Source: Teredinibacter turnerae | GTDB taxonomy: Bacteria > Pseudomonadota > Gammaproteobacteria > Pseudomonadales > Cellvibrionaceae | Length of the DNA stretch: 64,000 bases | Assembly: GCF_037935975.1 (NCBI RefSeq) | Contig: NZ_CP149817.1 | Span: 4,154,001 to 4,218,000 of the forward strand | Direction of reading: 5' to 3' | Shown here: one piece after another, positions 1 through 64,000 of the stretch | Numbering within the stretch: position 1 is the first letter of the stretch | Layout: every line of letters starts with the position of its first letter | Made by a program: the position numbers and the translations under genes | Notes under the pieces: model-generated | What the model saw: the letters and a program-made list of their open reading frames with translations, nothing else | What the model was told of the DNA's origin: nothing | Databases searched by the model: none

Positions 1-214
1 TGTTAACCGCGTGACCGATATGAATCTCACCATTCGCGTAGGGGGGACCATCGTGCAGAATAAATTTTTCACGACCAGCCCGGGCCTGGCGAATCTGCTG
101 GTACAGACTCTCCTTCTGCCAGCGTTTCAAAGTTTGCGGTTCCCGCTGTGCCAGGTTGGCCTTCATGGCAAAACTGGTCTGCGGTAGATTCAGCGTCGAT
201 TTGTAATCGGTCAT
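1..214 (-). CDS. ileS: Isoleucyl-tRNA synthetase, N-terminal fragment
   Basis: Isoleucyl-tRNA synthetase charges tRNA-Ile in the cytoplasm. Only the first 71 codons lie in the window; the gene runs off the left edge. The ATG is at 214 and the protein begins [11 protein letters not shown]. The class I signature region [15 protein letters not shown] is visible near residues 54-68, and it contains the HIGH nucleotide-binding motif. The gene lies 30 bases downstream of ribF in the same direction, matching the conserved murJ-ribF-ileS order, so it is probably co-transcribed. The identification is secure; the rest of the protein cannot be judged. Confidence 0.95.
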
Positions 215-244
215 ATCGGATATCGTTATCGTCGTGTTTTAAAT

Positions 245-1192
245 TCAGTGGGTTTCGTTAAACCAACGTTTGGCGATCTCAACGTCGTGAGTGATCTGCG
301 CCTGTAATGCAGCAAGCGACTCAAAGCGCATTTCGCTGCGTAATTTGTGTTTGATGCGGACGTTAATCCAGTGGCCGTAAAGATTCCCCCCATGCTCGAG
401 TAAATGCACTTCAAGCAAAGGCTCCCGCCCTCCAGATACCGTGGGGCGAACACCAATATTGGCCACCGCAGGAACGTTTTGCGCACCGCCATCAATATCG
501 ACAGCGACCGCGTAAACGCCTTGTACCGCAGTGCGGTAACGACCAAGATGCACATTTGCGGTAGGGAAACCCAGGGTTCGGCCCAGCTGCTTACCGTAAA
601 TCACCCGCCCGCGAATTCGGTACTCGTAGCCCAGTAAACGCGCCGCTTCGGCAAACGCGTCTTGCTCCAATAATGCACGAATACGTGTGCTGCTGATACG
701 TTGGCCGCCATCCAGTACAGTGCGGGTATCGCACACGCTGAAACCAAACCGTTCGCCGGCCGCAGCCAGCATCCCGTAGTCGCCCTGCCTATCGCAGCCG
801 AAACGAAAATCGTCACCAATCACCAGGTGTCTTATACCCAGTCGCGCAACCAAAACTTGCTCAATAAACGCCTGCGCAGATAAACCGCGCAGTTCACGGT
901 TAAAACGCAAACACAACACCCTGTCGACACCGGCAGCGAACAGCGCCTCGGTTTTGTCCCGCAACCGCATAAGTCGCGGCGGAGCCTTCTCCTGCGAGAA
1001 AAACTCAGAGGGTTGCGGCTCAAACACCATCACGAGTGCGGGAACTTGGTGGGCGCTGGCGTGCTCACGCAACTGGCGGATAACTTCCTGATGGCCGCGG
1101 TGCACACCATCGAAGGAGCCGATGGTAGCAACGCACCCGTGATGATTGGGATGCAGGCTATGCAAGCCATGGATAAATTCGGGAGGCGTCAT
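245..1192 (-). CDS. ribF: Bifunctional riboflavin kinase / FAD synthetase
   Basis: RibF phosphorylates riboflavin to FMN and then adenylates FMN to FAD. The 315-residue protein has the normal bacterial length. The N-terminal nucleotidyltransferase half shows GSFDGVHRGHQ (about residues 26-36) and the ISSTRIR motif (about 166-172). The C-terminal riboflavin kinase half shows GRTLGFPTAN (about 204-213) and VANIGVRPTV. The ATG at 1192 places the start directly before the conserved N-terminus. It lies between murJ and ileS on the same strand, with 72 bases to murJ and 30 to ileS, and is likely part of that operon. No FMN riboswitch is seen in the short upstream gap. Confidence 0.96.
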   Translation of the reverse strand: MTPPEFIHGLHSLHPNHHGCVATIGSFDGVHRGHQEVIRQLREHASAHQVPALVMVFEPQPSEFFSQEKAPPRLMRLRDKTEALFAAGVDRVLCLRFNRELRGLSAQAFIEQVLVARLGIRHLVIGDDFRFGCDRQGDYGMLAAAGERFGFSVCDTRTVLDGGQRISSTRIRALLEQDAFAEAARLLGYEYRIRGRVIYGKQLGRTLGFPTANVHLGRYRTAVQGVYAVAVDIDGGAQNVPAVANIGVRPTVSGGREPLLEVHLLEHGGNLYGHWINVRIKHKLRSEMRFESLAALQAQITHDVEIAKRWFNETH

Positions 1193-1264
1193 TCAGAACC
1201 GCTGGGGATTGGCAAAGCGGCGATTATAACGCAGCTTTGCCAATCTCGCGATTGCCGGAACCAG

Positions 1265-2857
1265 TCAACTGGATGTGGGCCGCAGATGTCCCGGACGCAC
1301 CCCCGAAATAAATAGAATCGCCAGATACGCCAGCAAGCCTGCCGCACAGAGCCCAAGCACCCACCCTAACCGCGTGAGCGCATCGGCAACCGCCATATCG
1401 CCTATCTGCGAGACACCCGCCAGCAACACTACCGCCATCACCGCATTCGCCAACAATGACTGAACCGCGAACCGCAGCCACCCATCACCGGGTTGATAGG
1501 CCCCGCACTGGCGCAAGCCCCGCAACAACAGCGCCGCATTGAGAAACGCTGAGCCGGATGTCGCAAGAGCCAGGCCTGCGTGCCCCACCTGCCAGATAAA
1601 GTGCAGCGGCAGCACGAACACAATATTCAACACCATATTGGTCGCCATCGCGATAATGCCTATTCGCACCGGTGTACGGGTGTCCTGCCGGGAAAAGAAA
1701 CCGCTGGCCAACACTTTGATCAACATAAAAGCCGTTACCCCAAACGCGTAAGCCCACAAGCTGTATTTCGCCATCATCACGTCGGTCGGACGAAACTGAT
1801 CATACTGGAAGAGCGCAAACAGGATAGGTTCAGCCAGGACAATCAGCGCGACAGCTGCAGGCAGGCCAATCAACAAGATCAGTCGCATGGCCCAATCCAG
1901 CGTATGACTGAAGGCCTGCCCTCCACGCACGTGCTGACGGGAAAGCGCAGGCAATATGACGGTGGCAATGCCAACGCCAAAGACCCCCAGAGGAAGCTCC
2001 GTGAGGCGGTCGGAAAAGTACAACCAGGAAATGGAACCGTCTGGTAAAAAGGACGCCAGAGCCGTGTCGAACAGCAAATTAATCTGGCTAACCGAAACCC
2101 CAAACATCGCCGGTGCCATCAGTTTCAACACCCGCGTAACGGCTTCATCGCCCCAGTCCACCGTAGGGTGAGGCAGCAAGCCCAGTTGGAGCAGAAAGGG
2201 AATCTGGAACAACAGCTGGATAACTCCGGCCACCAGAACCCCCCAAGCCAGCGCAAACGCCGGTTCATCCATCCGAGGTGCAACCATGGCTGCTGCAATT
2301 ATCAGCGTCGCATTCAGCAACACCGGAGTGAATGCCGGTACGGCAAAACGGTCGTAGCTGTTGAGTATAGCGCCGGCAAAACCTGTGAGCGAAATAAGCA
2401 ACAGATAAGGAAACGTGATCCGCAGCAAATCCGAGGTAAGCGCAAATTTGTCCGGGTTTTTCAGCAAAAAGCCCATGCCAAAAACACCTACAACAAGCGG
2501 TGAAGCAATAACCACGACCACAGTGAGCAACACCAGAGCTGAACCAAGGCAACCGGCAACCCGGTCAATAAAGTTGCGGACGGCTTCTACACTGCCGTGT
2601 TCCCGATACTCTGAAAGCACAGGCACGAATGCCTGGGCAAATGCGCCTTCGGCGAATAACCGACGCAAAAAATTGGGAATTTTGAAGGCCACATAAAAGG
2701 CATCGGCAGACGCTTCTGCGCCGAGAAATCGCGCAAACAAGATATCCCTAAGCAAGCCCATAAGCCGCGAAAGCATCGTCATGGACCCCACCACCGCACT
2801 GGAGCGCAGCACGCTGGGCGATTTTTTCGGTTCTTGAGCGCGATATTCAGAGGTCAA
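1265..2857 (-). CDS. murJ: Lipid II flippase MurJ (MviN)
   Basis: MurJ moves the peptidoglycan precursor lipid II across the inner membrane. The 530-residue, very hydrophobic protein has the family length and the N-terminal signature SMTMLSRLMGLLRDILFARF (about residues 25-44), followed by NFLRRLFAEGAFAQAFVPV. These belong to the MVF/MATE-like fold with about 14 membrane segments. The frame opens with TTG at 2857, preceded at about nine bases by AGG; a stop codon lies a few codons further upstream. A GTG at residue 16 is an alternative start. It is the first gene of murJ-ribF-ileS. The rpsT gene, which often lies next to this cluster in relatives, is not present upstream. Confidence 0.95.
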   Translation of the reverse strand: MTSEYRAQEPKKSPSVLRSSAVVGSMTMLSRLMGLLRDILFARFLGAEASADAFYVAFKIPNFLRRLFAEGAFAQAFVPVLSEYREHGSVEAVRNFIDRVAGCLGSALVLLTVVVVIASPLVVGVFGMGFLLKNPDKFALTSDLLRITFPYLLLISLTGFAGAILNSYDRFAVPAFTPVLLNATLIIAAAMVAPRMDEPAFALAWGVLVAGVIQLLFQIPFLLQLGLLPHPTVDWGDEAVTRVLKLMAPAMFGVSVSQINLLFDTALASFLPDGSISWLYFSDRLTELPLGVFGVGIATVILPALSRQHVRGGQAFSHTLDWAMRLILLIGLPAAVALIVLAEPILFALFQYDQFRPTDVMMAKYSLWAYAFGVTAFMLIKVLASGFFSRQDTRTPVRIGIIAMATNMVLNIVFVLPLHFIWQVGHAGLALATSGSAFLNAALLLRGLRQCGAYQPGDGWLRFAVQSLLANAVMAVVLLAGVSQIGDMAVADALTRLGWVLGLCAAGLLAYLAILFISGVRPGHLRPTSS

Positions 2858-3113
2858 CGGATGCAGCCTGTTCTACAACAAAATTGGAGCGAAACTCTAG
2901 CCGCATTGCCCGCGCGGCGCAATCGCATCCCGCTAAATAGCGACCCAAGCAAGGCCTCGCCGCCACAGTTTGCCATTTTCTATCGCTAAGCCGTCCGATT
3001 TGTTCCATTTGAGAGCCAGTTTTGCGCTGTTTAATAACCCTGTGTCCGGCGAACAGCGCCACTAACCAAATCCGATTGACTTAATCATTGAAACTGAACA
3101 CGAGGAATCTCTC

Positions 3114-3830
3114 ATGAAACTGCAAGCGAAAACTTTCACCAAAACACTCACAGCTATCGCCCTATCCAGCGTCATTGCTTCACCGATACTTGCTGCAAGT
3201 TCAACCACACCAAGCGATATAAGCGCAAAAACCGCTGCAAAAAGCGCGGGCATTTTTACCACAGCAACTATCGTGGGCGGCGTGGCCGGTGGCCCGGTCG
3301 GCTTTTTTCTCGGGGCCCTCTCCGGCGCCTACCTGGGCGAACAAAACAAAAACCACGAGCGCGACAAAACCGCGCTGAAAGAAGCGGAAACATCTCTCAC
3401 CAGCAGCCGTAACGAGATCGCCATGCAGCAACGAGTCATCGCGAAAATGCAGAAACAAGTAGAACAGCCAATCGAGTTTTTAGTGTACTTCCCTACCGGC
3501 GAAGATGCGCTTTCACACCAGGACAGCCAACGCATTCAATCGCTCGCAAATTACATGGCAGATAACCCAAGCCTTCGCGTGCGTCTTGACGGTTTTGCAG
3601 ACCCACGAGGCACTGACGAGTACAACAATGTTCTGTCCGAGGAGCGTGCACGGAGTGTTGTCGACGCGCTGGTCGCACGCGGTATAGACAGTCGAAGAAT
3701 TGAGTACCAGGCACACGGTGCTAGCCTGTCAATGGCCACCGCTGGGGATAAAGACGCCTACGCGCTGGAAAGGAAAGTTCGTATCGAAGTGTACAGCCCC
3801 AAGCTTACCCGCAAAGTAGCAGCAAACTGA
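3114..3830 (+). CDS. OmpA-family protein with glycine zipper (PdsO-like)
   Basis: This is a 238-residue exported protein. It has a signal peptide (residues 1 to about 27, ending SPILAA), a glycine-rich hydrophobic stretch at about 45-75 (VGGVAGGPVGFFLGALSG) and a short coiled coil at about 80-118. The C-terminal half is an OmpA peptidoglycan-binding domain (about 122-235), with GFADPRGTDEYNNVLSEERA as its core. This order resembles the sortase-associated OmpA-like protein PdsO. However, no sortase or PdsR/PdsS two-component genes lie beside it, so the name is an inference. It is probably periplasmic and bound to cell wall near a membrane. It is a single gene followed by hairpins and a terminator. 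Confidence 0.8.
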   Translation: MKLQAKTFTKTLTAIALSSVIASPILAASSTTPSDISAKTAAKSAGIFTTATIVGGVAGGPVGFFLGALSGAYLGEQNKNHERDKTALKEAETSLTSSRNEIAMQQRVIAKMQKQVEQPIEFLVYFPTGEDALSHQDSQRIQSLANYMADNPSLRVRLDGFADPRGTDEYNNVLSEERARSVVDALVARGIDSRRIEYQAHGASLSMATAGDKDAYALERKVRIEVYSPKLTRKVAAN

Positions 3831-3865
3831 GAAGAGAGAACAGAACATTCTGAGTACCTGAGCAC

Positions 3866-3892
3866 CGCAGCGGCAGCAAGCGCGCCGCTGCG
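3866..3892 (+). repeat. Hairpin downstream of the OmpA-like gene
   Basis: Perfect 9-base arms CGCAGCGGC (3866-3874) and GCCGCTGCG (3884-3892) enclose a 9-base loop. The hairpin lies 35 bases after the stop codon of the OmpA-like gene and has no T-run. It probably forms in the 3' part of that mRNA and may protect it from 3' exonucleases. Confidence 0.5.
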
Positions 3893-3928
3893 ACCAATGA
3901 ATAGCGCCGATTGAAAAGTCTCTGATGT

Positions 3929-3950
3929 TGCTTTACGCAAGCGTAAAGCA
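3929..3950. repeat. 22-base perfect inverted repeat
   Basis: TGCTTTACGC (3929-3938) and GCGTAAAGCA (3941-3950) are perfect inverted copies separated by AA. In RNA it would fold with a CAAG tetraloop; as DNA it looks like a dimeric-protein binding site. It lies between the OmpA-like gene and its terminator, so a role in the 3' untranslated region is more likely than a promoter operator. Confidence 0.5.
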
Positions 3951-3983
3951 GTTAACACCTTACCCTCTGATCCTGCGAGTCTT

Positions 3984-4008
3984 GCCCGGCCTTGTGCCGG
4001 GCTTTTTT
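3984..4008 (+). terminator. Rho-independent terminator of the OmpA-like gene
   Basis: The stem GCCCGGC (3984-3990) and GCCGGGC (3996-4002) with a CTTGT loop is followed directly by six T residues. This is a textbook intrinsic terminator for plus-strand transcription. The left end of the MITE-like element abuts the T-run. Confidence 0.9.
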
Positions 4009-4292
4009 CTAGGGCCTGTTAACACTAATTCAATTCGCTCTGCTGGAGCCTGTATTTTCAGGATGAAAGGCATTTTTGGCGTTGTTTAGCGGGCTAAACG
4101 AGCGAAAAATAACGCATCAGCCTGGAAATACAGGCCCAGCCCTGCGGGTTGCGGCTAAAATCCCGCTCTCAGCGTTGTTTATCGCTCATTTGGAACAACC
4201 AAACTATGCTCCAAACGTCGGGGTGCCGCATCACTCGATAGCGAAATTTTAGCCGCAACAGAATGAATCGAATTAGTGTTAACAGGCCCTAG
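4009..4292. mobile_element. MITE-like element with nested inverted repeats
   Basis: A 284-base non-coding element has terminal inverted repeats of 28 bases with one mismatch (4009-4036 and 4265-4292). The outermost four bases on both sides are CTAG. They can be read as a target duplication flanking a 276-base element that begins GGGCCTGTTAACAC. Inside are further inverted repeats: 4048-4062 with 4121-4135 (one mismatch in 15), 4148-4161 with 4246-4259 (perfect 14), and GTTTAGC-GG-GCTAAAC at 4084-4099. There is no open reading frame. It sits exactly between the terminator of the OmpA-like gene and the stop codon of the convergent gene, a neutral site. CTAG-type targets fit IS5-family transposases, but the parent transposase is not in the window. 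Confidence 0.75.
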
Positions 4293-4300
4293 CACGAGGG

Positions 4301-5704
4301 CTAGAGAACGCGGGGAATAAAACGATATTTAACCTGTTCACAGTATTCGAGATACACTGGATCGAGCCGCAGATGGCGCTCCTCGGTCAAAGCACGTTGA
4401 TAGTAGACAAAGGTCATCAGGCACAAACCAAACGTTTGCATCGCAGCCAGTTCGATACCTGTGTGCGTGGCGTTGTATAAAATCGCCGGGAACATCACAC
4501 ACCACCAGGCAAAGTTTTTCGAGGCATAAGCGGGGTGTCGTACAAAAGCGAAAGGCCCTTTGCGGATAATTCCGCGATTGGTCAGGTTAGAAAAGCGCAC
4601 TCCGAACCACAAAGTCGCCGACATATAGACAATATAGCTGCACACCATCATGCCGGTAAACACGGTGATAATCCACTGGTTGTCGAAACGCAGCACATCG
4701 CGCTCACCGGGTGCGGAATAGTACCAACCCAACGCCTGCTGGAACGGCGGATAACATATAAGGCAGACAACCCAGCCCAGCATTGTTGGTTCGGCGGATG
4801 CCGTCTGGTTGTCGACCCAGCGAGAGGAGATTACATACCCACACCAGGCCAGAGCCACATCGATAGAAAAAATAAACGCGATCGAAATATTAAAAAAGTC
4901 GCTGTTAAACACCCGGTGAGTGTAAGTCCCATTTGCGATACTTGCCGGCAGGCTGCCAAATACATAGCCCACATTGCTGACCAGGTGCGGAAACTGGCCA
5001 ATAAAAAATACTGTCATCAATGGGGTAAAGAACAACTTCACAATCAGAGCACGAGCAATTTTGGCATCATCCGGGCCAAACTGAGGGCACAACTGCGGCG
5101 ACCCAGAGACTTTACCCAGAGGGTAGCGCAGGAGCTTGCCGAGAAACCAACCGGTATCGCGGGAATCCGCTTTTGGATCATAGCGCACTGCTCGGGTAAT
5201 CAATACATAGGGTAAACCCGCCCACAAATAAGCGGACCACACCATTTCGGTAAACCGGAACCAACCTTGATAGTAGTTGGCATTCATGCGAAAACCGTAT
5301 TCGTTGGCGGTGTGATAAAACTCCAACACAACCCATAGCGCGGCCAGATATAACAAGTAGTTCAACAGTGACTTTGTAAAGAACGCGCCTAAATTACGCG
5401 CGCGCAGGTCTGGGTCGATCGATATAAAGCCATCCCGATCCCAAAGCCACAGCCTCACCATCTCTGTGATCAGCATCGCCGCAGTGATAATAAACAGCGC
5501 AGCCAGAATACTGTCGGTACGATTACTGGTGAGTTGTTGGCCGAACACAAACAACCCTTTATTCAAAATATCGAACCGGTTATATGCCATCGCACACAGG
5601 AGTACGGTAATCGCACCTACCACCCCACATATCCAGGCTTTGTCGGTAATCCACGCACCAGATTTAGTCTGCCTGATGCCGGCAGTCGAAGTTTGAGTGT
5701 TCAT
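4301..5704 (-). CDS. Integral membrane protein with ICMT/PEMT-like C-terminal methyltransferase domain
   Basis: This is a protein of about 467 residues with many predicted membrane segments. The last 120 residues carry the marks of the isoprenylcysteine carboxyl methyltransferase / phospholipid methyltransferase fold: GPFAFVRHPAYASKNFAWW, then EERHLRLDPVYLEYCEQV and a final arginine-proline. The N-terminal 300 residues are a multi-pass region without a family I recognise. The substrate is unknown; bacterial relatives methylate lipids or small hydrophobic thiols. The frame stays open to 5800, but the ATG at 5704 (MNTQTSTAG) has a GAG about ten bases upstream and is preferred. It is a single gene, convergent with the OmpA-like gene across the MITE-like element. 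Confidence 0.7.
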   Translation of the reverse strand: MNTQTSTAGIRQTKSGAWITDKAWICGVVGAITVLLCAMAYNRFDILNKGLFVFGQQLTSNRTDSILAALFIITAAMLITEMVRLWLWDRDGFISIDPDLRARNLGAFFTKSLLNYLLYLAALWVVLEFYHTANEYGFRMNANYYQGWFRFTEMVWSAYLWAGLPYVLITRAVRYDPKADSRDTGWFLGKLLRYPLGKVSGSPQLCPQFGPDDAKIARALIVKLFFTPLMTVFFIGQFPHLVSNVGYVFGSLPASIANGTYTHRVFNSDFFNISIAFIFSIDVALAWCGYVISSRWVDNQTASAEPTMLGWVVCLICYPPFQQALGWYYSAPGERDVLRFDNQWIITVFTGMMVCSYIVYMSATLWFGVRFSNLTNRGIIRKGPFAFVRHPAYASKNFAWWCVMFPAILYNATHTGIELAAMQTFGLCLMTFVYYQRALTEERHLRLDPVYLEYCEQVKYRFIPRVL

Positions 5705-5762
5705 GTTGTTATTCTCGTTTTTTAACTTTCTTCTTATATTTCCTAAGCTGGGAGCCTGCCAA

Positions 5763-5856
5763 CGACGGCAGCCGTCGAGCACGGGATACGGGTAAATCAA
5801 GCACGGGATACTATCAAGCAGACCACGGTTTGTCTGCCCACCAGGGCGCTGATAGT
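5763..5856. promoter_or_regulatory. Repeat-rich control region upstream of the ICMT-like gene
   Basis: Three structures lie 60-150 bases upstream of the ATG at 5704. First is a perfect palindrome CGACGGC-A-GCCGTCG (5763-5777). Second are two direct copies of 13 bases differing only in the first base (5777-5789 and 5799-5811, core AGCACGGGATAC), exactly 22 bases apart, which is two helical turns. Third is a nested inverted repeat, ACTATCA/TGATAGT (5810-5816, 5850-5856) around GCAGAC/GTCTGC. They look like regulator sites for the minus-strand gene. The remainder of the gene-free stretch 5857-6051 shows nothing I can name. Confidence 0.4.
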
Positions 5857-6051
5857 GAACTTGTTGTTTGATTTTTCACAAGACAATTCCAGTAGTCACC
5901 ACTAAAGCTCACCAGTGTGAATATTCTTACCACCAAAGTGCGTGCTGGTTTTCCGTACCATCCACCGAGAAGGATCACCAGCTATAACACCTTCGCCTTA
6001 ATTCTTCTTCATCACACGTTAATCTGGGCGTTTGTTGGCGATTTACGCAGT

Positions 6052-6080
6052 TTAAAGCCGCTTCACATGCAGGCTATAAT
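6052..6080 (+). promoter_or_regulatory. Possible sigma-70 promoter for the GT-C-like gene
   Basis: A perfect TATAAT (6075-6080) is preceded at 17 bases by the weak -35 candidate TTAAAG (6052-6057). Transcription would start near 6087, about 65 bases before the GTG start codon at 6152. The -10 box is convincing and the -35 box is not. Confidence 0.45.
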
Positions 6081-6151
6081 CTCGCCTTTGCGTTAGCGTA
6101 CCAGCCCGCCACCGACCACAAAAACAACAAGAAATCCTGTAGGTAATCGCC

Positions 6152-7528
6152 GTGACGACACCAGTTGTAGCCCCCAAATCCATTGATCCTCGCTCTATCT
6201 TCATCGGCGTGGTGTACACCCTTTTGGTTCTCGGATATCTCTTCCGCGCGTATTACATCATCGAACACGATCCCGCTCGCCATATATGGAGCGACCCCCA
6301 GCGTCACTGGGAGCAAGGTACCGATGTGCTCAGAGACGATCCAATGACGCTGACCGACCCGGTGATGTATCAGCTGTATATCAGCGCTATCGGCAAGCTC
6401 ACCTACGGCGACCATGGCCTGGTTGCCTTTTACACAATTCTTCTGGCATTTGCGATGCCCTGGCTGTGGTACCGGTTTTTTCGTGAACTGCAACCCTCTA
6501 AAGACATCGCAGTCGTTGGCTGGGTGGCCATTACCTGGTTGCCTTCGTGGCTGAGTATCTACGGCTACTACATGCAGGAGACATTGATGCTGCCGCTCAT
6601 GGGCGGCGCGCTCTGGGCTACCTGGCGCTCGATGCGCAAGCAGACAGTGAATGCGTTTGTACTCATGGTGTTTATCTGGATTATTGCGGGCCTGACCCGC
6701 GGCGTATGTATACCTATGGCTGCGGTCGCGGCTTCCTGGCTTTGGTTCAGCCAACCGCAGAAAGTGACCAAGGCGGTCTACTCGCTTGTACTGCTGGGCT
6801 TGATTCTTGGCCCGCTCAGCTACCGCAGCTATCAAAAAATGGGGCTTATCGCACCTCACGGGGTAGGCCAAATGAATATGATCTACGCTAAATCCGGCAA
6901 GAAAGAAATTCAGATCAAGTACTCCCGCCAGGGTGCTGTCTGGTATTACGGCTACGGCTCGCCATCCACCGGCACGCGTCCACTGGCGCCGCTCAGTGAC
7001 TGGCACACCGCGCGTACCGGGAAGGTGGTTGTCGACATCAATATCGATAACGGCAGCAAAGACTGGGAAACCTACTTTGAACGCAATAGTCTGAGTTTTC
7101 AGAAGTACATGTGGTTGGTGAGCGAGAATCTGATTTTTTTGATGTTTGATCCATCCTGGCCCGACTCCAATCTCGACTACGGGCTGGGCTTTGTGAACTA
7201 CCACTTACGTTGGATATGGTTACCCCTGGGCCTGCTGACAGTGGCACTCACACTCTACACATGGCGTAAAAACAAACATCAATTTGACGGCCACCAGTGG
7301 TTATTGGCAGCGATATTCACTGCTTGGTTTGTGGTGCAGGGGTTCGTTCCCGTGTCGGTAAATGAGGGCCGTTACAGAAAACCGTTCGAGGGACTGATAG
7401 TCGCGCAGCTCGTATTACTCGCTGCCTACAGCCGCCGTTTGAACGGCGCCCGTTTCGGGCGCGCGAACAGCCAGAATAGGTCACCTGCAGCGGAAACAGC
7501 GCTCAATGAGTACAACCCAAAGGAGTAA
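6152..7528 (+). CDS. Polytopic membrane protein, GT-C glycosyltransferase-like
   Basis: This is a 458-residue inner-membrane protein with about ten hydrophobic segments. After the first segment a polar loop contains EHDPARHIWSDPQRHW, the place where GT-C (Dol-P-mannose/ArnT type) transferases hold their catalytic acid. A large soluble loop lies at about residues 235-320. A role in moving a lipid-linked sugar is therefore suggested but not shown. The start is GTG at 6152, with AGG ten bases upstream; a TATAAT lies 70 bases before it. The gene is followed after only 5 bases by the DUF4124 gene, so the two form an operon. Confidence 0.55.
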   Translation: MTTPVVAPKSIDPRSIFIGVVYTLLVLGYLFRAYYIIEHDPARHIWSDPQRHWEQGTDVLRDDPMTLTDPVMYQLYISAIGKLTYGDHGLVAFYTILLAFAMPWLWYRFFRELQPSKDIAVVGWVAITWLPSWLSIYGYYMQETLMLPLMGGALWATWRSMRKQTVNAFVLMVFIWIIAGLTRGVCIPMAAVAASWLWFSQPQKVTKAVYSLVLLGLILGPLSYRSYQKMGLIAPHGVGQMNMIYAKSGKKEIQIKYSRQGAVWYYGYGSPSTGTRPLAPLSDWHTARTGKVVVDINIDNGSKDWETYFERNSLSFQKYMWLVSENLIFLMFDPSWPDSNLDYGLGFVNYHLRWIWLPLGLLTVALTLYTWRKNKHQFDGHQWLLAAIFTAWFVVQGFVPVSVNEGRYRKPFEGLIVAQLVLLAAYSRRLNGARFGRANSQNRSPAAETALNEYNPKE

Positions 7529-7533
7529 TCCGA

Positions 7534-7944
7534 ATGAAACGGCAGTACTGGGCACTCGGGCTCACCCTCGCTTTAAGTCACTTAGGTTTGTCGCAATCCT
7601 ATGCTGATGCAGTGAAATGGGTTGACGAGAAAGGTCGTGTACATTTCGGCGATCGGCCACCCGCCAATACCGCCGTCGAAACAGAAATCGTTGAGCTCAA
7701 AGAAGCCCCCAAACTCGGCTTAACCAGCGAAGAACTCAACGAACAGCGCAAGCGCGTTAACGATTATCGCGCGGAGCTGCGCCGCCAGGAAGTGGAGCGA
7801 GAGCAGGCATCACAACTTCCTCAAACCGATAAGCGCAAGCCGGTAACAACACCACCAACCCGGGAAGAGTGCGCCATGCTACACCCGAACAAAACAAAAG
7901 ATCGCGTCGAGTGTTTTCGCGAGGCTGAGCAGGACATGCACTAA
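7534..7944 (+). CDS. DUF4124 domain-containing exported protein
   Basis: This is a 136-residue protein with a signal peptide (residues 1 to about 25, ending SQSYA). A DUF4124 domain begins immediately after it, with the typical KWVDEKGRVHFGDRPP pattern (residues 28-43). The rest is charged and helical and contains two cysteines near the C-terminus (about residues 113 and 127) that could form a disulfide. It is probably periplasmic; no biochemical function is known for the family. The ATG at 7534 has AAGGAG just upstream. It is the second gene of an operon with the GT-C-like protein and is followed by two hairpins. Confidence 0.8.
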   Translation: MKRQYWALGLTLALSHLGLSQSYADAVKWVDEKGRVHFGDRPPANTAVETEIVELKEAPKLGLTSEELNEQRKRVNDYRAELRRQEVEREQASQLPQTDKRKPVTTPPTREECAMLHPNKTKDRVECFREAEQDMH

Positions 7945-7953
7945 CGTAGGAGA

Positions 7954-7982
7954 GACCCCGGCGCAGGAGAGGCCCCGGGGTC
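7954..7982. repeat. Strong hairpin after the DUF4124 gene
   Basis: Perfect arms GACCCCGG (7954-7961) and CCGGGGTC (7975-7982) enclose a 13-base loop. No T-run follows, so it is more likely an mRNA 3' stabiliser than a terminator. The true terminator lies 40 bases further on. Confidence 0.5.
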
Positions 7983-8017
7983 ACTTAGACACAGCTCTCC
8001 CACCATCCAGTGAATAT

Positions 8018-8057
8018 AAAAAAACCCCCAGGGCGCAAACTCCGGGGGTTTTATTTT
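8018..8057. terminator. Bidirectional rho-independent terminator
   Basis: The stem AAAACCCCC (8021-8029) and GGGGGTTTT (8044-8052) is flanked by A-rich sequence on one side and T-rich sequence on the other. It can therefore stop both the plus-strand DUF4124 operon and the minus-strand aceE-aceF operon. It lies 28 bases beyond the aceF stop codon. Confidence 0.9.
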
Positions 8058-8079
8058 TGGCTGTGCTTATTCAGTAAGC

Positions 8080-10044
8080 TTAGAGCAAAAAACGACGCAA
8101 ATCGCCCAACACGGAAGTCAGCTTGGTCATGAAGCGGCCCGCATCAGCACCGTTGATAGCTCGGTGGTCGTAGGAGAGGCACAGCGGCAACATCTGCCGT
8201 GGAATAAAGGTTTTGCCGTCCCATACAGGCTGAATAGATGCCTTAGATACCCCAAGAATCGCGACTTCTGGCGCATTCACTATGGGAGTAAAGCCGGTAC
8301 CGCCAATCGGACCAAGGCTGGAGATGGTGAAACACCCGCCCTGCATGTCACGCGGCAACAGCTTGCCATCACGCGCTTTCAACGCCAACTCTACCGATTC
8401 TTTTGCCAGTTGGAACAAACCTTTTTTGTTCACATCGCGAATCACCGGCACCATCAACCCGTTAGGTGTGTCCACCGCAATCCCAATGTGTACATATTTC
8501 TTCTGAACCAGGTGATCACCGTCAGAGTGCAATGAAACATTAAACGAAGGCTCAGCTTCCAGAGCCGCAGCACAAGCTTTCAACAGGAATGGCAGCGGGG
8601 TCAATTTAACACCCGCTTTTTCTGCATCCGCCTTCACACTCTTGCGGAATTCCTCCAGCTCAGTGATATCGGCATCATCAAACTGAGTGACGTGAGGCAC
8701 ATTCAACCAGTTGCGAGACATATTCGCCGCAGTCACTTTTTTGATTTTGCTCATTTTCAGCATTTCTATTTCGCCGAACTGAGAAAAATCGACCGCAGGT
8801 ACCGCGGGAATACCCGCGCCACCTGTGGCTGCAGCCGCCGCAGGCGCTTCCTTGTGGTGCTTGAGCGCGTTTTTAACGTAGCTGTTCACGTCGTCTTTAG
8901 TGATTCGCTTACGGGGGCCGGTCGCCACAACCTTAGTCAGGTCAACGCCCAACTCGCGCGCCAAATGGCGCACAGCAGGGCCCGCGTACACATTGGCACC
9001 GCTGAGTTTAGCTTCCGAAGCCGGAGCTTTTTTACTCTTGGCCGGCGCTGCTGCAGCGGGCGTGCTCGGGGTTGGCGAAGCCGCAGCGGCGGGTTCAGGT
9101 GGCGCAGCCGCTTGGCCAGCCACTTCCAGTTTCAGCATCGGAACGCCTTTAGACGCCTTGTCGCCCTCTTTCAGCAGTACCTCAATCACCTTCCCTGACG
9201 CGGGCGAGGGCACTTCCATAGACGCCTTATCGCTCTCGAGAACGATCACGGAATCACCTTCAGATATCTCATCGCCTGCAGAAACACAGACCTCAATAAC
9301 ATCCACGTTTTCCGCACCACCGATGTCTGGCACAGCAACCTCCTGTTCACCACCCGGCTCAGCCGCGGGGGCCGCAGGAGATGATTCAGGTGCTGCGGGC
9401 GCCGATGCTTTTGGCGCCTCTTCGGCGGGGGCGCTTTCGCTTGCTGCCGGCGCACTGCCCGCAACTTGCAACACCAGCACAGCGTCACCCATTGAAACTT
9501 TGTCGCCCTCATTAATCGAGATGCTAACGACTTTACCGCCCGCTGGCGCCGGTATTTCCATGGATGCTTTATCGCTTTCCAGAACGATCATTGAATCGCC
9601 CTCGGAAATCTCATCACCAACAGAAACACAAACTTCGATGACATCCACACCTTCTGCACCACCAATATCCGGCACAGTCACCGGCGTCTCGGAGGATTCA
9701 CTTGCTGCCGCAGGAGCGGAGGCGGGCTCACTCTTGGCTTCCGGCTCTTCGCTTGCAGCCGGAGCTTCAGCAGCCGGAGCTTCAGCGGCAGGTTCGTCAG
9801 CTTCGCCTTCGACCTCCACTTCAAGAATGCTATCGCCTTCTGAAACTGTATCGCCCTCTTTAACAAGCAGTTGGGTGATTTTTCCCGCGACCGGGGCGGG
9901 AATATCCATCGACGCTTTATCTGATTCCAGCACGATAAGAGAGTCTTCTGCAGCCACAACGTCGCCAACAGCAACGCAGACTTCGATCACATCAACGTTC
10001 TCAGCCCCGCCAATATCGGGTACTGGGATAGTTTGCTTAGCCAC
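8080..10044 (-). CDS. aceF: Pyruvate dehydrogenase E2, dihydrolipoyl acetyltransferase with three lipoyl domains
   Basis: E2 forms the core of the pyruvate dehydrogenase complex and transfers acetyl groups to CoA. The 654-residue protein has three lipoyl domains, each with an ESDKAS motif; the lipoylated lysines are at about 43, 159 and 273. Long Ala/Pro/Glu-rich linkers join the domains. Next comes a peripheral-subunit-binding domain (about 350-390, GPAVRHLARELGVDL) and the catalytic domain with YDHRAINGAD near the C-terminus. Three lipoyl domains match the E. coli arrangement. The ATG at 10044 follows aceE by 14 bases. No lpd (E3) gene follows; E3 must be encoded elsewhere. Confidence 0.97.
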   Translation of the reverse strand: MAKQTIPVPDIGGAENVDVIEVCVAVGDVVAAEDSLIVLESDKASMDIPAPVAGKITQLLVKEGDTVSEGDSILEVEVEGEADEPAAEAPAAEAPAASEEPEAKSEPASAPAAASESSETPVTVPDIGGAEGVDVIEVCVSVGDEISEGDSMIVLESDKASMEIPAPAGGKVVSISINEGDKVSMGDAVLVLQVAGSAPAASESAPAEEAPKASAPAAPESSPAAPAAEPGGEQEVAVPDIGGAENVDVIEVCVSAGDEISEGDSVIVLESDKASMEVPSPASGKVIEVLLKEGDKASKGVPMLKLEVAGQAAAPPEPAAAASPTPSTPAAAAPAKSKKAPASEAKLSGANVYAGPAVRHLARELGVDLTKVVATGPRKRITKDDVNSYVKNALKHHKEAPAAAAATGGAGIPAVPAVDFSQFGEIEMLKMSKIKKVTAANMSRNWLNVPHVTQFDDADITELEEFRKSVKADAEKAGVKLTPLPFLLKACAAALEAEPSFNVSLHSDGDHLVQKKYVHIGIAVDTPNGLMVPVIRDVNKKGLFQLAKESVELALKARDGKLLPRDMQGGCFTISSLGPIGGTGFTPIVNAPEVAILGVSKASIQPVWDGKTFIPRQMLPLCLSYDHRAINGADAGRFMTKLTSVLGDLRRFLL

Positions 10045-10058
10045 TCAGTTACTCTCCT

Positions 10059-12713
10059 CTAGCAAATAGTCGGGTCAGTTTTTTCTGCATTGATGCCGTA
10101 TTTTTTCATTGCATCACTCACCACAGACAGCTCGATTTTTTTCTCGTCAGCCAGCGCTTTCAATGCGGCGCAGGCCACGTAGTAGCGGTCTACTTCGAAG
10201 AAGCTGCGCAGTTTTTTGCGGGTGTCCGAACGGCCAAAACCATCAGTACCCAGCACCACATACTGACCCGGAACGTAGGCCCGCAACTGCTCAGTGTAGC
10301 TCTTCATGTAGTCGGTCGAGATAACGAAAGGACCTTCGCTCTCTTCCAGTTGCGCGGTGAGGTACGCTTTCTTGGGCTCCTCACTTGGATGCATGCGGTT
10401 CCAGCGATCAGTGCGCTGACCGTCACGCGCCAGTTCATTAACGCTGGTAACACTCCAGATATCGGACTCAACGCCCCAATCACTACGCAACAACTCAGCT
10501 GCAACTTCCACCTCACGCAAAATCGTGCCGGCACCCATCAATTGTACGCGCTTCTTCTTAACGTTCTTTTTGCCATCCTTCAGCTTGTAGATACCTTTGA
10601 TGATGCCCTCTTCCGCCCCTAACGGCATATCCGGATGCGCGTAGTTCTCGTTCATGGTGGTGAGGTAGTAGAAGACATTTTCTTTGTCTACATACATACG
10701 CTTCAAACCGTCCTGAATGATCACTGCAAGCTCATAGGCATAGGTCGGATCGTAGCTGCGGCAGTTGGGAATGGTGTTCGCCATCAGATGGCTGTGACCG
10801 TCCTGGTGCTGCAGGCCTTCGCCATTCAGCGTTGTGCGACCAGCGGTGGCGCCAATAAGGAAGCCACGCGCCTGAATATCACCGGCCAACCATGCCAGGT
10901 CGCCAATACGCTGGAAACCGAACATGGAGTAGTAAACATAGAATGGCACCATAGGTACACGGTAAGTGCTGTAGGCTGTGGCCGCAGTGATCCACGCGGA
11001 CATTGCACCAGCTTCGTTAATACCTTCTTCGAGGATCTGGCCTTTTTTGTCTTCTTTGTAGTACATGATCTGATCGTGATCATGCGGGGTGTAGTGCTGA
11101 CCTTCAGACGAGTAGATACCCAACTGACGGAACATGCCTTCCATACCAAAAGTACGCGCTTCGTCAGGCACGATAGGCACAACCTGCTTGCCCATGTTCT
11201 TGTCTTTTACCAGCGTGGAGATAAAACGGACAAACGCCATCGTGGAAGAAATTTCGCGCTCACCTGTGCTTTTCAGCAGCCCTTTAAAGGTATCCAGGCT
11301 GGGGATTTCCATCGATTCGAAATCGGCCACACGCGACGGCAGGTAACCCTGCAATGCTTCGCGGCGCTTGCGCATGTAGACCATTTCCGGCGAGTCCGGC
11401 GCAGGTCGATAGTAAGGCACAGATTTCAGATCGTCATCGGAAACAGGAATACCGAAGCGGTCGCGGAAATTCTTCAGGCTTTCAACGTCGAGCTTTTTGA
11501 CCGAGTGCGCGACGTTGGCTGATTCACCCGAAGCACCCAGGCCGTAGCCTTTTACGGTGTGGGCCAGAATAACCGTCGGCTGCCCCTTGTGAGACACGGC
11601 CTCTGAATACGCGGCATACACTTTCTGCGGGTCGTGGCCACCACGGTTGAGCTGGAAAATCTCGTCGTCGCTCATATCTGCGACCAGTTCCAGCAACTCG
11701 GGGTATTTACCAAAGAAGTGTTCGCGGGTGTAGGCACCACCGTTGGCTTTGTAGTTCTGCAATTCGCCGTCGAGCACTTCGTTCATGCGTTTCTGCAGCA
11801 AACCGGTGTTGTCTTTTTCAAGCAGGCGATCCCAACCGGAGCCCCAAACCACTTTGATGACGTTCCAACCGGCGCCGCGGAAAACGCCTTCCAATTCTTG
11901 AATAATCTTGCCGTTACCCCGCACAGGACCATCCAAACGCTGGAGGTTACAGTTGATCACGAAGATCAAATTCTCCAGCTGTTCGCGACCCGCCATGGAG
12001 ATAGCACCGAGGGATTCCGGCTCATCACACTCACCATCACCCAGGAATGCCCATACTTTGCGGTCACCGCGTGGACACAAACCACGAGCGGACATATAGC
12101 GCATCACATGCGCCTGATAAATAGCTTGTATTGGACCCAGCCCCATAGATACGGTCGGGAACTGCCAGTAGTCTGGCATCAGCCAGGGGTGCGGATAGGA
12201 AGACAAACCATTGCCGTCCACTTCGCGACGGAAGTTATCCAGCTGGTCTTCAGACAAGCGACCCTCAAGGTAAGAGCGCGCGTAAATGCCGGGGGAAATA
12301 TGCCCCTGGAAATACACCAGATCGCCGCGTTGTTCACCGTCATCGCCACGGAAAAAGTGGTTAAAACCCACTTCGTACAAGGTCGCAGAGGACGAGAATG
12401 AGGAGATATGACCACCCAAACCTTCGTCGTTATCATTCGCGCGCATAACCATTGCAATCGCGTTCCAGCGCACCAGGGAGCGGATTTTTCGCTCCATGTG
12501 CTCATCACCGGGTGAACGTTTTTCATCGCGAACAGCAATGGTATTTGCGTAAGGCGTCGTGATCGCCGACGGCAGACGAACGCCAGAGTGGATTGCACTG
12601 TTTGCCAGTTGTACCAACAGGTATGAAGCGCGATCCGCGCCGCTGTGGCGTATAACCGATTCCAGTGCTTCTAACCACTCCTGGGTTTCGAGAGCATCAG
12701 TATCCTCAAGCAT
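10059..12713 (-). CDS. aceE: Pyruvate dehydrogenase E1 (homodimeric type)
   Basis: E1 decarboxylates pyruvate using thiamine diphosphate and passes the acetyl group to E2. The protein matches the large homodimeric E1 family of about 885 residues, including the GDGECDEPES cofactor-binding stretch and the SFSSSATLYEVGFNHFF region. The frame is open to 12746. The ATG at 12713 (MLEDTDALETQEW) has a perfect AGGAGG six bases upstream and gives 884 residues, the usual length, so it is chosen over the ATGs at 12731 and 12746. aceF follows 14 bases downstream. A short palindrome lies just upstream and may be regulatory. Confidence 0.97.
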   Translation of the reverse strand: MLEDTDALETQEWLEALESVIRHSGADRASYLLVQLANSAIHSGVRLPSAITTPYANTIAVRDEKRSPGDEHMERKIRSLVRWNAIAMVMRANDNDEGLGGHISSFSSSATLYEVGFNHFFRGDDGEQRGDLVYFQGHISPGIYARSYLEGRLSEDQLDNFRREVDGNGLSSYPHPWLMPDYWQFPTVSMGLGPIQAIYQAHVMRYMSARGLCPRGDRKVWAFLGDGECDEPESLGAISMAGREQLENLIFVINCNLQRLDGPVRGNGKIIQELEGVFRGAGWNVIKVVWGSGWDRLLEKDNTGLLQKRMNEVLDGELQNYKANGGAYTREHFFGKYPELLELVADMSDDEIFQLNRGGHDPQKVYAAYSEAVSHKGQPTVILAHTVKGYGLGASGESANVAHSVKKLDVESLKNFRDRFGIPVSDDDLKSVPYYRPAPDSPEMVYMRKRREALQGYLPSRVADFESMEIPSLDTFKGLLKSTGEREISSTMAFVRFISTLVKDKNMGKQVVPIVPDEARTFGMEGMFRQLGIYSSEGQHYTPHDHDQIMYYKEDKKGQILEEGINEAGAMSAWITAATAYSTYRVPMVPFYVYYSMFGFQRIGDLAWLAGDIQARGFLIGATAGRTTLNGEGLQHQDGHSHLMANTIPNCRSYDPTYAYELAVIIQDGLKRMYVDKENVFYYLTTMNENYAHPDMPLGAEEGIIKGIYKLKDGKKNVKKKRVQLMGAGTILREVEVAAELLRSDWGVESDIWSVTSVNELARDGQRTDRWNRMHPSEEPKKAYLTAQLEESEGPFVISTDYMKSYTEQLRAYVPGQYVVLGTDGFGRSDTRKKLRSFFEVDRYYVACAALKALADEKKIELSVVSDAMKKYGINAEKTDPTIC

Positions 12714-12732
12714 TAAAGCCTCCTGATTCATG

Positions 12733-12749
12733 ACTGTGTTATGCACAGT
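12733..12749. promoter_or_regulatory. Palindrome immediately upstream of aceE
   Basis: ACTGTG (12733-12738) and CACAGT (12744-12749) form a perfect 6-base dyad around a 5-base spacer. It begins 20 bases before the aceE start codon, next to the ribosome binding site. It could be an operator or a 5' leader hairpin controlling the aceEF operon. It does not match the known PdhR site of E. coli. Confidence 0.35.
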
Positions 12750-13232
12750 TTTTTTAAGATAGCGTGTCGCCGCGAATGGCTACTCTGTTTTAGCATTCAT
12801 CCGCTGATTAATTCTTCGCAGTGGAAATTTTGGGTTGAGAGTTTTTTTGAACTGCCCCTTTTGCCTGGCTTTGAATTCCGGCGAGACTCACCCTGGGTGG
12901 CGCGATAGCTGTACCTGATCGGACCAGCCGCTGAACGTGCGACTGAAAACCGGCGCCAAAGCAATCCTTTAACCAAGCGAATAACCGGCTAGAAAACAAC
13001 CATCTCCGTGCACTTGCCAGCGTATCGCTAAACACTGTTTGGCTGTACATTCATCGTGAATTTCACAGGCAAGGCACCACAAAAAACATTAACCCGAGAC
13101 TAGCGAATTTTCAGGTGTCACGATTCTACACACATCGAAATCAATTAGCCAGCCAAATAATTAGCTGCACCGCAGCATAGAAAATACGCCTATTTCCGCC
13201 TGCTTTTACTGCATTTCGCAGGCGTTTAATCA
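12750..13232. other. Gene-free stretch between aceE and the M16 protease gene
   Basis: About 480 bases contain no gene I can support. A minus-strand open frame of 80 codons (12808-13050) exists, but it has no recognisable domain and no clear ribosome binding site. The aceE promoter must lie within this stretch. The part next to 13233 shows no clear terminator for the M16 protease gene. Confidence 0.5.
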
Positions 13233-16154
13233 CTATTTATAGTCGTAGGTATCAGCCCCTTTTTTGAACTTATCGGGACTGTCAACTTCATCATAAAAAG
13301 CATCGAGCAGCGCCGCTGCGTCCGGCGGCGTTAACAGCAACAGGCGAGTCTTTTTGTTTAACATCTGATCAGAATACGCTTTTTGAATGTCGGAAGGCTG
13401 CAGCGCCTCAACCGCTTTCGCAAGTTTTTGACTGTGCATAAAATCCTGGTCTGTCAGTATCGCTTGCCAATATTCCTGGGCTTGTTCTGCGAGACTTTTC
13501 GGCTTTTCATTGAGCACAGAAATGACCGCTGCTTTGTCTCGCTCAAAGTTCGTCAGAACCCGCGCTGCAAACTCAGTTAAAAATGCGTCCATCTCGCCAA
13601 GAATTTTCGACACTGGCACCGCCGGACTCTGCACCACAGCCACAATCGCCGGCACGTCGCGAATCGGGTAATTTGAGGCAAACACTATATAGCCCAGCTG
13701 CTTCTCGGTGCGAAGGGTACCGTAGAAAGGCGTCGCTACGAGCTGCTGGAGAAGCAGCGTTTTCGCATTGCTTTCCAGTGAATCGTCCGGTCCCTGGAAA
13801 TACACCACGGCACCGGCATCGGCATGCTCGACGGGCACAGAGTGCCAGCTTCCCTTTTGACTCGCCGTCTTGCTCGCCGACATATTGACCACTCGGGTTG
13901 GTGGTACCGCAGCAAGTGGACGCGATTTGTTCACCAATTTGGCCAGGGTTTTACCCGTCGCGCGAGCAGACGTTTTGTCGACATTGCCATACACGAGGAT
14001 GTGCAGATCTGCCTGGGACATCAAACTCACTACGGCAGTCTCGTATGACGCCCTGTCCATCGCCGCCAAAGCGCCCGCGAGCTGTTCAGGTGCCCAGTAG
14101 GGCGAGAATACAAAAGCAGGCAGGTTTTTCAATAATTTGCGATAAGGGCTATCGAGCTGCATATTGTTGTAGGCTCGCAGCAACTCCATGCGCGCATCAG
14201 CGAACACACGATCGTGCACCTGCGCACGGTATTTTTTGCTGCGATTGTACTTACGCATGTCGCGTACAACAGCTTTAACCAGTTGATCGAGCGTATCGTT
14301 GTAGCCCTGAAAATCAATATCGATTCCCCGCGAACTGGCGCTAACATTAAAACTCAAACCCGCCATGGCCGCGTTGTAAGCCGTTTCGTTGAGCATTTCC
14401 GCAATAATTTTTGCGTATAACCTGGCAAGTGCAGCACCCTCTGCGGAGTCAGCCACCGGAGGCAGCAGTAAACGCGCCTTCACATGTGCCTTAGGTACGC
14501 CAAAGGTATGATCCTGTGCGTACCAGACGCGGAATTTGTCTGACTTCGCGGCCTTAACCGGTACCTCTGGCGCTGCGCTATCACGCATCAGCGTAAAATC
14601 ATCGGCAATAAACGGGTTGGGTTTGGGAAGCGCCAGCTTTTTCACCAGCGTTTGTTCTGCAGGTGCCAAATTACCGCCCACCTCACGGTTTTCGAGGCTG
14701 TAAGGCGTGGCGTAATACGTTGATTCAAACTCAGGTTCGCCGCCGGGAGCAACCAACACACGCAACATATTCTCCGGCGAAACAAACTGTAGATAGCGCT
14801 GAATCAGCTTCTTATCAAATTTGCCGTACCAGTTGGACGCTTTGAGCACCAGCTCTGGCGGGTACAACTGCAGGCTGCTCGACAAATCGACAACCTCGTT
14901 GATCGGCGCCGTTTTATCACCGTATTCGAACGCCAAATTTCCCAGCTTTTTGAGCTCGTCGAAGCGCCACTTTTCCACTCCTTCGCGTTGCAACAGGTCG
15001 ACATAGGCAAATAGCAGGGCTTCGACAGCAGCGATATTATCCACTCCAGCTTCCGTCAAACTGATAGTGACAGCGAAGGCATCACCGCCACGCCAGTCAA
15101 ACGCGTTCCCAGACCCCAAGGCTGTGGCCCAATTCTGTGCTTTGAGCAAGCTCAGTAAGCTCCCCTCGCCTTCGTGGCCGATAAAAAAGCTGATGTAGCT
15201 CAGTGGCTTTTCCGCGATGAACTTCTCCGTGGCAGGTACCGGGAACACGAAACTGATCTCCCGCATATCTTTGCGCGGCTGAACCCGTATGAACGCACCT
15301 TTTTTCTGCTCGCTGAGAAACGATTCAAACTCACTGAGAGCAGCAACCTTGCGGTTGGGCACTTCGGTAAAACTCTCAGCTACCCAGTTTTCAAGCGTTG
15401 CCATAGGCTGATTGCTTACCACCGCCAGGCTCATACGGTGTGCACTGTAATGCGCCTGGTAAAAAGCGACCAGGTCATCCCGCAGCGGACGGGGAGCCTC
15501 TACATCCAGGGTCTCGAGGTTGCCAACCGAAAAGCGGCTCAGCGGGTGGCCGGGTACCGCGAATTCACGATACACGTCGCGGATGCGCCGGTATTCGTCC
15601 GTGTATTTCGCCGTGTATTCCGAATTGACGGCGTTGCGCTCACGCTCTACGTAGGCCGCGTTAAACAGGGGGTTAATAAAAAACTGTGCGAATCGATCCA
15701 GCGCGGGCTGGAGCGCATCATTGTTAATATCGAAAAAATAATTGGTGTTGGTCGCACTAGTAAAGGCATTGTGATCACCACCATGACCGGAGATAAAGTC
15801 CTGGTAGGCATCCGCCTTGGGATATTTCCCTGTGCCAAGAAAAAGCATGTGTTCAAGAAAGTGGGCCAGACCCTGGCGATCCATCGGATCATCGGTGCTG
15901 CCCACGTCGACATTCATTGACGCCGCAGATTTTTCTGCCGCAGGGTCTGAAATCAGCAGCACTTTAAGCTGGTTTGGCAGCTGCAGATATTTCACCTGTC
16001 GGGTGGCGGAGGCTGGTTGTATTACCTGGACCGGCGTTGCAGGGTCTACCGTTGATTGTTGTTCACCCGAACCACTCGCTCGAGCATGACTAAAACCAGC
16101 AACAGCGCTGATTAAAACGGCTGCGAGACCAATCGCTGTTTTTCTCTTATTCAT
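13233..16154 (-). CDS. Periplasmic M16 family zinc metalloprotease (pitrilysin/insulinase type)
   Basis: This is a 973-residue exported protease with a signal peptide (residues 1 to about 28, ending SHARA). The M16 zinc signature HFLEH (residues 98-102) is followed about 75 residues later by the third ligand in ERNAVNSEYTAK. The M16 middle and C-terminal inactive domains follow (for example TEKQLGYIVFAS near 800), so the full pitrilysin architecture is present. It likely degrades peptides in the periplasm. The ATG at 16154 overlaps the stop codon of the upstream permease gene by eight bases; a GTG five codons earlier (16169) is possible. It is coupled to the permease gene and tusA. Confidence 0.9.
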   Translation of the reverse strand: MNKRKTAIGLAAVLISAVAGFSHARASGSGEQQSTVDPATPVQVIQPASATRQVKYLQLPNQLKVLLISDPAAEKSAASMNVDVGSTDDPMDRQGLAHFLEHMLFLGTGKYPKADAYQDFISGHGGDHNAFTSATNTNYFFDINNDALQPALDRFAQFFINPLFNAAYVERERNAVNSEYTAKYTDEYRRIRDVYREFAVPGHPLSRFSVGNLETLDVEAPRPLRDDLVAFYQAHYSAHRMSLAVVSNQPMATLENWVAESFTEVPNRKVAALSEFESFLSEQKKGAFIRVQPRKDMREISFVFPVPATEKFIAEKPLSYISFFIGHEGEGSLLSLLKAQNWATALGSGNAFDWRGGDAFAVTISLTEAGVDNIAAVEALLFAYVDLLQREGVEKWRFDELKKLGNLAFEYGDKTAPINEVVDLSSSLQLYPPELVLKASNWYGKFDKKLIQRYLQFVSPENMLRVLVAPGGEPEFESTYYATPYSLENREVGGNLAPAEQTLVKKLALPKPNPFIADDFTLMRDSAAPEVPVKAAKSDKFRVWYAQDHTFGVPKAHVKARLLLPPVADSAEGAALARLYAKIIAEMLNETAYNAAMAGLSFNVSASSRGIDIDFQGYNDTLDQLVKAVVRDMRKYNRSKKYRAQVHDRVFADARMELLRAYNNMQLDSPYRKLLKNLPAFVFSPYWAPEQLAGALAAMDRASYETAVVSLMSQADLHILVYGNVDKTSARATGKTLAKLVNKSRPLAAVPPTRVVNMSASKTASQKGSWHSVPVEHADAGAVVYFQGPDDSLESNAKTLLLQQLVATPFYGTLRTEKQLGYIVFASNYPIRDVPAIVAVVQSPAVPVSKILGEMDAFLTEFAARVLTNFERDKAAVISVLNEKPKSLAEQAQEYWQAILTDQDFMHSQKLAKAVEALQPSDIQKAYSDQMLNKKTRLLLLTPPDAAALLDAFYDEVDSPDKFKKGADTYDYK

Positions 16155-17250
16155 TCGCAAACTTTTCACCAGTTTCGAGCGCGATAGCGGGGCGCTCTTC
16201 TAACATAACCGTGGGCCATGCATTCATAATCGCTTTGCACAAGGTCGCCAGCGGAATCGCAAAAAACACACCCCAAAACCCCCACAACCCGCCAAATACG
16301 AGAACCGCGAGCACGATAGCCACAGGGTGCATTTTCACCGCCTCAGAAAACAACAAGGGTACTAGCACGTTGCCATCCAGCGCCTGAATCACGCCATAAG
16401 CGAGCATGATATAGAAAAAATCGTTGCTCCAACCCCACTGAAAAAAGCCGATAACCGCAACCGGCAAGGTGACCATTGCCGCCCCAATGTACGGAATGAG
16501 TACCGATAAGCCCACGGAAATCCCCAACAATAACGCGTAGTTCAGATCGAGCAGGCTAAACGTAATACTGGATATACCACCGACAATGACGATTTCGATC
16601 ACCTTGCCCCGCACGTAATTGGCAATTTGCAGGTTCATCTCCATCCATATTTTTCGCATCACCGGGCGCCGCGTGGGCAGCATGTTGCTGAGCCAGTTGA
16701 TCATCTGCTCGCCATCTTTCAAAAAGAAAAATACGAGAATCGGCACCAAAACCAAATAGATTAAGGCAGCTACCAGAACCGGTAATTGGGTGAGAGAGAA
16801 GGACAGAATGCTTTGACCCCACTGAGTCATTTCGATGCGCAGCGTTGCAATCAGTTCCTTCACCTGGAGTTCAGTCACTAAAGCCGGATATTTTTCGGGC
16901 AATAGCAACAAAAGATTCTGCCCCTCAACAAGCATGCGCGGCGTTTCGTTGAGAAGATTAATTAACTGGCGCCAGAGCGCAGGCACTACGAAAACGAGAC
17001 TCAGGAAAATGCTGCAAGTAAGAACCAAAAAAGTGAGCGTCACCGAAAGGTTATGCGGTATTCCCCAACCGTTAAGGCGTTGCACCATCCCCTGCATTAG
17101 AAAGGCGATAATAATCGCTGCAATCATCGGTGCTAACACATGCCCCAAGGTCACCAGAATAATTACACTGGCGACCAACAGCACCGCCACCAGAACCGCC
17201 TCTTCGTCTGCGAAATACCGCTCCAGCCAGGTTTTAAAAATGTGCAGCAT
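16147..17250 (-). CDS. PerM / AI-2E transporter family membrane protein
   Basis: This is a 367-residue membrane protein with the family layout: two pairs of N-terminal membrane segments, a soluble part (about 110-190) and then the C-terminal segment group. That group includes GLSVLIPYIGAAMVTLPVA and GNVLVPLLFSEAVKMHPVAI, both characteristic of the AI-2E/PerM family. Members are putative permeases or exporters and the substrate here is unknown. The ATG at 17250 follows the tusA stop codon by two bases, and the 3' end overlaps the M16 protease start, so the three genes form a coupled operon. Confidence 0.88.
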   Translation of the reverse strand: MLHIFKTWLERYFADEEAVLVAVLLVASVIILVTLGHVLAPMIAAIIIAFLMQGMVQRLNGWGIPHNLSVTLTFLVLTCSIFLSLVFVVPALWRQLINLLNETPRMLVEGQNLLLLLPEKYPALVTELQVKELIATLRIEMTQWGQSILSFSLTQLPVLVAALIYLVLVPILVFFFLKDGEQMINWLSNMLPTRRPVMRKIWMEMNLQIANYVRGKVIEIVIVGGISSITFSLLDLNYALLLGISVGLSVLIPYIGAAMVTLPVAVIGFFQWGWSNDFFYIMLAYGVIQALDGNVLVPLLFSEAVKMHPVAIVLAVLVFGGLWGFWGVFFAIPLATLCKAIMNAWPTVMLEERPAIALETGEKFANE

Positions 17251-17252
17251 GG

Positions 17253-17528
17253 TTATTTCTGCCCTGCCAGTTGCGCGCTATCGCATTTTTGTAGCACATA
17301 GATATACCGCTCACCTTGTCTCTCGAAATGCAACAACGTATGCAGAGACAACTTGGCGAAAGTTTTAACATCCCGCTCCGAGCCGGGATCACTTGCCATC
17401 AACCGCAGAGTTTGGCCGTGTGAGAGGCGGCTCAACCCTTGTTTTGCTTTGAGAAGGGGCATCGGGCAGGCGAGACCAACCGCGTCTATTTCCAGATCGC
17501 AATCAGTGGTTTGAGTAACGTGAGTCAC
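17253..17528 (-). CDS. tusA: TusA-family sulfurtransferase
   Basis: This is a 91-residue cytoplasmic protein with the TusA/SirA fold. The active-site cysteine lies in ACPMPLLKAKQGL (Cys21), preceded by the conserved LEIDAVGL. TusA proteins carry persulfide sulfur for tRNA 2-thiolation or other sulfur transfer. It is encoded in an operon with the PerM-type protein rather than alone, so it may be a paralogue with a different acceptor; the sequence cannot decide this. It is divergent from bepA across 176 bases. Confidence 0.88.
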   Translation of the reverse strand: MTHVTQTTDCDLEIDAVGLACPMPLLKAKQGLSRLSHGQTLRLMASDPGSERDVKTFAKLSLHTLLHFERQGERYIYVLQKCDSAQLAGQK

Positions 17529-17704
17529 AGCTATCCTGTAGTTGGCGTCAGTATTTAGGCGGCCGCCGCTTGGATAACAGCGACCAGTCGACGTCGATCA
17601 TAGCACGAACTGAATGAACTCTATGCCGCCAACCCGATCAAAGAGGGCTGCGCTTGCGGTAAACTTGGACCCTGACGATCAACCCTTCAGCTTGGGGCAG
17701 AAAC

Positions 17705-19165
17705 TTGTTACAAAAACTATTACAACAGTCATTTCGCGCTTTGGTCGCGGCCTGCGTGGGCTTGTGTTTTGCCCAGCAAACGCTGGCAGCCGACCTGCAA
17801 CTGCCTGAACTCGGAGAAAACAGTGCGGGGTTAATTTCGCCGAAACAAGAGTTTGAGCTGGGCCAGAAATGGTTGCGCATCTACCGCTCGCAGGTACCTA
17901 CCACCTCGGACCCGTTTATCCAGGTTTACGTTGAGAACATGGTGCGCAAACTCGCAGCCTACAGCGAGCTCAAAGACCGCCGCCTCGACATTCTGGTGAT
18001 CGAGAACCCCACACTCAACGCATTTGCAGTGCCAGGCGGCATCATCGGCGTCAATACGGGCATCCTGAAATTTGCCGATACCGAAGAGCAGATGTCTTCG
18101 GTGATCGCGCATGAACTTGCTCACTTAAGCCAGCGGCACTATGCGCGTCAGGTTGAAAAGCAGCAGAACTCCAGCACGACGTATCTCGCCGCTTTTCTCG
18201 CCAGCATTCTGCTGGGAGTCGCCGCAGGAACTGACGCGGGTATCGCCGCGATTTCCGCGACCCAAGCGGCGGCTCTGGACTCACAATTACGCTTTAGCCG
18301 GCAGATGGAGCAGGAAGCAGACCGCCTGGGCATGGAAACACTGGTTCGCAGTGGCATGGACCCTTATGCCATGGCGGGCATGTTTGAAAATATGCTGCGT
18401 GCGACCCGATTCCAGCGGCGCCCGCCAGAATTCCTTTTATCGCACCCGGTGACAGAATCCCGTGTGACCGAAGCGCGTTTGCGCGCTCAGCAATACCCAA
18501 GCAAACCACCGTTACTTGTTGAAGAATACGACCTGATTAAGGCCCGCGCCTATCTGCTACACGAGAAAAACCACCAGACTGCCGTCAATATGTTTGAAAG
18601 CGAAATGCGCGGCACCCAGTTTGACAGAGTCGCGGCTCGCTACGGCTTGGTACTGGCGCTCACCCGCAACGGCGAAACCGAAAGGGCAACTCGGGAAATC
18701 GCGCCGTTACTGGCACAAGAGCCAGACAACGTCTACTTCCAGATCGCCAAGGCCGATATTTACGCAGAGTCTGGCGATTTTGCCGCTGCGCGGAAAGTTC
18801 TTGAGGCCAATCTGAAAAAGCTGCCAAACAGCCACCCGCTGAATACCCGCTACGCCGAAGTCCTGATGATGTCTGGCGATTATCAAACCTGCAAAGACGT
18901 GTTGCGCGCGCACGTACAACGCCGCCCGAAAGATGACTATATCTGGTATTTAACCGCTGAAGTCGAGGGGCTGGCGGGCAACATTTACGAGGTGCATGTC
19001 GCGCGAGCAGAGTATTTCAAACTCAACGGATTGTACGACAAAGCAGAAATCCAATTGACTAACGCGATGCGCCTCACCAGCAGTAAAAGCCCGCAAGCAC
19101 GTGCCAGGCTCGAAGAGCAGCTGCGAGAAGTCCGCGAAATGCGGCGTGAAATGAAAGACCTGTAG
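17705..19165 (+). CDS. bepA: Periplasmic M48 metalloprotease with TPR repeats, BepA-like
   Basis: BepA (YfgC) is a periplasmic chaperone-protease for outer-membrane proteins such as LptD. The 486-residue protein has a signal peptide (1 to about 29), an M48 domain with HELAH (residues 136-140) and the third zinc ligand in QMEQEADRLGME. An all-helical TPR region (about 265-480) follows. The start appears to be TTG at 17705, with GGGGCAG about four bases before it; no ATG fits the signal peptide. It converges with the PAS-GGDEF-EAL gene 17 bases downstream. Confidence 0.9.
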   Translation: MLQKLLQQSFRALVAACVGLCFAQQTLAADLQLPELGENSAGLISPKQEFELGQKWLRIYRSQVPTTSDPFIQVYVENMVRKLAAYSELKDRRLDILVIENPTLNAFAVPGGIIGVNTGILKFADTEEQMSSVIAHELAHLSQRHYARQVEKQQNSSTTYLAAFLASILLGVAAGTDAGIAAISATQAAALDSQLRFSRQMEQEADRLGMETLVRSGMDPYAMAGMFENMLRATRFQRRPPEFLLSHPVTESRVTEARLRAQQYPSKPPLLVEEYDLIKARAYLLHEKNHQTAVNMFESEMRGTQFDRVAARYGLVLALTRNGETERATREIAPLLAQEPDNVYFQIAKADIYAESGDFAAARKVLEANLKKLPNSHPLNTRYAEVLMMSGDYQTCKDVLRAHVQRRPKDDYIWYLTAEVEGLAGNIYEVHVARAEYFKLNGLYDKAEIQLTNAMRLTSSKSPQARARLEEQLREVREMRREMKDL

Positions 19166-19182
19166 CGCCGATGGGCTAGCAG

Positions 19183-21312
19183 CTAGGGCAATCCACCCGA
19201 CCATTGGCTATTGAGCAGCCAGCGGGTTGCGTCCGCTGCGGGCATCGGCCGTGCAATCAGGAACCCCTGCGCACTATCGCACTTATGATCTTGCAGGCGC
19301 TGGTAGATTTCCTGTGACTCCACGCCTTCCGCCACCACGCTCAGGCCAAGATTGTGAGCCAGATTAATGGTGGAATTCACAATAATTTCATCCTGCTCAT
19401 CAATGAGCATATCCATCACAAACGACTTGTCTATTTTAAGCGTTCCCACGGGTAATCGCTTTAGGTAGGCCAGCGACGAATAGCCCGTGCCGAAATCGTC
19501 AATCGAAAGATGGACGCCAAGTGCCGCGATTTTTTTCAACGCGGTCAATGCACGCTCCGGGTCATTCATGATGGTCGATTCCGTCAACTCCATCTCCAGA
19601 CAATGGCCCGGTAAATCGTACTGCGTTAGCAACTGACGCAATTCAGCCAGCAGGCGTTCGTCGGTCACGTTGCTGGCAGATAAGTTCATCGCAACAGTTA
19701 TATCGTGACCTTCCCGCCGCCAGATTGCGCACTGTCGAATGGATTCCGCCATCACCCAGCAGGTCAACGGATAAATTAGATTGGATTTCTCAACAATGGG
19801 GATGAAATCCACCGGCGGTACTGTGCCAATTTCCGGATGGTGCCACCGCAATAAACCTTCAAACCCGGTCACCCGATGGGTGAGCAAATCTATCTTGGGT
19901 TGAAAATGCAACTCGAGCTGACTTTCTCGAATGGCTCGCCGCAACGCGCCCATGATCTCCAGACGGGTGGGAGAATGCGGATCGAACTCTGGGTCGTAAA
20001 CAGCAACCCCTTTCAACGCGCGCTTGGCGTGGTACATAGCCACGTCTGCATAACGCATCAAGGTGCTCACATCCCGCCCCTGATCCGGAAACATGGAAAT
20101 TCCGATGCTCGCGGTAACCTCGGTGCGAAAGGTTTCTATCTCGAATGGCTCTCCCAAACTGTCAATAAACCGATGCCCGAGTACCAGCGCCTGATGGGCA
20201 TTACGCACGCGCGGCAAGAATACGGCAAACTCATCCCCGCCCAATCGCGCAACCAAGCCCTCCAGTTCAACCATTTCCCCTTCGAGGCGCGGCCCAACCT
20301 GCTGTAACACGCTGTCTCCGGCACGATGCCCTAGTGTGTCGTTAATCTCTTTAAAGCGATCCAGATCGATAATCATCAACGCCATTAACTGATCATTGTT
20401 GGCGTTGGCGATGGTTTGCTCCATGGTACTGTAGAGCAGCGTTCGGTTGGGCAAGAGGGTGAGTGAATCGTGGTTGGCGAGGTACTCCATGCGGTCCGTG
20501 TGCGTACGCTGATCGGTGATATCGCGAGTAATACCCCAGGCTCGCATCAGCAGACCATTTTCGACCACACCAATTGCCGAGCTCTGCATATAGCCGCACA
20601 TACCGGTGCGATCAACACGTGAAAACTCCTTATTTTCCAACCGATATCCGTTGTCAATAAAAGCGCGTACATCTTGATAACTGGAAAGCGATCCGCTGCG
20701 TGACAGCGGCAAGCCAATCACATCCCGCGTGTGAGTCACACCAAAAAATCGCGCGAGCGTCTCGTTGCATTCGACCAGTATGGCTCGTTTAAGTATCTGT
20801 TCCACCTGCAGCTGTGGCGCAAGTGTTGTATCGACCGGCGGGTAGACTTCATAACACCAGATAGCATCCGCACTATTAGCGATAAACGCCTTATAGCGAG
20901 CATCGCTCTCTTCGAGGGCGCGCTCTTTGACCACCGACTCGGAAATGTCGTTTATCACCAGCATTACGCCGGTGACTTCGCCAAGCTTGTTCAGCGTAGG
21001 AATTTTATCGACGCTGAACCAGCGACAGTCCGCCCCTTTGCCAGAACGCTCCTTCACTCCCCAACTGGGGATTCCCGTACGCACCACCTGCATCATTTCG
21101 CGCTGAGTTTGCTCCGGCTGGTGCCAGTGTTGCGCAAGCTCGACAAACGTGCGCCCAACAAGCTGTTCTAACGGTCGCCACCGGCATGCTCTGCGATTGC
21201 CATGAATCACTGTGCCCCAGCGATCAAAATAGAGAATGACCGACCGCAGCGCATCTAACAGTGCGAGGAGCTCTATATTGTCAGTAATCGTTGGCTGGGA
21301 TTCAGGAGTCAC
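19183..21312 (-). CDS. PAS-GGDEF-EAL protein (cyclic-di-GMP turnover)
   Basis: This is a 709-residue cytoplasmic signalling protein. Two PAS-like domains occupy about residues 8-125 and 135-270. The GGDEF domain follows, with an intact GGDEF at 358-362, then an EAL domain with EGL at 485-487, MELTEST (about 574-580), DDFGTGYSS and KIDKSF. Both catalytic domains keep their key motifs, so it could make or break cyclic-di-GMP. The RxxD inhibitory site before GGDEF is missing (VELEGLVARLGGDEF), so product inhibition is not expected. The start is GTG at 21312. It stands alone; the two PilZ proteins in the window are possible downstream readers. Confidence 0.92.
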   Translation of the reverse strand: MTPESQPTITDNIELLALLDALRSVILYFDRWGTVIHGNRRACRWRPLEQLVGRTFVELAQHWHQPEQTQREMMQVVRTGIPSWGVKERSGKGADCRWFSVDKIPTLNKLGEVTGVMLVINDISESVVKERALEESDARYKAFIANSADAIWCYEVYPPVDTTLAPQLQVEQILKRAILVECNETLARFFGVTHTRDVIGLPLSRSGSLSSYQDVRAFIDNGYRLENKEFSRVDRTGMCGYMQSSAIGVVENGLLMRAWGITRDITDQRTHTDRMEYLANHDSLTLLPNRTLLYSTMEQTIANANNDQLMALMIIDLDRFKEINDTLGHRAGDSVLQQVGPRLEGEMVELEGLVARLGGDEFAVFLPRVRNAHQALVLGHRFIDSLGEPFEIETFRTEVTASIGISMFPDQGRDVSTLMRYADVAMYHAKRALKGVAVYDPEFDPHSPTRLEIMGALRRAIRESQLELHFQPKIDLLTHRVTGFEGLLRWHHPEIGTVPPVDFIPIVEKSNLIYPLTCWVMAESIRQCAIWRREGHDITVAMNLSASNVTDERLLAELRQLLTQYDLPGHCLEMELTESTIMNDPERALTALKKIAALGVHLSIDDFGTGYSSLAYLKRLPVGTLKIDKSFVMDMLIDEQDEIIVNSTINLAHNLGLSVVAEGVESQEIYQRLQDHKCDSAQGFLIARPMPAADATRWLLNSQWSGGLP

Positions 21313-21504
21313 AGGCAGGTATCAGCGTTTGCTTGAGTCATCGATAATTGGCTGGCGCGACAGACGCTCTCGCTTTCGTCGCCACAAGATACTCCATTGA
21401 GTATAGACAAGCTCACTATCAGCAAGCCAAATATCGCGGCAAAAACAGGCTTTTCACGTCGACTTGAGGTTAAATTTAGTCGATAAACGGCAAAAAACGG
21501 GTAA

Positions 21505-22323
21505 TTACTTTAAGCCATGACCACAGAAACGACAGTAGACGGCATCACTCTCATGCCCCGTTCTTCCACACCCTTTACACGTGATCAGCACCCGTTGCTT
21601 CTGCATTTCCTGCGACAATTCAGCGGTAAAAATACCCGTGGGTACCGCGAGAATGGAATAACCAGTTAACATGGCTGCGGCCGCGATGACCTGACCCAGC
21701 CAGGTTTGTGGCGTAATATCACCGTATCCCACTGTGGTGATCGTCACGATCGTCCAGTAAATACTTTTTGGAATACTGCTAAAACCGTTAGTCGGCCCTT
21801 CAACTAAATACATCAACGAGCCAAATATAACGCTCAACACCAACACTGACATAAAAAAGACAAATATTTTATGGCGTGAGTAAACCACGGCACGCACGAG
21901 AATATTGGCGTCTGTTAAATAACGCACCAGCTTCAAAATTCGAAATATCCGCAATACGCGCAAGAGCCTGACTATTAACAGGAAGTTTGCACCGGGCATC
22001 AAGAGCTCGAGAAAACTCGGGAGTATCGACAGCAAATCCACCACACCGTAAAAGCTAAAAATATAGCGACGACGCTGAGGGGAGCAGTAGATCCGGACAC
22101 AATATTCAGCGGCGAACGCCAGTGTGAAAACCCACTCGGCGATATCCAGCGCGCTCTGCCAACTTTGCTTCAACCACATGACGGAGTCGATCATCAGCAC
22201 CAATACACTCAGCACGATCACCCAGATCAGCCATAGATCGAACCGCTTGCCGGCCGGCGTCTCGGTGCCAAATATCACTTCATACAAGCGTTTTTGCAGT
22301 GGGGATTGCGAGCGTTCTGCCAT
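21505..22323 (-). CDS. Voltage-gated potassium channel-like ion transporter with C-terminal zinc ribbon
   Basis: This is a six-transmembrane channel of about 272 residues. It has an arginine-rich S4 (LLIVRLLRVLRIFRILKLVRY) and the potassium selectivity filter TTVGYGD in the pore loop, followed by the S6 helix. The C-terminus carries CKGCGRTGHESDAVYCRFCG, a four-cysteine zinc-ribbon-like knot, in place of a long RCK domain. The ATG at 22323 (MAERSQSPL) has AAGG nine bases upstream and is preferred over an ATG at 22359 that lacks a ribosome binding site. It is a single gene divergent from yciH. Confidence 0.9.
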   Translation of the reverse strand: MAERSQSPLQKRLYEVIFGTETPAGKRFDLWLIWVIVLSVLVLMIDSVMWLKQSWQSALDIAEWVFTLAFAAEYCVRIYCSPQRRRYIFSFYGVVDLLSILPSFLELLMPGANFLLIVRLLRVLRIFRILKLVRYLTDANILVRAVVYSRHKIFVFFMSVLVLSVIFGSLMYLVEGPTNGFSSIPKSIYWTIVTITTVGYGDITPQTWLGQVIAAAAMLTGYSILAVPTGIFTAELSQEMQKQRVLITCKGCGRTGHESDAVYCRFCGHGLK

Positions 22324-22391
22324 GCTGACGTACCTTGTCTCCCAGGTCGGTTCGGTCATTCCGCGAGTGCGGGTGGCCGCTTAGTATACGG

Positions 22392-22397
22392 TATAAT
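22392..22397 (+). promoter_or_regulatory. -10 box for yciH
   Basis: A perfect TATAAT lies 28 bases before the yciH start codon, in the short space between the divergent channel gene and yciH. No good -35 box is seen at 16-18 bases, so an activator may be needed, or the match may be chance. Confidence 0.4.
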
Positions 22398-22425
22398 CTG
22401 CGCCTCATCTTTCGAGGAGCCCACC

Positions 22426-22749
22426 ATGAGCAACAGCCGACTTGTGTATTCCACCGATCAAGGCCGAATTAAAACATCGTCCAGCACTGCCAGTGCAGCC
22501 CCCTCAGGCGACGGGATTGTGCGCCTTCACCGGGAGAGCAAAGGGCGCGGCGGCAAGGGCGTTACCTTGGTAAAAGGTCTTCCGCTCCAAGAAGACGCAC
22601 TCAAAACATTGAGTAAAAAGCTTAAACAGCTGTGCGGTACCGGCGGCACGGTAAAAAATGGCGTAATTGAAATTCAGGGTGAGCAGCGAGAAAAAATTGC
22701 TGAATGGCTTAAAAAGGAAGGCTACACGGTTAAAATCGCTGGAGGCTAA
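22426..22749 (+). CDS. yciH: SUI1-domain protein YciH (translation-initiation factor-like)
   Basis: This is a 107-residue homologue of eIF1/SUI1. The C-terminal 70 residues form the SUI1 domain, with RESKGRGGKGVTLVKGL, LKQLCGTGGTVKNGVIEIQG and GYTVKIAGG at the end. In E. coli YciH influences initiation fidelity and stress responses. The ATG at 22426 has GAGGAG seven bases upstream, which fixes the start although the frame is open further upstream. Confidence 0.93.
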   Translation: MSNSRLVYSTDQGRIKTSSSTASAAPSGDGIVRLHRESKGRGGKGVTLVKGLPLQEDALKTLSKKLKQLCGTGGTVKNGVIEIQGEQREKIAEWLKKEGYTVKIAGG

Positions 22750-22904
22750 CCTTCTCTTCTGGTTCAGTTCTTGCTATTGAGTGCTGTATGAGAGCCGGAG
22801 TCGTCGTATTGACCTACTCGCCGCCGAAAAACAGGCATCTAAGCGAAAGGCAAACCCCAACCCGGGCGCTCAATGTCAACAAATTGACGAGGACGACCAC
22901 CTTC

Positions 22905-23444
22905 ATGAACTCCGCTGAATTATGGCCCCTGTTGGAATCAGGTTTAAAGATTGTATTTGGTGCTGCGATGGCAACGGCGTTTTTTTATATGGGACGTCTT
23001 TGGCACAAGACGCAGGCTCTCGCCGATGCTCCGCCAACGCAACACCGCAAGTTAAGTTATCTGGAGCAGATATCGGCTGATGTTGGCCACGTCAACCACA
23101 GCTTCGCCAAGTACTCCGCTTTGGTGATCGAATCCACCCGCTTCGGGAAACGCTGGCCCGCTGCACGCAAGCAGGAGCTTGAGAGAATTAATGCTGAACT
23201 GGTGAAGGAATTCGACCGCCTTGCCGAAGCCGAGGCCCGTTTATTGATGCTTGGCGAAAAAACCATGGAGAAAACCCTGCGCCTTTATGCAGCTCGGATA
23301 GCGCTGTTTCGCAAACAGGTGTACGTGGGCAGAGAGGATATTACGGAGCAGGAAATCGCCGATTTAAAAAACAGCATCATGCAGCTGCGCGAACAGTTCT
23401 ACGATATTTTGAGCCGCCGGTACGATAAACTGCTCGCCGCTTGA
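22905..23444 (+). CDS. Hypothetical membrane-anchored coiled-coil protein
   Basis: I do not recognise this 179-residue protein. It has one membrane segment near the N-terminus (about residues 13-30, IVFGAAMATAFFYMGRLW). A long, charged, helical and coiled-coil-prone cytoplasmic part follows (about 55-175), rich in Glu, Arg and Lys. The ATG at 22905 has GAGGA eleven bases upstream; an ATG at 22788 in the same frame lacks a hydrophobic start and is less likely. It follows yciH by 155 bases. Short tandem repeats lie just downstream. Confidence 0.6.
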   Translation: MNSAELWPLLESGLKIVFGAAMATAFFYMGRLWHKTQALADAPPTQHRKLSYLEQISADVGHVNHSFAKYSALVIESTRFGKRWPAARKQELERINAELVKEFDRLAEAEARLLMLGEKTMEKTLRLYAARIALFRKQVYVGREDITEQEIADLKNSIMQLREQFYDILSRRYDKLLAA

Positions 23445-23459
23445 AAGTCTCAGGGCTGC

Positions 23460-23504
23460 AAACTATCGGCCTATAAACTATCGGCCTACAAACTATCGAG
23501 CTAG
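23460..23504. repeat. Three tandem 15-base repeats
   Basis: Three contiguous 15-base units (23460-23474, 23475-23489, 23490-23504) share AAACTATCG. The first two differ only in the last base and the third has drifted further. They lie 16 bases after the stop codon of the coiled-coil membrane protein and may be a small unstable tandem repeat. Confidence 0.7.
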
Positions 23505-23615
23505 AAAGTTTGTGGTAAGTAACAGGGCTCGACATGCGGGGGCAGCTCAAAGTAGCAGAAACTTTGTTACATTTTCAGAACACCGAGAACCCGTTAAGCG
23601 CAACTGTAACTTGCG

Positions 23616-24158
23616 TTAATTCGGGAATTCTGCCGCATATTTTTCAACCCACTCGCGCGCCGCATCCTGGCTCGAAAGTTCCCGACCTTCCTCATGCATC
23701 ACTTTCGTTCGGTAGTGCTCAATGTGGCAAACCTGCTCCACCATGCGCACACTGAAACGGGTAGACGGCTCATTAAACTGAACCCCCACTGCGAAATGAT
23801 CTCCCTCTGGACGGCACCAGGCCACCAGTCCTTCTGCGCGATACGGGGGGCTCTGGATAGGGATCTCGATGTGGATAGGCGTCCCTCTGCGCACAGGTCG
23901 CTCTGCGGCAAAACAAAGCCCGCCTCGACTAACGTCTTTTAGCCGCTCGCTGTTCCCGTGCTCTAGCGGGAGCTCATTGTCTGTGCCCAGCACGTATTGG
24001 ATCGGTATGTCAGATGGGTGTCGGATGAACTGGCGCATACTGTCGTCACTCGCCAAAAACCAATTAGTCCAATAGCTATACCAATGAAGCCATGGCTCCA
24101 CCAGCAAGCTCATATCCCAATTTGCAGGCAGCTGTTTATTTACAGACTTGGTAGCCAT
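23616..24158 (-). CDS. PilZ-domain protein (cyclic-di-GMP receptor candidate)
   Basis: This is a 180-residue cytoplasmic protein. The PilZ domain covers about residues 45-150, starting at FIRHPSDIPIQY and continuing to the DVSRGGLCFAAE motif about 30 residues later. The family signature RxxxR is incomplete: only one arginine is clear in the first motif. The D/NxSxxG motif is intact. Cyclic-di-GMP binding is therefore possible but not certain. The ATG at 24158 has GGAGG six bases upstream, which settles the start. It is a single gene. Confidence 0.82.
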   Translation of the reverse strand: MATKSVNKQLPANWDMSLLVEPWLHWYSYWTNWFLASDDSMRQFIRHPSDIPIQYVLGTDNELPLEHGNSERLKDVSRGGLCFAAERPVRRGTPIHIEIPIQSPPYRAEGLVAWCRPEGDHFAVGVQFNEPSTRFSVRMVEQVCHIEHYRTKVMHEEGRELSSQDAAREWVEKYAAEFPN

Positions 24159-24215
24159 TACAGCCTCCGAGAATCCGTCCGCACTGAATACGCGGTTTCC
24201 TTTCAAGGTTTTACG

Positions 24216-24245
24216 ACGTAGTTACATCTTACGTAGTTACATCTT
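24216..24245. repeat. Two tandem 15-base repeats upstream of the PilZ gene
   Basis: ACGTAGTTACATCTT occurs twice in a row (24216-24230 and 24231-24245), 58-87 bases upstream of the PilZ start. This position suits regulator binding, but it may equally be a slippage duplication. Confidence 0.6.
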
Positions 24246-24614
24246 TAGACCTTGCATACGAGAAAAATCACGACTGTCAGCAAGTTAATTTAGGTATAGA
24301 CGATCTGTGTCATCTAATTATTGGAGAACAAGACGATAAACGCGCCAACTTCAAATTTGGCGCACTTTTCAACAGGCTACCCAGGTAAAACGCGATTTTT
24401 AGCGAGTTAAATACTTAGCAGATAATCGGAATATGATTAAATAATCTTGATAAAAGTAGTCGGGTATACCGGGCTTACCGTTCCTCATATCGGGAACGCA
24501 AGTTAACAACAATAAAAGCGAACGCAGAAAAAGAAAAAAAGAAAGGGAAAAACAAGACGCGATTTCACCGCCGAGAATATTTATTTCACGAATAGTCGTA
24601 TTTACCGCGGATTT
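24246..24614. other. Gene-free A+T-rich stretch beyond rnhB, with a hairpin
   Basis: About 370 bases without a supported gene. It holds the inverted repeat GCGCCAA (24342-24348) / TTGGCGC (24357-24363), which on the minus strand is followed by GTTTATCG. The rest is A+T-rich with a purine run near 24515-24560. The hairpin is about 250 bases past rnhB, far for a terminator. A very similar hairpin with the same flank occurs at 57074-57102. Confidence 0.5.
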
Positions 24615-25190
24615 TCAAAACAGGACTTGTTGCGCGAGCAACGCCTTCACAGGTGCATACGATGTACGGTGAATTGGCGTTACGCCCAAACGGGCCAACG
24701 CCTCCATATGCAGCTTAGTTGGATAACCTTTATGACCAGCAAACCCGTAGCCAGGGTATTGTGCTTCAAACGCGACCATTTCCCGATCACGCGTCACTTT
24801 CGCCAAAATTGACGCGGCGCTAATAGCTTCCACCTTGCTATCGCCTTTAACAATCGCTTCCGCCGAGTATCGCCAGCGCGGCAGACGATTACCGTCCACC
24901 AGCACGTGCTCCGGTTCAATTTTGAGCCCTTCGACTGCGCGCTTCATTGCGAGCAAGCTCGCTTGCAGAATATTTATTTCATCGATTTCAGCAACACTTG
25001 CGCGGGCAATACAAAAACATTCCGCCTGCTGCTGAATTTGCACAAACAACGCTTCACGTTTTTTTTCCGACAGTTTTTTTGAGTCAGCCAACCCGACAAT
25101 GCCATGATTTTCTCCCAGCACCACTGCGGCAGCGACTACATCACCAGCGAGCGGCCCTCGCCCAACTTCATCCACGCCAGCGATAATCAT
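24615..25190 (-). CDS. rnhB: Ribonuclease HII
   Basis: RNase HII removes ribonucleotides from RNA-DNA hybrids. The 191-residue protein starts at [19 protein letters not shown], the family signature that carries two of the catalytic acids (Asp6 and Glu7). The LVDGNRLP region and later acidic residues follow. The ATG at 25190 overlaps the lpxB stop codon as ATGA; the longer open frame to 25247 lies inside lpxB. It is the last gene of the lpxD-fabZ-lpxA-lpxB-rnhB series, as in many proteobacteria. Confidence 0.95.
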
Positions 25191-26401
25191 GCTGTTACAT
25201 CTTCGAAAGGCCAGCGACGCCCCTGTTTTTTCGCCAACAACTGGCAAATTGCTGCAGCGGCAGATGCGTCTGCATTGCGGCGCAACGACAGGTGAATTTT
25301 TTCGAACTCGCTGGTCAACTGATTGGAAGCAGCAGGGTCGTTAATAAAATGGAGCACCTCTCTGGCAAGCGATTCTGCATTGACTTCATCCTGCAGTAAT
25401 TCCGGCACCAATAGCCGGTCTGCAAGCAAATTGGGCAAACCGAAAAACTTCACTTTAACCATCCGGCGGACAATCGCAAAAGCCCACTTGGACATTCGGT
25501 ACGCAATCACCATAGGTCGCTTCAGCAACATGGCTTCAAGCGTCGTCGTTCCGGAGGCCATAACCACAACGTTAGCGGCCGCCATTACAGCGTGAGATTG
25601 CTGCAGGAATAATGAAACTGGCAAATCGGGGAAATCTTTTAGCAGGGTCTCGAGCTGAGCAAAACGTTTGCTATTGGCTGCTGGGATAAGAAAATGGAGG
25701 TCCTTGCGTTGTGCGATACACAACTCAGCGGCCAGTAAAAATTCGCGCCCCAGGGTTTCTATCTCGCCAGCGCGACTGCCGGGCAGTAGCGCCACGTAGG
25801 TCGTGCCCGCGTCATGGTTGAGCCCCAAAACCTGCTGCGCTTCTACTCTATCTGTATGCAGAGGAATCTGGTCTGCCAGAGTATGACCAATAAAATTAAC
25901 GGGAATATTATGTTCCTGGTAAAAACGCGCTTCAAACGGGAACAGTGTAAGCATAAGGTCAACCGCTTTTGCGACTTTAAATACGCGCTTCTGGCGCCAC
26001 GCCCACACCGACGGACTGACATAGTGCGCGGTGGTAATACCCGCTTCGCGTAAACGCTGTTCCAGGGTCAAATTAAAATCCGGAGCGTCTATACCAATAA
26101 AGATGTCCGGCGGATTATCAATAAAGTGTTCGCGTAACCCTTTGCGCATGCGCAATAACTCGGGCAACCGCTTCAACGGATCGATCAAGCCCATCACCGC
26201 CAACCGATCTAATTTGTACAGTGAACTAAAGCCCTCGGCGATCATTTTCGGACCGCCGACTCCCTCAAATTCGCAATCTGGGAATTGTTCTTTCAGGCTG
26301 CGCATCAGCCCCGCGCCCAAGGTATCGCCGGACGCCTCACCAACAACTATTCCAACCCTGGTCAGTTGCAGGTTAGCAGCTACGCTTTGCTGGTCAGTCA
26401 T
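25187..26401 (-). CDS. lpxB: Lipid A disaccharide synthase
   Basis: LpxB joins UDP-diacylglucosamine and lipid X to form the lipid A disaccharide at the inner membrane. The 404-residue protein shows the family start [19 protein letters not shown], followed by FEGVGGPKM and GIDAPDFNL, and later [11 protein letters not shown]. Its ATG shares the A of the lpxA stop codon (TAATG) and its stop overlaps rnhB, so all three genes are translationally coupled. Confidence 0.96.
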
Positions 26402-27183
26402 TAACGCGTAATCCCTCGCGTGGAACTTTTCAGGGACTCCACTAAAGGCACCAGGCAGGGGTGCTTCTCCTGCGTTTCGCTCAACTCGGCGATAGCCTCT
26501 TCTAACGTGAGCCCACGCCGGTAAACGGTTTTGTAAGCACGCATCAGTTCAGCTATATCTTCCTTGCTGAATCCACGCCGCTTAAGTCCTTCGACATTGA
26601 TGCTGCGCGCCGAGGCGGGAGCACCAGTCACCATCACATACGCGGGTACATCTTTGGCGACACCTGCGCCCATACCGACGAAACTATGGGCGCCGATATG
26701 GCAGAACTGATGTATCAGCACGTAACCGCTCATAATCGCCCAATCACCTACATGTACATGACCGGCGAGACTGGCGTTGTTTACCAGAATGCAGTTGTTA
26801 CCCAATACACTATCGTGACCAATATGGACGTACGCCATGATCAGATTGTTGTCGCCAATGGTCGTTTCGTTACGATCCTGAATAGTACCGCGATGAATGG
26901 TCACACCTTCGCGTATAGTGTTGTTGTCGCCAATCACCAGCCGAGTTGGCTCACCTTTGTATTTCAGGTCCGGAGTATCTTCGCCAATGGAAGAAAACTG
27001 AAAGATCTTGTTGTTTTTGCCAATAAACGTGGGGCCTTTAACAACAACATGAGATGCGATTTCAGTACCTTCACCAATGGTTACGTCCGCACCCACCGAT
27101 GTCCAGGGGCCAATTTTTACCCCTTCGCCGATGTTGGCGGTCGGATGGATAAGCGCATGTTCAGAAATCAGGGAGTCAGTCAT
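26401..27183 (-). CDS. lpxA: UDP-N-acetylglucosamine acyltransferase
   Basis: LpxA catalyses the first acyl transfer of lipid A synthesis using hydroxyacyl-ACP. The 260-residue protein is a left-handed beta-helix built of hexapeptide repeats (for example IHPTANIGEGVKIGPWTSVG). The catalytic histidine lies in the stretch VHIGHDSVLGNNC, and the C-terminal helical part is present. It lies 24 bases downstream of fabZ and overlaps lpxB by one base. Confidence 0.96.
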   Translation of the reverse strand: MTDSLISEHALIHPTANIGEGVKIGPWTSVGADVTIGEGTEIASHVVVKGPTFIGKNNKIFQFSSIGEDTPDLKYKGEPTRLVIGDNNTIREGVTIHRGTIQDRNETTIGDNNLIMAYVHIGHDSVLGNNCILVNNASLAGHVHVGDWAIMSGYVLIHQFCHIGAHSFVGMGAGVAKDVPAYVMVTGAPASARSINVEGLKRRGFSKEDIAELMRAYKTVYRRGLTLEEAIAELSETQEKHPCLVPLVESLKSSTRGITR

Positions 27184-27207
27184 GACGTGTCTGCTTGCCT
27201 CTGTTCG

Positions 27208-27648
27208 TTAACCGACGACCCTGTCAGCACACATAATAGTTGCAGATGTCACCAGCTCTCCGTCGACTTTCGCCACACAATCGAACTTCCAGATACCGCG
27301 TTTCGCAGAAACAACTTTGCATTCGAAATACACGCGATCGCCAGGCACAACCTGCCGCTTAAAGCGAACACCATCAATACCTGCGAACAAATAAATGGAG
27401 CCATCTTCCGGCGTTTTATTGGCGGTTTTAAAGCCCAGAACTCCGCAAGCCTGTGCCATAGCTTCAATTAAAAGCACCCCGGGAAAAACTGGGAAATGGG
27501 GGAAGTGTCCTTGAAATATTTCTTCGTTGATAGACACATTCTTGTACGCCGTTATGGACTCACCTTCAATGAGTTCCACCACCCTATCGATCATCAAAAA
27601 CGGATAGCGGTGCGGCAGGTATTTACGAATTTCAAGAATGTCGAGCAT
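27208..27648 (-). CDS. fabZ: 3-hydroxyacyl-ACP dehydratase
   Basis: FabZ dehydrates 3-hydroxyacyl-ACP in fatty acid synthesis and competes with the Lpx enzymes for the same substrate. The 146-residue protein shows [14 protein letters not shown] with the catalytic histidine and [15 protein letters not shown] with the catalytic glutamate. The ATG at 27648 ([11 protein letters not shown]) matches the family start and has GGAAGA upstream; the frame is open to 27681 but the extra residues are unlike the family. It sits between lpxD and lpxA. Confidence 0.95.
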
Positions 27649-27713
27649 ATAATCTTCCCCAGTTGTTCGGGCAAGGAACAACTATCTAACATGTGGTTTA
27701 TGAAAAAAAGCGG

Positions 27714-28736
27714 CTACTGTTCTTTTTCCAGTTTTCGCAGCCTGTAGGCCATCTCATCCAATTGAGTATAGCGAACGGAATTACGGCGCCACGCACGGAC
27801 TTCCTGCATCGGTGCCGCGGAAGCATACGAACCGGGCTCGCTTACATGACGGGTAACAACTGTGCCGCCGTGAAACTGGGTGTTATCCGCAATGTGCAGA
27901 TGCCCGGAGATTCCCACCGCACCGCCGAGCAGACAATTCTTACCGACAGTTGTGCTTCCGGCAATACCAACGCAAGCGGCAATTGCCGTGCCCTCTCCGA
28001 TGGACACGCCATGGGCGAGGTGCACGAGATTATCGATTATGGCGCCATCATCAACAACAGTATCGTGCAAGGCACCACGATCAATCGTTGTATTTGCACC
28101 GATTTCCACGTTATTACCGATGCGAACACTGGCCAGTTGCTCAATTTTAACCCAACCGTCAGTTTTACTGGGCGCAAAACCAAAACCGTCTGCCCCGATC
28201 ACGGCACCACTATGGATAGTGACCTTATCGCCAATTGTAACTCTGTCGTAGAGGGTTACGCGCGGGTACAGGCGGCAATTATCACCGACCACAGTTGCTT
28301 CACCAATAACTGTGCCTGCATGAATTTCAGTGCCTTGACCGACACGGACATGAGCACCGATAACACAGTTGGGGCCCACCGCGACGCCATCAGCTAAAAC
28401 AGCAGAACTATCGACAATGGCTGTGGGGTGGATTTCTTTCGGCAGGGATGAACGTGGATTAAACAAGGCGGAAAGGCGAGCATAAGCCAGGTAAGGGTCT
28501 GCAGCCAGAATCCGGTTGCCAGAATAAGCCGCTGCATGCTTTTCACGCAACACGACAATACCAGGTGAAATACCAGCCAATTGCGCCAGGTACTTATCCT
28601 GAGCTACAAACGTGATTTGCGAGTCGGATGCATCCGACAAAGGCGCGATAGCAGTAACACGGTGTGTTGCGTCGCCGCGGTACTCACATCCGAGAAACTC
28701 AGCCAATTCCGCCAAGCTAAAGGATTTTGTGCTCAC
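27714..28736 (-). CDS. lpxD: UDP-3-O-acyl-glucosamine N-acyltransferase
   Basis: LpxD adds the second hydroxyacyl chain during lipid A synthesis. The 340-residue protein has an N-terminal uridine-binding domain (about 1-100) and a beta-helix of hexapeptide repeats (about 105-300), including GADGFGFAP and the catalytic histidine in LVHLAHGVSIG. A helical C-terminus follows. The start is GTG at 28736 with GAGGCGG upstream. It lies between skp and fabZ, the normal order. Confidence 0.95.
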   Translation of the reverse strand: MSTKSFSLAELAEFLGCEYRGDATHRVTAIAPLSDASDSQITFVAQDKYLAQLAGISPGIVVLREKHAAAYSGNRILAADPYLAYARLSALFNPRSSLPKEIHPTAIVDSSAVLADGVAVGPNCVIGAHVRVGQGTEIHAGTVIGEATVVGDNCRLYPRVTLYDRVTIGDKVTIHSGAVIGADGFGFAPSKTDGWVKIEQLASVRIGNNVEIGANTTIDRGALHDTVVDDGAIIDNLVHLAHGVSIGEGTAIAACVGIAGSTTVGKNCLLGGAVGISGHLHIADNTQFHGGTVVTRHVSEPGSYASAAPMQEVRAWRRNSVRYTQLDEMAYRLRKLEKEQ

Positions 28737-28787
28737 TATCCGCCTCTACTTTGGACTCGGTTTTAATCAAGTATCGAAAAAATCGAC

Positions 28788-29297
28788 TTATTTAGCGAGT
28801 TTATCCAACTCAGCAGATACCTTCAGCGTAATATCTGACTTAGGGTTTGCATAGATAACGCCTTGCGCAGGAATCACTATATCAATGCCTTCAGTTTGCA
28901 CCAGCTTACCCAGAATTTCACGCAGGCTTTCTTGCGATTCTTGCATCAGGCGACTCAGTACAGCGGAGTTTTCCGCTTGCAGTTTTTTTACCGCCAGTTG
29001 TAGGTCTGCCTGAACATATTCCATTTTTTTGCGATGATCCATCGCTTGCTCCTGGCTCCAGGTCATACCTTTGTTTTCCTGCTCTTTCGCCATAGCTTTC
29101 AGATCAGCTTGTAAACTTTCCACTTGCGCAGTCAACTCGGCGTATTCAGGTTTTGCTTTCAGGGTTTCCATCACCTTGGCTGCTTTTTTGGTTTGCAGCA
29201 CGGCACCCTGAGCGTCAAAAACAGCCACACGATCTGCGAATGCCAGACTAGCCATCAAGGTTAAAGCGACACCCGCGAGCAATTGTTTGGTAATCAT
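28788..29297 (-). CDS. skp: Periplasmic chaperone Skp (OmpH)
   Basis: Skp holds unfolded outer-membrane proteins in the periplasm on their way to BamA. The 169-residue protein has a signal peptide (1 to about 21, ending ASLAFA), a short beta segment (VAVFDAQGAVLQT) and long helical arms (about 50-130) rich in Lys, Gln and Glu. It ends with a conserved strand (IDIVIPAQGVIYA). It lies 30 bases downstream of bamA and upstream of lpxD. Confidence 0.93.
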   Translation of the reverse strand: MITKQLLAGVALTLMASLAFADRVAVFDAQGAVLQTKKAAKVMETLKAKPEYAELTAQVESLQADLKAMAKEQENKGMTWSQEQAMDHRKKMEYVQADLQLAVKKLQAENSAVLSRLMQESQESLREILGKLVQTEGIDIVIPAQGVIYANPKSDITLKVSAELDKLAK

Positions 29298-29327
29298 TTA
29301 AATTCTCTCTGTCTTATTTATGTGTAT

Positions 29328-32009
29328 TTAAAATCCAGTACCAAAGGAAAACTGGAAGTACTCAGCCTCATCTAGTTCGTTTTTATGCAGTGGAACCGCA
29401 TAACTAAACGTCATAGGCCCGAAACCGGAGATCCAGGTAAAACCGATACCTGCTGAAGAGCTGAGGCGATTAAGATCTGGTTCGTGACAGTTAAGGCGAT
29501 CGTATCTGTCTTCGCGGCAATAACCAGAAAATACATTACCAGCATCCACGAATGCGACCAACTGCATCTGACTGCTATCTTCGATAAACGGTATGGGAAG
29601 TAACAGCTCTGATGAGAACTCCATCAAAATGTTGCCGCCGATATTGGCGGGATAGCCTGTTTCGTATGCGATTAATTTACCCGGCTCACAAATCGCCGCA
29701 CCACCTGAAGCACTGTATAGGGTTGGCGAAGTCGGGTCGTCACAGCGAACGTACGCACTTGCACCGAGCTCTGGAGACTGAGGGTAAAACCCGGAATACG
29801 CCTGACCATCGCGGTTGAGGTCTGTCCAGCCGGTCGTTTGAGCCCGGTTGTAACTCACCGATGGGGTGCCGCGCGGCCCCAGCGTGGAGCGTTCGTAGCC
29901 ACGTACTGAACCAAAACCACCCGCATAATAGTTTTCAAAAAACGGCAGCTCATCCATGCTGTTAAACCCATCGCCGTAGCCAAGCCGTGTTTTAAACCGC
30001 AACGTAAATTCGCGATACAGCGGGAAGTAAATAGACCCGGTGTAGGTAAGCTTGTAATACTCCATCTCACTGCCAGGGAAGGTCGCCTCAGCGGCCAGAA
30101 CCTGTGAGCTACCACGCGTTGCAAGAATACCGCGGTTAAGCGTTCTCCGCGACCAACTGAGCTGTGCAGTCCCGCTGGTAAACGTGTCTCCGTAAAGGTC
30201 AATGAACCCTGGGTAAGAGCCGAGCAGCATATCTTCAGAAACCTGGTAAACAGGGAACTGAAATTCGTCCAGACCGCCGTCCGATGAATAAGGGATACCA
30301 TTACTGCCAGTGACGCCGGCTTCCCAATCTGACTGAGCAACATAGCTGGTGCCGGAATAGAGTTTCGGCGAACTGATGATTTCCTGCGGCGCATAGGCAC
30401 CGGTACGAATATCCTGATGGACAACGCCCACACCAAACCCTATGCGGGAAATTTCGGAGATTGGATAACCGAAGGTTATATCCGCACCAAAGGCATCAGT
30501 GCTGTAGCGGGAAACGTTAATTTTTTCGTAATCCCGCGTACGATAATAGGCGCTAAAACCTCGACTGACTCCGTCCGGGGTGAAATACGGGTCGTTATAG
30601 TTGTAGCTGTACATGGTCTGGTAGGTGTTTTTCTGCACCCCAAAGCCCACCTGCTTACCGGTACCCAGCCAGTTATTTTGTTGTACAGATACGCTCAGGT
30701 TCAACTTCGTGGTTTGCGCATAACCTACACTCGCCTGGATCGTACCCGAAGGCTGTTCTTCAAGGGTGTAATCCACATCGATCAGGTCGTCGGAACCTGG
30801 AACCGGATTCGTTTTAACGTCCACAGTTTTAAAGTAACCCAAGCGCTCGAGCCGCACCTTGGAGTGATCGATTTTCGCATTCGATGCAGAGGCGCTTTCC
30901 AACTGGCGCATTTCACGGCGTACAACTTCATCACTGGTCTTGGTGTTACCGCTGAAATTCACCCGGCGAACATAAACCCGCTGGCCGGGGTCCACGAAGA
31001 AGGTGACGTCCACAGTATGTTCGGCCTGATTTTTTTCGGGAATACCTTCAACCTTTGCGTTGGTGTAGCCAGAGTTACCCATCATGGTTTTGAGGTATTC
31101 CGACGTATCGGTCATATCCCGCTGCGAAAAGGTACGGTCTTCGCGCAACAACACCAGGCGGCGCATCCGCTCTTCCGGAATAATCGGGTCGCCCGCAATA
31201 TCAATGTTCTTAACCGTGTAGATTTCACCTTCGTTCACATTCAGCGTGATGAACACCTGAGTTTTGTCCGGGCTGATGGACACCTGGCTCGACACAACCT
31301 CGAAGTCCAAATAACCACGGTCGAGATAAAACGACTCCAGTTTTTCGATATCACCGGTCAGTTTCTCACGGGCGTACTGGTCACTGCTGGTAAAGAATGA
31401 ATTCCAATGTGTGGTGGTCAGCTCAAAATCGTCCAACAACTCGTCGTCAGAGAAGACCTTGTTGCCCACAATATTCAAATGTTTGATTTTTGCTGGCTTA
31501 CCTTCGTCGACCTCGATATCAATCCCCACCATATTATTGGGCAGGTCGTTGACTTTCGCTTCTACGGATGCGCCATATCGCGCCCGAGACACATATTGCC
31601 TCTCCAACTCACGGGTAATGGCCTGCAATAAATCCTGCTGAAGAATCTCACCTTCCTTCAGATTGTTCTCGTCCATCACATCGGTGAGCTGTTCGGTTTT
31701 AATTGCCTTGTTGCCGTCGATTTCGATTTTTTTGATCGAAGGACGCTCCTGCAAAATAACAATCAAGACATTGCCTTCGCGCGCTACCTGGATATTGGTA
31801 AAAAAACCAGTCTCGAACAATGAGCGAATAACGTTGCGCGCGCTCTCGCCATCAATTGTATCGCCGACCTGGACAGGCAGGGCTGCAAACACAGGGCTCG
31901 CGGAAACACGCTGTAATCCCTCCAGGCGAATGTCACCAACAACAAACTCTTGAGAAAAAACAGGCACGGCGACAATCGCCAAAGATAAAAACAGCAGTAG
32001 ACGCTTCAT
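29328..32009 (-). CDS. bamA: Outer membrane protein assembly factor BamA
   Basis: BamA inserts beta-barrel proteins into the outer membrane. The 893-residue precursor has a signal peptide (1 to about 20, ending PVFS), five POTRA domains (about 22-425) and a C-terminal barrel. The barrel includes the loop-6 motif GGFGSVRGYERSTLGPRG and a final phenylalanine. Loop 6 after the VRGY motif carries two cysteines (CDD and CEPG), as in E. coli BamA, and a second cysteine pair occurs further on (YCRED and LNCHEP). The ATG at 32009 directly precedes the signal peptide; an in-frame start 18 codons earlier is less likely. It follows rseP by 58 bases. Confidence 0.96.
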   Translation of the reverse strand: MKRLLLFLSLAIVAVPVFSQEFVVGDIRLEGLQRVSASPVFAALPVQVGDTIDGESARNVIRSLFETGFFTNIQVAREGNVLIVILQERPSIKKIEIDGNKAIKTEQLTDVMDENNLKEGEILQQDLLQAITRELERQYVSRARYGASVEAKVNDLPNNMVGIDIEVDEGKPAKIKHLNIVGNKVFSDDELLDDFELTTTHWNSFFTSSDQYAREKLTGDIEKLESFYLDRGYLDFEVVSSQVSISPDKTQVFITLNVNEGEIYTVKNIDIAGDPIIPEERMRRLVLLREDRTFSQRDMTDTSEYLKTMMGNSGYTNAKVEGIPEKNQAEHTVDVTFFVDPGQRVYVRRVNFSGNTKTSDEVVRREMRQLESASASNAKIDHSKVRLERLGYFKTVDVKTNPVPGSDDLIDVDYTLEEQPSGTIQASVGYAQTTKLNLSVSVQQNNWLGTGKQVGFGVQKNTYQTMYSYNYNDPYFTPDGVSRGFSAYYRTRDYEKINVSRYSTDAFGADITFGYPISEISRIGFGVGVVHQDIRTGAYAPQEIISSPKLYSGTSYVAQSDWEAGVTGSNGIPYSSDGGLDEFQFPVYQVSEDMLLGSYPGFIDLYGDTFTSGTAQLSWSRRTLNRGILATRGSSQVLAAEATFPGSEMEYYKLTYTGSIYFPLYREFTLRFKTRLGYGDGFNSMDELPFFENYYAGGFGSVRGYERSTLGPRGTPSVSYNRAQTTGWTDLNRDGQAYSGFYPQSPELGASAYVRCDDPTSPTLYSASGGAAICEPGKLIAYETGYPANIGGNILMEFSSELLLPIPFIEDSSQMQLVAFVDAGNVFSGYCREDRYDRLNCHEPDLNRLSSSAGIGFTWISGFGPMTFSYAVPLHKNELDEAEYFQFSFGTGF

Positions 32010-32067
32010 AAGGTTCGGGAATTTCAACAAAACAATCTTCTTTCTTTTTATGTAAACACGCATAGCG

Positions 32068-33429
32068 CTAAAGGCGCATGATGTCGTGATAAAAGGCTAT
32101 CGCCATCAACCCGAGGATTAAGGCCATACCAACCTGATAACCCCAGACCTGTACTTTTTCGGAAACAGGACTGCCTTTAACCCACTCAATCAGGCCGTAA
32201 ACAATATGGCCACCGTCCAAAACCGGTATGGGCAACAGGTTGAACACGCCGAGAAGAACACTGATATAGGCAAGAAAATTAACAAAGGCCCAGATACCCG
32301 CCTTTGCTGAGTCGCCGGCAACTTTAGCAATGCCAATCGGGCCGCTCAAGTTTTTCGTGGATATTTCACCCACTACCAGTTTTTTGACGGAAAGCAGCAC
32401 CATCGTGACCACATCACGGGTCTCTTGAGCGGCTTTCACCGCGCTGTCCAACGGACCATAATGTTGGAAGCGCACCATCTCTTCCGGCCAGGAGTCAACC
32501 TGCGGCAAGCTCACGCCAGCGAAACCGTACTCTATTCCCGCGCTATCTTTTTTAACGCCAGGCGTAAGGAACAGCTCCTCCCGCCCGTTACCACGAGCCA
32601 CCAGGACCCGAATTTCTTCTGCCGGGTGAGCGCGAACATAATCAATCCACTGACGCCCGTCCTCCATCGCAACACCGTCGGCTTCGAGTATGCGATCGCC
32701 TTCTTTAAACCCTGCGCGCGCGGCCGCGCTCTCCGGTTCTACAGTCCCTATTTCCGTCGCGATTTTGGGTTCAAAAAACCGGATGCCAACACCTTTGACA
32801 AGATCTGGCGCGACCACATCCTGCATCCAGCCATTAATGTTAGCGCGTGATTCGTACTGTAAATCCGACCCGGGATAGGTCACCACAAAGGTGATTTGCC
32901 CTGTTTCGCCAACCCGGTTCAATAGCATCAGCTCAACGTCACGCCGACTGTGCACGGCGCGACCATCGACAGCGACTATCTCCTGCCCCTTTTCGAGGCC
33001 AGCGGCTGCGGCAATCGACCCCGCATCCACGGCACCAATAACTGGCGCCAAAGTGACACCACCACGCAGAAAGAAAAACACCCAGTACAGGGTAAATGCC
33101 AGAATCAGGTTCGCCAGCGGGCCGGCCATCGCTATCGCTATTCGTTGCGGCGGTGACTTGTGATTGTAGGTGTACGGAAGATCTTCCGGCGCTACCTCAC
33201 CTTCACGCTCGTCCAGCATTTTGACGTAGCCACCCAGCGGGATAGCGGAGATCGCGTATTCAGTGCCTTGCTTGTCGCGCCACGAAAACAAGCGGTTGCC
33301 GAATCCGATGGAAAACCGCAACACCCGCACGCCACAGCGCCTGGCCACATAAAAATGCCCAAACTCGTGGATCGCTACCAGAATCATCAGTGCGATCAGA
33401 AAATAAAAAACGGTCGAGATAAGTTGCAT
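32068..33429 (-). CDS. rseP: Site-2 intramembrane zinc protease RseP
   Basis: RseP cleaves the anti-sigma factor RseA and remnant signal peptides within the inner membrane. The 453-residue protein has the N-terminal zinc motif HEFGH (residues 21-25), two PDZ domains (about 115-200 and 205-290) and the C-terminal NLLPIPVLDGGHI motif that completes the active site. The ATG at 33429 gives the normal length. It lies between cdsA and bamA, but the dxr gene often found just upstream in relatives is absent. Confidence 0.96.
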   Translation of the reverse strand: MQLISTVFYFLIALMILVAIHEFGHFYVARRCGVRVLRFSIGFGNRLFSWRDKQGTEYAISAIPLGGYVKMLDEREGEVAPEDLPYTYNHKSPPQRIAIAMAGPLANLILAFTLYWVFFFLRGGVTLAPVIGAVDAGSIAAAAGLEKGQEIVAVDGRAVHSRRDVELMLLNRVGETGQITFVVTYPGSDLQYESRANINGWMQDVVAPDLVKGVGIRFFEPKIATEIGTVEPESAAARAGFKEGDRILEADGVAMEDGRQWIDYVRAHPAEEIRVLVARGNGREELFLTPGVKKDSAGIEYGFAGVSLPQVDSWPEEMVRFQHYGPLDSAVKAAQETRDVVTMVLLSVKKLVVGEISTKNLSGPIGIAKVAGDSAKAGIWAFVNFLAYISVLLGVFNLLPIPVLDGGHIVYGLIEWVKGSPVSEKVQVWGYQVGMALILGLMAIAFYHDIMRL

Positions 33430-33616
33430 AAATTATTTGTACCGCAAATAGCTGCTTGTGTTGCCGGTAGAAGTACCGACTACCAAGTAAAACCCGCGAG
33501 TTTGACCGCAACAGACAACAGGGGTTCTCAAAATTAACGTTTGTTTACGCAACACAGCGTAACACTCGCCTGACGCCTTCACTATCAAAGAATACAGCTG
33601 CCATACATTACCGCCA

Positions 33617-34462
33617 TCAGGCTATGCTTACTGTCCAGCCGGACGCCAGCACAGCGAGCGCGAATACAGGTGCCGCAGCGACCAAACCATCAATGCGATC
33701 GAGGAACCCACCGTGCCCGGGCAACAGTCGACCGCTGTCTTTAACGCCGCGCTGTCGTTTCACCATGCTCTCGAGCAAATCCCCGACTACAGACACCAGG
33801 GAGGTGGGAACAACAACCGCCAACAGGGCAAGCCAATCGCCGCCAATAATGGTCAGGTTAGCAAAACCACCCCAAAGTAGCGCGAGAACCATGCCGCCCA
33901 AGACGCCCTCCCAGGTTTTTCCAGGGCTCACATTCCTGGCAAGCTTGGTACGACCGAAGCGACGTCCGGCAAAGTAAGCTCCCACATCTGCCGCCGCAAC
34001 GGTTAAAAAAGCCATCAAGACCAACCAGGCTCCGGCTGGTTGCGCACGGAGATACAGCAGGGCTATCCAGGCGGGAATCAGTATGACCAATCCCATCAAC
34101 ATTTTAACGGGGGTACTTCCCCAGAGAATTGCGCTAGAAGGATAGCTTTGCACCCACAGCAGGGCGACGGCCCACCAGGCACAAGCAATAAGCAGGAGAA
34201 TTCGCAGGCTTTGATGGTGCTCATACCATTGCAGGAGCACCCCCAAACCAACGCCAACTGCAGCGACGACCGCGGTATAAGCCCCTCTGCTAAATTGAGA
34301 GCGCAAGCCGCAAAGGTCGGACCATTCCCAGCAGGCCAACGCCATGACGAGGCCGGTGACAACAGCAAAAACACGCCAATCGCCAAGAAACAGCGTGCCG
34401 ATCAACAACCAGACTAAAACTAACGCGGTGATAACCCGATGTTTAAGCACGCGCAGCCTCAT
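33617..34462 (-). CDS. cdsA: Phosphatidate cytidylyltransferase
   Basis: CdsA makes CDP-diacylglycerol from phosphatidic acid and CTP in the inner membrane. The protein of about 281 residues has eight or so membrane segments. It carries the family signature near its C-terminus, SMVKRQRGVKDSGRLLPGHGG, ending in LDRIDGL. The ATG at 34462 (MRLRVLKHRV) is preferred and overlaps the uppS 3' end by 20 bases; TTG at 34489 and GTG at 34477 are alternatives. It is followed by 187 gene-free bases before rseP. Confidence 0.93.
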   Translation of the reverse strand: MRLRVLKHRVITALVLVWLLIGTLFLGDWRVFAVVTGLVMALACWEWSDLCGLRSQFSRGAYTAVVAAVGVGLGVLLQWYEHHQSLRILLLIACAWWAVALLWVQSYPSSAILWGSTPVKMLMGLVILIPAWIALLYLRAQPAGAWLVLMAFLTVAAADVGAYFAGRRFGRTKLARNVSPGKTWEGVLGGMVLALLWGGFANLTIIGGDWLALLAVVVPTSLVSVVGDLLESMVKRQRGVKDSGRLLPGHGGFLDRIDGLVAAAPVFALAVLASGWTVSIA

Positions 34463-35195
34463 TGGCCAGTTGCGCACCCGTTTTACCAAACCGGCGCTGC
34501 CGCCGGCGAAAATCTTCGATAGCCGCTTTCATCGCAACGCCGTCAAATTCCGGCCAGAGCAATTCACTGAAATACAGCTCTGCGTAGGCTGCCTGCCACA
34601 ATAAGAAATTACTGATGCGATACTCGCCCCCGGTGCGAATCAAAAGGTCCAGAGGCGGCAGTGAAGAGGTGGAAATCCGGCTGCTAATAGCCTGCTCCGT
34701 AATATCGTCCAAACTGATTCGGCCAGCGATGGCATCTTCGGCGAGCGATTTCGCAGACTGGGTAATATCCCAACAACCGCCGTAATCAGCCGCGATGATC
34801 AATGTCGCCTCGCCACTGGAGGCTATAGACTCTGCCTCTTCAATAGCGTTCAGCAGCTTTTTGCTGAAACGGGCGCGATTGCCAATAACCCGGATGGCGA
34901 CGCCTTCTTCGGCCAGCTTCCGCGCCTCTTTTTTTAAGTAGTTGTAAAACAGCCCCATAAGCGCTTCGACTTCCTTTGGAGGTCTGCGCCAGTTTTCACT
35001 GCTAAATGCAAACAGCGTCAGCGCGTCCACGCCCTCCTCGCGGCATGCACGCAGCACGTCGCGAATTCTCTCGACACCAGCGCGATGCCCGGTAATTCCC
35101 TGCCGGCCCCGCTGTTCCGCCCAGCGGTTGTTCCCATCCATGATGATTGCCACATGACGCAGCGGGTTTGCACTCTCTATGGGGTTTACACTCAT
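34443..35195 (-). CDS. uppS: Undecaprenyl diphosphate synthase (cis-prenyltransferase)
   Basis: UppS makes the C55 lipid carrier for peptidoglycan and O-antigen. The 250-residue protein has the conserved start HVAIIMDGNNRWAEQRG, with the catalytic aspartate, followed by GHRAGVERIRD, and the C-terminal DLLIRTGGEYRISNFLLWQ motif. The ATG at 35195 fits family length. It lies between frr and cdsA and overlaps cdsA, so coupling is likely. Confidence 0.96.
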   Translation of the reverse strand: MSVNPIESANPLRHVAIIMDGNNRWAEQRGRQGITGHRAGVERIRDVLRACREEGVDALTLFAFSSENWRRPPKEVEALMGLFYNYLKKEARKLAEEGVAIRVIGNRARFSKKLLNAIEEAESIASSGEATLIIAADYGGCWDITQSAKSLAEDAIAGRISLDDITEQAISSRISTSSLPPLDLLIRTGGEYRISNFLLWQAAYAELYFSELLWPEFDGVAMKAAIEDFRRRQRRFGKTGAQLANEAARA

Positions 35196-35229
35196 ATTGG
35201 TTCAGTTAATGGAGCTAACGCTGGACACG

Positions 35230-35787
35230 TTAGATTTCCATCAGATCCTTTTCTTTCACAGCGAGCGCTGCATCGACTTCCGCAACATACTTATCGGTAA
35301 TTTTCTGGATATCGTCTTGCGCGCGACGATCATCGTCTTCGCTGATTTCCTTCTCTTTAAGCAACTCTTTAACATCGGCCAACACGTCACGGCGGACATT
35401 GCGAATAGACACACGGGCCTGCTCAGCTTCAGTTTTCGCTTGTTTGATGTAACCTTTGCGCGATTCTTCGGTCAGCGCTGGCATAGGCACTCGGATCAGC
35501 TCACCAGTGGTTACCGGGTTTAACCCCAGATCCGATTTCATAATGGCCTTTTCAATCTCTGGCACCATGCTCTTTTCCCACGGGCTGAGAGACAGCGTGC
35601 GGGCATCGAGCACCGAAATATTAGCGACCTGGCTCAATGGGGTGTCGCTACCGTAGTAAGACACACTCACACCGTCGAGAATACTTGGGTGCGCTCGTCC
35701 TGTACGAATTTTGTTGAAGTTTATACCCAACGCTTCAACTGTTTTTTTCATCCGCGCTTCGGCGTCTTTCTTAATATCATTGATCAT
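35230..35787 (-). CDS. frr: Ribosome recycling factor
   Basis: RRF splits post-termination ribosomes together with EF-G. The 185-residue protein has exactly the family length, with [19 protein letters not shown] near residues 25-43 and [11 protein letters not shown]-like sequence ([15 protein letters not shown]) in the middle. The ATG at 35787 lies inside the 3' end of pyrH (11-base overlap), showing translational coupling. Confidence 0.97.
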
Positions 35788-36520
35788 TATTCACTTCCCC
35801 AACAATAAGCGTGCCTTCATCTTCACCAACTATGATGCTCAGCAACGCACCGGGTTTAGACATTTTGAAAACACGAACCGGCATGGAATGGTCTTGACAC
35901 AAGCAAATTGCGGTCAGGTCCATCACGCCCAGTTTTTCCTGCAGTACGGTGTCGTAGCTGAGGCGGCTGTAACGTGTAGCAGTCGGGTCTTTTACTGGAT
36001 CCGCCGTGTAAACCCCGTCCACTTTGGTCGCTTTGAGCACCAGCTCCGCTTCTACCTCAATTCCTCGCAAGCAGGCAGCCGAATCGGTAGTAAAAAATGG
36101 ATTGCCAGTGCCCGCGGAAAAAATAACGACCTCGCCATTATCCAGCAAGCGAATGGCTTTGCGGCGGTCGTATTGATCAGTTACGCCATGCATAGGAATA
36201 GCGGACATGACAGTCGACTGGATATTACAACGCTCGAGCGCGTCACGCATCGCCAGAGCATTCATTACCGTCGCCAACATTCCCATGTGATCGCCGGTTA
36301 CGCGATCCAAGCCAGCTTCGTTCAGTGCTGCCCCGCGGAACAGGTTTCCGCCACCAATAACGAGGCCGACCTGAACGCCAATACCCACCAGCTGGCCGAT
36401 TTCCAAAGCCATTTTGTCCAGCACTTTGGGATCGATACCGAACCCCTCATCACCCATCAATTGCTCACCACTGAGCTTGAGCAGGATTCGCTTGTATTTT
36501 CTGTCGCGGCCACCCGGCAT
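35777..36520 (-). CDS. pyrH: UMP kinase
   Basis: PyrH phosphorylates UMP to UDP. The 247-residue protein begins [20 protein letters not shown], followed by [10 protein letters not shown] and the aspartokinase-like fold typical of the bacterial hexameric enzyme. The open frame extends to 36739, but the ATG at 36520 has GGAGG nine bases upstream and is preferred. A strong terminator lies upstream at 36595-36622, so pyrH probably has its own promoter between 36521 and 36594. Confidence 0.96.
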
Positions 36521-36594
36521 TGGTAGATTCCTCCCGAATAAGAACATCGGCGGCAATGGATTGCCGACCGTAAAGTCGCGGAAGTTTAACAGAA

Positions 36595-36622
36595 AAAAGG
36601 CGGGATTTGCGTCCCGCCTTTT
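36595..36622 (-). terminator. Rho-independent terminator after tsf
   Basis: The stem AAAAGGCGGGA (36595-36605) and TCCCGCCTTTT (36612-36622) has a 6-base loop. On the minus strand it is followed by a T-run (AAAAAA at 36593-36598 on the plus strand). It lies 35 bases beyond the tsf stop codon and separates rpsB-tsf from pyrH-frr. Confidence 0.9.
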
Positions 36623-36656
36623 GTTTACCCACGCGTTGGCCTTTGCCAGGGTGTGA

Positions 36657-37538
36657 TTATGCGTTGCCCTTAGATGCTGCGACTTGTGCGGCAACCTCGG
36701 CAGCGAAGTCTTCTTCTTTCTTCTCGATGCCTTCACCAACCTCGAAACGACTGAAGCTCACGACGCTTGCACCTTCTTTCTTAACCAGCGCGCCGACAGT
36801 GACCTCTGGATCTTTCACAAAAGGCTGCTCAACCAGACTGTTCTCTTTCAGGAACTTGTTGATACGACCAGTCATCATCTTCTCGACAATCTGCTCTGGC
36901 TTACCTTCCATATCGGGCTGCGCCTTGATGATATCCTTCTCTTTGTTGACAACATCTTCCGGCATATCTTCAGGGTTAACCACCTGAGGGTTAACTGCAG
37001 CAATGTGCATAGCGACATCTTTTGCCAGCTCAACACTACCGCCATTAGCCAGCTGAACCATCACAGCGATACGGTTGTTGGAGTGAACATAAGCTCCCAC
37101 CAGACCACCATCAGCCTCAACCAGGGTTATGCGACGGATACCGATATTTTCACCAATTTTCTGCACCAGCGCCTGACGCGTGCTCTCCATTGCTTCATCG
37201 TTAATGGCAGCAACGTCTGCAGCCTTGGCTGCGAAGGCTTTCTCGACCACAGAGTCAACAAACGCCAGGAAGCCTGCGTCGCGCGCAACAAAGTCAGTCT
37301 CACTGTTAACCTCAACCAATACACCGTAGCTGCCATCGTCGGCAACTTTCGCCGCAACCACGCCTTCTGCAGCGGTGCGGTCCGCCTTTTTAGCCGCCTT
37401 CAAACCAGACGCTTTACGCAGATTTTCGATTGCCGCATCAATATCGCCATCGGTTTCGGCCAGCGCTTTTTTGCACTCCATCATGCCAAGGCCGGTACGC
37501 TCACGAAGCTCTTTCACTAAAGAAGCACTAACTGCCAT
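36657..37538 (-). CDS. tsf: Elongation factor Ts
   Basis: EF-Ts recycles EF-Tu by exchanging GDP for GTP. The 293-residue protein has the UBA-like N-terminal domain with [20 protein letters not shown] (about residues 7-26). The core contains [13 protein letters not shown], the family signature. The ATG at 37538 has GAGGA upstream. It follows rpsB across a terminator hairpin that probably adjusts the S2 to EF-Ts ratio. Confidence 0.97.
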
Positions 37539-37572
37539 CTTTTATGTCCTCAATTTTTCGGGTTCTTAGATT

Positions 37573-37599
37573 AAAAAAAAGGGGTTTGCACCCCTTTTT
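37573..37599 (-). terminator. Intrinsic terminator/attenuator between rpsB and tsf
   Basis: GGGGT (37581-37585) and ACCCC (37590-37594) form a short stem flanked by A8 on the left and T5 on the right. On the minus strand the hairpin is followed by a T-run. It lies 36 bases past rpsB and 34 bases before the tsf start. Partial read-through would let tsf be expressed from the rpsB promoter. Confidence 0.8.
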
Positions 37600-37635
37600 A
37601 CGATTCAGTTAACAAACGGCCCGAAGCCCCCTGAA

Positions 37636-38388
37636 TTAACCGTTATCGGCAACCTTTTGTTCGCTTTCAACTTCAACGAATTCGTCAGCTGCTGCGGCTG
37701 GGGTGCCTTCGCGCGCGCCCTCAAGACATGCGTCCGCCATAGCGGTTACATACAGTTTGATTGCGCGAATAGCGTCGTCATTGCCAGGGATAACATAGTC
37801 AACGCCGGCAGGATCGCTGTTGGTATCGACAACACCGATAACGGGAATACCCAACTTATTGGCTTCCTGGATAGCAATGCGCTCGTGCTCGACATCGATT
37901 ACGAACATTGCATCTGGCAGACCGCCCATATCTTTAATACCACCAATAGACAGCTCAAGCTTGTCCATGGTGCGGGTGCGCATCAGGGCTTCTTTCTTAG
38001 TCAGCTTTTCAAAAGTACCGTCTTGACTCTGGGTTTCCAGGTCGCGGTAGCTGCGAATTGAGCCGCGGATCGTTTTGTAGTTGGTGAGCATGCCACCCAA
38101 CCAGCGGTTGCTGACGTAAGGCATACCAGCGCGCTCAGCCTGCTCTTTCACAGTCTTTTGCGCTGCTCGCTTGGTGCCAACGAACAGAACTTTTTTCTTC
38201 TGGGAAGCCATCTGCTTGATCACAGCCAGTGCGTCGTTAAACGCTGGAACAGTGTGCTCAAGGTTGATGATATGAATTTTATTACGAGCGCCAAAGATGT
38301 ATTGACCCATCTTCGGGTTCCAGTAACGGGTTTGGTGACCAAAGTGGACACCAGCTTGCAGCATATCGCGCATGCTTACTGTAGGCAT
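37636..38388 (-). CDS. rpsB: 30S ribosomal protein S2
   Basis: S2 is a structural protein of the small ribosomal subunit. The 250-residue protein shows [20 protein letters not shown] at the N-terminus and [12 protein letters not shown] in the middle, both S2 signatures, with an acidic C-terminal tail. The ATG at 38388 has AAGGA eight bases upstream. It is the first gene of rpsB-tsf, divergent from map. Confidence 0.98.
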
Positions 38389-38560
38389 AAGTTTTTCCTT
38401 CTCGGGTTAGGCCTCCATATACCCCACCAGCCAACCGAAGCCTCAAAGGCACGGCACCCAGGCAGATGTGACGGTATATGTGCGACTTTAAATAAATACA
38501 GTTAAAATCCGGCAATCTCGGCCGGGCGCGCTTTATACCACATCCACCAGCAAAACTAAA
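38389..38560 (-). promoter_or_regulatory. rpsB promoter and leader region
   Basis: The space before rpsB is long for a simple promoter. On the minus strand it contains a TATAAA box near 38533-38538, followed by about 140 bases of leader with short G/C-rich inverted segments near 38415-38460. In E. coli the rpsB leader binds S2 for autoregulation; a similar role here is inferred from position only. The exact promoter was not resolved. Confidence 0.4.
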
Positions 38561-38669
38561 GAGCAAACCCCAAAAGACGCTACCAATACATTTGCGTTAG
38601 AATAGGCCGCTTTTGCGACACCTCTGTGAACGAAGTGTCGATCCGCACCAATCGAGGCAATTTACCCCC

Positions 38670-39440
38670 ATGTCCGTAACAATCAAGACCGCAGAAGAAA
38701 TCGAGAAAATGCGCGTAGCCGGCCGCAAGGCAGCGGAAGTATTGGAGATGATCGAGCCACATGTTGTACCCGGCGTAACCACCGCCGAGCTGGATCGCAT
38801 CTGCCATGATTATATGGTTAACCAGCAGCAGTCGATTCCCGCGCCACTCAACTACAAGGGCTTCCCAAAGTCGATTTGTACGTCCGTAAACCAGGTGGTA
38901 TGCCACGGCATACCGTCCGAGAAAAAGAAACTTAAGTCTGGCGACATTATCAATATTGATATCACCGTAATCGTAGATGGCTATCACGGCGATACCAGCA
39001 AAATGTTTATGGTTGGTGACGTGCCACCGCACGCTGAACGCCTGTGCAAAATCACTCAGGAATGCCTCTACCTCGGGATCGAACAAGTCAAACCGGGTGC
39101 CCGCCTGGGCGACATAGGCGCGGTCATCCAACAGTATGCGGAGAAAAATCACTACTCTGTGGTCCGCGAATACTGTGGCCACGGTATTGGCAAAGTCTTC
39201 CACGAAGAACCTCAAGTCCTGCACTACGGCGTTGCAGGCAAGGGTATGGAACTGGTGGAAGGAATGACATTTACTATCGAGCCGATGATCAATGCCGGTA
39301 AACACCACACTAAATTGAAAGGCGACGGCTGGACCGTGGAAACACGCGATGGCCGCCTGTCAGCGCAATGGGAACACACGCTCGCCGTTACCAAGGATGG
39401 AGTTGAAGTATTGACCGCCCGTAACGAGGAAAGCTTTTAA
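38670..39440 (+). CDS. map: Methionine aminopeptidase type I
   Basis: Map removes the initiator methionine from nascent proteins. The 256-residue protein has the type I features CHGIPSEKKKLKSGDIINID, with the two metal-binding aspartates in IDITVIVDGYHGDTS, then REYCGHGIGKVFHEEP and TIEPMINAG. The ATG at 38670 (MSVTIKTAEEIEKMR) has GAGG about 13 bases upstream. The gene is divergent from rpsB, the usual arrangement, and its stop codon shares a base with the glnD start. Confidence 0.97.
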   Translation: MSVTIKTAEEIEKMRVAGRKAAEVLEMIEPHVVPGVTTAELDRICHDYMVNQQQSIPAPLNYKGFPKSICTSVNQVVCHGIPSEKKKLKSGDIINIDITVIVDGYHGDTSKMFMVGDVPPHAERLCKITQECLYLGIEQVKPGARLGDIGAVIQQYAEKNHYSVVREYCGHGIGKVFHEEPQVLHYGVAGKGMELVEGMTFTIEPMINAGKHHTKLKGDGWTVETRDGRLSAQWEHTLAVTKDGVEVLTARNEESF

Positions 39441-42157
39441 TGACCCAAGCTGTGTCTGTCGAACAAGCCCCCAAATTCCCGCTTTACCCCTGTCAACCGA
39501 TCTTCTTTAACCAGAGCAAGTTTCGGGAAGACCTAAAAAAGCACCCGCCGATTAAGGTATTTAAAAGTGCCATAGCCGGGATCGACAGCCACTTCGAAAG
39601 TCGCTTTCACGAAGGCGACGATATACATCGACTGGTGCAGGAGCGGGCGACGTTTGTCGATCTGCTGCTGCATTATGCCTGGCACCAATACGCCTGGGAC
39701 GACGACGTCGCTTTGATCGCCGTCGGCGGCTACGGCCGCAAAGAGCTGCACCCCAAGTCAGATATCGACATCTTGATCTTGCTCGATGACAAAGCTCAGA
39801 AAAAATACAACGACAATCTGCAACTATTTGTCACCTTCCTCTGGGACATAGGGCTGGAAATTGGCAGTAGTGTTAGAACACTGAAAGAATGCGTCAAGAT
39901 CGCCAAGGGTGACATCACCGTTGTGACTAACCTACTGGAAGCCCGCCGGCTTGCAGGCAACGATACACTCCGCGATAAATTGCAGCTGCTCACCGGGCCT
40001 GAGCATATGTGGCCCGCCAACAAGTTCTTTGACGCCAAAGTGGAAGAACAGGAGCAGCGCCACCTGAAATACGATAATGTCGAGTACAATCTCGAACCCA
40101 ATGTTAAAAACGCACCTGGTGGCCTGCGCGATATCCAGACCATCAATTGGGTGGCGAAACGCTATTTTAACGTGCCCGATATAACCCGCCTTGCAGGCGC
40201 AGATTTTTTCACTGAGGAAGAATATGGCGCATTGCGCAGTGGGGAAGCCTTTCTCTGGAAGGTGCGCTACGGCATCCACTTGATCGCCAATCGCGCAGAA
40301 GAGCGCCTGACCTTTGAGTACCAGCGCGAACTGGCCAAACTCTTCGGCTACAAGGATGACGACAAAGGCCTCGCGGTAGAGAAATTTATGCACGAGTACT
40401 ATCGCGTGGTGCTGGCACTGCGCGAACTCAACGACGTGTTGGTTAACTATCTCGACGAAGTTATCCACACCAAAAGACGCAAGCACAAAATCACCGCCAT
40501 CAACGACCGGTTTCAGTTGCACGACAACCTGATTGAAGTTACCCGTGAGAGCGTGTTCGACGAGTCGCCCTGCGCGCTCATGGAAATTTTTGTGATTATG
40601 GGGAACAACCCCAGCATCGCAGGTGTGCGCTCACCGACGATTCGCCTGATTCGTGAGAAACGCTGGCTGGTGAACGCAAAGTTCCGCCGCGATCCACATA
40701 TTCGAGCGATGTTCATCGAACTGTTTCAATTAAAAGTTGGCCTGGTGGCGCAACTTGAGAGAATGCGGCGCTACGGTATTCTGGGCCGCTACCTGCCTGT
40801 ATTCGGCAATATCATTGGCCAAATGCAGCACGACCTCTTCCACCGCTACACCGTAGATGCGCACACCTTGATGGTTATAAAGAACGTGCGCAAATTTCGT
40901 CACGAAGAGGCGAAGCAGAAGTTTCCCATTGCCCATCACATTATGAAGCGGCGCCAGCATTTGCATCTGCTCTACATAGCCGCGCTATTCCATGACATCG
41001 GCAAAGGCCGCGGCGGGGATCACTCGACTCTGGGCGCTCGCGATGCGGAAACCTTCTGCGAAGATCACCAGTTGCGCGGCAAGGACACGCGTCTGGTCGT
41101 ATGGCTGGTAGAGAAGCATCTGTTGATGTCCTACGTTTCCCAGAAGAAGGATATTTCCGACCCGGAAGTGATTCGTGATTTCGCACTGGAAGTTGGGGAC
41201 CAGCGCCACCTGGATTATCTTTACGCCTTAACCGTCGCCGACATGTGTGGCACCAGCCCGGACATCTGGAATACGTGGCGTGCCAGCCTCATGCGCCAAC
41301 TGTACATGGAAACCAAGCGCGCGCTGCGTCGCGGTCTGGAAAACCACATCGATAAGCAAGAGCACATCGAAGAAACCCAACAGCTGGCCGCCGCACGGTT
41401 GGCCGATAAAGGCATCTGCGAGCAGATCGCGCGCAAACTCTGGGATCAAATGGGCGATGAGTACTTCATCCGGGAATCCCATACCGATATTGCCTGGCAA
41501 ACGGAGGCGATGATTCAGCACCAGAGCGAAAGCCCGCTGATTCTCATCCGCGAAACCACCAACCTGGAATTTGAAGGCGCGACTCAGATTTTTATACGTA
41601 CTCGCGATGAGCGCCACGTATTCCCTGCTGTCGCCAGCGTGCTGACATCCCTGCAGCTGAATATTCAGGATGCGCGGCTGTACAGTACCAACGATGGTTA
41701 CACCGTCGATACCTTCTACGTGCTCAACGACAACGATCAACCCCTCGGCGACAATGCCGCGAAATACCTGAAGATTTCCCGTGCCATCGGCGAGGAACTG
41801 TCATTGTTAGGTGACTACACCGAAGTGGTTCGACGCCGCACGCCGCGCGTGCTGAAGCAATTTTCCGTCCCCACCCGCACCAGCATCAGCAACGATATCG
41901 TCAGTGGAAATACCGTGCTTGAGGTCATCAGCCCAGACAGGCCGGGCCTGCTTGCAACCATTGGCCAGGTGTTTATGGAGCACGATGTCCAGCTACAAAA
42001 CGCCAAGATCTCAACACTCGGCGAACGCGTGGAAGACGTTTTCTTTATCACCGACGCGAACAACCAACCACTGGGTGATCCACGCCTGTGCCGTGCCCTG
42101 CAGGATGACATCTGTTTTCGCCTGGACAAACGTGTCGAGCAGGATCTTGCATCCTGA
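39440..42157 (+). CDS. glnD: Bifunctional PII uridylyltransferase / uridylyl-removing enzyme
   Basis: GlnD senses glutamine and adds or removes UMP on PII proteins, setting nitrogen assimilation. The 905-residue protein has the nucleotidyltransferase motif GGYGRKELHPKSDIDILIL (about residues 94-112). It has an HD domain with LFHDIGKGRGGDHS (about 515-528) and two C-terminal ACT domains (about 710-790 and 820-895). All four functional parts are present. Its ATG overlaps the map stop codon (TAATG), and dapC follows after 20 bases. Confidence 0.97.
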   Translation: MTQAVSVEQAPKFPLYPCQPIFFNQSKFREDLKKHPPIKVFKSAIAGIDSHFESRFHEGDDIHRLVQERATFVDLLLHYAWHQYAWDDDVALIAVGGYGRKELHPKSDIDILILLDDKAQKKYNDNLQLFVTFLWDIGLEIGSSVRTLKECVKIAKGDITVVTNLLEARRLAGNDTLRDKLQLLTGPEHMWPANKFFDAKVEEQEQRHLKYDNVEYNLEPNVKNAPGGLRDIQTINWVAKRYFNVPDITRLAGADFFTEEEYGALRSGEAFLWKVRYGIHLIANRAEERLTFEYQRELAKLFGYKDDDKGLAVEKFMHEYYRVVLALRELNDVLVNYLDEVIHTKRRKHKITAINDRFQLHDNLIEVTRESVFDESPCALMEIFVIMGNNPSIAGVRSPTIRLIREKRWLVNAKFRRDPHIRAMFIELFQLKVGLVAQLERMRRYGILGRYLPVFGNIIGQMQHDLFHRYTVDAHTLMVIKNVRKFRHEEAKQKFPIAHHIMKRRQHLHLLYIAALFHDIGKGRGGDHSTLGARDAETFCEDHQLRGKDTRLVVWLVEKHLLMSYVSQKKDISDPEVIRDFALEVGDQRHLDYLYALTVADMCGTSPDIWNTWRASLMRQLYMETKRALRRGLENHIDKQEHIEETQQLAAARLADKGICEQIARKLWDQMGDEYFIRESHTDIAWQTEAMIQHQSESPLILIRETTNLEFEGATQIFIRTRDERHVFPAVASVLTSLQLNIQDARLYSTNDGYTVDTFYVLNDNDQPLGDNAAKYLKISRAIGEELSLLGDYTEVVRRRTPRVLKQFSVPTRTSISNDIVSGNTVLEVISPDRPGLLATIGQVFMEHDVQLQNAKISTLGERVEDVFFITDANNQPLGDPRLCRALQDDICFRLDKRVEQDLAS

Positions 42158-42177
42158 TCCGCTGCCGAGAATTTATC

Positions 42178-43380
42178 ATGAACCCCAATCTCGACCTGCT
42201 ACAGCCTTACCCGTTTGAAAAGCTGCGCCAGCTCAAAGCCGGTGCACAGCCACCCGCTGAACTCGAGCACATCGCGCTGTCAATTGGTGAGCCCAAGCAC
42301 CCGGCACCGCAGTTTGCTCTGGATGCGCTTTCTAACCAGCTAGCGACCATCGCAAATTACCCGGTAACGCTCGGTCTGCCGGAACTGCGCGAAGCCTGCG
42401 CCGACTGGACCACGCGCCGTTTCAACCTTAAACCGGGAACCTTGAGCAGCGAAACTCAGGTGTTGCCAGTGAACGGTACCCGCGAGGCATTGTTTGCGTT
42501 CGTGCAAGTGGCGGTAGATTCAAACCAGCCGTCGCCCTCGGTGCTTATGCCGAACCCGTTCTATCAGATTTATGAAGGCGCAGCGATTTTGGCTGGCGCC
42601 AAACCGGTATTTTTGAACTGCACCGAACAGAACGGTTTTCTCTGCGATTTCGACCGAGTACCCGCCGCAGCCTGGAAAGCATGCCAACTCCTGTTTATCT
42701 GTAACCCCGGCAACCCAACCGGCGCGGTAATGAGCCTCGAACAGCAGATAAAGCTGATCGAATTGGCCGACGAGCACGACTTCATTATCGCCAGCGACGA
42801 GTGCTACTCGGAACTGTACTTCGACGAAAACACACCACCCCCAGGGTTGCTGCAGGCCTGCGCCGCCATGGGGCGCGACGATTACAAGCGTTGCGTTATT
42901 TTTCACAGCCTGTCCAAGCGCTCTAACCTGCCGGGATTGCGCTCGGGCTTTGTTGCTGGCGATCAGGCGATTATCGAAAAATTCTATCAGTACCGTACCT
43001 ACCACGGCTGCGCCATGCCATTGTTCGCCCAGGCCGCCAGTATTGCCGCCTGGCGGGACGAAACCCACGTAGTGGAAAACCGTGAGCTCTATCGCCAAAA
43101 ATTCGATCGCGTGCTGGCAATACTGGGAGATTCACTGCCGGTAAGTCGCCCGGATGCCAGCTTTTACCTGTGGCCGCAAACGCCGGTGAGCGATACTGAA
43201 TTTGCACGCGACCTGTTCGCGGAACAGCATGTGACTGTGCTGCCCGGGTCTTATTTGGCTCGTGACACAGCAGATGGGAATCCTGGCAGTCACCGGATAC
43301 GCATGGCTCTCGTCGCCTCACTGGACCAATGTGAGCTGGCTGCACAGCGTTTGCGCGCATTTATCGAGGCGCGCTATTAA
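42178..43380 (+). CDS. dapC: N-succinyldiaminopimelate aminotransferase
   Basis: DapC transaminates N-succinyl-2-amino-6-ketopimelate in DAP/lysine synthesis. The 400-residue PLP enzyme is of fold type I. It shows LPVNGTREALFAFVQ, CNPGNPTGAVM, the aspartate in ASDECYSELYFD and the PLP-binding lysine in FHSLSKRSNLPGLRSGF. The start (MNPNLDLLQPYPFEKLRQL) matches the DapC subfamily. Its place near dapD and dapE supports the role. The stop codon overlaps the nth start (TAATG). Confidence 0.94.
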   Translation: MNPNLDLLQPYPFEKLRQLKAGAQPPAELEHIALSIGEPKHPAPQFALDALSNQLATIANYPVTLGLPELREACADWTTRRFNLKPGTLSSETQVLPVNGTREALFAFVQVAVDSNQPSPSVLMPNPFYQIYEGAAILAGAKPVFLNCTEQNGFLCDFDRVPAAAWKACQLLFICNPGNPTGAVMSLEQQIKLIELADEHDFIIASDECYSELYFDENTPPPGLLQACAAMGRDDYKRCVIFHSLSKRSNLPGLRSGFVAGDQAIIEKFYQYRTYHGCAMPLFAQAASIAAWRDETHVVENRELYRQKFDRVLAILGDSLPVSRPDASFYLWPQTPVSDTEFARDLFAEQHVTVLPGSYLARDTADGNPGSHRIRMALVASLDQCELAAQRLRAFIEARY

Positions 43381-44033
43381 TGTTGAAGCAGCAACGCGTC
43401 GCTTACATTTTGGCGGAACTGGAACACCTGTATCCGGAAACGCCAGTACCGCTGGACCACAAAGATCCGTATACCTTGCTCGTTGCAGTATTGCTTTCGG
43501 CACAATGCACGGACGAGCGGGTTAACAAAATTACCCCACTGTTATGGCAATTGGCCGACAATTGCTTTGATATGGCAAAGCAATCCGTCGACGCCATTCA
43601 GGCGATTATTCGCCCTTGCGGCTTGTCTCCGCAAAAAGCCAAAGCCATCAAGGGGCTATCGGAAATACTGGTAAACGAGTACCAGGGTGAGGTGCCGCAA
43701 AGCCTGGCGCAACTGGAAGCCTTGCCCGGGGTGGGCCATAAAACCGCGAGCGTGGTTGTGGCTCAGGCCTTCGGCGAACCGGCATTTCCGGTGGATACCC
43801 ACATTCACCGTCTGGCGCAGCGCTGGGGCCTGACTAACGGCAAGAGTGTCGCCCAGACTGAGCGTGACCTCAAACGGCTGTTTCCCCGTGAAAGCTGGAA
43901 TAAGCTACATCTGCAAATTATTTTCTACGGCCGCGAATACTGCACTGCTCGCGGTTGCGATGGCACTGTGTGCCCGATCTGCACAACCTGCTACCCCAAT
44001 CGTAAAAAACCAAAAGTTACGCGCAAGGCGTAG
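43380..44033 (+). CDS. nth: Endonuclease III with unusual cysteine cluster
   Basis: Nth removes oxidised pyrimidines from DNA and cuts the abasic site. The 217-residue protein has the helix-hairpin-helix LEALPGVGHKTA with catalytic Lys121, and the catalytic Asp139 in FPVDTHIHR. The C-terminal iron-sulfur region holds five cysteines at 188, 193, 198, 201 and 204. This does not match the usual C-x6-C-x2-C-x5-C spacing, so the cluster must be bound differently or be a variant. The ATG overlaps the dapC stop codon. Confidence 0.94.
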   Translation: MLKQQRVAYILAELEHLYPETPVPLDHKDPYTLLVAVLLSAQCTDERVNKITPLLWQLADNCFDMAKQSVDAIQAIIRPCGLSPQKAKAIKGLSEILVNEYQGEVPQSLAQLEALPGVGHKTASVVVAQAFGEPAFPVDTHIHRLAQRWGLTNGKSVAQTERDLKRLFPRESWNKLHLQIIFYGREYCTARGCDGTVCPICTTCYPNRKKPKVTRKA

Positions 44034-44155
44034 AGCGGCCCCCACGGCGCCCGCCTCGCACTTTGCAGAGCGGGTGAACCCCTGGTCACCTTTTGGTATC
44101 CTACGCGCCCTTTTTCGCCAACACGCCCTTACACCCAAAGCACAAGCCAAAGACT

Positions 44156-44500
44156 ATGACGACGCTCTACGGAATCAAAAACTGCGACACCGTAAAAAAA
44201 GCCCGCAAGTGGCTGGAAGGCAACAGCATTGCCTACACTTTCCACGATTTCCGCGAACACGGGTTAACTGAACAGCAAGTTAACGAATGGCTTAAGGTAC
44301 TTGCCCCCGAGGTGCTGATTAATAAACGCAGCACCACCTGGAAGCAAATGAGTGAAAGCGATAAAGCTAAAGTAGACGCTGGCGACATTGCAGCCATTGC
44401 AGCAGCCAACCCCACGCTAATCAAACGCCCGGTACTTGCGACCGGTGACAGTTTGCAGGTGGGATTCAAAGATTCTGACTACGCCGGGTTATTACTCTAA
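44156..44500 (+). CDS. yffB: ArsC/Spx-family protein YffB
   Basis: This is a 114-residue thioredoxin-fold protein of the ArsC/Spx/YffB family. It shows LYGIKNCDTVKKARKWLE at the N-terminus with a single catalytic-type cysteine (Cys10), YTFHDFREHGL, and IKRPVLATGDSLQVGF near the end. The true arsenate reductase function is doubtful; YffB members are thought to act as glutathione-linked thiol proteins. The ATG at 44156 is favoured, with only a weak ribosome binding site (AAAG). It lies just before dapD and dapE, as yffB does beside dapE in enteric bacteria. Confidence 0.88.
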   Translation: MTTLYGIKNCDTVKKARKWLEGNSIAYTFHDFREHGLTEQQVNEWLKVLAPEVLINKRSTTWKQMSESDKAKVDAGDIAAIAAANPTLIKRPVLATGDSLQVGFKDSDYAGLLL

Positions 44501-44548
44501 GCGGCCCGGCCGCCCCCATTTAATGACTATACTCTGCAAGGAATAACC

Positions 44549-46781
<2,233 letters not shown>

Positions 46782-46782
<1 letters not shown>

Positions 46783-47261
46783 TGAGCCAGTTCACCCACC
46801 TCGATAGCCGGGGCGAAGCTCAAATGGTCGATGTGGGAGAAAAGGCCGTGACTCACCGCACCGCGACCGCCATGAGTCGCGTCACCATGAATCCGCAAAC
46901 CTTGGCGATGATCGTCGAGGGACGCCATCACAAGGGTGACGTATTCGCCGTGGCTCGTATTGCCGGTATTCAGGCGGCAAAAAAATGCAGTGACCTTATC
47001 CCGCTGTGCCACCCGTTGATGCTGACAAAAATCAGCGTGGAACTCACCGCTAACACTGAGGAAAGCTGCGTCGAAATCCACGCGACCTGCAAACTGGATG
47101 GCAAAACCGGCGTGGAAATGGAGGCGCTCACCGCCGCGTCCATCGCGGCGCTGACCATTTACGATATGTGTAAAGCGGTGGATAAAGGCATGGTGATCAA
47201 CCAGACCCGGCTACTCACCAAAACTGGCGGACGCTCCGGTGATTGGCAAGCCGATGAGTAA
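46782..47261 (+). CDS. moaC: Cyclic pyranopterin monophosphate synthase accessory MoaC
   Basis: MoaC converts the MoaA product to cyclic pyranopterin monophosphate, the first stable molybdopterin precursor. The 159-residue protein has [16 protein letters not shown], then [17 protein letters not shown], and the [20 protein letters not shown] signature with the catalytic lysine nearby. It starts on the last base of the dapE stop codon and overlaps moaD by eight bases. moaA is not in the window. Confidence 0.96.
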
Positions 47262-47520
47262 CACCAACGCCATCACCATCCTGTATTTTGCCAGCCTGGG
47301 CGACGCGCTGGGTGTTACCGAGGAGCATTTCAGCCAGGCATCACTGCCTGCTGATGTCGCCTCTTTGCGCGCACAGCTGGCCGCACGAGACACCCAGTGG
47401 GCAGCAGCATTGTCCGCCACGAACCTCCGCTGTGCCGTGAATCAGTCCCTCGCAAAACCCGAACACCCCTTGTGCTGGGGCGACGAGGTTGCCTTCTTTC
47501 CACCGGTTACCGGGGGCTGA
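47254..47520 (+). CDS. moaD: Molybdopterin synthase small subunit (sulfur carrier) MoaD
   Basis: This is an 88-residue ubiquitin-like protein ending in the diglycine VTGG that is thiocarboxylated to donate sulfur for molybdopterin. The N-terminal strand [17 protein letters not shown] and the ending [12 protein letters not shown] are typical. The ATG at 47254 lies inside the moaC 3' end, and moaE follows after three bases, so the three genes are coupled. Confidence 0.94.
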
Positions 47521-47523
47521 CCT

Positions 47524-47967
47524 ATGATTCGTGTGCAACAGGCAGATTTTGTTGTAGCGGACGAATACCACCACCTGCAGCAAAGTGGGATTGCGGGCGC
47601 AATCGTCACGTTTAGCGGGCTGGTGCGGGATTTTACCGGCGACACAGGTGAAAGCTTCTTCCTCCAACACTACCCGGGCATGACCGAATCGGTATTAAAC
47701 AAGATTGTCTCCCAGGCGGAATCCCGCTGGCCACTGCTGGCGGTAACCGTTATTCACCGGGTGGGGCACTTGCAAGCAGGTGATCAGATCGTATTTGTCG
47801 GGGTCAGCAGCGCCCATCGCAAAACTGCGTTTGCCGCGTGCGAATACATTATCGACGTACTGAAAACCGAAGCGCCCTTTTGGAAAAAAGAAGGGAGCCG
47901 GTGGGTAGCCGCAAAACAGAGTGATCAGGCGGCTGCAGATCGCTGGCTTACAGCTGATGACAGCTAG
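47524..47967 (+). CDS. moaE: Molybdopterin synthase catalytic subunit MoaE
   Basis: MoaE pairs with MoaD to insert two sulfurs into cyclic pyranopterin monophosphate. The 147-residue protein shows AIVTFSGLVRDF, LQHYPGMTE, VIHRVGHLQAGDQIVFVGVSSAHRK (in two parts around residues 78-102) and the catalytic region TEAPFWKKE. The ATG at 47524 is three bases after moaD. The following small membrane-protein gene may begin inside its 3' end. Confidence 0.95.
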   Translation: MIRVQQADFVVADEYHHLQQSGIAGAIVTFSGLVRDFTGDTGESFFLQHYPGMTESVLNKIVSQAESRWPLLAVTVIHRVGHLQAGDQIVFVGVSSAHRKTAFAACEYIIDVLKTEAPFWKKEGSRWVAAKQSDQAAADRWLTADDS

Positions 47968-48250
47968 ACCATCCTCAAAACGCCGTTTAAAGACTATTAA
48001 AACGGCGCTGCTCGCGCACTACTCAGCTCCGATGCGGGACATGTTCAAACAGTTTCGCAGTGGCGCGATCTTTTTTGCGGTCGGGCTTACCATAGTCTAC
48101 TTGGCGAACACGGCATTACTACCTTCAGTGCGACAGGAACTGGTTACACTCGCGGGTTTAACCCTGGCCGGCGTCGGATTTGTGGTCGCCATGCTGGCGC
48201 AAATCCGGATGATTATCAGTCGGTTTTTGCGGTTTCTGCGAAAGCCTTGA
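47957..48250 (+). CDS. Small two-helix membrane protein of unknown function
   Basis: This is a 97-residue protein (if begun at ATG 47957) with a basic N-terminus and two hydrophobic segments (about residues 38-54 and 63-83, [14 protein letters not shown] and [17 protein letters not shown]). It ends in a basic tail. I do not recognise a family. ATGs at 48032 and 48041 are alternative starts. It overlaps moaE at one end and, unusually, the convergent rsmJ gene by 35 bases at the other. Confidence 0.5.
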
Positions 48251-49040
48251 GCGGGTATATATCGAAGCGGCCCGCCTTTCCTTCAAGCTGATACCCCGGC
48301 GCCTGCCCGGCGAGAAATGGCGCAATCTTGGGACGTTTCACCACCACTCGGTGGCTGGCCAGGGCGAGCGCCGGTTCGAGCAGCCCGTCGGCATCGGCGT
48401 CAGCTCCTACCAGGTCGTGAAATAACTGCATGTCTTTTTTCACTTCTGCAGATTTTTTCCGCGCGGGGAACATGGGGTCCAGATACACAACCTGGGGCAC
48501 ATCTGAAAACTCGCTTTGCAGGTGTACAAGACTATCCGCGGCAACCAGCTCCATGCGTGACAGAATGCCAAACAGCTCCGCGTCTGCCTCCGCGGCATAG
48601 ATTCTAGCCCGGTGTAACCCGTCCGCCAGCAATGCTCGCACAGTTGGTGAGCGCTCACACATTCGCACAGAACAGCCCAGGGTTGCCAACACAAAAGCAT
48701 CCCCTCCCATACCTGCGGTGGCATCAAGCACGGAGATTCCACGGGCCTTATTCACCCCCACGGCTTTGGCGATCGCCTGGCTTTTACCGCCACCAAACTT
48801 ACGGCGATGGGCTTTAGCCCCGGTGACGAAATCCACTCGCGTAGTCAGCGGCTTTTTGAGCCGGTGATCCCGTAGTTCGAGGCCATCGGGAGTGACAGCC
48901 AACACCAATGTAGCTGGCAGCGTGTCCTCGGTATCAAGCCAGTCAGGGACTGCCGTCACATCGTTTAGGGCGTTAACCAGAACATCAGGAAGATCCTCAC
49001 GCAAAGGCGCAGGACAAAGAACAGAAACGGGGGTTTTCAT
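48216..49040 (-). CDS. rsmJ: 16S rRNA m2G1516 methyltransferase RsmJ
   Basis: RsmJ methylates G1516 of 16S rRNA using SAM. The 274-residue protein has [20 protein letters not shown], the SAM-binding loop [20 protein letters not shown] and the [13 protein letters not shown] catalytic motif, all typical of RsmJ (YhiQ). The ATG at 49040 ([16 protein letters not shown]) fits; the open frame extends upstream to 49127. Its 3' end overlaps the convergent small membrane-protein gene. Confidence 0.95.
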
Positions 49041-49115
49041 GAGAACCAACGAAAGCAAATGCCTATTGTGCCAAGTTTCGCCGGCTTGGGGGAGTGTCTG
49101 CGGTAAGACTGTGAT

Positions 49116-49169
49116 CAGGAGAATCACCAGGCGAGCCCTGCGAGTATGCTCAGCCTGATGATCCTCCTG
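49116..49169. repeat. Long imperfect inverted repeat upstream of rsmJ
   Basis: Two 17-base arms (49116-49132 and 49153-49169) pair with two mismatches around a 20-base loop. The surrounding 288-base gap (49041-49328) has no supported gene. It could be a leader hairpin of rsmJ or a small RNA; nothing in the sequence decides. Confidence 0.45.
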
Positions 49170-49264
49170 CTTTCAACGGGGGCGCCTCCTGCGCACCCCG
49201 TGATTGCTCCATGCAAACACCAAGGCAGTGTGGGAAATTCGCCTTCTGCTACTGGAACAACGAA

Positions 49265-49298
49265 GAAAAGCTATGAGGGTGCGTGACACCCACATAGC
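49265..49298 (-). terminator. Terminator of the VPLPA/PEP-CTERM gene
   Basis: GCTATG-A-GGGTG (49270-49281) pairs with CACCC-A-CATAGC (49287-49298), with a symmetric A:A mismatch. On the minus strand the stem is followed by TTTTC. It lies 30 bases past the stop codon at 49329 and fits an intrinsic terminator. Confidence 0.8.
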
Positions 49299-49328
49299 AT
49301 TCGCTTCCGTGCGCAATTTCATGCGCTG

Positions 49329-49913
49329 TTACGCCTTAGCTTTGGCCTTAGCCATACGCTTGCGCATCCAAACGAATACCACTAGAGCTGCACCCATCAT
49401 TGGCATAGAGGCAGGTAAAGGTACTGGCGACACATTGTCCAGACCTGATACGTGATCCACTTGGAACGGACCTTCGCCAAGCTGAAAACCTGATGACAAC
49501 TTTGACGTATCGAAAACCGCCCAATTACTAGCGCCGGTATTTTCGAACAATCCCCAGAAATTGGCATTCTTAACAATGTAGTAACCTGGCTCATTAGGCA
49601 TCAAAATGGCGTAAACATTTTCGACGTCGGTAGCAAGATATCCTACGCCAGCATTGGAGCTGTTGAGAGACAATTCCGTATCGCCGCCCATCAGAGAGTT
49701 GGACCAGAATTGTTCCGCGTCTGCACGAAAACCCCGGAAACCCTGACCGGCGATCAAGTCGCGAAACTCTCGTTTGCCAATCTCACCAACCAATTCATCC
49801 ACTGTGCCGACATCGGTTCCATCATAGTCACTGCTGTCGTCGGTAACGACGATCGCAGAGGCACTAACGGACCAGAGACACACCATCAGCAATCCCACAC
49901 ATTTCTTTAACAT
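49329..49913 (-). CDS. Exported protein with VPLPA/PEP-CTERM sorting signal
   Basis: This is a 194-residue protein with a signal peptide (1 to about 20, ending VSASA). Its C-terminus has the three parts of an exosortase sorting signal: VPLPAS (about residues 163-168), a hydrophobic stretch (MMGAALVVFVWM) and a basic tail (RKRMAKAKAKA). The middle is acidic and Ser/Asn-rich and resembles no family I know. Exosortase-sorted proteins are exported and often linked to exopolysaccharide or biofilm. No exosortase gene is in the window. The ATG at 49913 has AGGAG upstream. Confidence 0.78.
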   Translation of the reverse strand: MLKKCVGLLMVCLWSVSASAIVVTDDSSDYDGTDVGTVDELVGEIGKREFRDLIAGQGFRGFRADAEQFWSNSLMGGDTELSLNSSNAGVGYLATDVENVYAILMPNEPGYYIVKNANFWGLFENTGASNWAVFDTSKLSSGFQLGEGPFQVDHVSGLDNVSPVPLPASMPMMGAALVVFVWMRKRMAKAKAKA

Positions 49914-50064
49914 ACATCTACTCCTGCATAGTTAATCACTTACATCCGGAGTAAAACGCTCAAAATTTGTTTCACCCGGCTCGCTACACAGTACGAAGCA
50001 ATATACAGTCCAACAAAAATATCTTTATAATTTTCAACATGTTAAGAAATATGTGTGATCGTTT

Positions 50065-50505
50065 TCACATTTTTATGTCAACCTTACTGACGGATTTAGA
50101 CGCCAATTTTTCCATTTTTATAGGGAGTCTCGTAATCTTTACAAGCCTGACAACGTCCATAATGTATACGTAAGTTTCGACGCTTGTACGCTCATCAGCC
50201 ACCAGCACAAACGACGGAAATTCTTGCCGCTCGGCAATTAACCGATGTAAGCGCGCCTTTAGTCCTGCCAACTCGACCGCCTGTCCCTCCAAAGTGATGT
50301 TGTTTTGTGCGCCAACCCGCAAAACCACAGTTTTACTTGCTCGCCCAGCCGCAGAGTGCGGCAATGGGTCAACCGGTAATGTGCGCTCAGCAGCAAAGGA
50401 CGCGGTGACAATAAAGAAGATCAAAAGGATAAAAACCACATCCATCATAGGGTTAAGATCGATACCGTTCGCACAAACTTCATCGAGTGTCGATTTTTTT
50501 CTCAT
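50065..50505 (-). CDS. exbD: ExbD/TolR-family biopolymer transport protein
   Basis: This is a 146-residue inner-membrane protein with a single membrane segment (about residues 20-38). The segment contains LNPMMDVVFILLIFF, where Asp22 is the proton-pathway residue of ExbD/TolR. A periplasmic domain follows (about 40-146). ExbD works with ExbB and TonB to drive outer-membrane transport by the proton gradient. No exbB is next to it. It lies downstream of the tonB-like gene, beyond a terminator hairpin. The ATG at 50505 has CGGAGA upstream. The periplasmic tail ends in a basic segment (MEKLASKSVSKVDIKM). Confidence 0.88.
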   Translation of the reverse strand: MRKKSTLDEVCANGIDLNPMMDVVFILLIFFIVTASFAAERTLPVDPLPHSAAGRASKTVVLRVGAQNNITLEGQAVELAGLKARLHRLIAERQEFPSFVLVADERTSVETYVYIMDVVRLVKITRLPIKMEKLASKSVSKVDIKM

Positions 50506-50520
50506 AGCGTTTCTCCGTGG

Positions 50521-50543
50521 AAAAAAGCGCCCCTAAGGGGCGC
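50521..50543 (-). terminator. Intrinsic terminator between tonB and exbD
   Basis: GCGCCCC (50527-50533) and GGGGCGC (50537-50543) enclose a 3-base loop. On the minus strand it is followed by TTTTTT. It lies 27 bases past the tonB stop codon and only 22 bases before the exbD start, so exbD needs read-through or its own promoter. Confidence 0.85.
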
Positions 50544-50569
50544 ACAACGGCACTGCTGACTTGCAGAAT

Positions 50570-51208
50570 TTAGTTCTTCATCACAAAGGTGAGGCGGCTG
50601 CTCAGGCCGGGAAATGCAACCGGCTGCCCGTCGACAGTTTTCGGCTGATACTTCCAGCGCGCGACAGCGGCCAGCGCGGCATTCTCAAACATGCCATGTG
50701 GCAGGGACTCCAGGATGCGTATGTTTTCGGTTGTTCCTAACGCTGTAACATCAAAAATAACATCGACATAGCCCTCAGTGGCGTTGCGCAGTGCGCGCGC
50801 CGGATACACTGGCTGCGGCTGATACTGTGGAATTGGAAATCCAGCGCCGAACGCCACCTCGACAGGTCCAGTCGTACTTCGTATTGCCGTCGGCTTAATG
50901 GGTAAAGTCAACTTAACGTTTAGATGGGTGTCATCCGCTGGCTCCGGCATAGGCGGTGCTTCTTGCACCTCCAGCGGTTTAGGCAGGTCCTTTTTTATAA
51001 CAGTAACAAGCTTGGGCTCCTCCCACGTCACGTTGGGCGGATTGAAGGGTGGCGCGTCATCGATCGGCGAGTCCGCCATATGAATTAAACGCTCCATCAA
51101 TACCAGCAGTGCCAGTGTAACCAGCGCCGCAAGCCCCGTAGTCGCTACTGCTCGAACGAACTGATTTGCGCTGAATACAGCGTGGTTGGTTGTGAATATA
51201 GTGTTCAT
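50570..51208 (-). CDS. tonB: TonB-family energy transducer
   Basis: This is a 212-residue protein with one N-terminal membrane segment (about 24-42). A Pro/Glu-rich periplasmic linker follows (about 50-110, with EAPPMPEPADD). The C-terminal TonB domain (about 130-212) shows YPARALRNATEGYVDVIFDV and RWKYQPKTVDGQPV. This layout is that of TonB proteins which pull on outer-membrane receptors. It lies 55 bases downstream of the M56-TonB gene, and its ATG has GAGGAG upstream. The membrane segment lacks a clear SHLS-type histidine motif. Confidence 0.88.
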   Translation of the reverse strand: MNTIFTTNHAVFSANQFVRAVATTGLAALVTLALLVLMERLIHMADSPIDDAPPFNPPNVTWEEPKLVTVIKKDLPKPLEVQEAPPMPEPADDTHLNVKLTLPIKPTAIRSTTGPVEVAFGAGFPIPQYQPQPVYPARALRNATEGYVDVIFDVTALGTTENIRILESLPHGMFENAALAAVARWKYQPKTVDGQPVAFPGLSSRLTFVMKN

Positions 51209-51263
51209 GTTGACGCTCCTCTTTGGTGATTGACGTACAACAGTGCCGGTTAAACCTCATTAG

Positions 51264-52835
51264 TCAGCCTTCGAGGTTAAATACAAACGTTTCAGTGACG
51301 TTTTTAGTTATGACTTTTTCGCCGTTTAACTCCAACGGCAAAAACTGGAACTGGTTTATCGCGTTAAGTACCGCCTGGTCGAATACACCGGCAGGCTCTG
51401 CGTGCAACACTCTGGGGGACATAACCTCGCCCACAGGACTGACATCGAATTCAATAACCACACGACCGCTTATTCCATGGCGCAAGGCATACCTGGGGTA
51501 GTGCGGCGTTACCACAATATTGGGCAAGTAACCGCTCATCGCGATACCGGGCGCGTTAACCTCCGTCATTGGCGCCAACTCATCGGCAGAAACCCAGAGC
51601 CTGCCGGGAGTTTGTGCACGGCTCACCACAAGAAGTTCTTCGGTTATCGGGCGCGCAGGTGGCGGGCTAAACACAGGCAACTGCTGGGAAGTCGTCGGCT
51701 CCAGTGGATCCGAACCCCTGGGCTCAGGCGGATGCTCGAGCGCTAGCTGATGATTGAGCCAGTCCACCCGGCGGCGGTTATTGGCAAGCGGCGAGCTGCC
51801 TTCGACCAGTATCATCGGAACCACAACGGGCGATGGGTAAACAGCTAGCGGATCTTTAAAAGTGCCTGCAGGGGCCGTACCGAGATTGGCAAATGCGATA
51901 GGACCAACCAATGAAGAAACCAGAAGCGCTGCGGCCATACGCCAGAGAAACCCGGTGCGGCTCCGGTTTCGACAAGGTTCCAATACCAGCTTTATTCGCT
52001 CGAATAATTGCGAGCCATCGCTGTATGCCAATGCGAAAGAGGTGTGCTTCACATCAGCAGATATTGCCAATAAATCCTCTGCGTATTCAGCGCGACAATC
52101 GAAAAGCTCTGCGACCCGGTCATCGCATGCAATCTCCGCATACCAGCCAATACGTTTAGCGAAGATCCACACCAAAGGTACAAACCACAACAGTGCCGTA
52201 ATTTGCGCGACCAGGATTTTCACCGGCCAGTCGTTGCGCGCGATATGCGCATACTCGTGAGCTAACACCCGGCGAACCCGACTGGTCTCCCAGTCGCCTG
52301 CACTTACCGGAAGTAATACGGTAGGCCGCAGCCAGCCCAACACGAGTGGTGAGCTCACTACGCAGGTTACACGTACATCAATGCGGAACCTGGAGAAGCC
52401 GAACAGATCGTCGAGCCACATTTTTTGTTGGATTAAATCACCCCCGCTCGCATGATCTAGCGGCGTTGCGCCGTCCTTGATCCAATAAGCCTCGACAACA
52501 CCCAAAAATACATAGCTCAGCCGCCAGGTCACGCCCAGGCAATAGATCGCCAACCCACTGTAAAGTACGACTGGGGCAGCGCTCAAGCTACGCACATCTG
52601 TTGCCAGCAAGCCTTCCACTGCGTGCGGTAAAATCGGCAGATTAAGTGCGGGATAGGCCGCGCCAAGCGGTATAAGCGCCACCGATACCAGCAGCGTAGA
52701 GAGAAACCACCAATGAAACTGTGCCGCAGAGCGGAGCGAAGGTCGCGCCAATAGCGACATCACAATAACCAATATCAGCATCGGTTTAACAACCGTCACC
52801 AGTACCCAGAAACTAATATCAGTTATCGCTAGCAT
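51264..52835 (-). CDS. BlaR1-like M56 membrane metallopeptidase fused to a TonB C-terminal domain
   Basis: This is a 523-residue protein. Residues 1 to about 120 hold three or four membrane segments. The M56 zinc protease domain has HEYAH (193-197) and the third ligand Glu234 in AEIACDD, followed by a last membrane segment (about 297-316). In BlaR1 and MecR1 the part outside the membrane is a penicillin-binding sensor. Here residues 317-430 are a Pro-rich linker and 435-523 are a TonB C-terminal domain (YPRYALRHGISGRVVIEFDV). No SxxK or KTG motif is seen. It is coupled to the BlaI-like repressor by TGATG overlap. Likely role: a protease that inactivates the repressor when the TonB domain senses something in the periplasm. 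Confidence 0.88.
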   Translation of the reverse strand: MLAITDISFWVLVTVVKPMLILVIVMSLLARPSLRSAAQFHWWFLSTLLVSVALIPLGAAYPALNLPILPHAVEGLLATDVRSLSAAPVVLYSGLAIYCLGVTWRLSYVFLGVVEAYWIKDGATPLDHASGGDLIQQKMWLDDLFGFSRFRIDVRVTCVVSSPLVLGWLRPTVLLPVSAGDWETSRVRRVLAHEYAHIARNDWPVKILVAQITALLWFVPLVWIFAKRIGWYAEIACDDRVAELFDCRAEYAEDLLAISADVKHTSFALAYSDGSQLFERIKLVLEPCRNRSRTGFLWRMAAALLVSSLVGPIAFANLGTAPAGTFKDPLAVYPSPVVVPMILVEGSSPLANNRRRVDWLNHQLALEHPPEPRGSDPLEPTTSQQLPVFSPPPARPITEELLVVSRAQTPGRLWVSADELAPMTEVNAPGIAMSGYLPNIVVTPHYPRYALRHGISGRVVIEFDVSPVGEVMSPRVLHAEPAGVFDQAVLNAINQFQFLPLELNGEKVITKNVTETFVFNLEG

Positions 52836-53236
52836 CAGCGGGACTCCTTGTCCTTAAGCGCCTTCAAACGGGCGATATTTCTCTCCAGATCTTCAATCTC
52901 ACGGGCAGACAGCGCGTCGCCTTCCATGTCCAGCAGCGCCGATACGGCTTTGGCTGGCGAGCCCTTGAAAAACGTTTTAATCACTCGTCGAATCGCCGAC
53001 TCGCTGGCCTGCTGCTGCTCCAGCTTTGGAAAATAAATATACTTCGCCCCCTCCGTACGAAATCCCACCACCCCCTTTTCCAGCAGTCTGGCAATGAGTG
53101 CTCGCACTGCTGAATAGCTCGGAGGGTCTGGCAGATGAGCCAGCACATCCTGTGCGGAGGCCTCATTTAATTCGTAGAGAATATCCATAATCTGCTGCTC
53201 TCTACGACTCAACTTGTAGTGTGCAATAGGTGACAT
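52835..53236 (-). CDS. blaI: BlaI/MecI/CopY-family transcriptional repressor
   Basis: This is a 133-residue winged-helix repressor. The N-terminal DNA-binding domain (about 8-75) includes LSRREQQIMDILYELNEASAQDV in parts and the recognition helix SYSAVRALIARLLEKG. The C-terminal helices (about 80-130) are for dimerisation and hold the region cut in BlaI. The ATG at 53236 has GAGG upstream. Three TGCTA-N6-TAGCA dyads lie 20-100 bases upstream and are its probable operators, so the cluster is autoregulated. The family also includes copper-responsive CopY, but no metal-binding cysteine motif is seen at the C-terminus. Confidence 0.93.
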   Translation of the reverse strand: MSPIAHYKLSRREQQIMDILYELNEASAQDVLAHLPDPPSYSAVRALIARLLEKGVVGFRTEGAKYIYFPKLEQQQASESAIRRVIKTFFKGSPAKAVSALLDMEGDALSAREIEDLERNIARLKALKDKESR

Positions 53237-53256
53237 CGCATCCTCGTCTATTAACG

Positions 53257-53276
53257 GGTGCTATTTTTTTAGCACC
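53257..53276. promoter_or_regulatory. BlaI-type operator 1
   Basis: GGTGCTA (53257-53263) and TAGCACC (53270-53276) form a perfect 7-base dyad around six T residues. It is the closest of three dyads to the repressor gene, 20 bases before the start codon. It would block transcription when bound. Confidence 0.82.
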
Positions 53277-53277
53277 A

Positions 53278-53293
53278 TGCTACAAAATTAGCA
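53278..53293. promoter_or_regulatory. BlaI-type operator 2
   Basis: TGCTA (53278-53282) and TAGCA (53289-53293) flank CAAAAT. The centre is 19 bases from that of operator 1, just under two helical turns, which suits side-by-side binding of two dimers. Confidence 0.8.
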
Positions 53294-53320
53294 CCTGCGA
53301 TCCGAAGCCGCAAGCGTTAA

Positions 53321-53336
53321 TGCTAAATTTTTAGCA
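53321..53336. promoter_or_regulatory. BlaI-type operator 3
   Basis: TGCTA (53321-53325) and TAGCA (53332-53336) flank AATTTT. The centre is 43 bases (about four turns) from operator 2. Its distance from the others suggests cooperative or looped repression, with the promoter between operators 2 and 3. Confidence 0.78.
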
Positions 53337-53350
53337 CAAGAGTGAAAAAT

Positions 53351-54124
53351 CTAAACCGATTTGCGCAATAGAACGCGTGAATAGCCGTACTGATAAATAA
53401 TCACAGCCACTAAAGCGAGTACAAAAGCGGCATAGAAGCCAAGTTTGGACGAGAGGAAACTGAGCGAAAAATAGAAGAAGAGCAAGCCGACAAACCCGGC
53501 TACCAGGCCGCGCAACAGGAGCACGGCCGCCGCAGCGCCAGCAGAGCGATTGGTGAACACCGCCATAATCGTTGTCGCCACCGGGAACACTACGAGAACG
53601 CCACTCAACATCGGCCCCGAGCGGGAGGCTCCGGCAGTGACAGCCAATACCAACACCACAGCCGCCAGCAGGCGCACCAACATCTGCCGCCAGTCCACGC
53701 GCGCAAGAATAATGTCGCCGTTCGGCTTTGGTAGCAGGCGATAGACCAACCAGACAATAAACACCCCACTCAGGTAAATGATTAGAGGCGTAGATTGCCA
53801 GGCAAGTAGAACAGCGGCGGCCGCACTGAAACCTGTTAGTGCGGCGCAGAAAGCTAACCACCATGGCTTGGCTGCCATGGCAAGCCGACTGTAAACAAGA
53901 CAAAAAACCGCGACCGCAGGAATGCCACGCAAAGTACCTGTTGCAGATTCAACCGCAAAATCTTCTCCCTGCTCCCAGGCAAGAATTAAGGTAATCGGGC
54001 CTGCGACCAACGGCAGGGCTGTCACCAGTCCGCCGATAACAGGGCCGAAACGGCCCGCGATTCGAGTGGCAACAAGTATCAGACTAGGTACAAGTGTCAA
54101 TTTAACGAGGGTAAGCCAGGTCAC
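53351..54124 (-). CDS. Integral membrane protein of unknown function
   Basis: This is a 257-residue protein with about eight hydrophobic segments, no long soluble part, and glycine-rich turns such as GPVIGGLVTALPLVAGPI near residues 27-44 and PVATTIMAVFTNRS. I cannot name a family with certainty. The start is GTG at 54124 with a weak ribosome binding site. Its stop codon lies 15 bases upstream of operator 3 of the blaI cluster, so it may also read into that region. It lies downstream of lysE. Confidence 0.6.
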   Translation of the reverse strand: MTWLTLVKLTLVPSLILVATRIAGRFGPVIGGLVTALPLVAGPITLILAWEQGEDFAVESATGTLRGIPAVAVFCLVYSRLAMAAKPWWLAFCAALTGFSAAAAVLLAWQSTPLIIYLSGVFIVWLVYRLLPKPNGDIILARVDWRQMLVRLLAAVVLVLAVTAGASRSGPMLSGVLVVFPVATTIMAVFTNRSAGAAAAVLLLRGLVAGFVGLLFFYFSLSFLSSKLGFYAAFVLALVAVIIYQYGYSRVLLRKSV

Positions 54125-54272
54125 CGATATACCAATCTAATCAGTGAAAGGGATAGTGGTCGATAAAGGGCGAAAACGACGGACAGGGGTAACGCCATCA
54201 GCGGAAGTCGCCTATGTCTCGCCCGGAAATCATCGCCAAACTCATCCCTAGTCGCCAGTAAATGAACCCGCA

Positions 54273-54884
54273 CTACACAAGCACCAGCCGCAGCGCCATC
54301 GCCACAAAAACGATTGCGGCGCAGCGGTTGAGAATGCGCAATCGTGTGGGTGTGACAAATCGCTTGTTTAACCAGCCTGCAGCGAACGCCACGCTAATAA
54401 AAACCGCGAACCCACAGAGCATAAACGTCAGGCCCAAGACCATGACTTGAACCGCGATCGGCCAACCGCCGGACTGCGTGAACTGGGGTAAAAACGCGAG
54501 GAAGAAAATTGCCACCTTTGGGTTCGAAATATTCATCACGATCCCACGGCGGTAAAGCGCCCACCACCCTGTATCAATACGTTCGCAGCCGCCCACCGAG
54601 ACGGCGCTGCGCCAGGACTGCCAGGCGAGCCATAATAGATAGGCCGCACCTAACCAGGTGATCGCGGTATATAAAATCGGGGAGGTTTTGATCACTGCGG
54701 CTAGGCCTAAAGCGACCATCGCAGAATGAAAGATCAGGCCCGTGCCAAGACCGAATGTCACCCATACACCGACGCGTGCTCCGCTAACCAGCGACTGAGT
54801 AAACACAAAAAGAATATCGGGACCTGGCGACAACGCTAAGAGCACCGCCGCCAGTGCAAAGATGTAAATAGTTTCAGCGCTCAC
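54273..54884 (-). CDS. LysE/RhtB-family amino acid exporter
   Basis: This is a 203-residue inner-membrane protein with six predicted segments. The family marks are LALSPGPDILFVFTQSL near residues 17-33, GLGTGLIFHSAMVALGLA and NPKVAIFFLAFLPQF in the second half. Members export amino acids such as lysine, homoserine or threonine; the substrate here is not known. The start is GTG at 54884 with GAGG upstream. No lysine riboswitch or LysG-type regulator lies beside it. Confidence 0.9.
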   Translation of the reverse strand: MSAETIYIFALAAVLLALSPGPDILFVFTQSLVSGARVGVWVTFGLGTGLIFHSAMVALGLAAVIKTSPILYTAITWLGAAYLLWLAWQSWRSAVSVGGCERIDTGWWALYRRGIVMNISNPKVAIFFLAFLPQFTQSGGWPIAVQVMVLGLTFMLCGFAVFISVAFAAGWLNKRFVTPTRLRILNRCAAIVFVAMALRLVLV

Positions 54885-54945
54885 CGGAACCTCAAGAAAT
54901 TTACCGACGGCGCATGTTAAACACTTCCCTGTGCAGGTGAAAGCC

Positions 54946-55596
54946 TTATTCGATTGGTTCCAGTTTCAATTCCACACGGCGGTTTTGCTGACGCCCTTGC
55001 GCAGTTTTGTTGGAAGCGATTGGCATGCGGGGACCGTAGCCCACAGCCTGTACCCGACCAGACGCAACACTGCGGTTGAGCAAATAAGAGCGCACTGAAC
55101 TTGCACGGTTTTCACTCAACTGTTGATTATACGTTGCAGCGCCTGTCGAGTCGGTGTGGCCTGAAACTACGATCACGGTTTTCTTGAACTCCTTGAGCAC
55201 CTGGGCCACCGAGTCCAGTACGGAATGAAATTCAGGCTTAATGTCGAAGCTATCAGTCGCGAAGGTAATGTTGCCCGGCATGATCAAATTAATCGTGTTG
55301 CCATCACGCTGCACCTGCACACCCGAACCTTGGAGCTGTTGGCGGAGTTTGGATTCCTGCCGGTCCATATAGTAACCAACGCCACCACCTACCGCAGCAC
55401 CTGCAACCGCGCCGGTGATCAAACCGCGATCACGGTCTTTATCGCTGGACGTTGCCGCGCCAACGACCGCACCGGCAATCGCACCCACCGCAGCACCGGT
55501 GGTCGCTTTGCTTGCCTGTTTTTCACCCGTGTAGGGGTCGTAAGTCGCGCAGCCAAAAAGCGAAACCAACAACAGACCAACCACAAGATTTTTCAT
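54946..55596 (-). CDS. OmpA-family lipoprotein with glycine zipper (YiaD-like)
   Basis: This is a 216-residue lipoprotein with the signal peptide MKNLVVGLLLVSLFGC and lipobox cysteine at 16. A glycine-zipper region (about 33-85, TTGAAVGAIAGAVVGA) follows. The C-terminal OmpA domain (about 110-210) has VVSGHTDSTGAATYNQQLSENRA, a peptidoglycan-binding core, in its centre. YiaD and similar proteins tether the outer membrane to the cell wall. The ATG at 55596 has TGGAGG upstream; the longer frame to 55674 is not needed. It is divergent from the LRR lipoprotein gene across 89 bases. Confidence 0.88.
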   Translation of the reverse strand: MKNLVVGLLLVSLFGCATYDPYTGEKQASKATTGAAVGAIAGAVVGAATSSDKDRDRGLITGAVAGAAVGGGVGYYMDRQESKLRQQLQGSGVQVQRDGNTINLIMPGNITFATDSFDIKPEFHSVLDSVAQVLKEFKKTVIVVSGHTDSTGAATYNQQLSENRASSVRSYLLNRSVASGRVQAVGYGPRMPIASNKTAQGRQQNRRVELKLEPIE

Positions 55597-55685
55597 AAAG
55601 CCTCCATTAATGAATCGAGAAATAACCAAATAAGCGTAAAATAATCCGTTTAATGAGCAGAGTTCATCCACCAATCGGGGATTTT

Positions 55686-56240
55686 ATGGAAAACACATCA
55701 GCGCCAGCAGCTCACTCAAGCGTGCGCAGTTTACGGAGTTTGCAAGCTCCCGTCTGCGGTCTCCTTCTCTCCTTCTTATTAAGCTGTTCACAGTATGAAT
55801 TTACGCTGAACGAAAAGACTCTTTACGATCCAACCACCTTCCGGCGCGAGCTGTCGCTTAAAGATAAATACCTGGAGAACTGCGTAAAAAATGTGGTAAG
55901 TGAACAACAAATCACCGCAGCGAGGCAGATTCGCCAACTGCTTTGTGGGCCAGGAAAGATTTTATCGTTGGAAGGAATAGAAATTTTCAACCGTGTTCAA
56001 CAACTAGGTCTAGCTAAGAACACAATCGAAAACATTAGTTCATTGGCCTCTCTGCGCGAACTGCGCCATATTAATTTGGCGGATAACGCAATTACAGACG
56101 CGAGTGTTCTCGATGAACTGGAACAGCTCCAATATGTAGACCTATCCGGGAACCCGGAACTTAACTGCGCCTCTACCACAAAACTGCAAGCCCGCGAGCA
56201 AATCGAACTTCTACTTCCGACGCACTGTAGACAAGAATAA
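55686..56240 (+). CDS. Leucine-rich-repeat lipoprotein
   Basis: This is a 184-residue predicted lipoprotein with a long N-terminal region and a hydrophobic segment ending in LLLSFLLSCSQ (lipobox cysteine at about 34). The C-terminal half has about three short leucine-rich repeats of about 22 residues (VQQLGLAKNTIENISSLASL, then LRHINLADNAITDASVLDEL, then LQYVDLSGNPELNC). LRR proteins bind other proteins; the partner is unknown. The ATG at 55686 has GGGGA upstream. It ends at a clear terminator. Confidence 0.7.
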   Translation: MENTSAPAAHSSVRSLRSLQAPVCGLLLSFLLSCSQYEFTLNEKTLYDPTTFRRELSLKDKYLENCVKNVVSEQQITAARQIRQLLCGPGKILSLEGIEIFNRVQQLGLAKNTIENISSLASLRELRHINLADNAITDASVLDELEQLQYVDLSGNPELNCASTTKLQAREQIELLLPTHCRQE

Positions 56241-56242
56241 AA

Positions 56243-56276
56243 AACCGTTGAGCCAGCTGTCAGCAACGGATTTTTT
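56243..56276 (+). terminator. Terminator of the LRR lipoprotein gene
   Basis: CCGTTG (56245-56250) and CAACGG (56264-56269) form a stem, followed by a T-run (56271-56276). It starts within five bases of the LRR gene stop codon. Confidence 0.85.
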
Positions 56277-56350
56277 GCGAGACGGGAGTCAAGGTGCACA
56301 GATGAGAATGATATTAGCTGGCGCTGAGTGGACTTGCTTTGACGGTGCCG

Positions 56351-56641
56351 CTAACGCGGCATAAACATTAAGCCTATGACGTTGCGATTGCAATGGACGA
56401 TCTTCATTTCAACCGGTTCCAGGTTAATGGGGCCAACGATCTTGTGAAACCTCACCGACACAACGGTTCCCACAGGAGGTACCGGCGTACTTTCGAGACC
56501 AACCTGAGCGCCGCCGTCGGATATGTCACGGGTGAAACCAACAAGGGTGCCAAAAGCCGGATGTGTAAGCTCGACACGTATGGACGTTGGGGTTCGTTCG
56601 TATTTACGGCGCTCTAGCACACACTTTTCCTCTGTCGTCAA
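56351..56641 (-). CDS. Small PilZ-domain protein
   Basis: This is a 96-residue protein that is almost all PilZ domain. It begins ERRKYERTPTSIRVEL (arginines at about 11, 12 and 16), followed by TRDISDGGAQVGLES with the D/NxSxxG motif (D39-I-S-D-G-G). It ends in NVIGLMFMPR. Both motifs look good, so cyclic-di-GMP binding is likely. The ATG at 56641 follows a 478-base gene-free region that carries DnaA boxes. It is a single gene, convergent with the LRR gene. Confidence 0.85.
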   Translation of the reverse strand: MTTEEKCVLERRKYERTPTSIRVELTHPAFGTLVGFTRDISDGGAQVGLESTPVPPVGTVVSVRFHKIVGPINLEPVEMKIVHCNRNVIGLMFMPR

Positions 56642-56757
56642 AAGTTGAATGATCCATGCGTCTTATAACCCGATCACTCACCTCAAAAAACAAGCTTAGC
56701 GCAATGTGGAATTTTTGCCTTAAAGAGCAAACTATTGCGCCGCTGTTAATAAATTCC

Positions 56758-56780
56758 TTATCCACAAAAGCTGTGGATAA
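56758..56780. promoter_or_regulatory. Pair of inverted perfect DnaA boxes
   Basis: TTATCCACA (56758-56766) and TGTGGATAA (56772-56780) are both exact matches to the DnaA box consensus. They face each other over a 5-base spacer and lie 117-139 bases upstream of the PilZ gene start. DnaA could regulate that gene or use the site for titration or nucleotide exchange. No dnaA, dnaN or gidA/mnmG gene is nearby, so this is not the usual oriC. Confidence 0.65.
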
Positions 56781-56961
56781 CTCTGTGACCAACATCATGA
56801 CAAACGCGTCCAAGTACCATGGTTGCTTGCGTGCAGTCGGTTTGACGGCATTTTAGTCAATTTGTAATAAAGCTTATAAATCAAATAGTTACAGGCGTGC
56901 GACGAAAAAGTATACGAAATCTGTATGATTTACCGACACCTTGTTGCTTAAAGTAACGATG

Positions 56962-56970
56962 TGTGGAAAA
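56962..56970 (-). promoter_or_regulatory. Third, relaxed DnaA box
   Basis: TGTGGAAAA, read on the minus strand as TTTTCCACA, matches the looser consensus TTWTNCACA. It is 182 bases from the inverted pair and points in the minus direction. On its own it would be unremarkable; with the pair it suggests a cluster. Confidence 0.4.
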
Positions 56971-57073
56971 GTTTTTTTGTCAACCCCATTTTGGGGCTTG
57001 ACGTAGAAGTGTTTACTTACTTTGTAAAGAGACTGGGAAGAGAGGAAACAAAGGGTTTTCAAAGCGATAAAAC

Positions 57074-57102
57074 GCGCCAAACAGGGGCATAAAAATTGGC
57101 GC
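57074..57102 (-). terminator. Hairpin after the metallohydrolase gene
   Basis: GCGCCAA (57074-57080) and TTGGCGC (57096-57102) form a 7-base stem. On the minus strand the stem is followed by GTTTTATCG. It lies 18 bases past the gene's stop codon and could terminate its transcript. Its stem and flank match the hairpin at 24342-24363. Confidence 0.5.
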
Positions 57103-57119
57103 TTAATTCTCTTTAGATT

Positions 57120-57884
57120 CTAAAGCAACGAAAGCCAACCGGTGGCGGAATCCTGTTCGGCGTACACAATTTCGGCGTTCGCGACTACATGCGGATCGAT
57201 CAGTTCACGCACCTTTACGAGTGCGTTATTTTTTTCGCTAATGTGGCCGACCACCAGACATCGCAGCGCGCTTTGGTCGATTTGCTGCAAAAAAGCGGAC
57301 GTCTGCTGATTATTCAAGTGTCCCCAATTACTCCCCACTCGAGCCCGCAACGAGGGCGGGTAAGGCCCATTTGCGAGCATCGTCAAGTCGTGGTTCGCCT
57401 CCACCAATAATCCATGACAGCCCTGATACTGGGAAAATACGTGCGGTGTTATGGTGCCTAGATCGGTGAGAATACCGAGTTTCAGGCCACAATAACTAAA
57501 CACGAACTGGCAAGGCTCACGCGCATCGTGCGGCACTGCCACGGGCGTCACGGTAATGTCGTTGATCTGGAAGGGTTGATCGGGAAAAACAGCGTGAAAA
57601 TGCGGTATCTCGCCACATTTACCGCTGATATAACTGCCGGATGTCATATAGACCGGTATCGCGTGTCGACGTGCAAGCGGGCCAACACCTTTAATGTGAT
57701 CCGCATGCTCGTGGGTAACCAGCACAGCGGTAATGTCGGCGGCACTTAGCGCTAGTGCGGCTAACCGCTTTTCCAGTTCGCGCAGCGTGAAACCACAATC
57801 AACCAGCAAACATTGATCGCCGACGCGAACGACAGTCGCGTTTCCTCGACTGCCGCTGCCTAAAGTCGCAAACTGATATTGCAC
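57120..57884 (-). CDS. Metallo-beta-lactamase-fold hydrolase (YycJ/WalJ-like)
   Basis: This is a 254-residue cytoplasmic protein. The N-terminus FATLGSGSRGNATVV and the metal motif THEHADHIKG (about residues 58-67) fit the MBL fold. A further histidine in VPHDAREPC and the LVEANHD stretch complete the metal site. Related WalJ/YycJ proteins are putative nucleases acting on DNA ends or cell-wall control in other bacteria; the role here is not known. The start is GTG at 57884, six bases after bamC, so it is co-transcribed with dapA-bamC. Confidence 0.88.
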   Translation of the reverse strand: MQYQFATLGSGSRGNATVVRVGDQCLLVDCGFTLRELEKRLAALALSAADITAVLVTHEHADHIKGVGPLARRHAIPVYMTSGSYISGKCGEIPHFHAVFPDQPFQINDITVTPVAVPHDAREPCQFVFSYCGLKLGILTDLGTITPHVFSQYQGCHGLLVEANHDLTMLANGPYPPSLRARVGSNWGHLNNQQTSAFLQQIDQSALRCLVVGHISEKNNALVKVRELIDPHVVANAEIVYAEQDSATGWLSLL

Positions 57885-57890
57885 GCGAAA

Positions 57891-59087
57891 TTAAATCAGA
57901 TTTTTACGCAAAATAGCCAGAAGATGTTTAGCGTCTTCGTCAGAGATCCGTTTACCGCGATAATCGCGGATATTCACCAGCGCTTTCGACTCTTGATAAG
58001 TCATCACTATTAAATAGCCCTGCGCCTTGTGCTTCAGCTTTGTATTGCCAAACCCCGCACCCGGACGATCGCCAAATTTGGCTTTAACCTCTGCACCGTC
58101 ATTAAGGTTGGACATCAGTTCAGTGAGTGTATATGGGGCTTTTTTCGGCAGTGGTTGTTCATCACTCCAAAACGCGAGCGGGTGGAAAAATCCAGCCTCA
58201 TCCTCGTCGTAAGTTGTATATCCCGCATAAATCACACCCGCTTCGACACTGTCATCCCAAACCTTAAAACCCTCCTCGTTAGCCGCGTGTGATAGCGTTG
58301 CCCAGGCGCGGACTTTAGGAACATGAATAACCAGCGTGGGTTCACCGTTAAAACGCGTATAACCCGCTTTTAAATTACCACCGACATTTTGCCCCAGTAA
58401 CGAGGCCGCATTGTTATCCACGGTTTCGGCCAGCGAATTGGCGAGCTCACGCAACAACCACTCCTCACGCTCCTCGGAATCCGACGTTGCTGGCCAGTCA
58501 GGTTGTTCGCCGCCTTCGAGAACCGCACGTTCAACTTGTTGCTCAAGTACGTGAATTTCAGTGGTTTCAGGGTGAATACCTTTTTCCAACCTGATGCGAT
58601 ATCGCACAGCGGTCGTCTGGTCATCTTTAAAGCCAACCCACGCCGTTTCGATAATTCCCTGCGCCGGGTTGCTGCGGGCGACATCAAGCACCCCGCTATT
58701 TAAAAAGTACTGCGTACGCGGCCACACTTGCGCCGTCGACGCATTGAGGTAGATCCAGCGGTCACCTTCGAGCTTCTGAATTTTAACGCCGACTTCGCCT
58801 TTTTCACCGAGCGCTAAAGGACGAGGCACCTTGTATTCATCAAGGGACACCGGGTCGCCAAACGCATCCGTGGAGCGTACGCTGGGGATCGGATAAAGCG
58901 GCTCAAGCGGCACGCTTTCCATATCGGCAGGCAGCTCTATCGGTTCAATCGAGCCGCTTTGCAGATAGTCTGAACCGCGACCGCGAAACACACCGTGTTT
59001 GCCAAAAAACGTGCTGCAACCAACGAGGTTAACGAGCGAGACTAAAACAAGCAGACGAACTGCGGTAGTGGTGCGGTTTAGATTCAT
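57891..59087 (-). CDS. bamC: Outer membrane assembly lipoprotein BamC
   Basis: BamC (NlpB) is an accessory lipoprotein of the BAM complex. The 398-residue precursor has a signal peptide with lipobox VNLVGC (cysteine at about 24). A long unstructured N-terminal part and two helix-grip domains follow (about 115-245 and 265-395), as in E. coli BamC, though somewhat longer. It lies 33 bases downstream of dapA, the conserved dapA-bamC order. Confidence 0.9.
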   Translation of the reverse strand: MNLNRTTTAVRLLVLVSLVNLVGCSTFFGKHGVFRGRGSDYLQSGSIEPIELPADMESVPLEPLYPIPSVRSTDAFGDPVSLDEYKVPRPLALGEKGEVGVKIQKLEGDRWIYLNASTAQVWPRTQYFLNSGVLDVARSNPAQGIIETAWVGFKDDQTTAVRYRIRLEKGIHPETTEIHVLEQQVERAVLEGGEQPDWPATSDSEEREEWLLRELANSLAETVDNNAASLLGQNVGGNLKAGYTRFNGEPTLVIHVPKVRAWATLSHAANEEGFKVWDDSVEAGVIYAGYTTYDEDEAGFFHPLAFWSDEQPLPKKAPYTLTELMSNLNDGAEVKAKFGDRPGAGFGNTKLKHKAQGYLIVMTYQESKALVNIRDYRGKRISDEDAKHLLAILRKNLI

Positions 59088-59120
59088 ACAGTTATTGCTT
59101 TAATAAATACAGGGTTAACG

Positions 59121-59996
59121 CTAGATCGCGCCGGCAGACAGCATCGCCGCTTCCAGTTGCGCATGATAAACCGCATTTAGCGGCGTTAAGGGAAGCCGCA
59201 ATGCGCCATCCAAAAAGCCCATTCGTGCCATGGCCCATTTCACCGGCACCGGGTTAGCTTCTAAAAACAGCGCTTCATGCAAGGGCGCCAGAGGTCGGTC
59301 CAGCTCCCGAGCTTGTTCGACATTGCCAGCCAACGCCAGTTCACAGATTTTTGCGGTTTGTGCAGGCACCACGTTGGCGGTAACAGAAATCTCGCCGTGA
59401 CCACCCAGAGCCATAAAGTCCACTGAGGTTGCATCATCACCAGAAAGATAAATGAAACTGTCGTCGGTAAGCGCCTGCATTTGCTGCAGACGCTCCATGC
59501 TGGCGGTCGCGTCTTTGATGCCGATAATGTTTTCCACAGTCGCGAGACGCGCAACTGTTTCTGGCAGCATATCCACTGCAGTGCGCCCGGGAACATTGTA
59601 AAGAAGCTGCGGAATCGCAACTTCCCGTGCGAGATAACAGTAGTGTTGATACAAGCCTTCCTGGGAAGGCTTGTTATAGTAAGGGGTGACCAGCAGACAG
59701 GCATCGGCTTTGGCCTGTTTTGCACCCTGCGTCAGCTCCAGGGCTTCAGAGGTGGAGTTGGCACCTGTACCGGCAATAACAGGCACGCGCCCATTAACCT
59801 GGTCGACCACCTTGGCGATGACCTCCAGATGTTCAGCCATATTTAAAGTTGCGCTTTCACCAGTAGTGCCCACCGCGACGATCGCGTGGGTACCCTGCTC
59901 CAGATGCCAGTCGATGAGCTTGTGTAGGGCATCCCAATCCAGCGAGCCATCCGCTTTCATTGGGGTCACTAACGCGACCATGCTGCCTCTGTACAT
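59121..59996 (-). CDS. dapA: 4-hydroxy-tetrahydrodipicolinate synthase
   Basis: DapA condenses pyruvate with aspartate semialdehyde, the first step of DAP/lysine synthesis. The 291-residue TIM-barrel enzyme shows AVGTTGESATLN, TPYYNKPSQEGLYQHY, the conserved tyrosine in LLYNVPGRT and the Schiff-base lysine 161 in IIGIKDATA. The ATG at 59996 (MYRGSMVALVTPM) has GGAGA upstream. It supplies the dapC-dapD-dapE steps encoded at 42178-46782 and heads an operon with bamC. Confidence 0.97.
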   Translation of the reverse strand: MYRGSMVALVTPMKADGSLDWDALHKLIDWHLEQGTHAIVAVGTTGESATLNMAEHLEVIAKVVDQVNGRVPVIAGTGANSTSEALELTQGAKQAKADACLLVTPYYNKPSQEGLYQHYCYLAREVAIPQLLYNVPGRTAVDMLPETVARLATVENIIGIKDATASMERLQQMQALTDDSFIYLSGDDATSVDFMALGGHGEISVTANVVPAQTAKICELALAGNVEQARELDRPLAPLHEALFLEANPVPVKWAMARMGFLDGALRLPLTPLNAVYHAQLEAAMLSAGAI

Positions 59997-60096
59997 ACGT
60001 CATCTCCGGTATCAAATCAAAATGGGCGTCAATGGTACTGGCGTATTCGCATACACTCAACCATTTCGATCAATTGGTTCCCGCTTGGGAGTTGCT

Positions 60097-61143
60097 TTAG
60101 GGTGAAGGGTTGGGATAGCGCTGGTGAATAGTCTCTATCCCTTCCAGTACCGCCTCACTCAATTCCAGGTCGATACTTTCGATATTGCTTTTGAGCTGCT
60201 CCAAATTAGTCGCGCCAATGATATTCGCTGTGACGAACTCACGGGTATTAACAAATGCCAAGGCCATCTGCGCCGCGTCCAGCCCGTGCTCTCGAGCGAG
60301 TTCCACATAGGCCGCAACAGCGTCTTCGGCGTTCACCTTACTGTACCGGGTAAAGCGATCAAACAGCGTCAAACGTGCACCGGCCGGTTGTGCGCCATTC
60401 AAATACTTGCCGGACAATACACCAAAGGCTAGTGGTGAGTATGCCAGCAAGCCAACCTGCTCGCGCATACTGAATTCGGCACAACCCACTTCATAAGTGC
60501 GGTTGATCAGGTTGTAAGGGTTTTGCACAGATACCACGCGCGCGAGATTGTGCTTTTCAGCCAACCGCAAGTACTCGGCAATGCCCCAAGGTGTTTCGTT
60601 GGACAAGCCGATGTGGCGAACTTTGCCCTGAGTTACCAGCGTATTCAGCGCATCCAGCGTTTCTTCAATGGGAATGAGGTCGCTCTCTTCGGTATGGGTA
60701 TAGCCCAACCTGCCGAAAAAATTCGTTTGCCGCTCGGGCCAGTGCACCTGGTACAAATCCAGGTAATCGGTTTGCAACCGCTTGAGCGAACCTTCAACTG
60801 CCGCAAAGATATGCTCTCGCGAAAGCCGCGCACCATCGCGAATATGGCCTACACCCGAGTTTCGATCAGATCGTCCGGTCACTTTACTGGCGAGCACAAC
60901 CTGCTCTCGGCAGCCTCGCTGCGCCAGCCAGTGACCGATAACCTCTTCGCTCTTGCCGCAGGTTTCCGGGCGCGGAGGTACGGAGTACATTTCCGCAACA
61001 TCGATAAAATTCACCCCCATATCGACGGCCATGTCCAGTTGCGCAAAACCTTCTTCCTGCGTGTTTTGCTCACCCCATGTCATGCTGCCAAGACAGATAA
61101 CACTTACATCGATATCGGTATTACCGAGTTTGCGATATTTCAT
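60097..61143 (-). CDS. Aldo/keto reductase (Tas-like)
   Basis: This is a 348-residue NADPH-dependent TIM-barrel oxidoreductase. It has the AKR marks NFIDVAEMYSVPPRPETCGK with catalytic Asp and Tyr (about residues 46-54), the catalytic lysine in VLASKVTGR, and the histidine in LYQVHWPERQT. Similarity to the Tas family is good along its length. The natural substrate is unknown. The ATG at 61143 has AGGAG upstream. It lies 26 bases after fabV, so both are probably co-transcribed. Confidence 0.9.
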   Translation of the reverse strand: MKYRKLGNTDIDVSVICLGSMTWGEQNTQEEGFAQLDMAVDMGVNFIDVAEMYSVPPRPETCGKSEEVIGHWLAQRGCREQVVLASKVTGRSDRNSGVGHIRDGARLSREHIFAAVEGSLKRLQTDYLDLYQVHWPERQTNFFGRLGYTHTEESDLIPIEETLDALNTLVTQGKVRHIGLSNETPWGIAEYLRLAEKHNLARVVSVQNPYNLINRTYEVGCAEFSMREQVGLLAYSPLAFGVLSGKYLNGAQPAGARLTLFDRFTRYSKVNAEDAVAAYVELAREHGLDAAQMALAFVNTREFVTANIIGATNLEQLKSNIESIDLELSEAVLEGIETIHQRYPNPSP

Positions 61144-61169
61144 TCAGAATGTACTCCTAAGCGACAGTT

Positions 61170-62360
61170 CTACTCTACCAGTGCCAGGGCTACGTTCGGA
61201 TCGACATCTTCTTCATAATCAACACCGTCAACGCCGAAACCAAACAATCCGAGAAATTCCTGTTGATAGCCTTTAAAGTCGCTAATTTCCAGCAGGTTCT
61301 CTTCGGTGATTTCGCCCCACAATGCCTCAACGCCAGCCTGTACTTCCGGCGATAACTCTTTTTCGTCAACACGGAAACGGTTGGTATCATCGAGGCGCGG
61401 GCTGTCACTGTACAGGCACTCAGTGAACAGGCGGTTAAGCTGTTCAATACAGCCCTCCTGGGTGCCGTTCGACTTCATCACTTTGAATAACGCGGAAAGG
61501 TACAGTGGCATAATGGGTATCGCGGAGCTGGCTTGGGTCACCACGGCTTTCAACACCGCAACATTCGCCGCGATATTTTTCTCGCCATGTGCGGAGGCAA
61601 TCGCGGTCGCCGCGCGATCCAGATCTTCTTTCGCTTTACCAATGGTGGCTTTGCCATAAATAGGCCAGGTAATTTTTTCACCAAGATAGGTGTAAGCGAC
61701 AGTTTTACAGCCATCAGCCAGGACGTCGGCTTCCGCCAGAGCGTTCATCCACAACTCCCAGTCTTCACCACCCATCACCTTAATGGTTTGGGCAATTTCC
61801 TCGTCGGAAGCTGCGTCGAGCGTTGTTTCGGTGATTTTCAATGTGTCGGTATTCAGGTTTTTCGAGGTATATGCCTGCCCCACTGGTTTCAGCACAGACG
61901 AGTAGACTTCGCCGCTATCCGGGTCTTGCCGACGCGGTGACGCCAGACTGTAGACCACCAGATCGATCTTGCCCATTTCCGACTTGATCACGTCGATGGC
62001 CTTACTCTTGGCTTCGTGAGAGAAGGCATCGCCATTCATATTTTTTGACCAGAGCCCGGCCTTTTCAGCAGCCTCCTGGAACGCGGCGACATTATAGAAG
62101 CCTGCGGTACCGGTTTTGCGCTCAGTACCGGGCTTTTCGAAAAACAAACCGAGGGTTTTTGCACCACAACCAAATGCAGCGACAATACGGGACGCCAAGC
62201 CATAGCCTGTAGATGCGCCTACAACCAGCACATTCTTGGGACCATTCTCAATTTTGCCCTGTGCCTGGGTGTATTCGATCTGCGCCTGCACGTTGGCAGC
62301 ACAGCCTTTTGGGTGCGCATTCGTACAGATAAAGCCACGAACTTTGGGTTTTATAATCAT
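61170..62360 (-). CDS. fabV: Enoyl-ACP/trans-2-enoyl-CoA reductase FabV
   Basis: FabV reduces enoyl thioesters with NADH in the last step of the fatty acid elongation cycle and is naturally insensitive to triclosan. The 396-residue protein begins [20 protein letters not shown], a FabV hallmark. It has the nucleotide loop [14 protein letters not shown] and the Y-x8-K active site with Tyr235 and Lys244, the same numbering as in characterised FabV proteins. The ATG at 62360 has GGAAG upstream. It is divergent from miaE. No fabI or fabK is in the window. Confidence 0.97.
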
Positions 62361-62455
62361 GCTTTCTTCCTGCAGTTAACTTTGAGGGAGCCAGGCCATA
62401 TACTGGCTAAGCGGCGCATTATATACCAAAGCTCAATAACTACTGTAACCACCCC

Positions 62456-63028
62456 ATGTTTGAATTGCGATACACCACCACACCCGCCTGGACCGAGGCG
62501 GTACTCAACGACTTCAATGCTTTTCTCATCGACCATGCGGCAGCGGAAAAAAAAGCCTCTGGCATGGCGGTGTCGATGCTCTCCCATTACCCGGATAAAC
62601 CGGATATTGTGTTGGCAATGAGTGATCTCGCGATTGAAGAAATGGCCCACTTTCGCGAAGTGATCAAAATTATGATAGAGCGCGGATTGCAGCTAGCGCC
62701 CGACACGCGCGACCCCTACGTTAACCAGCTGCGCAAGCTCTCCCGCGCAGGTACTGACGTGTACCTGCTCGACCGCCTGCTGCTTGGCAGTGTGATTGAG
62801 GCGCGGGGCTGCGAACGGTTTGGCCTTATTGCACAAGCGCTGCCGGCTGGAAGCATGAAAGATTTCTACATTGCGATTGCAGAGTCTGAGTCGCGCCACG
62901 AGGATTTGTTCTTGACCTTGGCGCTCAAGTATTTCGCAGAGCAGACAGTGACAGAAAGGCTGGATGAAATCCTCGATGCGGAAGCGGAAATCGTACGCCA
63001 ACTGCCGATTGTAGCGGCCTTACACTGA
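62456..63028 (+). CDS. miaE: tRNA 2-methylthio-N6-isopentenyladenosine hydroxylase MiaE
   Basis: MiaE hydroxylates the ms2i6A base at position 37 of certain tRNAs using a di-iron centre. The 190-residue four-helix protein carries the carboxylate-histidine motifs EEMAHFREV (about residues 62-70) and SESRHEDLF (about 142-150), plus EARGCERF in between. The ATG at 62456 has no strong ribosome binding site. It lies 12 bases before the glycosyltransferase gene, so the two are likely co-transcribed. Confidence 0.9.
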   Translation: MFELRYTTTPAWTEAVLNDFNAFLIDHAAAEKKASGMAVSMLSHYPDKPDIVLAMSDLAIEEMAHFREVIKIMIERGLQLAPDTRDPYVNQLRKLSRAGTDVYLLDRLLLGSVIEARGCERFGLIAQALPAGSMKDFYIAIAESESRHEDLFLTLALKYFAEQTVTERLDEILDAEAEIVRQLPIVAALH

Positions 63029-63040
63029 TCGCATAGATTA

Positions 63041-64000
63041 ATGTCTCGCGCGCAAACCCCGCTGCAGAAATATCTCGCACAGTATGCCGAAGCCGAAAGC
63101 AGTGAACTAAATGAACTGCCGGATCTTGCGTGGCAGCGGGTAGTGGTGATTCCCGCTTTCCGGGAAAGCGACCAGTTTCTGCGGCGGTTTAAACACACTT
63201 TCGGCACGCCTGCCGCGCCGACCACCATCCTGATACTGGTGGTCAATCGGCCAGATACTTCTAGCCACTGCCCGGAAAACCATCAACTGATCGAAGCCTG
63301 CATCCAACACTTTGGCCCGCCACTCTGGCAAAACAACAACCTAAGTATGATGAGTGAAGGCCCACTCACGTTGTTGCTGGTTGACCGCGAAACTCTGCCG
63401 ATTCCGATGAAGCAAGGTGTCGGCCTCGCGCGAAAAATCGGCTGCGACCTGGCAGCAGCGCTGTTTGAAAAAAGACGGCTCAATACGCCCTGGATCCACT
63501 CCACCGACGCAGATACACACCTGCCCGAAAACTACTTCTCGCCACCCGACCACAGCATAAATTGTGGCGCTCAGGTGTTTAACTTTCGCCATCTCGGTAA
63601 CCATGCCGATCCAGATTGCGCAGAGGCGACCCACATTTACGAACAGCACCTTAACTACTATCGCGACGGACTCAGTTGGGCCGGGTCACCCTACAACTTT
63701 TCTACCCTCGGCAGTAGCCTCGCCATCCACGCGGAAACCTACGCGCAGGTGCGTGGATTTCCAAGAAAAGCGGGGGGAGAAGATTTTTATCTGCTAAATA
63801 AAGCCGCGAAATTACAACCAATAGCGGAGCGCCAGGAGATCACGCTTCAGATTAGCGCCCGGCACTCGGATCGCGTGCCCTTTGGCACCGGCCCCGCCGT
63901 CGCAAAAATACTGGACCAGCAAGCGAAGGGACGTGCGTTTGTGACTTACGACCCACGCGTGTTTATTTACTTAAAAAACTGGCTTGCCTACGCACCCTCA
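63041..64000 (+). CDS. Family-2-like glycosyltransferase, 3'-truncated by the window
   Basis: The first 320 codons are in the window and the gene runs off the right edge. The protein is cytoplasmic with a Rossmann-like start (RVVVIPAFRESDQF). It shows a DxD-type motif in HSTDADTHLP (about residue 152) and GGEDFYLLNK (about 246-255), typical of GT-A fold family-2 enzymes. The N-terminal 30 residues are extra. The sugar donor and acceptor are unknown. The ATG at 63041 follows miaE by 12 bases. No other polysaccharide genes are visible. Confidence 0.65.
   Translation, partial: MSRAQTPLQKYLAQYAEAESSELNELPDLAWQRVVVIPAFRESDQFLRRFKHTFGTPAAPTTILILVVNRPDTSSHCPENHQLIEACIQHFGPPLWQNNNLSMMSEGPLTLLLVDRETLPIPMKQGVGLARKIGCDLAAALFEKRRLNTPWIHSTDADTHLPENYFSPPDHSINCGAQVFNFRHLGNHADPDCAEATHIYEQHLNYYRDGLSWAGSPYNFSTLGSSLAIHAETYAQVRGFPRKAGGEDFYLLNKAAKLQPIAERQEITLQISARHSDRVPFGTGPAVAKILDQQAKGRAFVTYDPRVFIYLKNWLAYAPS

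What the first reader, a model, noticed from the sequence alone, without database searches (positions are those of the whole stretch)
50065..53336. BlaI-controlled module joining an M56-TonB fusion, a TonB and an ExbD
A BlaI-like repressor (52835-53236) is coupled to a BlaR1-like protease (51264-52835), then TonB (50570-51208) and ExbD (50065-50505). The protease has HEYAH and Glu234, but its outer part is a TonB C-terminal domain instead of the beta-lactam-binding sensor. In BlaR1 a drug-bound sensor switches on cleavage of the repressor. Here the sensing part is a periplasm-facing TonB domain, so the trigger might be an outer-membrane receptor or mechanical pulling. There is no ExbB and no beta-lactamase or PBP gene, which sets it apart from classic bla/mec operons. 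The proposal is a proteolysis-switched TonB uptake or stress module.
Basis: partly seen in the sequence, partly recalled or inferred. Interest (0 to 1): 0.78.

Follow-up and report, generated by a model that had tools for sequence, protein, structure and literature searches.

The report
Protease-switched TonB supply operon
A shipworm-symbiont-type bacterium carries a repressor and a membrane protease built like the penicillin-sensing BlaI/BlaR1 pair, but with a TonB nutrient-uptake domain where the drug sensor would be and with a TonB gene as the thing it most likely switches on.

Summary
BlaI, an M56 protease fused to a TonB C-terminal domain, TonB and ExbD lie intact in a row, with three perfect TGCTA-N6-TAGCA dyads before blaI. 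In the family (Teredinibacter and relatives), a TonB gene follows the protease in 27 of 28 inspected loci and BlaI precedes it in 27 of 28 (the other is cut by its contig end). Zinc-site residues are invariant in 28 of 28. A tandem operator overlies the predicted -10 element. The strict tandem occurs once in each of 25 of 97 genomes (own and relatives), always before BlaI, and in none of 368 other sampled class genomes, so the visible regulon is this operon. ExbD is genus-specific and mostly lies behind a terminator. The locus matches the published T. turnerae 'TonB1 cluster' (PMC10734418): there tonB1b restored iron-limited and cellulose growth, but tonB1a, the fusion, did not; its main text never mentions BlaR, BlaI or M56. 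Best reading: an autoregulated BlaI/BlaR1-type switch that sets TonB1b level, with the fused TonB domain as periplasmic input. Trigger unknown; receptor engagement is inferred. M56-TonB fusions are a known architecture (Chu et al. 2007, recalled) and also occur in Bacteroidota.

The parts
53321..53336 (.). upstream dyad TGCTA-N6-TAGCA (third operator)
53308..53313 (-). predicted -35 (TTGCGG), 17-bp spacer to -10
   Evidence: TTG at 16-18 bp in 25 of 27 tandem-operator loci, 6.7% at random positions; not picked by the consensus scan
53285..53290 (-). predicted extended -10 (TGC TAATTT), inside operator 1
53278..53293 (.). operator 1 (perfect dyad, overlaps -10)
53259..53274 (.). operator 2 (perfect dyad, 19 bp start-to-start from operator 1)
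52835..53236 (-). blaI-type repressor, 133 aa, Penicillinase_R
51264..52835 (-). M56-TonB fusion (apparent orthologue of published TonB1a), 523 aa; start overlaps blaI stop by 1 base
51987..52769 (-). M56 domain aa 23-283 (HEYAH 193-197, E234, D238, R280)
51273..51506 (-). TonB_C domain aa 444-521, predicted periplasmic
50570..51208 (-). tonB (apparent orthologue of published TonB1b), 212 aa
50549..50560 (-). conserved element in the tonB 3' untranslated region, shortly before the terminator
50527..50543 (-). intrinsic terminator hairpin (7 G-C pairs, then T6) between tonB and exbD
50065..50505 (-). exbD, 146 aa; genus-specific neighbour, probably outside the core transcription unit

Best explanation
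The core is a three-gene, self-regulated operon, blaI / M56-TonB / tonB. BlaI binds two adjacent dyads that cover the -10 element and the start region and holds the operon down. The fusion protein sits in the inner membrane like BlaR1: four helices, a zinc protease facing the cytoplasm, then a linker of about 118 residues and a TonB C-terminal domain in the periplasm. That TonB domain is the input and reads the state of the TonB system: most likely TonB boxes of receptors that lack enough TonB, otherwise free TonB itself. When it is engaged, the protease is released and cuts BlaI, and the operon makes more TonB1b, the working energy transducer (ExbB and ExbD can come from elsewhere). New TonB then competes with the sensor and closes the loop. 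Shown here: gene order, domains, intact active-site residues, a conserved tandem operator over a predicted promoter, and no strict tandem operator elsewhere. Shown by others in the apparent orthologue: TonB1b transduces energy, TonB1a did not in two assays, and the cluster is not clearly iron-regulated. Inferred: BlaI binding, BlaI cleavage, topology, TonB domain as sensor, ligand, feedback. The 0.6 is for the circuit with this kind of input; the receptor-box step alone I put at 0.3.
For: Order kept in the family: a TonB gene follows the protease in 27 of 28 loci (not L066) and BlaI precedes it in 27 of 28 (L067 is cut by its contig end). H193, E194, H197, E234, D238 and R280 invariant in 28 of 28; in BlaR1 the HEXXH residues and the Asp246-Arg294 pair form the protease site (D238 as Asp246 from constant spacing, R280 as Arg294 inferred). 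The fold matches BlaR1 and TonB CTDs. Strict tandem operator once per genome in 25 of 97 genomes (own and relatives), 0 backward-control hits, all before the BlaI domain, and in 0 of 368 other genomes of a class sample; TTG at -35 distance in 25 of 27. Of 8 BlaI-M56 loci without TonB in the genus, 7 carry another operator, TACGA-N6-TCGTA, and L075 shows neither. The fused TonB domain departs from working TonBs: the E. coli W213 position is W in 0 of 26 fusions and 25 of 28 separate TonBs of the same loci (numbering recalled). T. turnerae quadruple tonB mutant rescued by tonB1b or tonB2, not by tonB1a or tonB3. The same three-gene order in a Barnesiella (Bacteroidota) record.
Against: No binding, cleavage or expression data for this pair. 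The published cluster showed no clear iron regulation, so iron-receptor demand is not an obvious trigger. [quoted passage not shown] Loss of the Trp in the fused domain could mean that it no longer binds TonB boxes. In L062, L064 and L065 the domain is so diverged that Pfam TonB_C does not match in the two tested (L062, L064), yet BlaI, operator and TonB gene remain, so the ligand need not be a TonB box. The S. aureus BlaI cut site (Asn101-Phe102) has no obvious equivalent here (alignment). The fused domain does not resemble its own operon's TonB more than other loci's (28% against 29%), so no co-variation supports competition. Four loci of the family sample depart from the pattern: L066 (no tandem operator, no TonB gene after it), L056 (operator with a mismatch), L064 and L065 (fused domain below threshold).
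Confidence: 0.6

Rival explanations
1. Same switch, other input: the fused domain reads something outside the TonB system, such as peptidoglycan or the state of the envelope, so the circuit is an envelope sensor that happens to raise TonB.
For: The domain loses W213 in 26 of 26 fusions counted and is not seen by Pfam in two tested loci that keep the rest of the operon; no clear iron regulation in print; linker varies from 54 to 181 residues.
Against: Most fusions keep the TonB_C core (P164 and G186 in 26 of 26, F180 in 25, Y163 in 24 of 26) and the model superposes on TonB from receptor complexes at 1.1 A.
Confidence: 0.25
2. The fusion is simply a second energy transducer with a BlaR1-like anchor, the protease being a relic.
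For: It has a TonB domain and a long linker.
Against: tonB1a failed to rescue iron-limited or cellulose growth though its transcript was confirmed; zinc-site residues invariant in 28 of 28; BlaI and its operator conserved.
Confidence: 0.06
3. The protease acts on TonB1b or other membrane proteins rather than on BlaI, BlaI only keeping the operon low.
For: BlaI's staphylococcal cut site is not obviously conserved; the substrate is untested.
Against: A BlaI gene stands next to M56 in 35 of 36 loci, 15 of 16 and 28 of 29, as expected of protease and substrate; BlaR1 cuts BlaI directly.
Confidence: 0.07
4. A beta-lactam or cell-wall antibiotic sensor, as in bla/mec operons.
For: Family membership of BlaI and M56 only.
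Against: No penicillin-binding domain in the fusion and no beta-lactamase or PBP family among the seven window proteins scanned; the next gene is TonB.
Confidence: 0.02

Closest known systems
T. turnerae TonB1 cluster (Naka and Haygood 2023, PMC10734418; abstract, sections 12, 13, 14, 16 and part 1 of 17 read, plus passages)
   Same: Two adjacent tonB genes, the first with an N-terminal extension of four predicted helices, then exbD, no exbB; the relative L042 (G003) has all of this and is 89% identical in the fusion
   Different: Its main text never mentions BlaR, BlaI, penicillinase or M56 (0 occurrences; supplements not seen). The repressor, operator and circuit are added here. That G003 is strain T7901 is recalled from its genome size
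BlaI-BlaR1 / MecI-MecR1
   Same: BlaI-type repressor overlapping an M56 four-helix zinc protease with an extracytoplasmic C-terminal domain; dyad operators at the repressor's promoter
   Different: TonB_C in place of the penicillin-binding sensor; a TonB gene as output; different operator (staphylococcal one recalled)
TonB proteins with a MecR1-like N-terminal extension (Chu, Peacock and Vogel 2007; not held, abstract recalled; cited as reference 54 in PMC10734418)
   Same: Same fusion architecture
   Different: Function unknown according to PMC10734418; I recall no treatment of repressor, operator or circuit there
TonB-dependent cell-surface signalling (receptor, anti-sigma factor, ECF sigma; passages of PMC7593790)
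   Same: Would couple receptor state to transcription through proteolysis

Membership tests
BlaI/BlaR1 (M56) proteolytic switch | Repressor of the Penicillinase_R family next to an M56 protease | tested here: met
   27 of 28 family loci
BlaI/BlaR1 (M56) proteolytic switch | Intact gluzincin site (HEXXH + Glu, Asp) and BlaR1 fold | tested here: met
BlaI/BlaR1 (M56) proteolytic switch | Dyad operators at the repressor's own promoter | tested here: met
   (sequence only, binding not tested)
BlaI/BlaR1 (M56) proteolytic switch | Protease cleaves the repressor | not testable with these tools
   needs an in vitro cleavage assay
beta-lactam sensor BlaR1/MecR1 proper | C-terminal class-D-like penicillin-binding sensor | tested here: not met
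   TonB_C instead; curated BlaR1 model 51 bits against cut-off 400
TonB energy transducer (the fusion) | TonB C-terminal fold | tested here: met
TonB energy transducer (the fusion) | Single N-terminal helix that couples to ExbBD | tested here: not met
   multi-helix M56 anchor
TonB energy transducer (the fusion) | Energises receptors in vivo | not testable with these tools
   published complementation by the apparent orthologue was negative
MecR1-TonB fusion class (Chu et al. 2007) | MecR1-like extension of about 290 aa plus TonB_C in one chain | tested here: met
   class definition recalled

The most novel reading that the evidence does not exclude
A TonB domain used as a sensor rather than a motor part: an inner-membrane protease samples TonB boxes of loaded outer-membrane receptors, and when true TonB is short it destroys the repressor of the tonB operon, giving homeostatic control of TonB supply by direct competition, in at least two phyla.
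Probability: 0.3. Interest if true: 0.82.

Novelty: new variant of a known kind. Interest (0 to 1): 0.55.

Why it matters
TonB links the inner membrane to many outer-membrane receptors (38 annotated in T. turnerae T7901). How a cell matches TonB supply to demand is, as far as I know, open, above all in bacteria that eat polysaccharides through such receptors. This locus offers a testable circuit whose only visible target is tonB. It also gives a reading of a published puzzle: why T. turnerae TonB1a does not work as a TonB, and why its TonB1 cluster is not clearly iron-regulated. The same fusion in Bacteroidota suggests a wider use of BlaR1-type proteases with TonB input.

Tried and rejected
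Wider regulon: the exact dyad occurs 4 times in this genome, 3 at the operon and 1 inside a MATE-like gene; its backward control also occurs 4 times. The AT-spacer dyad occurs 72 times in 28 genomes, 62 at the operon (recounted); of the 10 others 6 lie inside ORFs and 4 between them. Neighbours of those 4 that I scanned: DUF47, a weakly matched P-loop protein, PilZ, a trypsin/FG-GAP protein, arginyl-tRNA synthetase, and one ORF without a match. The backward control occurs 33 times. Weaker sites cannot be excluded.

ExbD as a core part: rejected for the family, kept as a genus-level neighbour.

Own-operon match of the two TonB domains: none (28% own against 29% other; 3878 of 5000 permutations as high). 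26 of 28 loci entered this count; L064 and L065 dropped out because their fused domain fell below threshold.

The consensus promoter scan did not pick the blaI promoter; it rests on the fixed distance of TTG to the operator in 25 of 27 loci. Of 30 loci given, L056, L066 and L067 had no tandem match (L056 has a version with a mismatch; L067 begins inside the operon). L044 and L045 match only the looser pattern, not the strict one. In L050, L051 and L059 the mechanical ORF start lies before the operator, but the BlaI domain starts after it.

First genome-contig scan found nothing; the second gave 5 loci: L088 and L089 repeat family loci, L091 shows the three-gene order, L090 and L092 have M56 without TonB. 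Class sample: M56 over cut-off in 16 of 185 genomes. I inspected 13 of the loci returned (L093-L105); 3 (L094, L096, L098) had TonB fused; L106-L121, below cut-off, were left out. Bacteroidota: I inspected L122-L150; 10 of 29 had TonB_C, some two or three in series. They are not all independent: L123 is the same locus as L091, L127 as L092, and L143 and L145 look alike; L151-L156, below cut-off, were left out. For nearly all of these the next gene lay outside the fetched stretch.

Literature on the fusion: searches showed no functional study of it other than PMC10734418, judged from listings. Passages only were seen of PMC7593790, PMC9834060, PMC10470040 (lists an M56 and a BlaI gene) and PMC12864828 (not relevant). 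The 2007 TonB survey was not held.
Full report
What is there. The four ORFs exist as described, on the minus strand, intact. Their Pfam domains are Penicillinase_R, Peptidase_M56 plus TonB_C in one chain, TonB_C, and ExbD. blaI and the fusion overlap by one base; tonB follows after 55 bases and exbD after a further 64. Three exact TGCTA-N6-TAGCA dyads lie before blaI.

The genome and its relatives. The window lies in a single-contig 5.35-Mb genome. One relative of the family, G037, was matched to a named record, Teredinibacter sp. ISS155 (same 229,377-base contig), and another, G053, to Marinagarivorans sp. UBA5868 (same 40,628-base contig). G003 and G038 have the sizes I recall for T. turnerae T7901 and Saccharophagus degradans 2-40; the tools did not name them. 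The family name Cellvibrionaceae is taken from the abstract of PMC11632262 as listed.

Conservation. Of 97 genomes (own and relatives) searched with the fusion, 76 have some match, many of them plain TonB. I fetched 27 further loci around the better M56 matches; not all 61 genomes of the family were inspected. With the window this makes 28 loci. All 8 genomes of the genus in the set have BlaI, the fusion and TonB. A TonB gene follows on the same strand in 27 of 28 (not L066). BlaI is found in 27 of 28 (L067 is cut by its contig end; a BlaI with the same operator stands at another contig end of that genome, L077). A TonB_C domain was detected in the protease in 26 of 28 (not L064, L065). ExbD follows in 7 of 8 genus loci and in none of the other 20. 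The neighbours of the unit differ between loci, for instance an OmpA-like and an RsmJ-like gene in one group and an S-adenosylmethionine-synthetase-like gene in another (names by eye), so the three genes hold together while the surroundings change.

The two TonB domains differ. At the E. coli W213 position (numbering recalled) the fusions have F, S or Y (0 W of 26) while the separate TonBs of the same loci have W in 25 of 28; at R212 the fusions have R in 1 of 26 and the TonBs R or K in 27 of 28. L064 and L065 fell below threshold and are not in that count, and Pfam does not see TonB_C in L062 or L064, although operator, BlaI and TonB gene are all kept there. This fits a domain relieved of energy transduction. 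It also weakens the idea that its ligand must be a TonB box.

The operator. In 27 of 30 loci (including L076 and L077) a tandem of two dyads, not all perfect, precedes blaI, and 25 of those 27 have TTG 16-18 bases before a TA inside the first dyad, against 6.7% of random positions. The strict tandem, 18-19 bases start to start, was found once in each of 25 of 97 genomes, never with the backward control, in all 25 before the BlaI domain, and in none of 368 other genomes of a class sample. Of 8 BlaI-M56 loci without TonB in the genus, 7, including this genome's own, carry TACGA-N6-TCGTA instead; L075 shows neither. So the visible regulon is this operon alone.

Where the operon ends. A 7-pair G-C hairpin followed by six T lies between tonB and exbD. 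A like hairpin stands after tonB in six other genus loci, five of them with exbD behind it (L042-L045, L047) and one without exbD (L046); in L048 exbD overlaps tonB by four bases and no hairpin was found. The core unit is therefore most likely blaI-fusion-tonB. Sixteen MotA/TolQ/ExbB-family matches elsewhere in the genome could supply partners.

What was known. Naka and Haygood (PMC10734418; abstract, sections 12, 13, 14, 16 and part 1 of 17 read, plus passages) describe in T. turnerae T7901 a 'TonB1 cluster' with tonB1a, tonB1b and exbD1 but no exbB, TonB1a having an N-terminal extension with four helices. The match to this locus is by these features; I saw no locus tags for it. [quoted passage not shown] The genes were not clearly iron-regulated. 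The words BlaR, BlaI, penicillinase and M56 do not occur in the main text. The paper cites Chu et al. 2007 for such TonBs and calls their function unknown; I recall that abstract as naming a MecR1-like extension in nine TonB proteins, but did not see it. The architecture is thus published, its function unknown.

Spread. A Barnesiella (Bacteroidota) record has the same order, BlaI, M56-TonB, TonB. In a sample from that phylum 10 of 29 inspected M56 loci carry TonB_C, a few of the loci being duplicates. In the class sample 3 of 13 inspected loci do.

Verdict. The most likely mechanism is a BlaI/BlaR1-type switch with a TonB domain as periplasmic input and TonB1b as output. Repression, cleavage and sensing are inferred. 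The trigger is the open point: shortage of TonB at loaded receptors is my preferred reading, at about 0.3. The lack of iron regulation and the drift of the fused domain speak against a simple form of it.

Noticed in passing
window 50527-50560; same place in L042-L047: A conserved stretch (GTCAGCAGTGCC-like) shortly before the terminator in the tonB 3' untranslated region, possibly part of a small RNA or of the terminator. In 6 genus genomes the motif occurs 19 times, 6 of them at tonB; the 13 others exceed the backward control (4), so it is not specific to tonB.
   Followed up: partly
L010 7550-9782 (genome 0.86 Mb) and L069-L074: A second BlaI-M56 pair without a TonB domain in genus genomes, with its own operator TACGA-N6-TCGTA; in L070 one BlaI is followed by two M56 proteins.
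   Followed up: partly
window 49329-49913: A small protein with a PEP-CTERM/VPLPA-type tail (matches just under the curated cut-offs) sits downstream of exbD; among the loci searched its relatives were found only in L042 and L043.
   Followed up: no
L132, L141, L142, L144: M56 proteins of the Bacteroidota sample next to BlaI with two or three TonB C-terminal domains in series.
   Followed up: no
L064, L065, L062: Fusions whose C-terminal domain has drifted (below Pfam's TonB_C in L062 and L064; L065 below my own threshold) while operator, BlaI and the TonB gene stay; a natural series for asking what the domain senses.
   Followed up: partly
L066: The one inspected family locus without a TonB gene after the fusion and without the tandem operator; an exbD-exbD-tonB group lies about 3 kb away on the other strand.
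   Followed up: no
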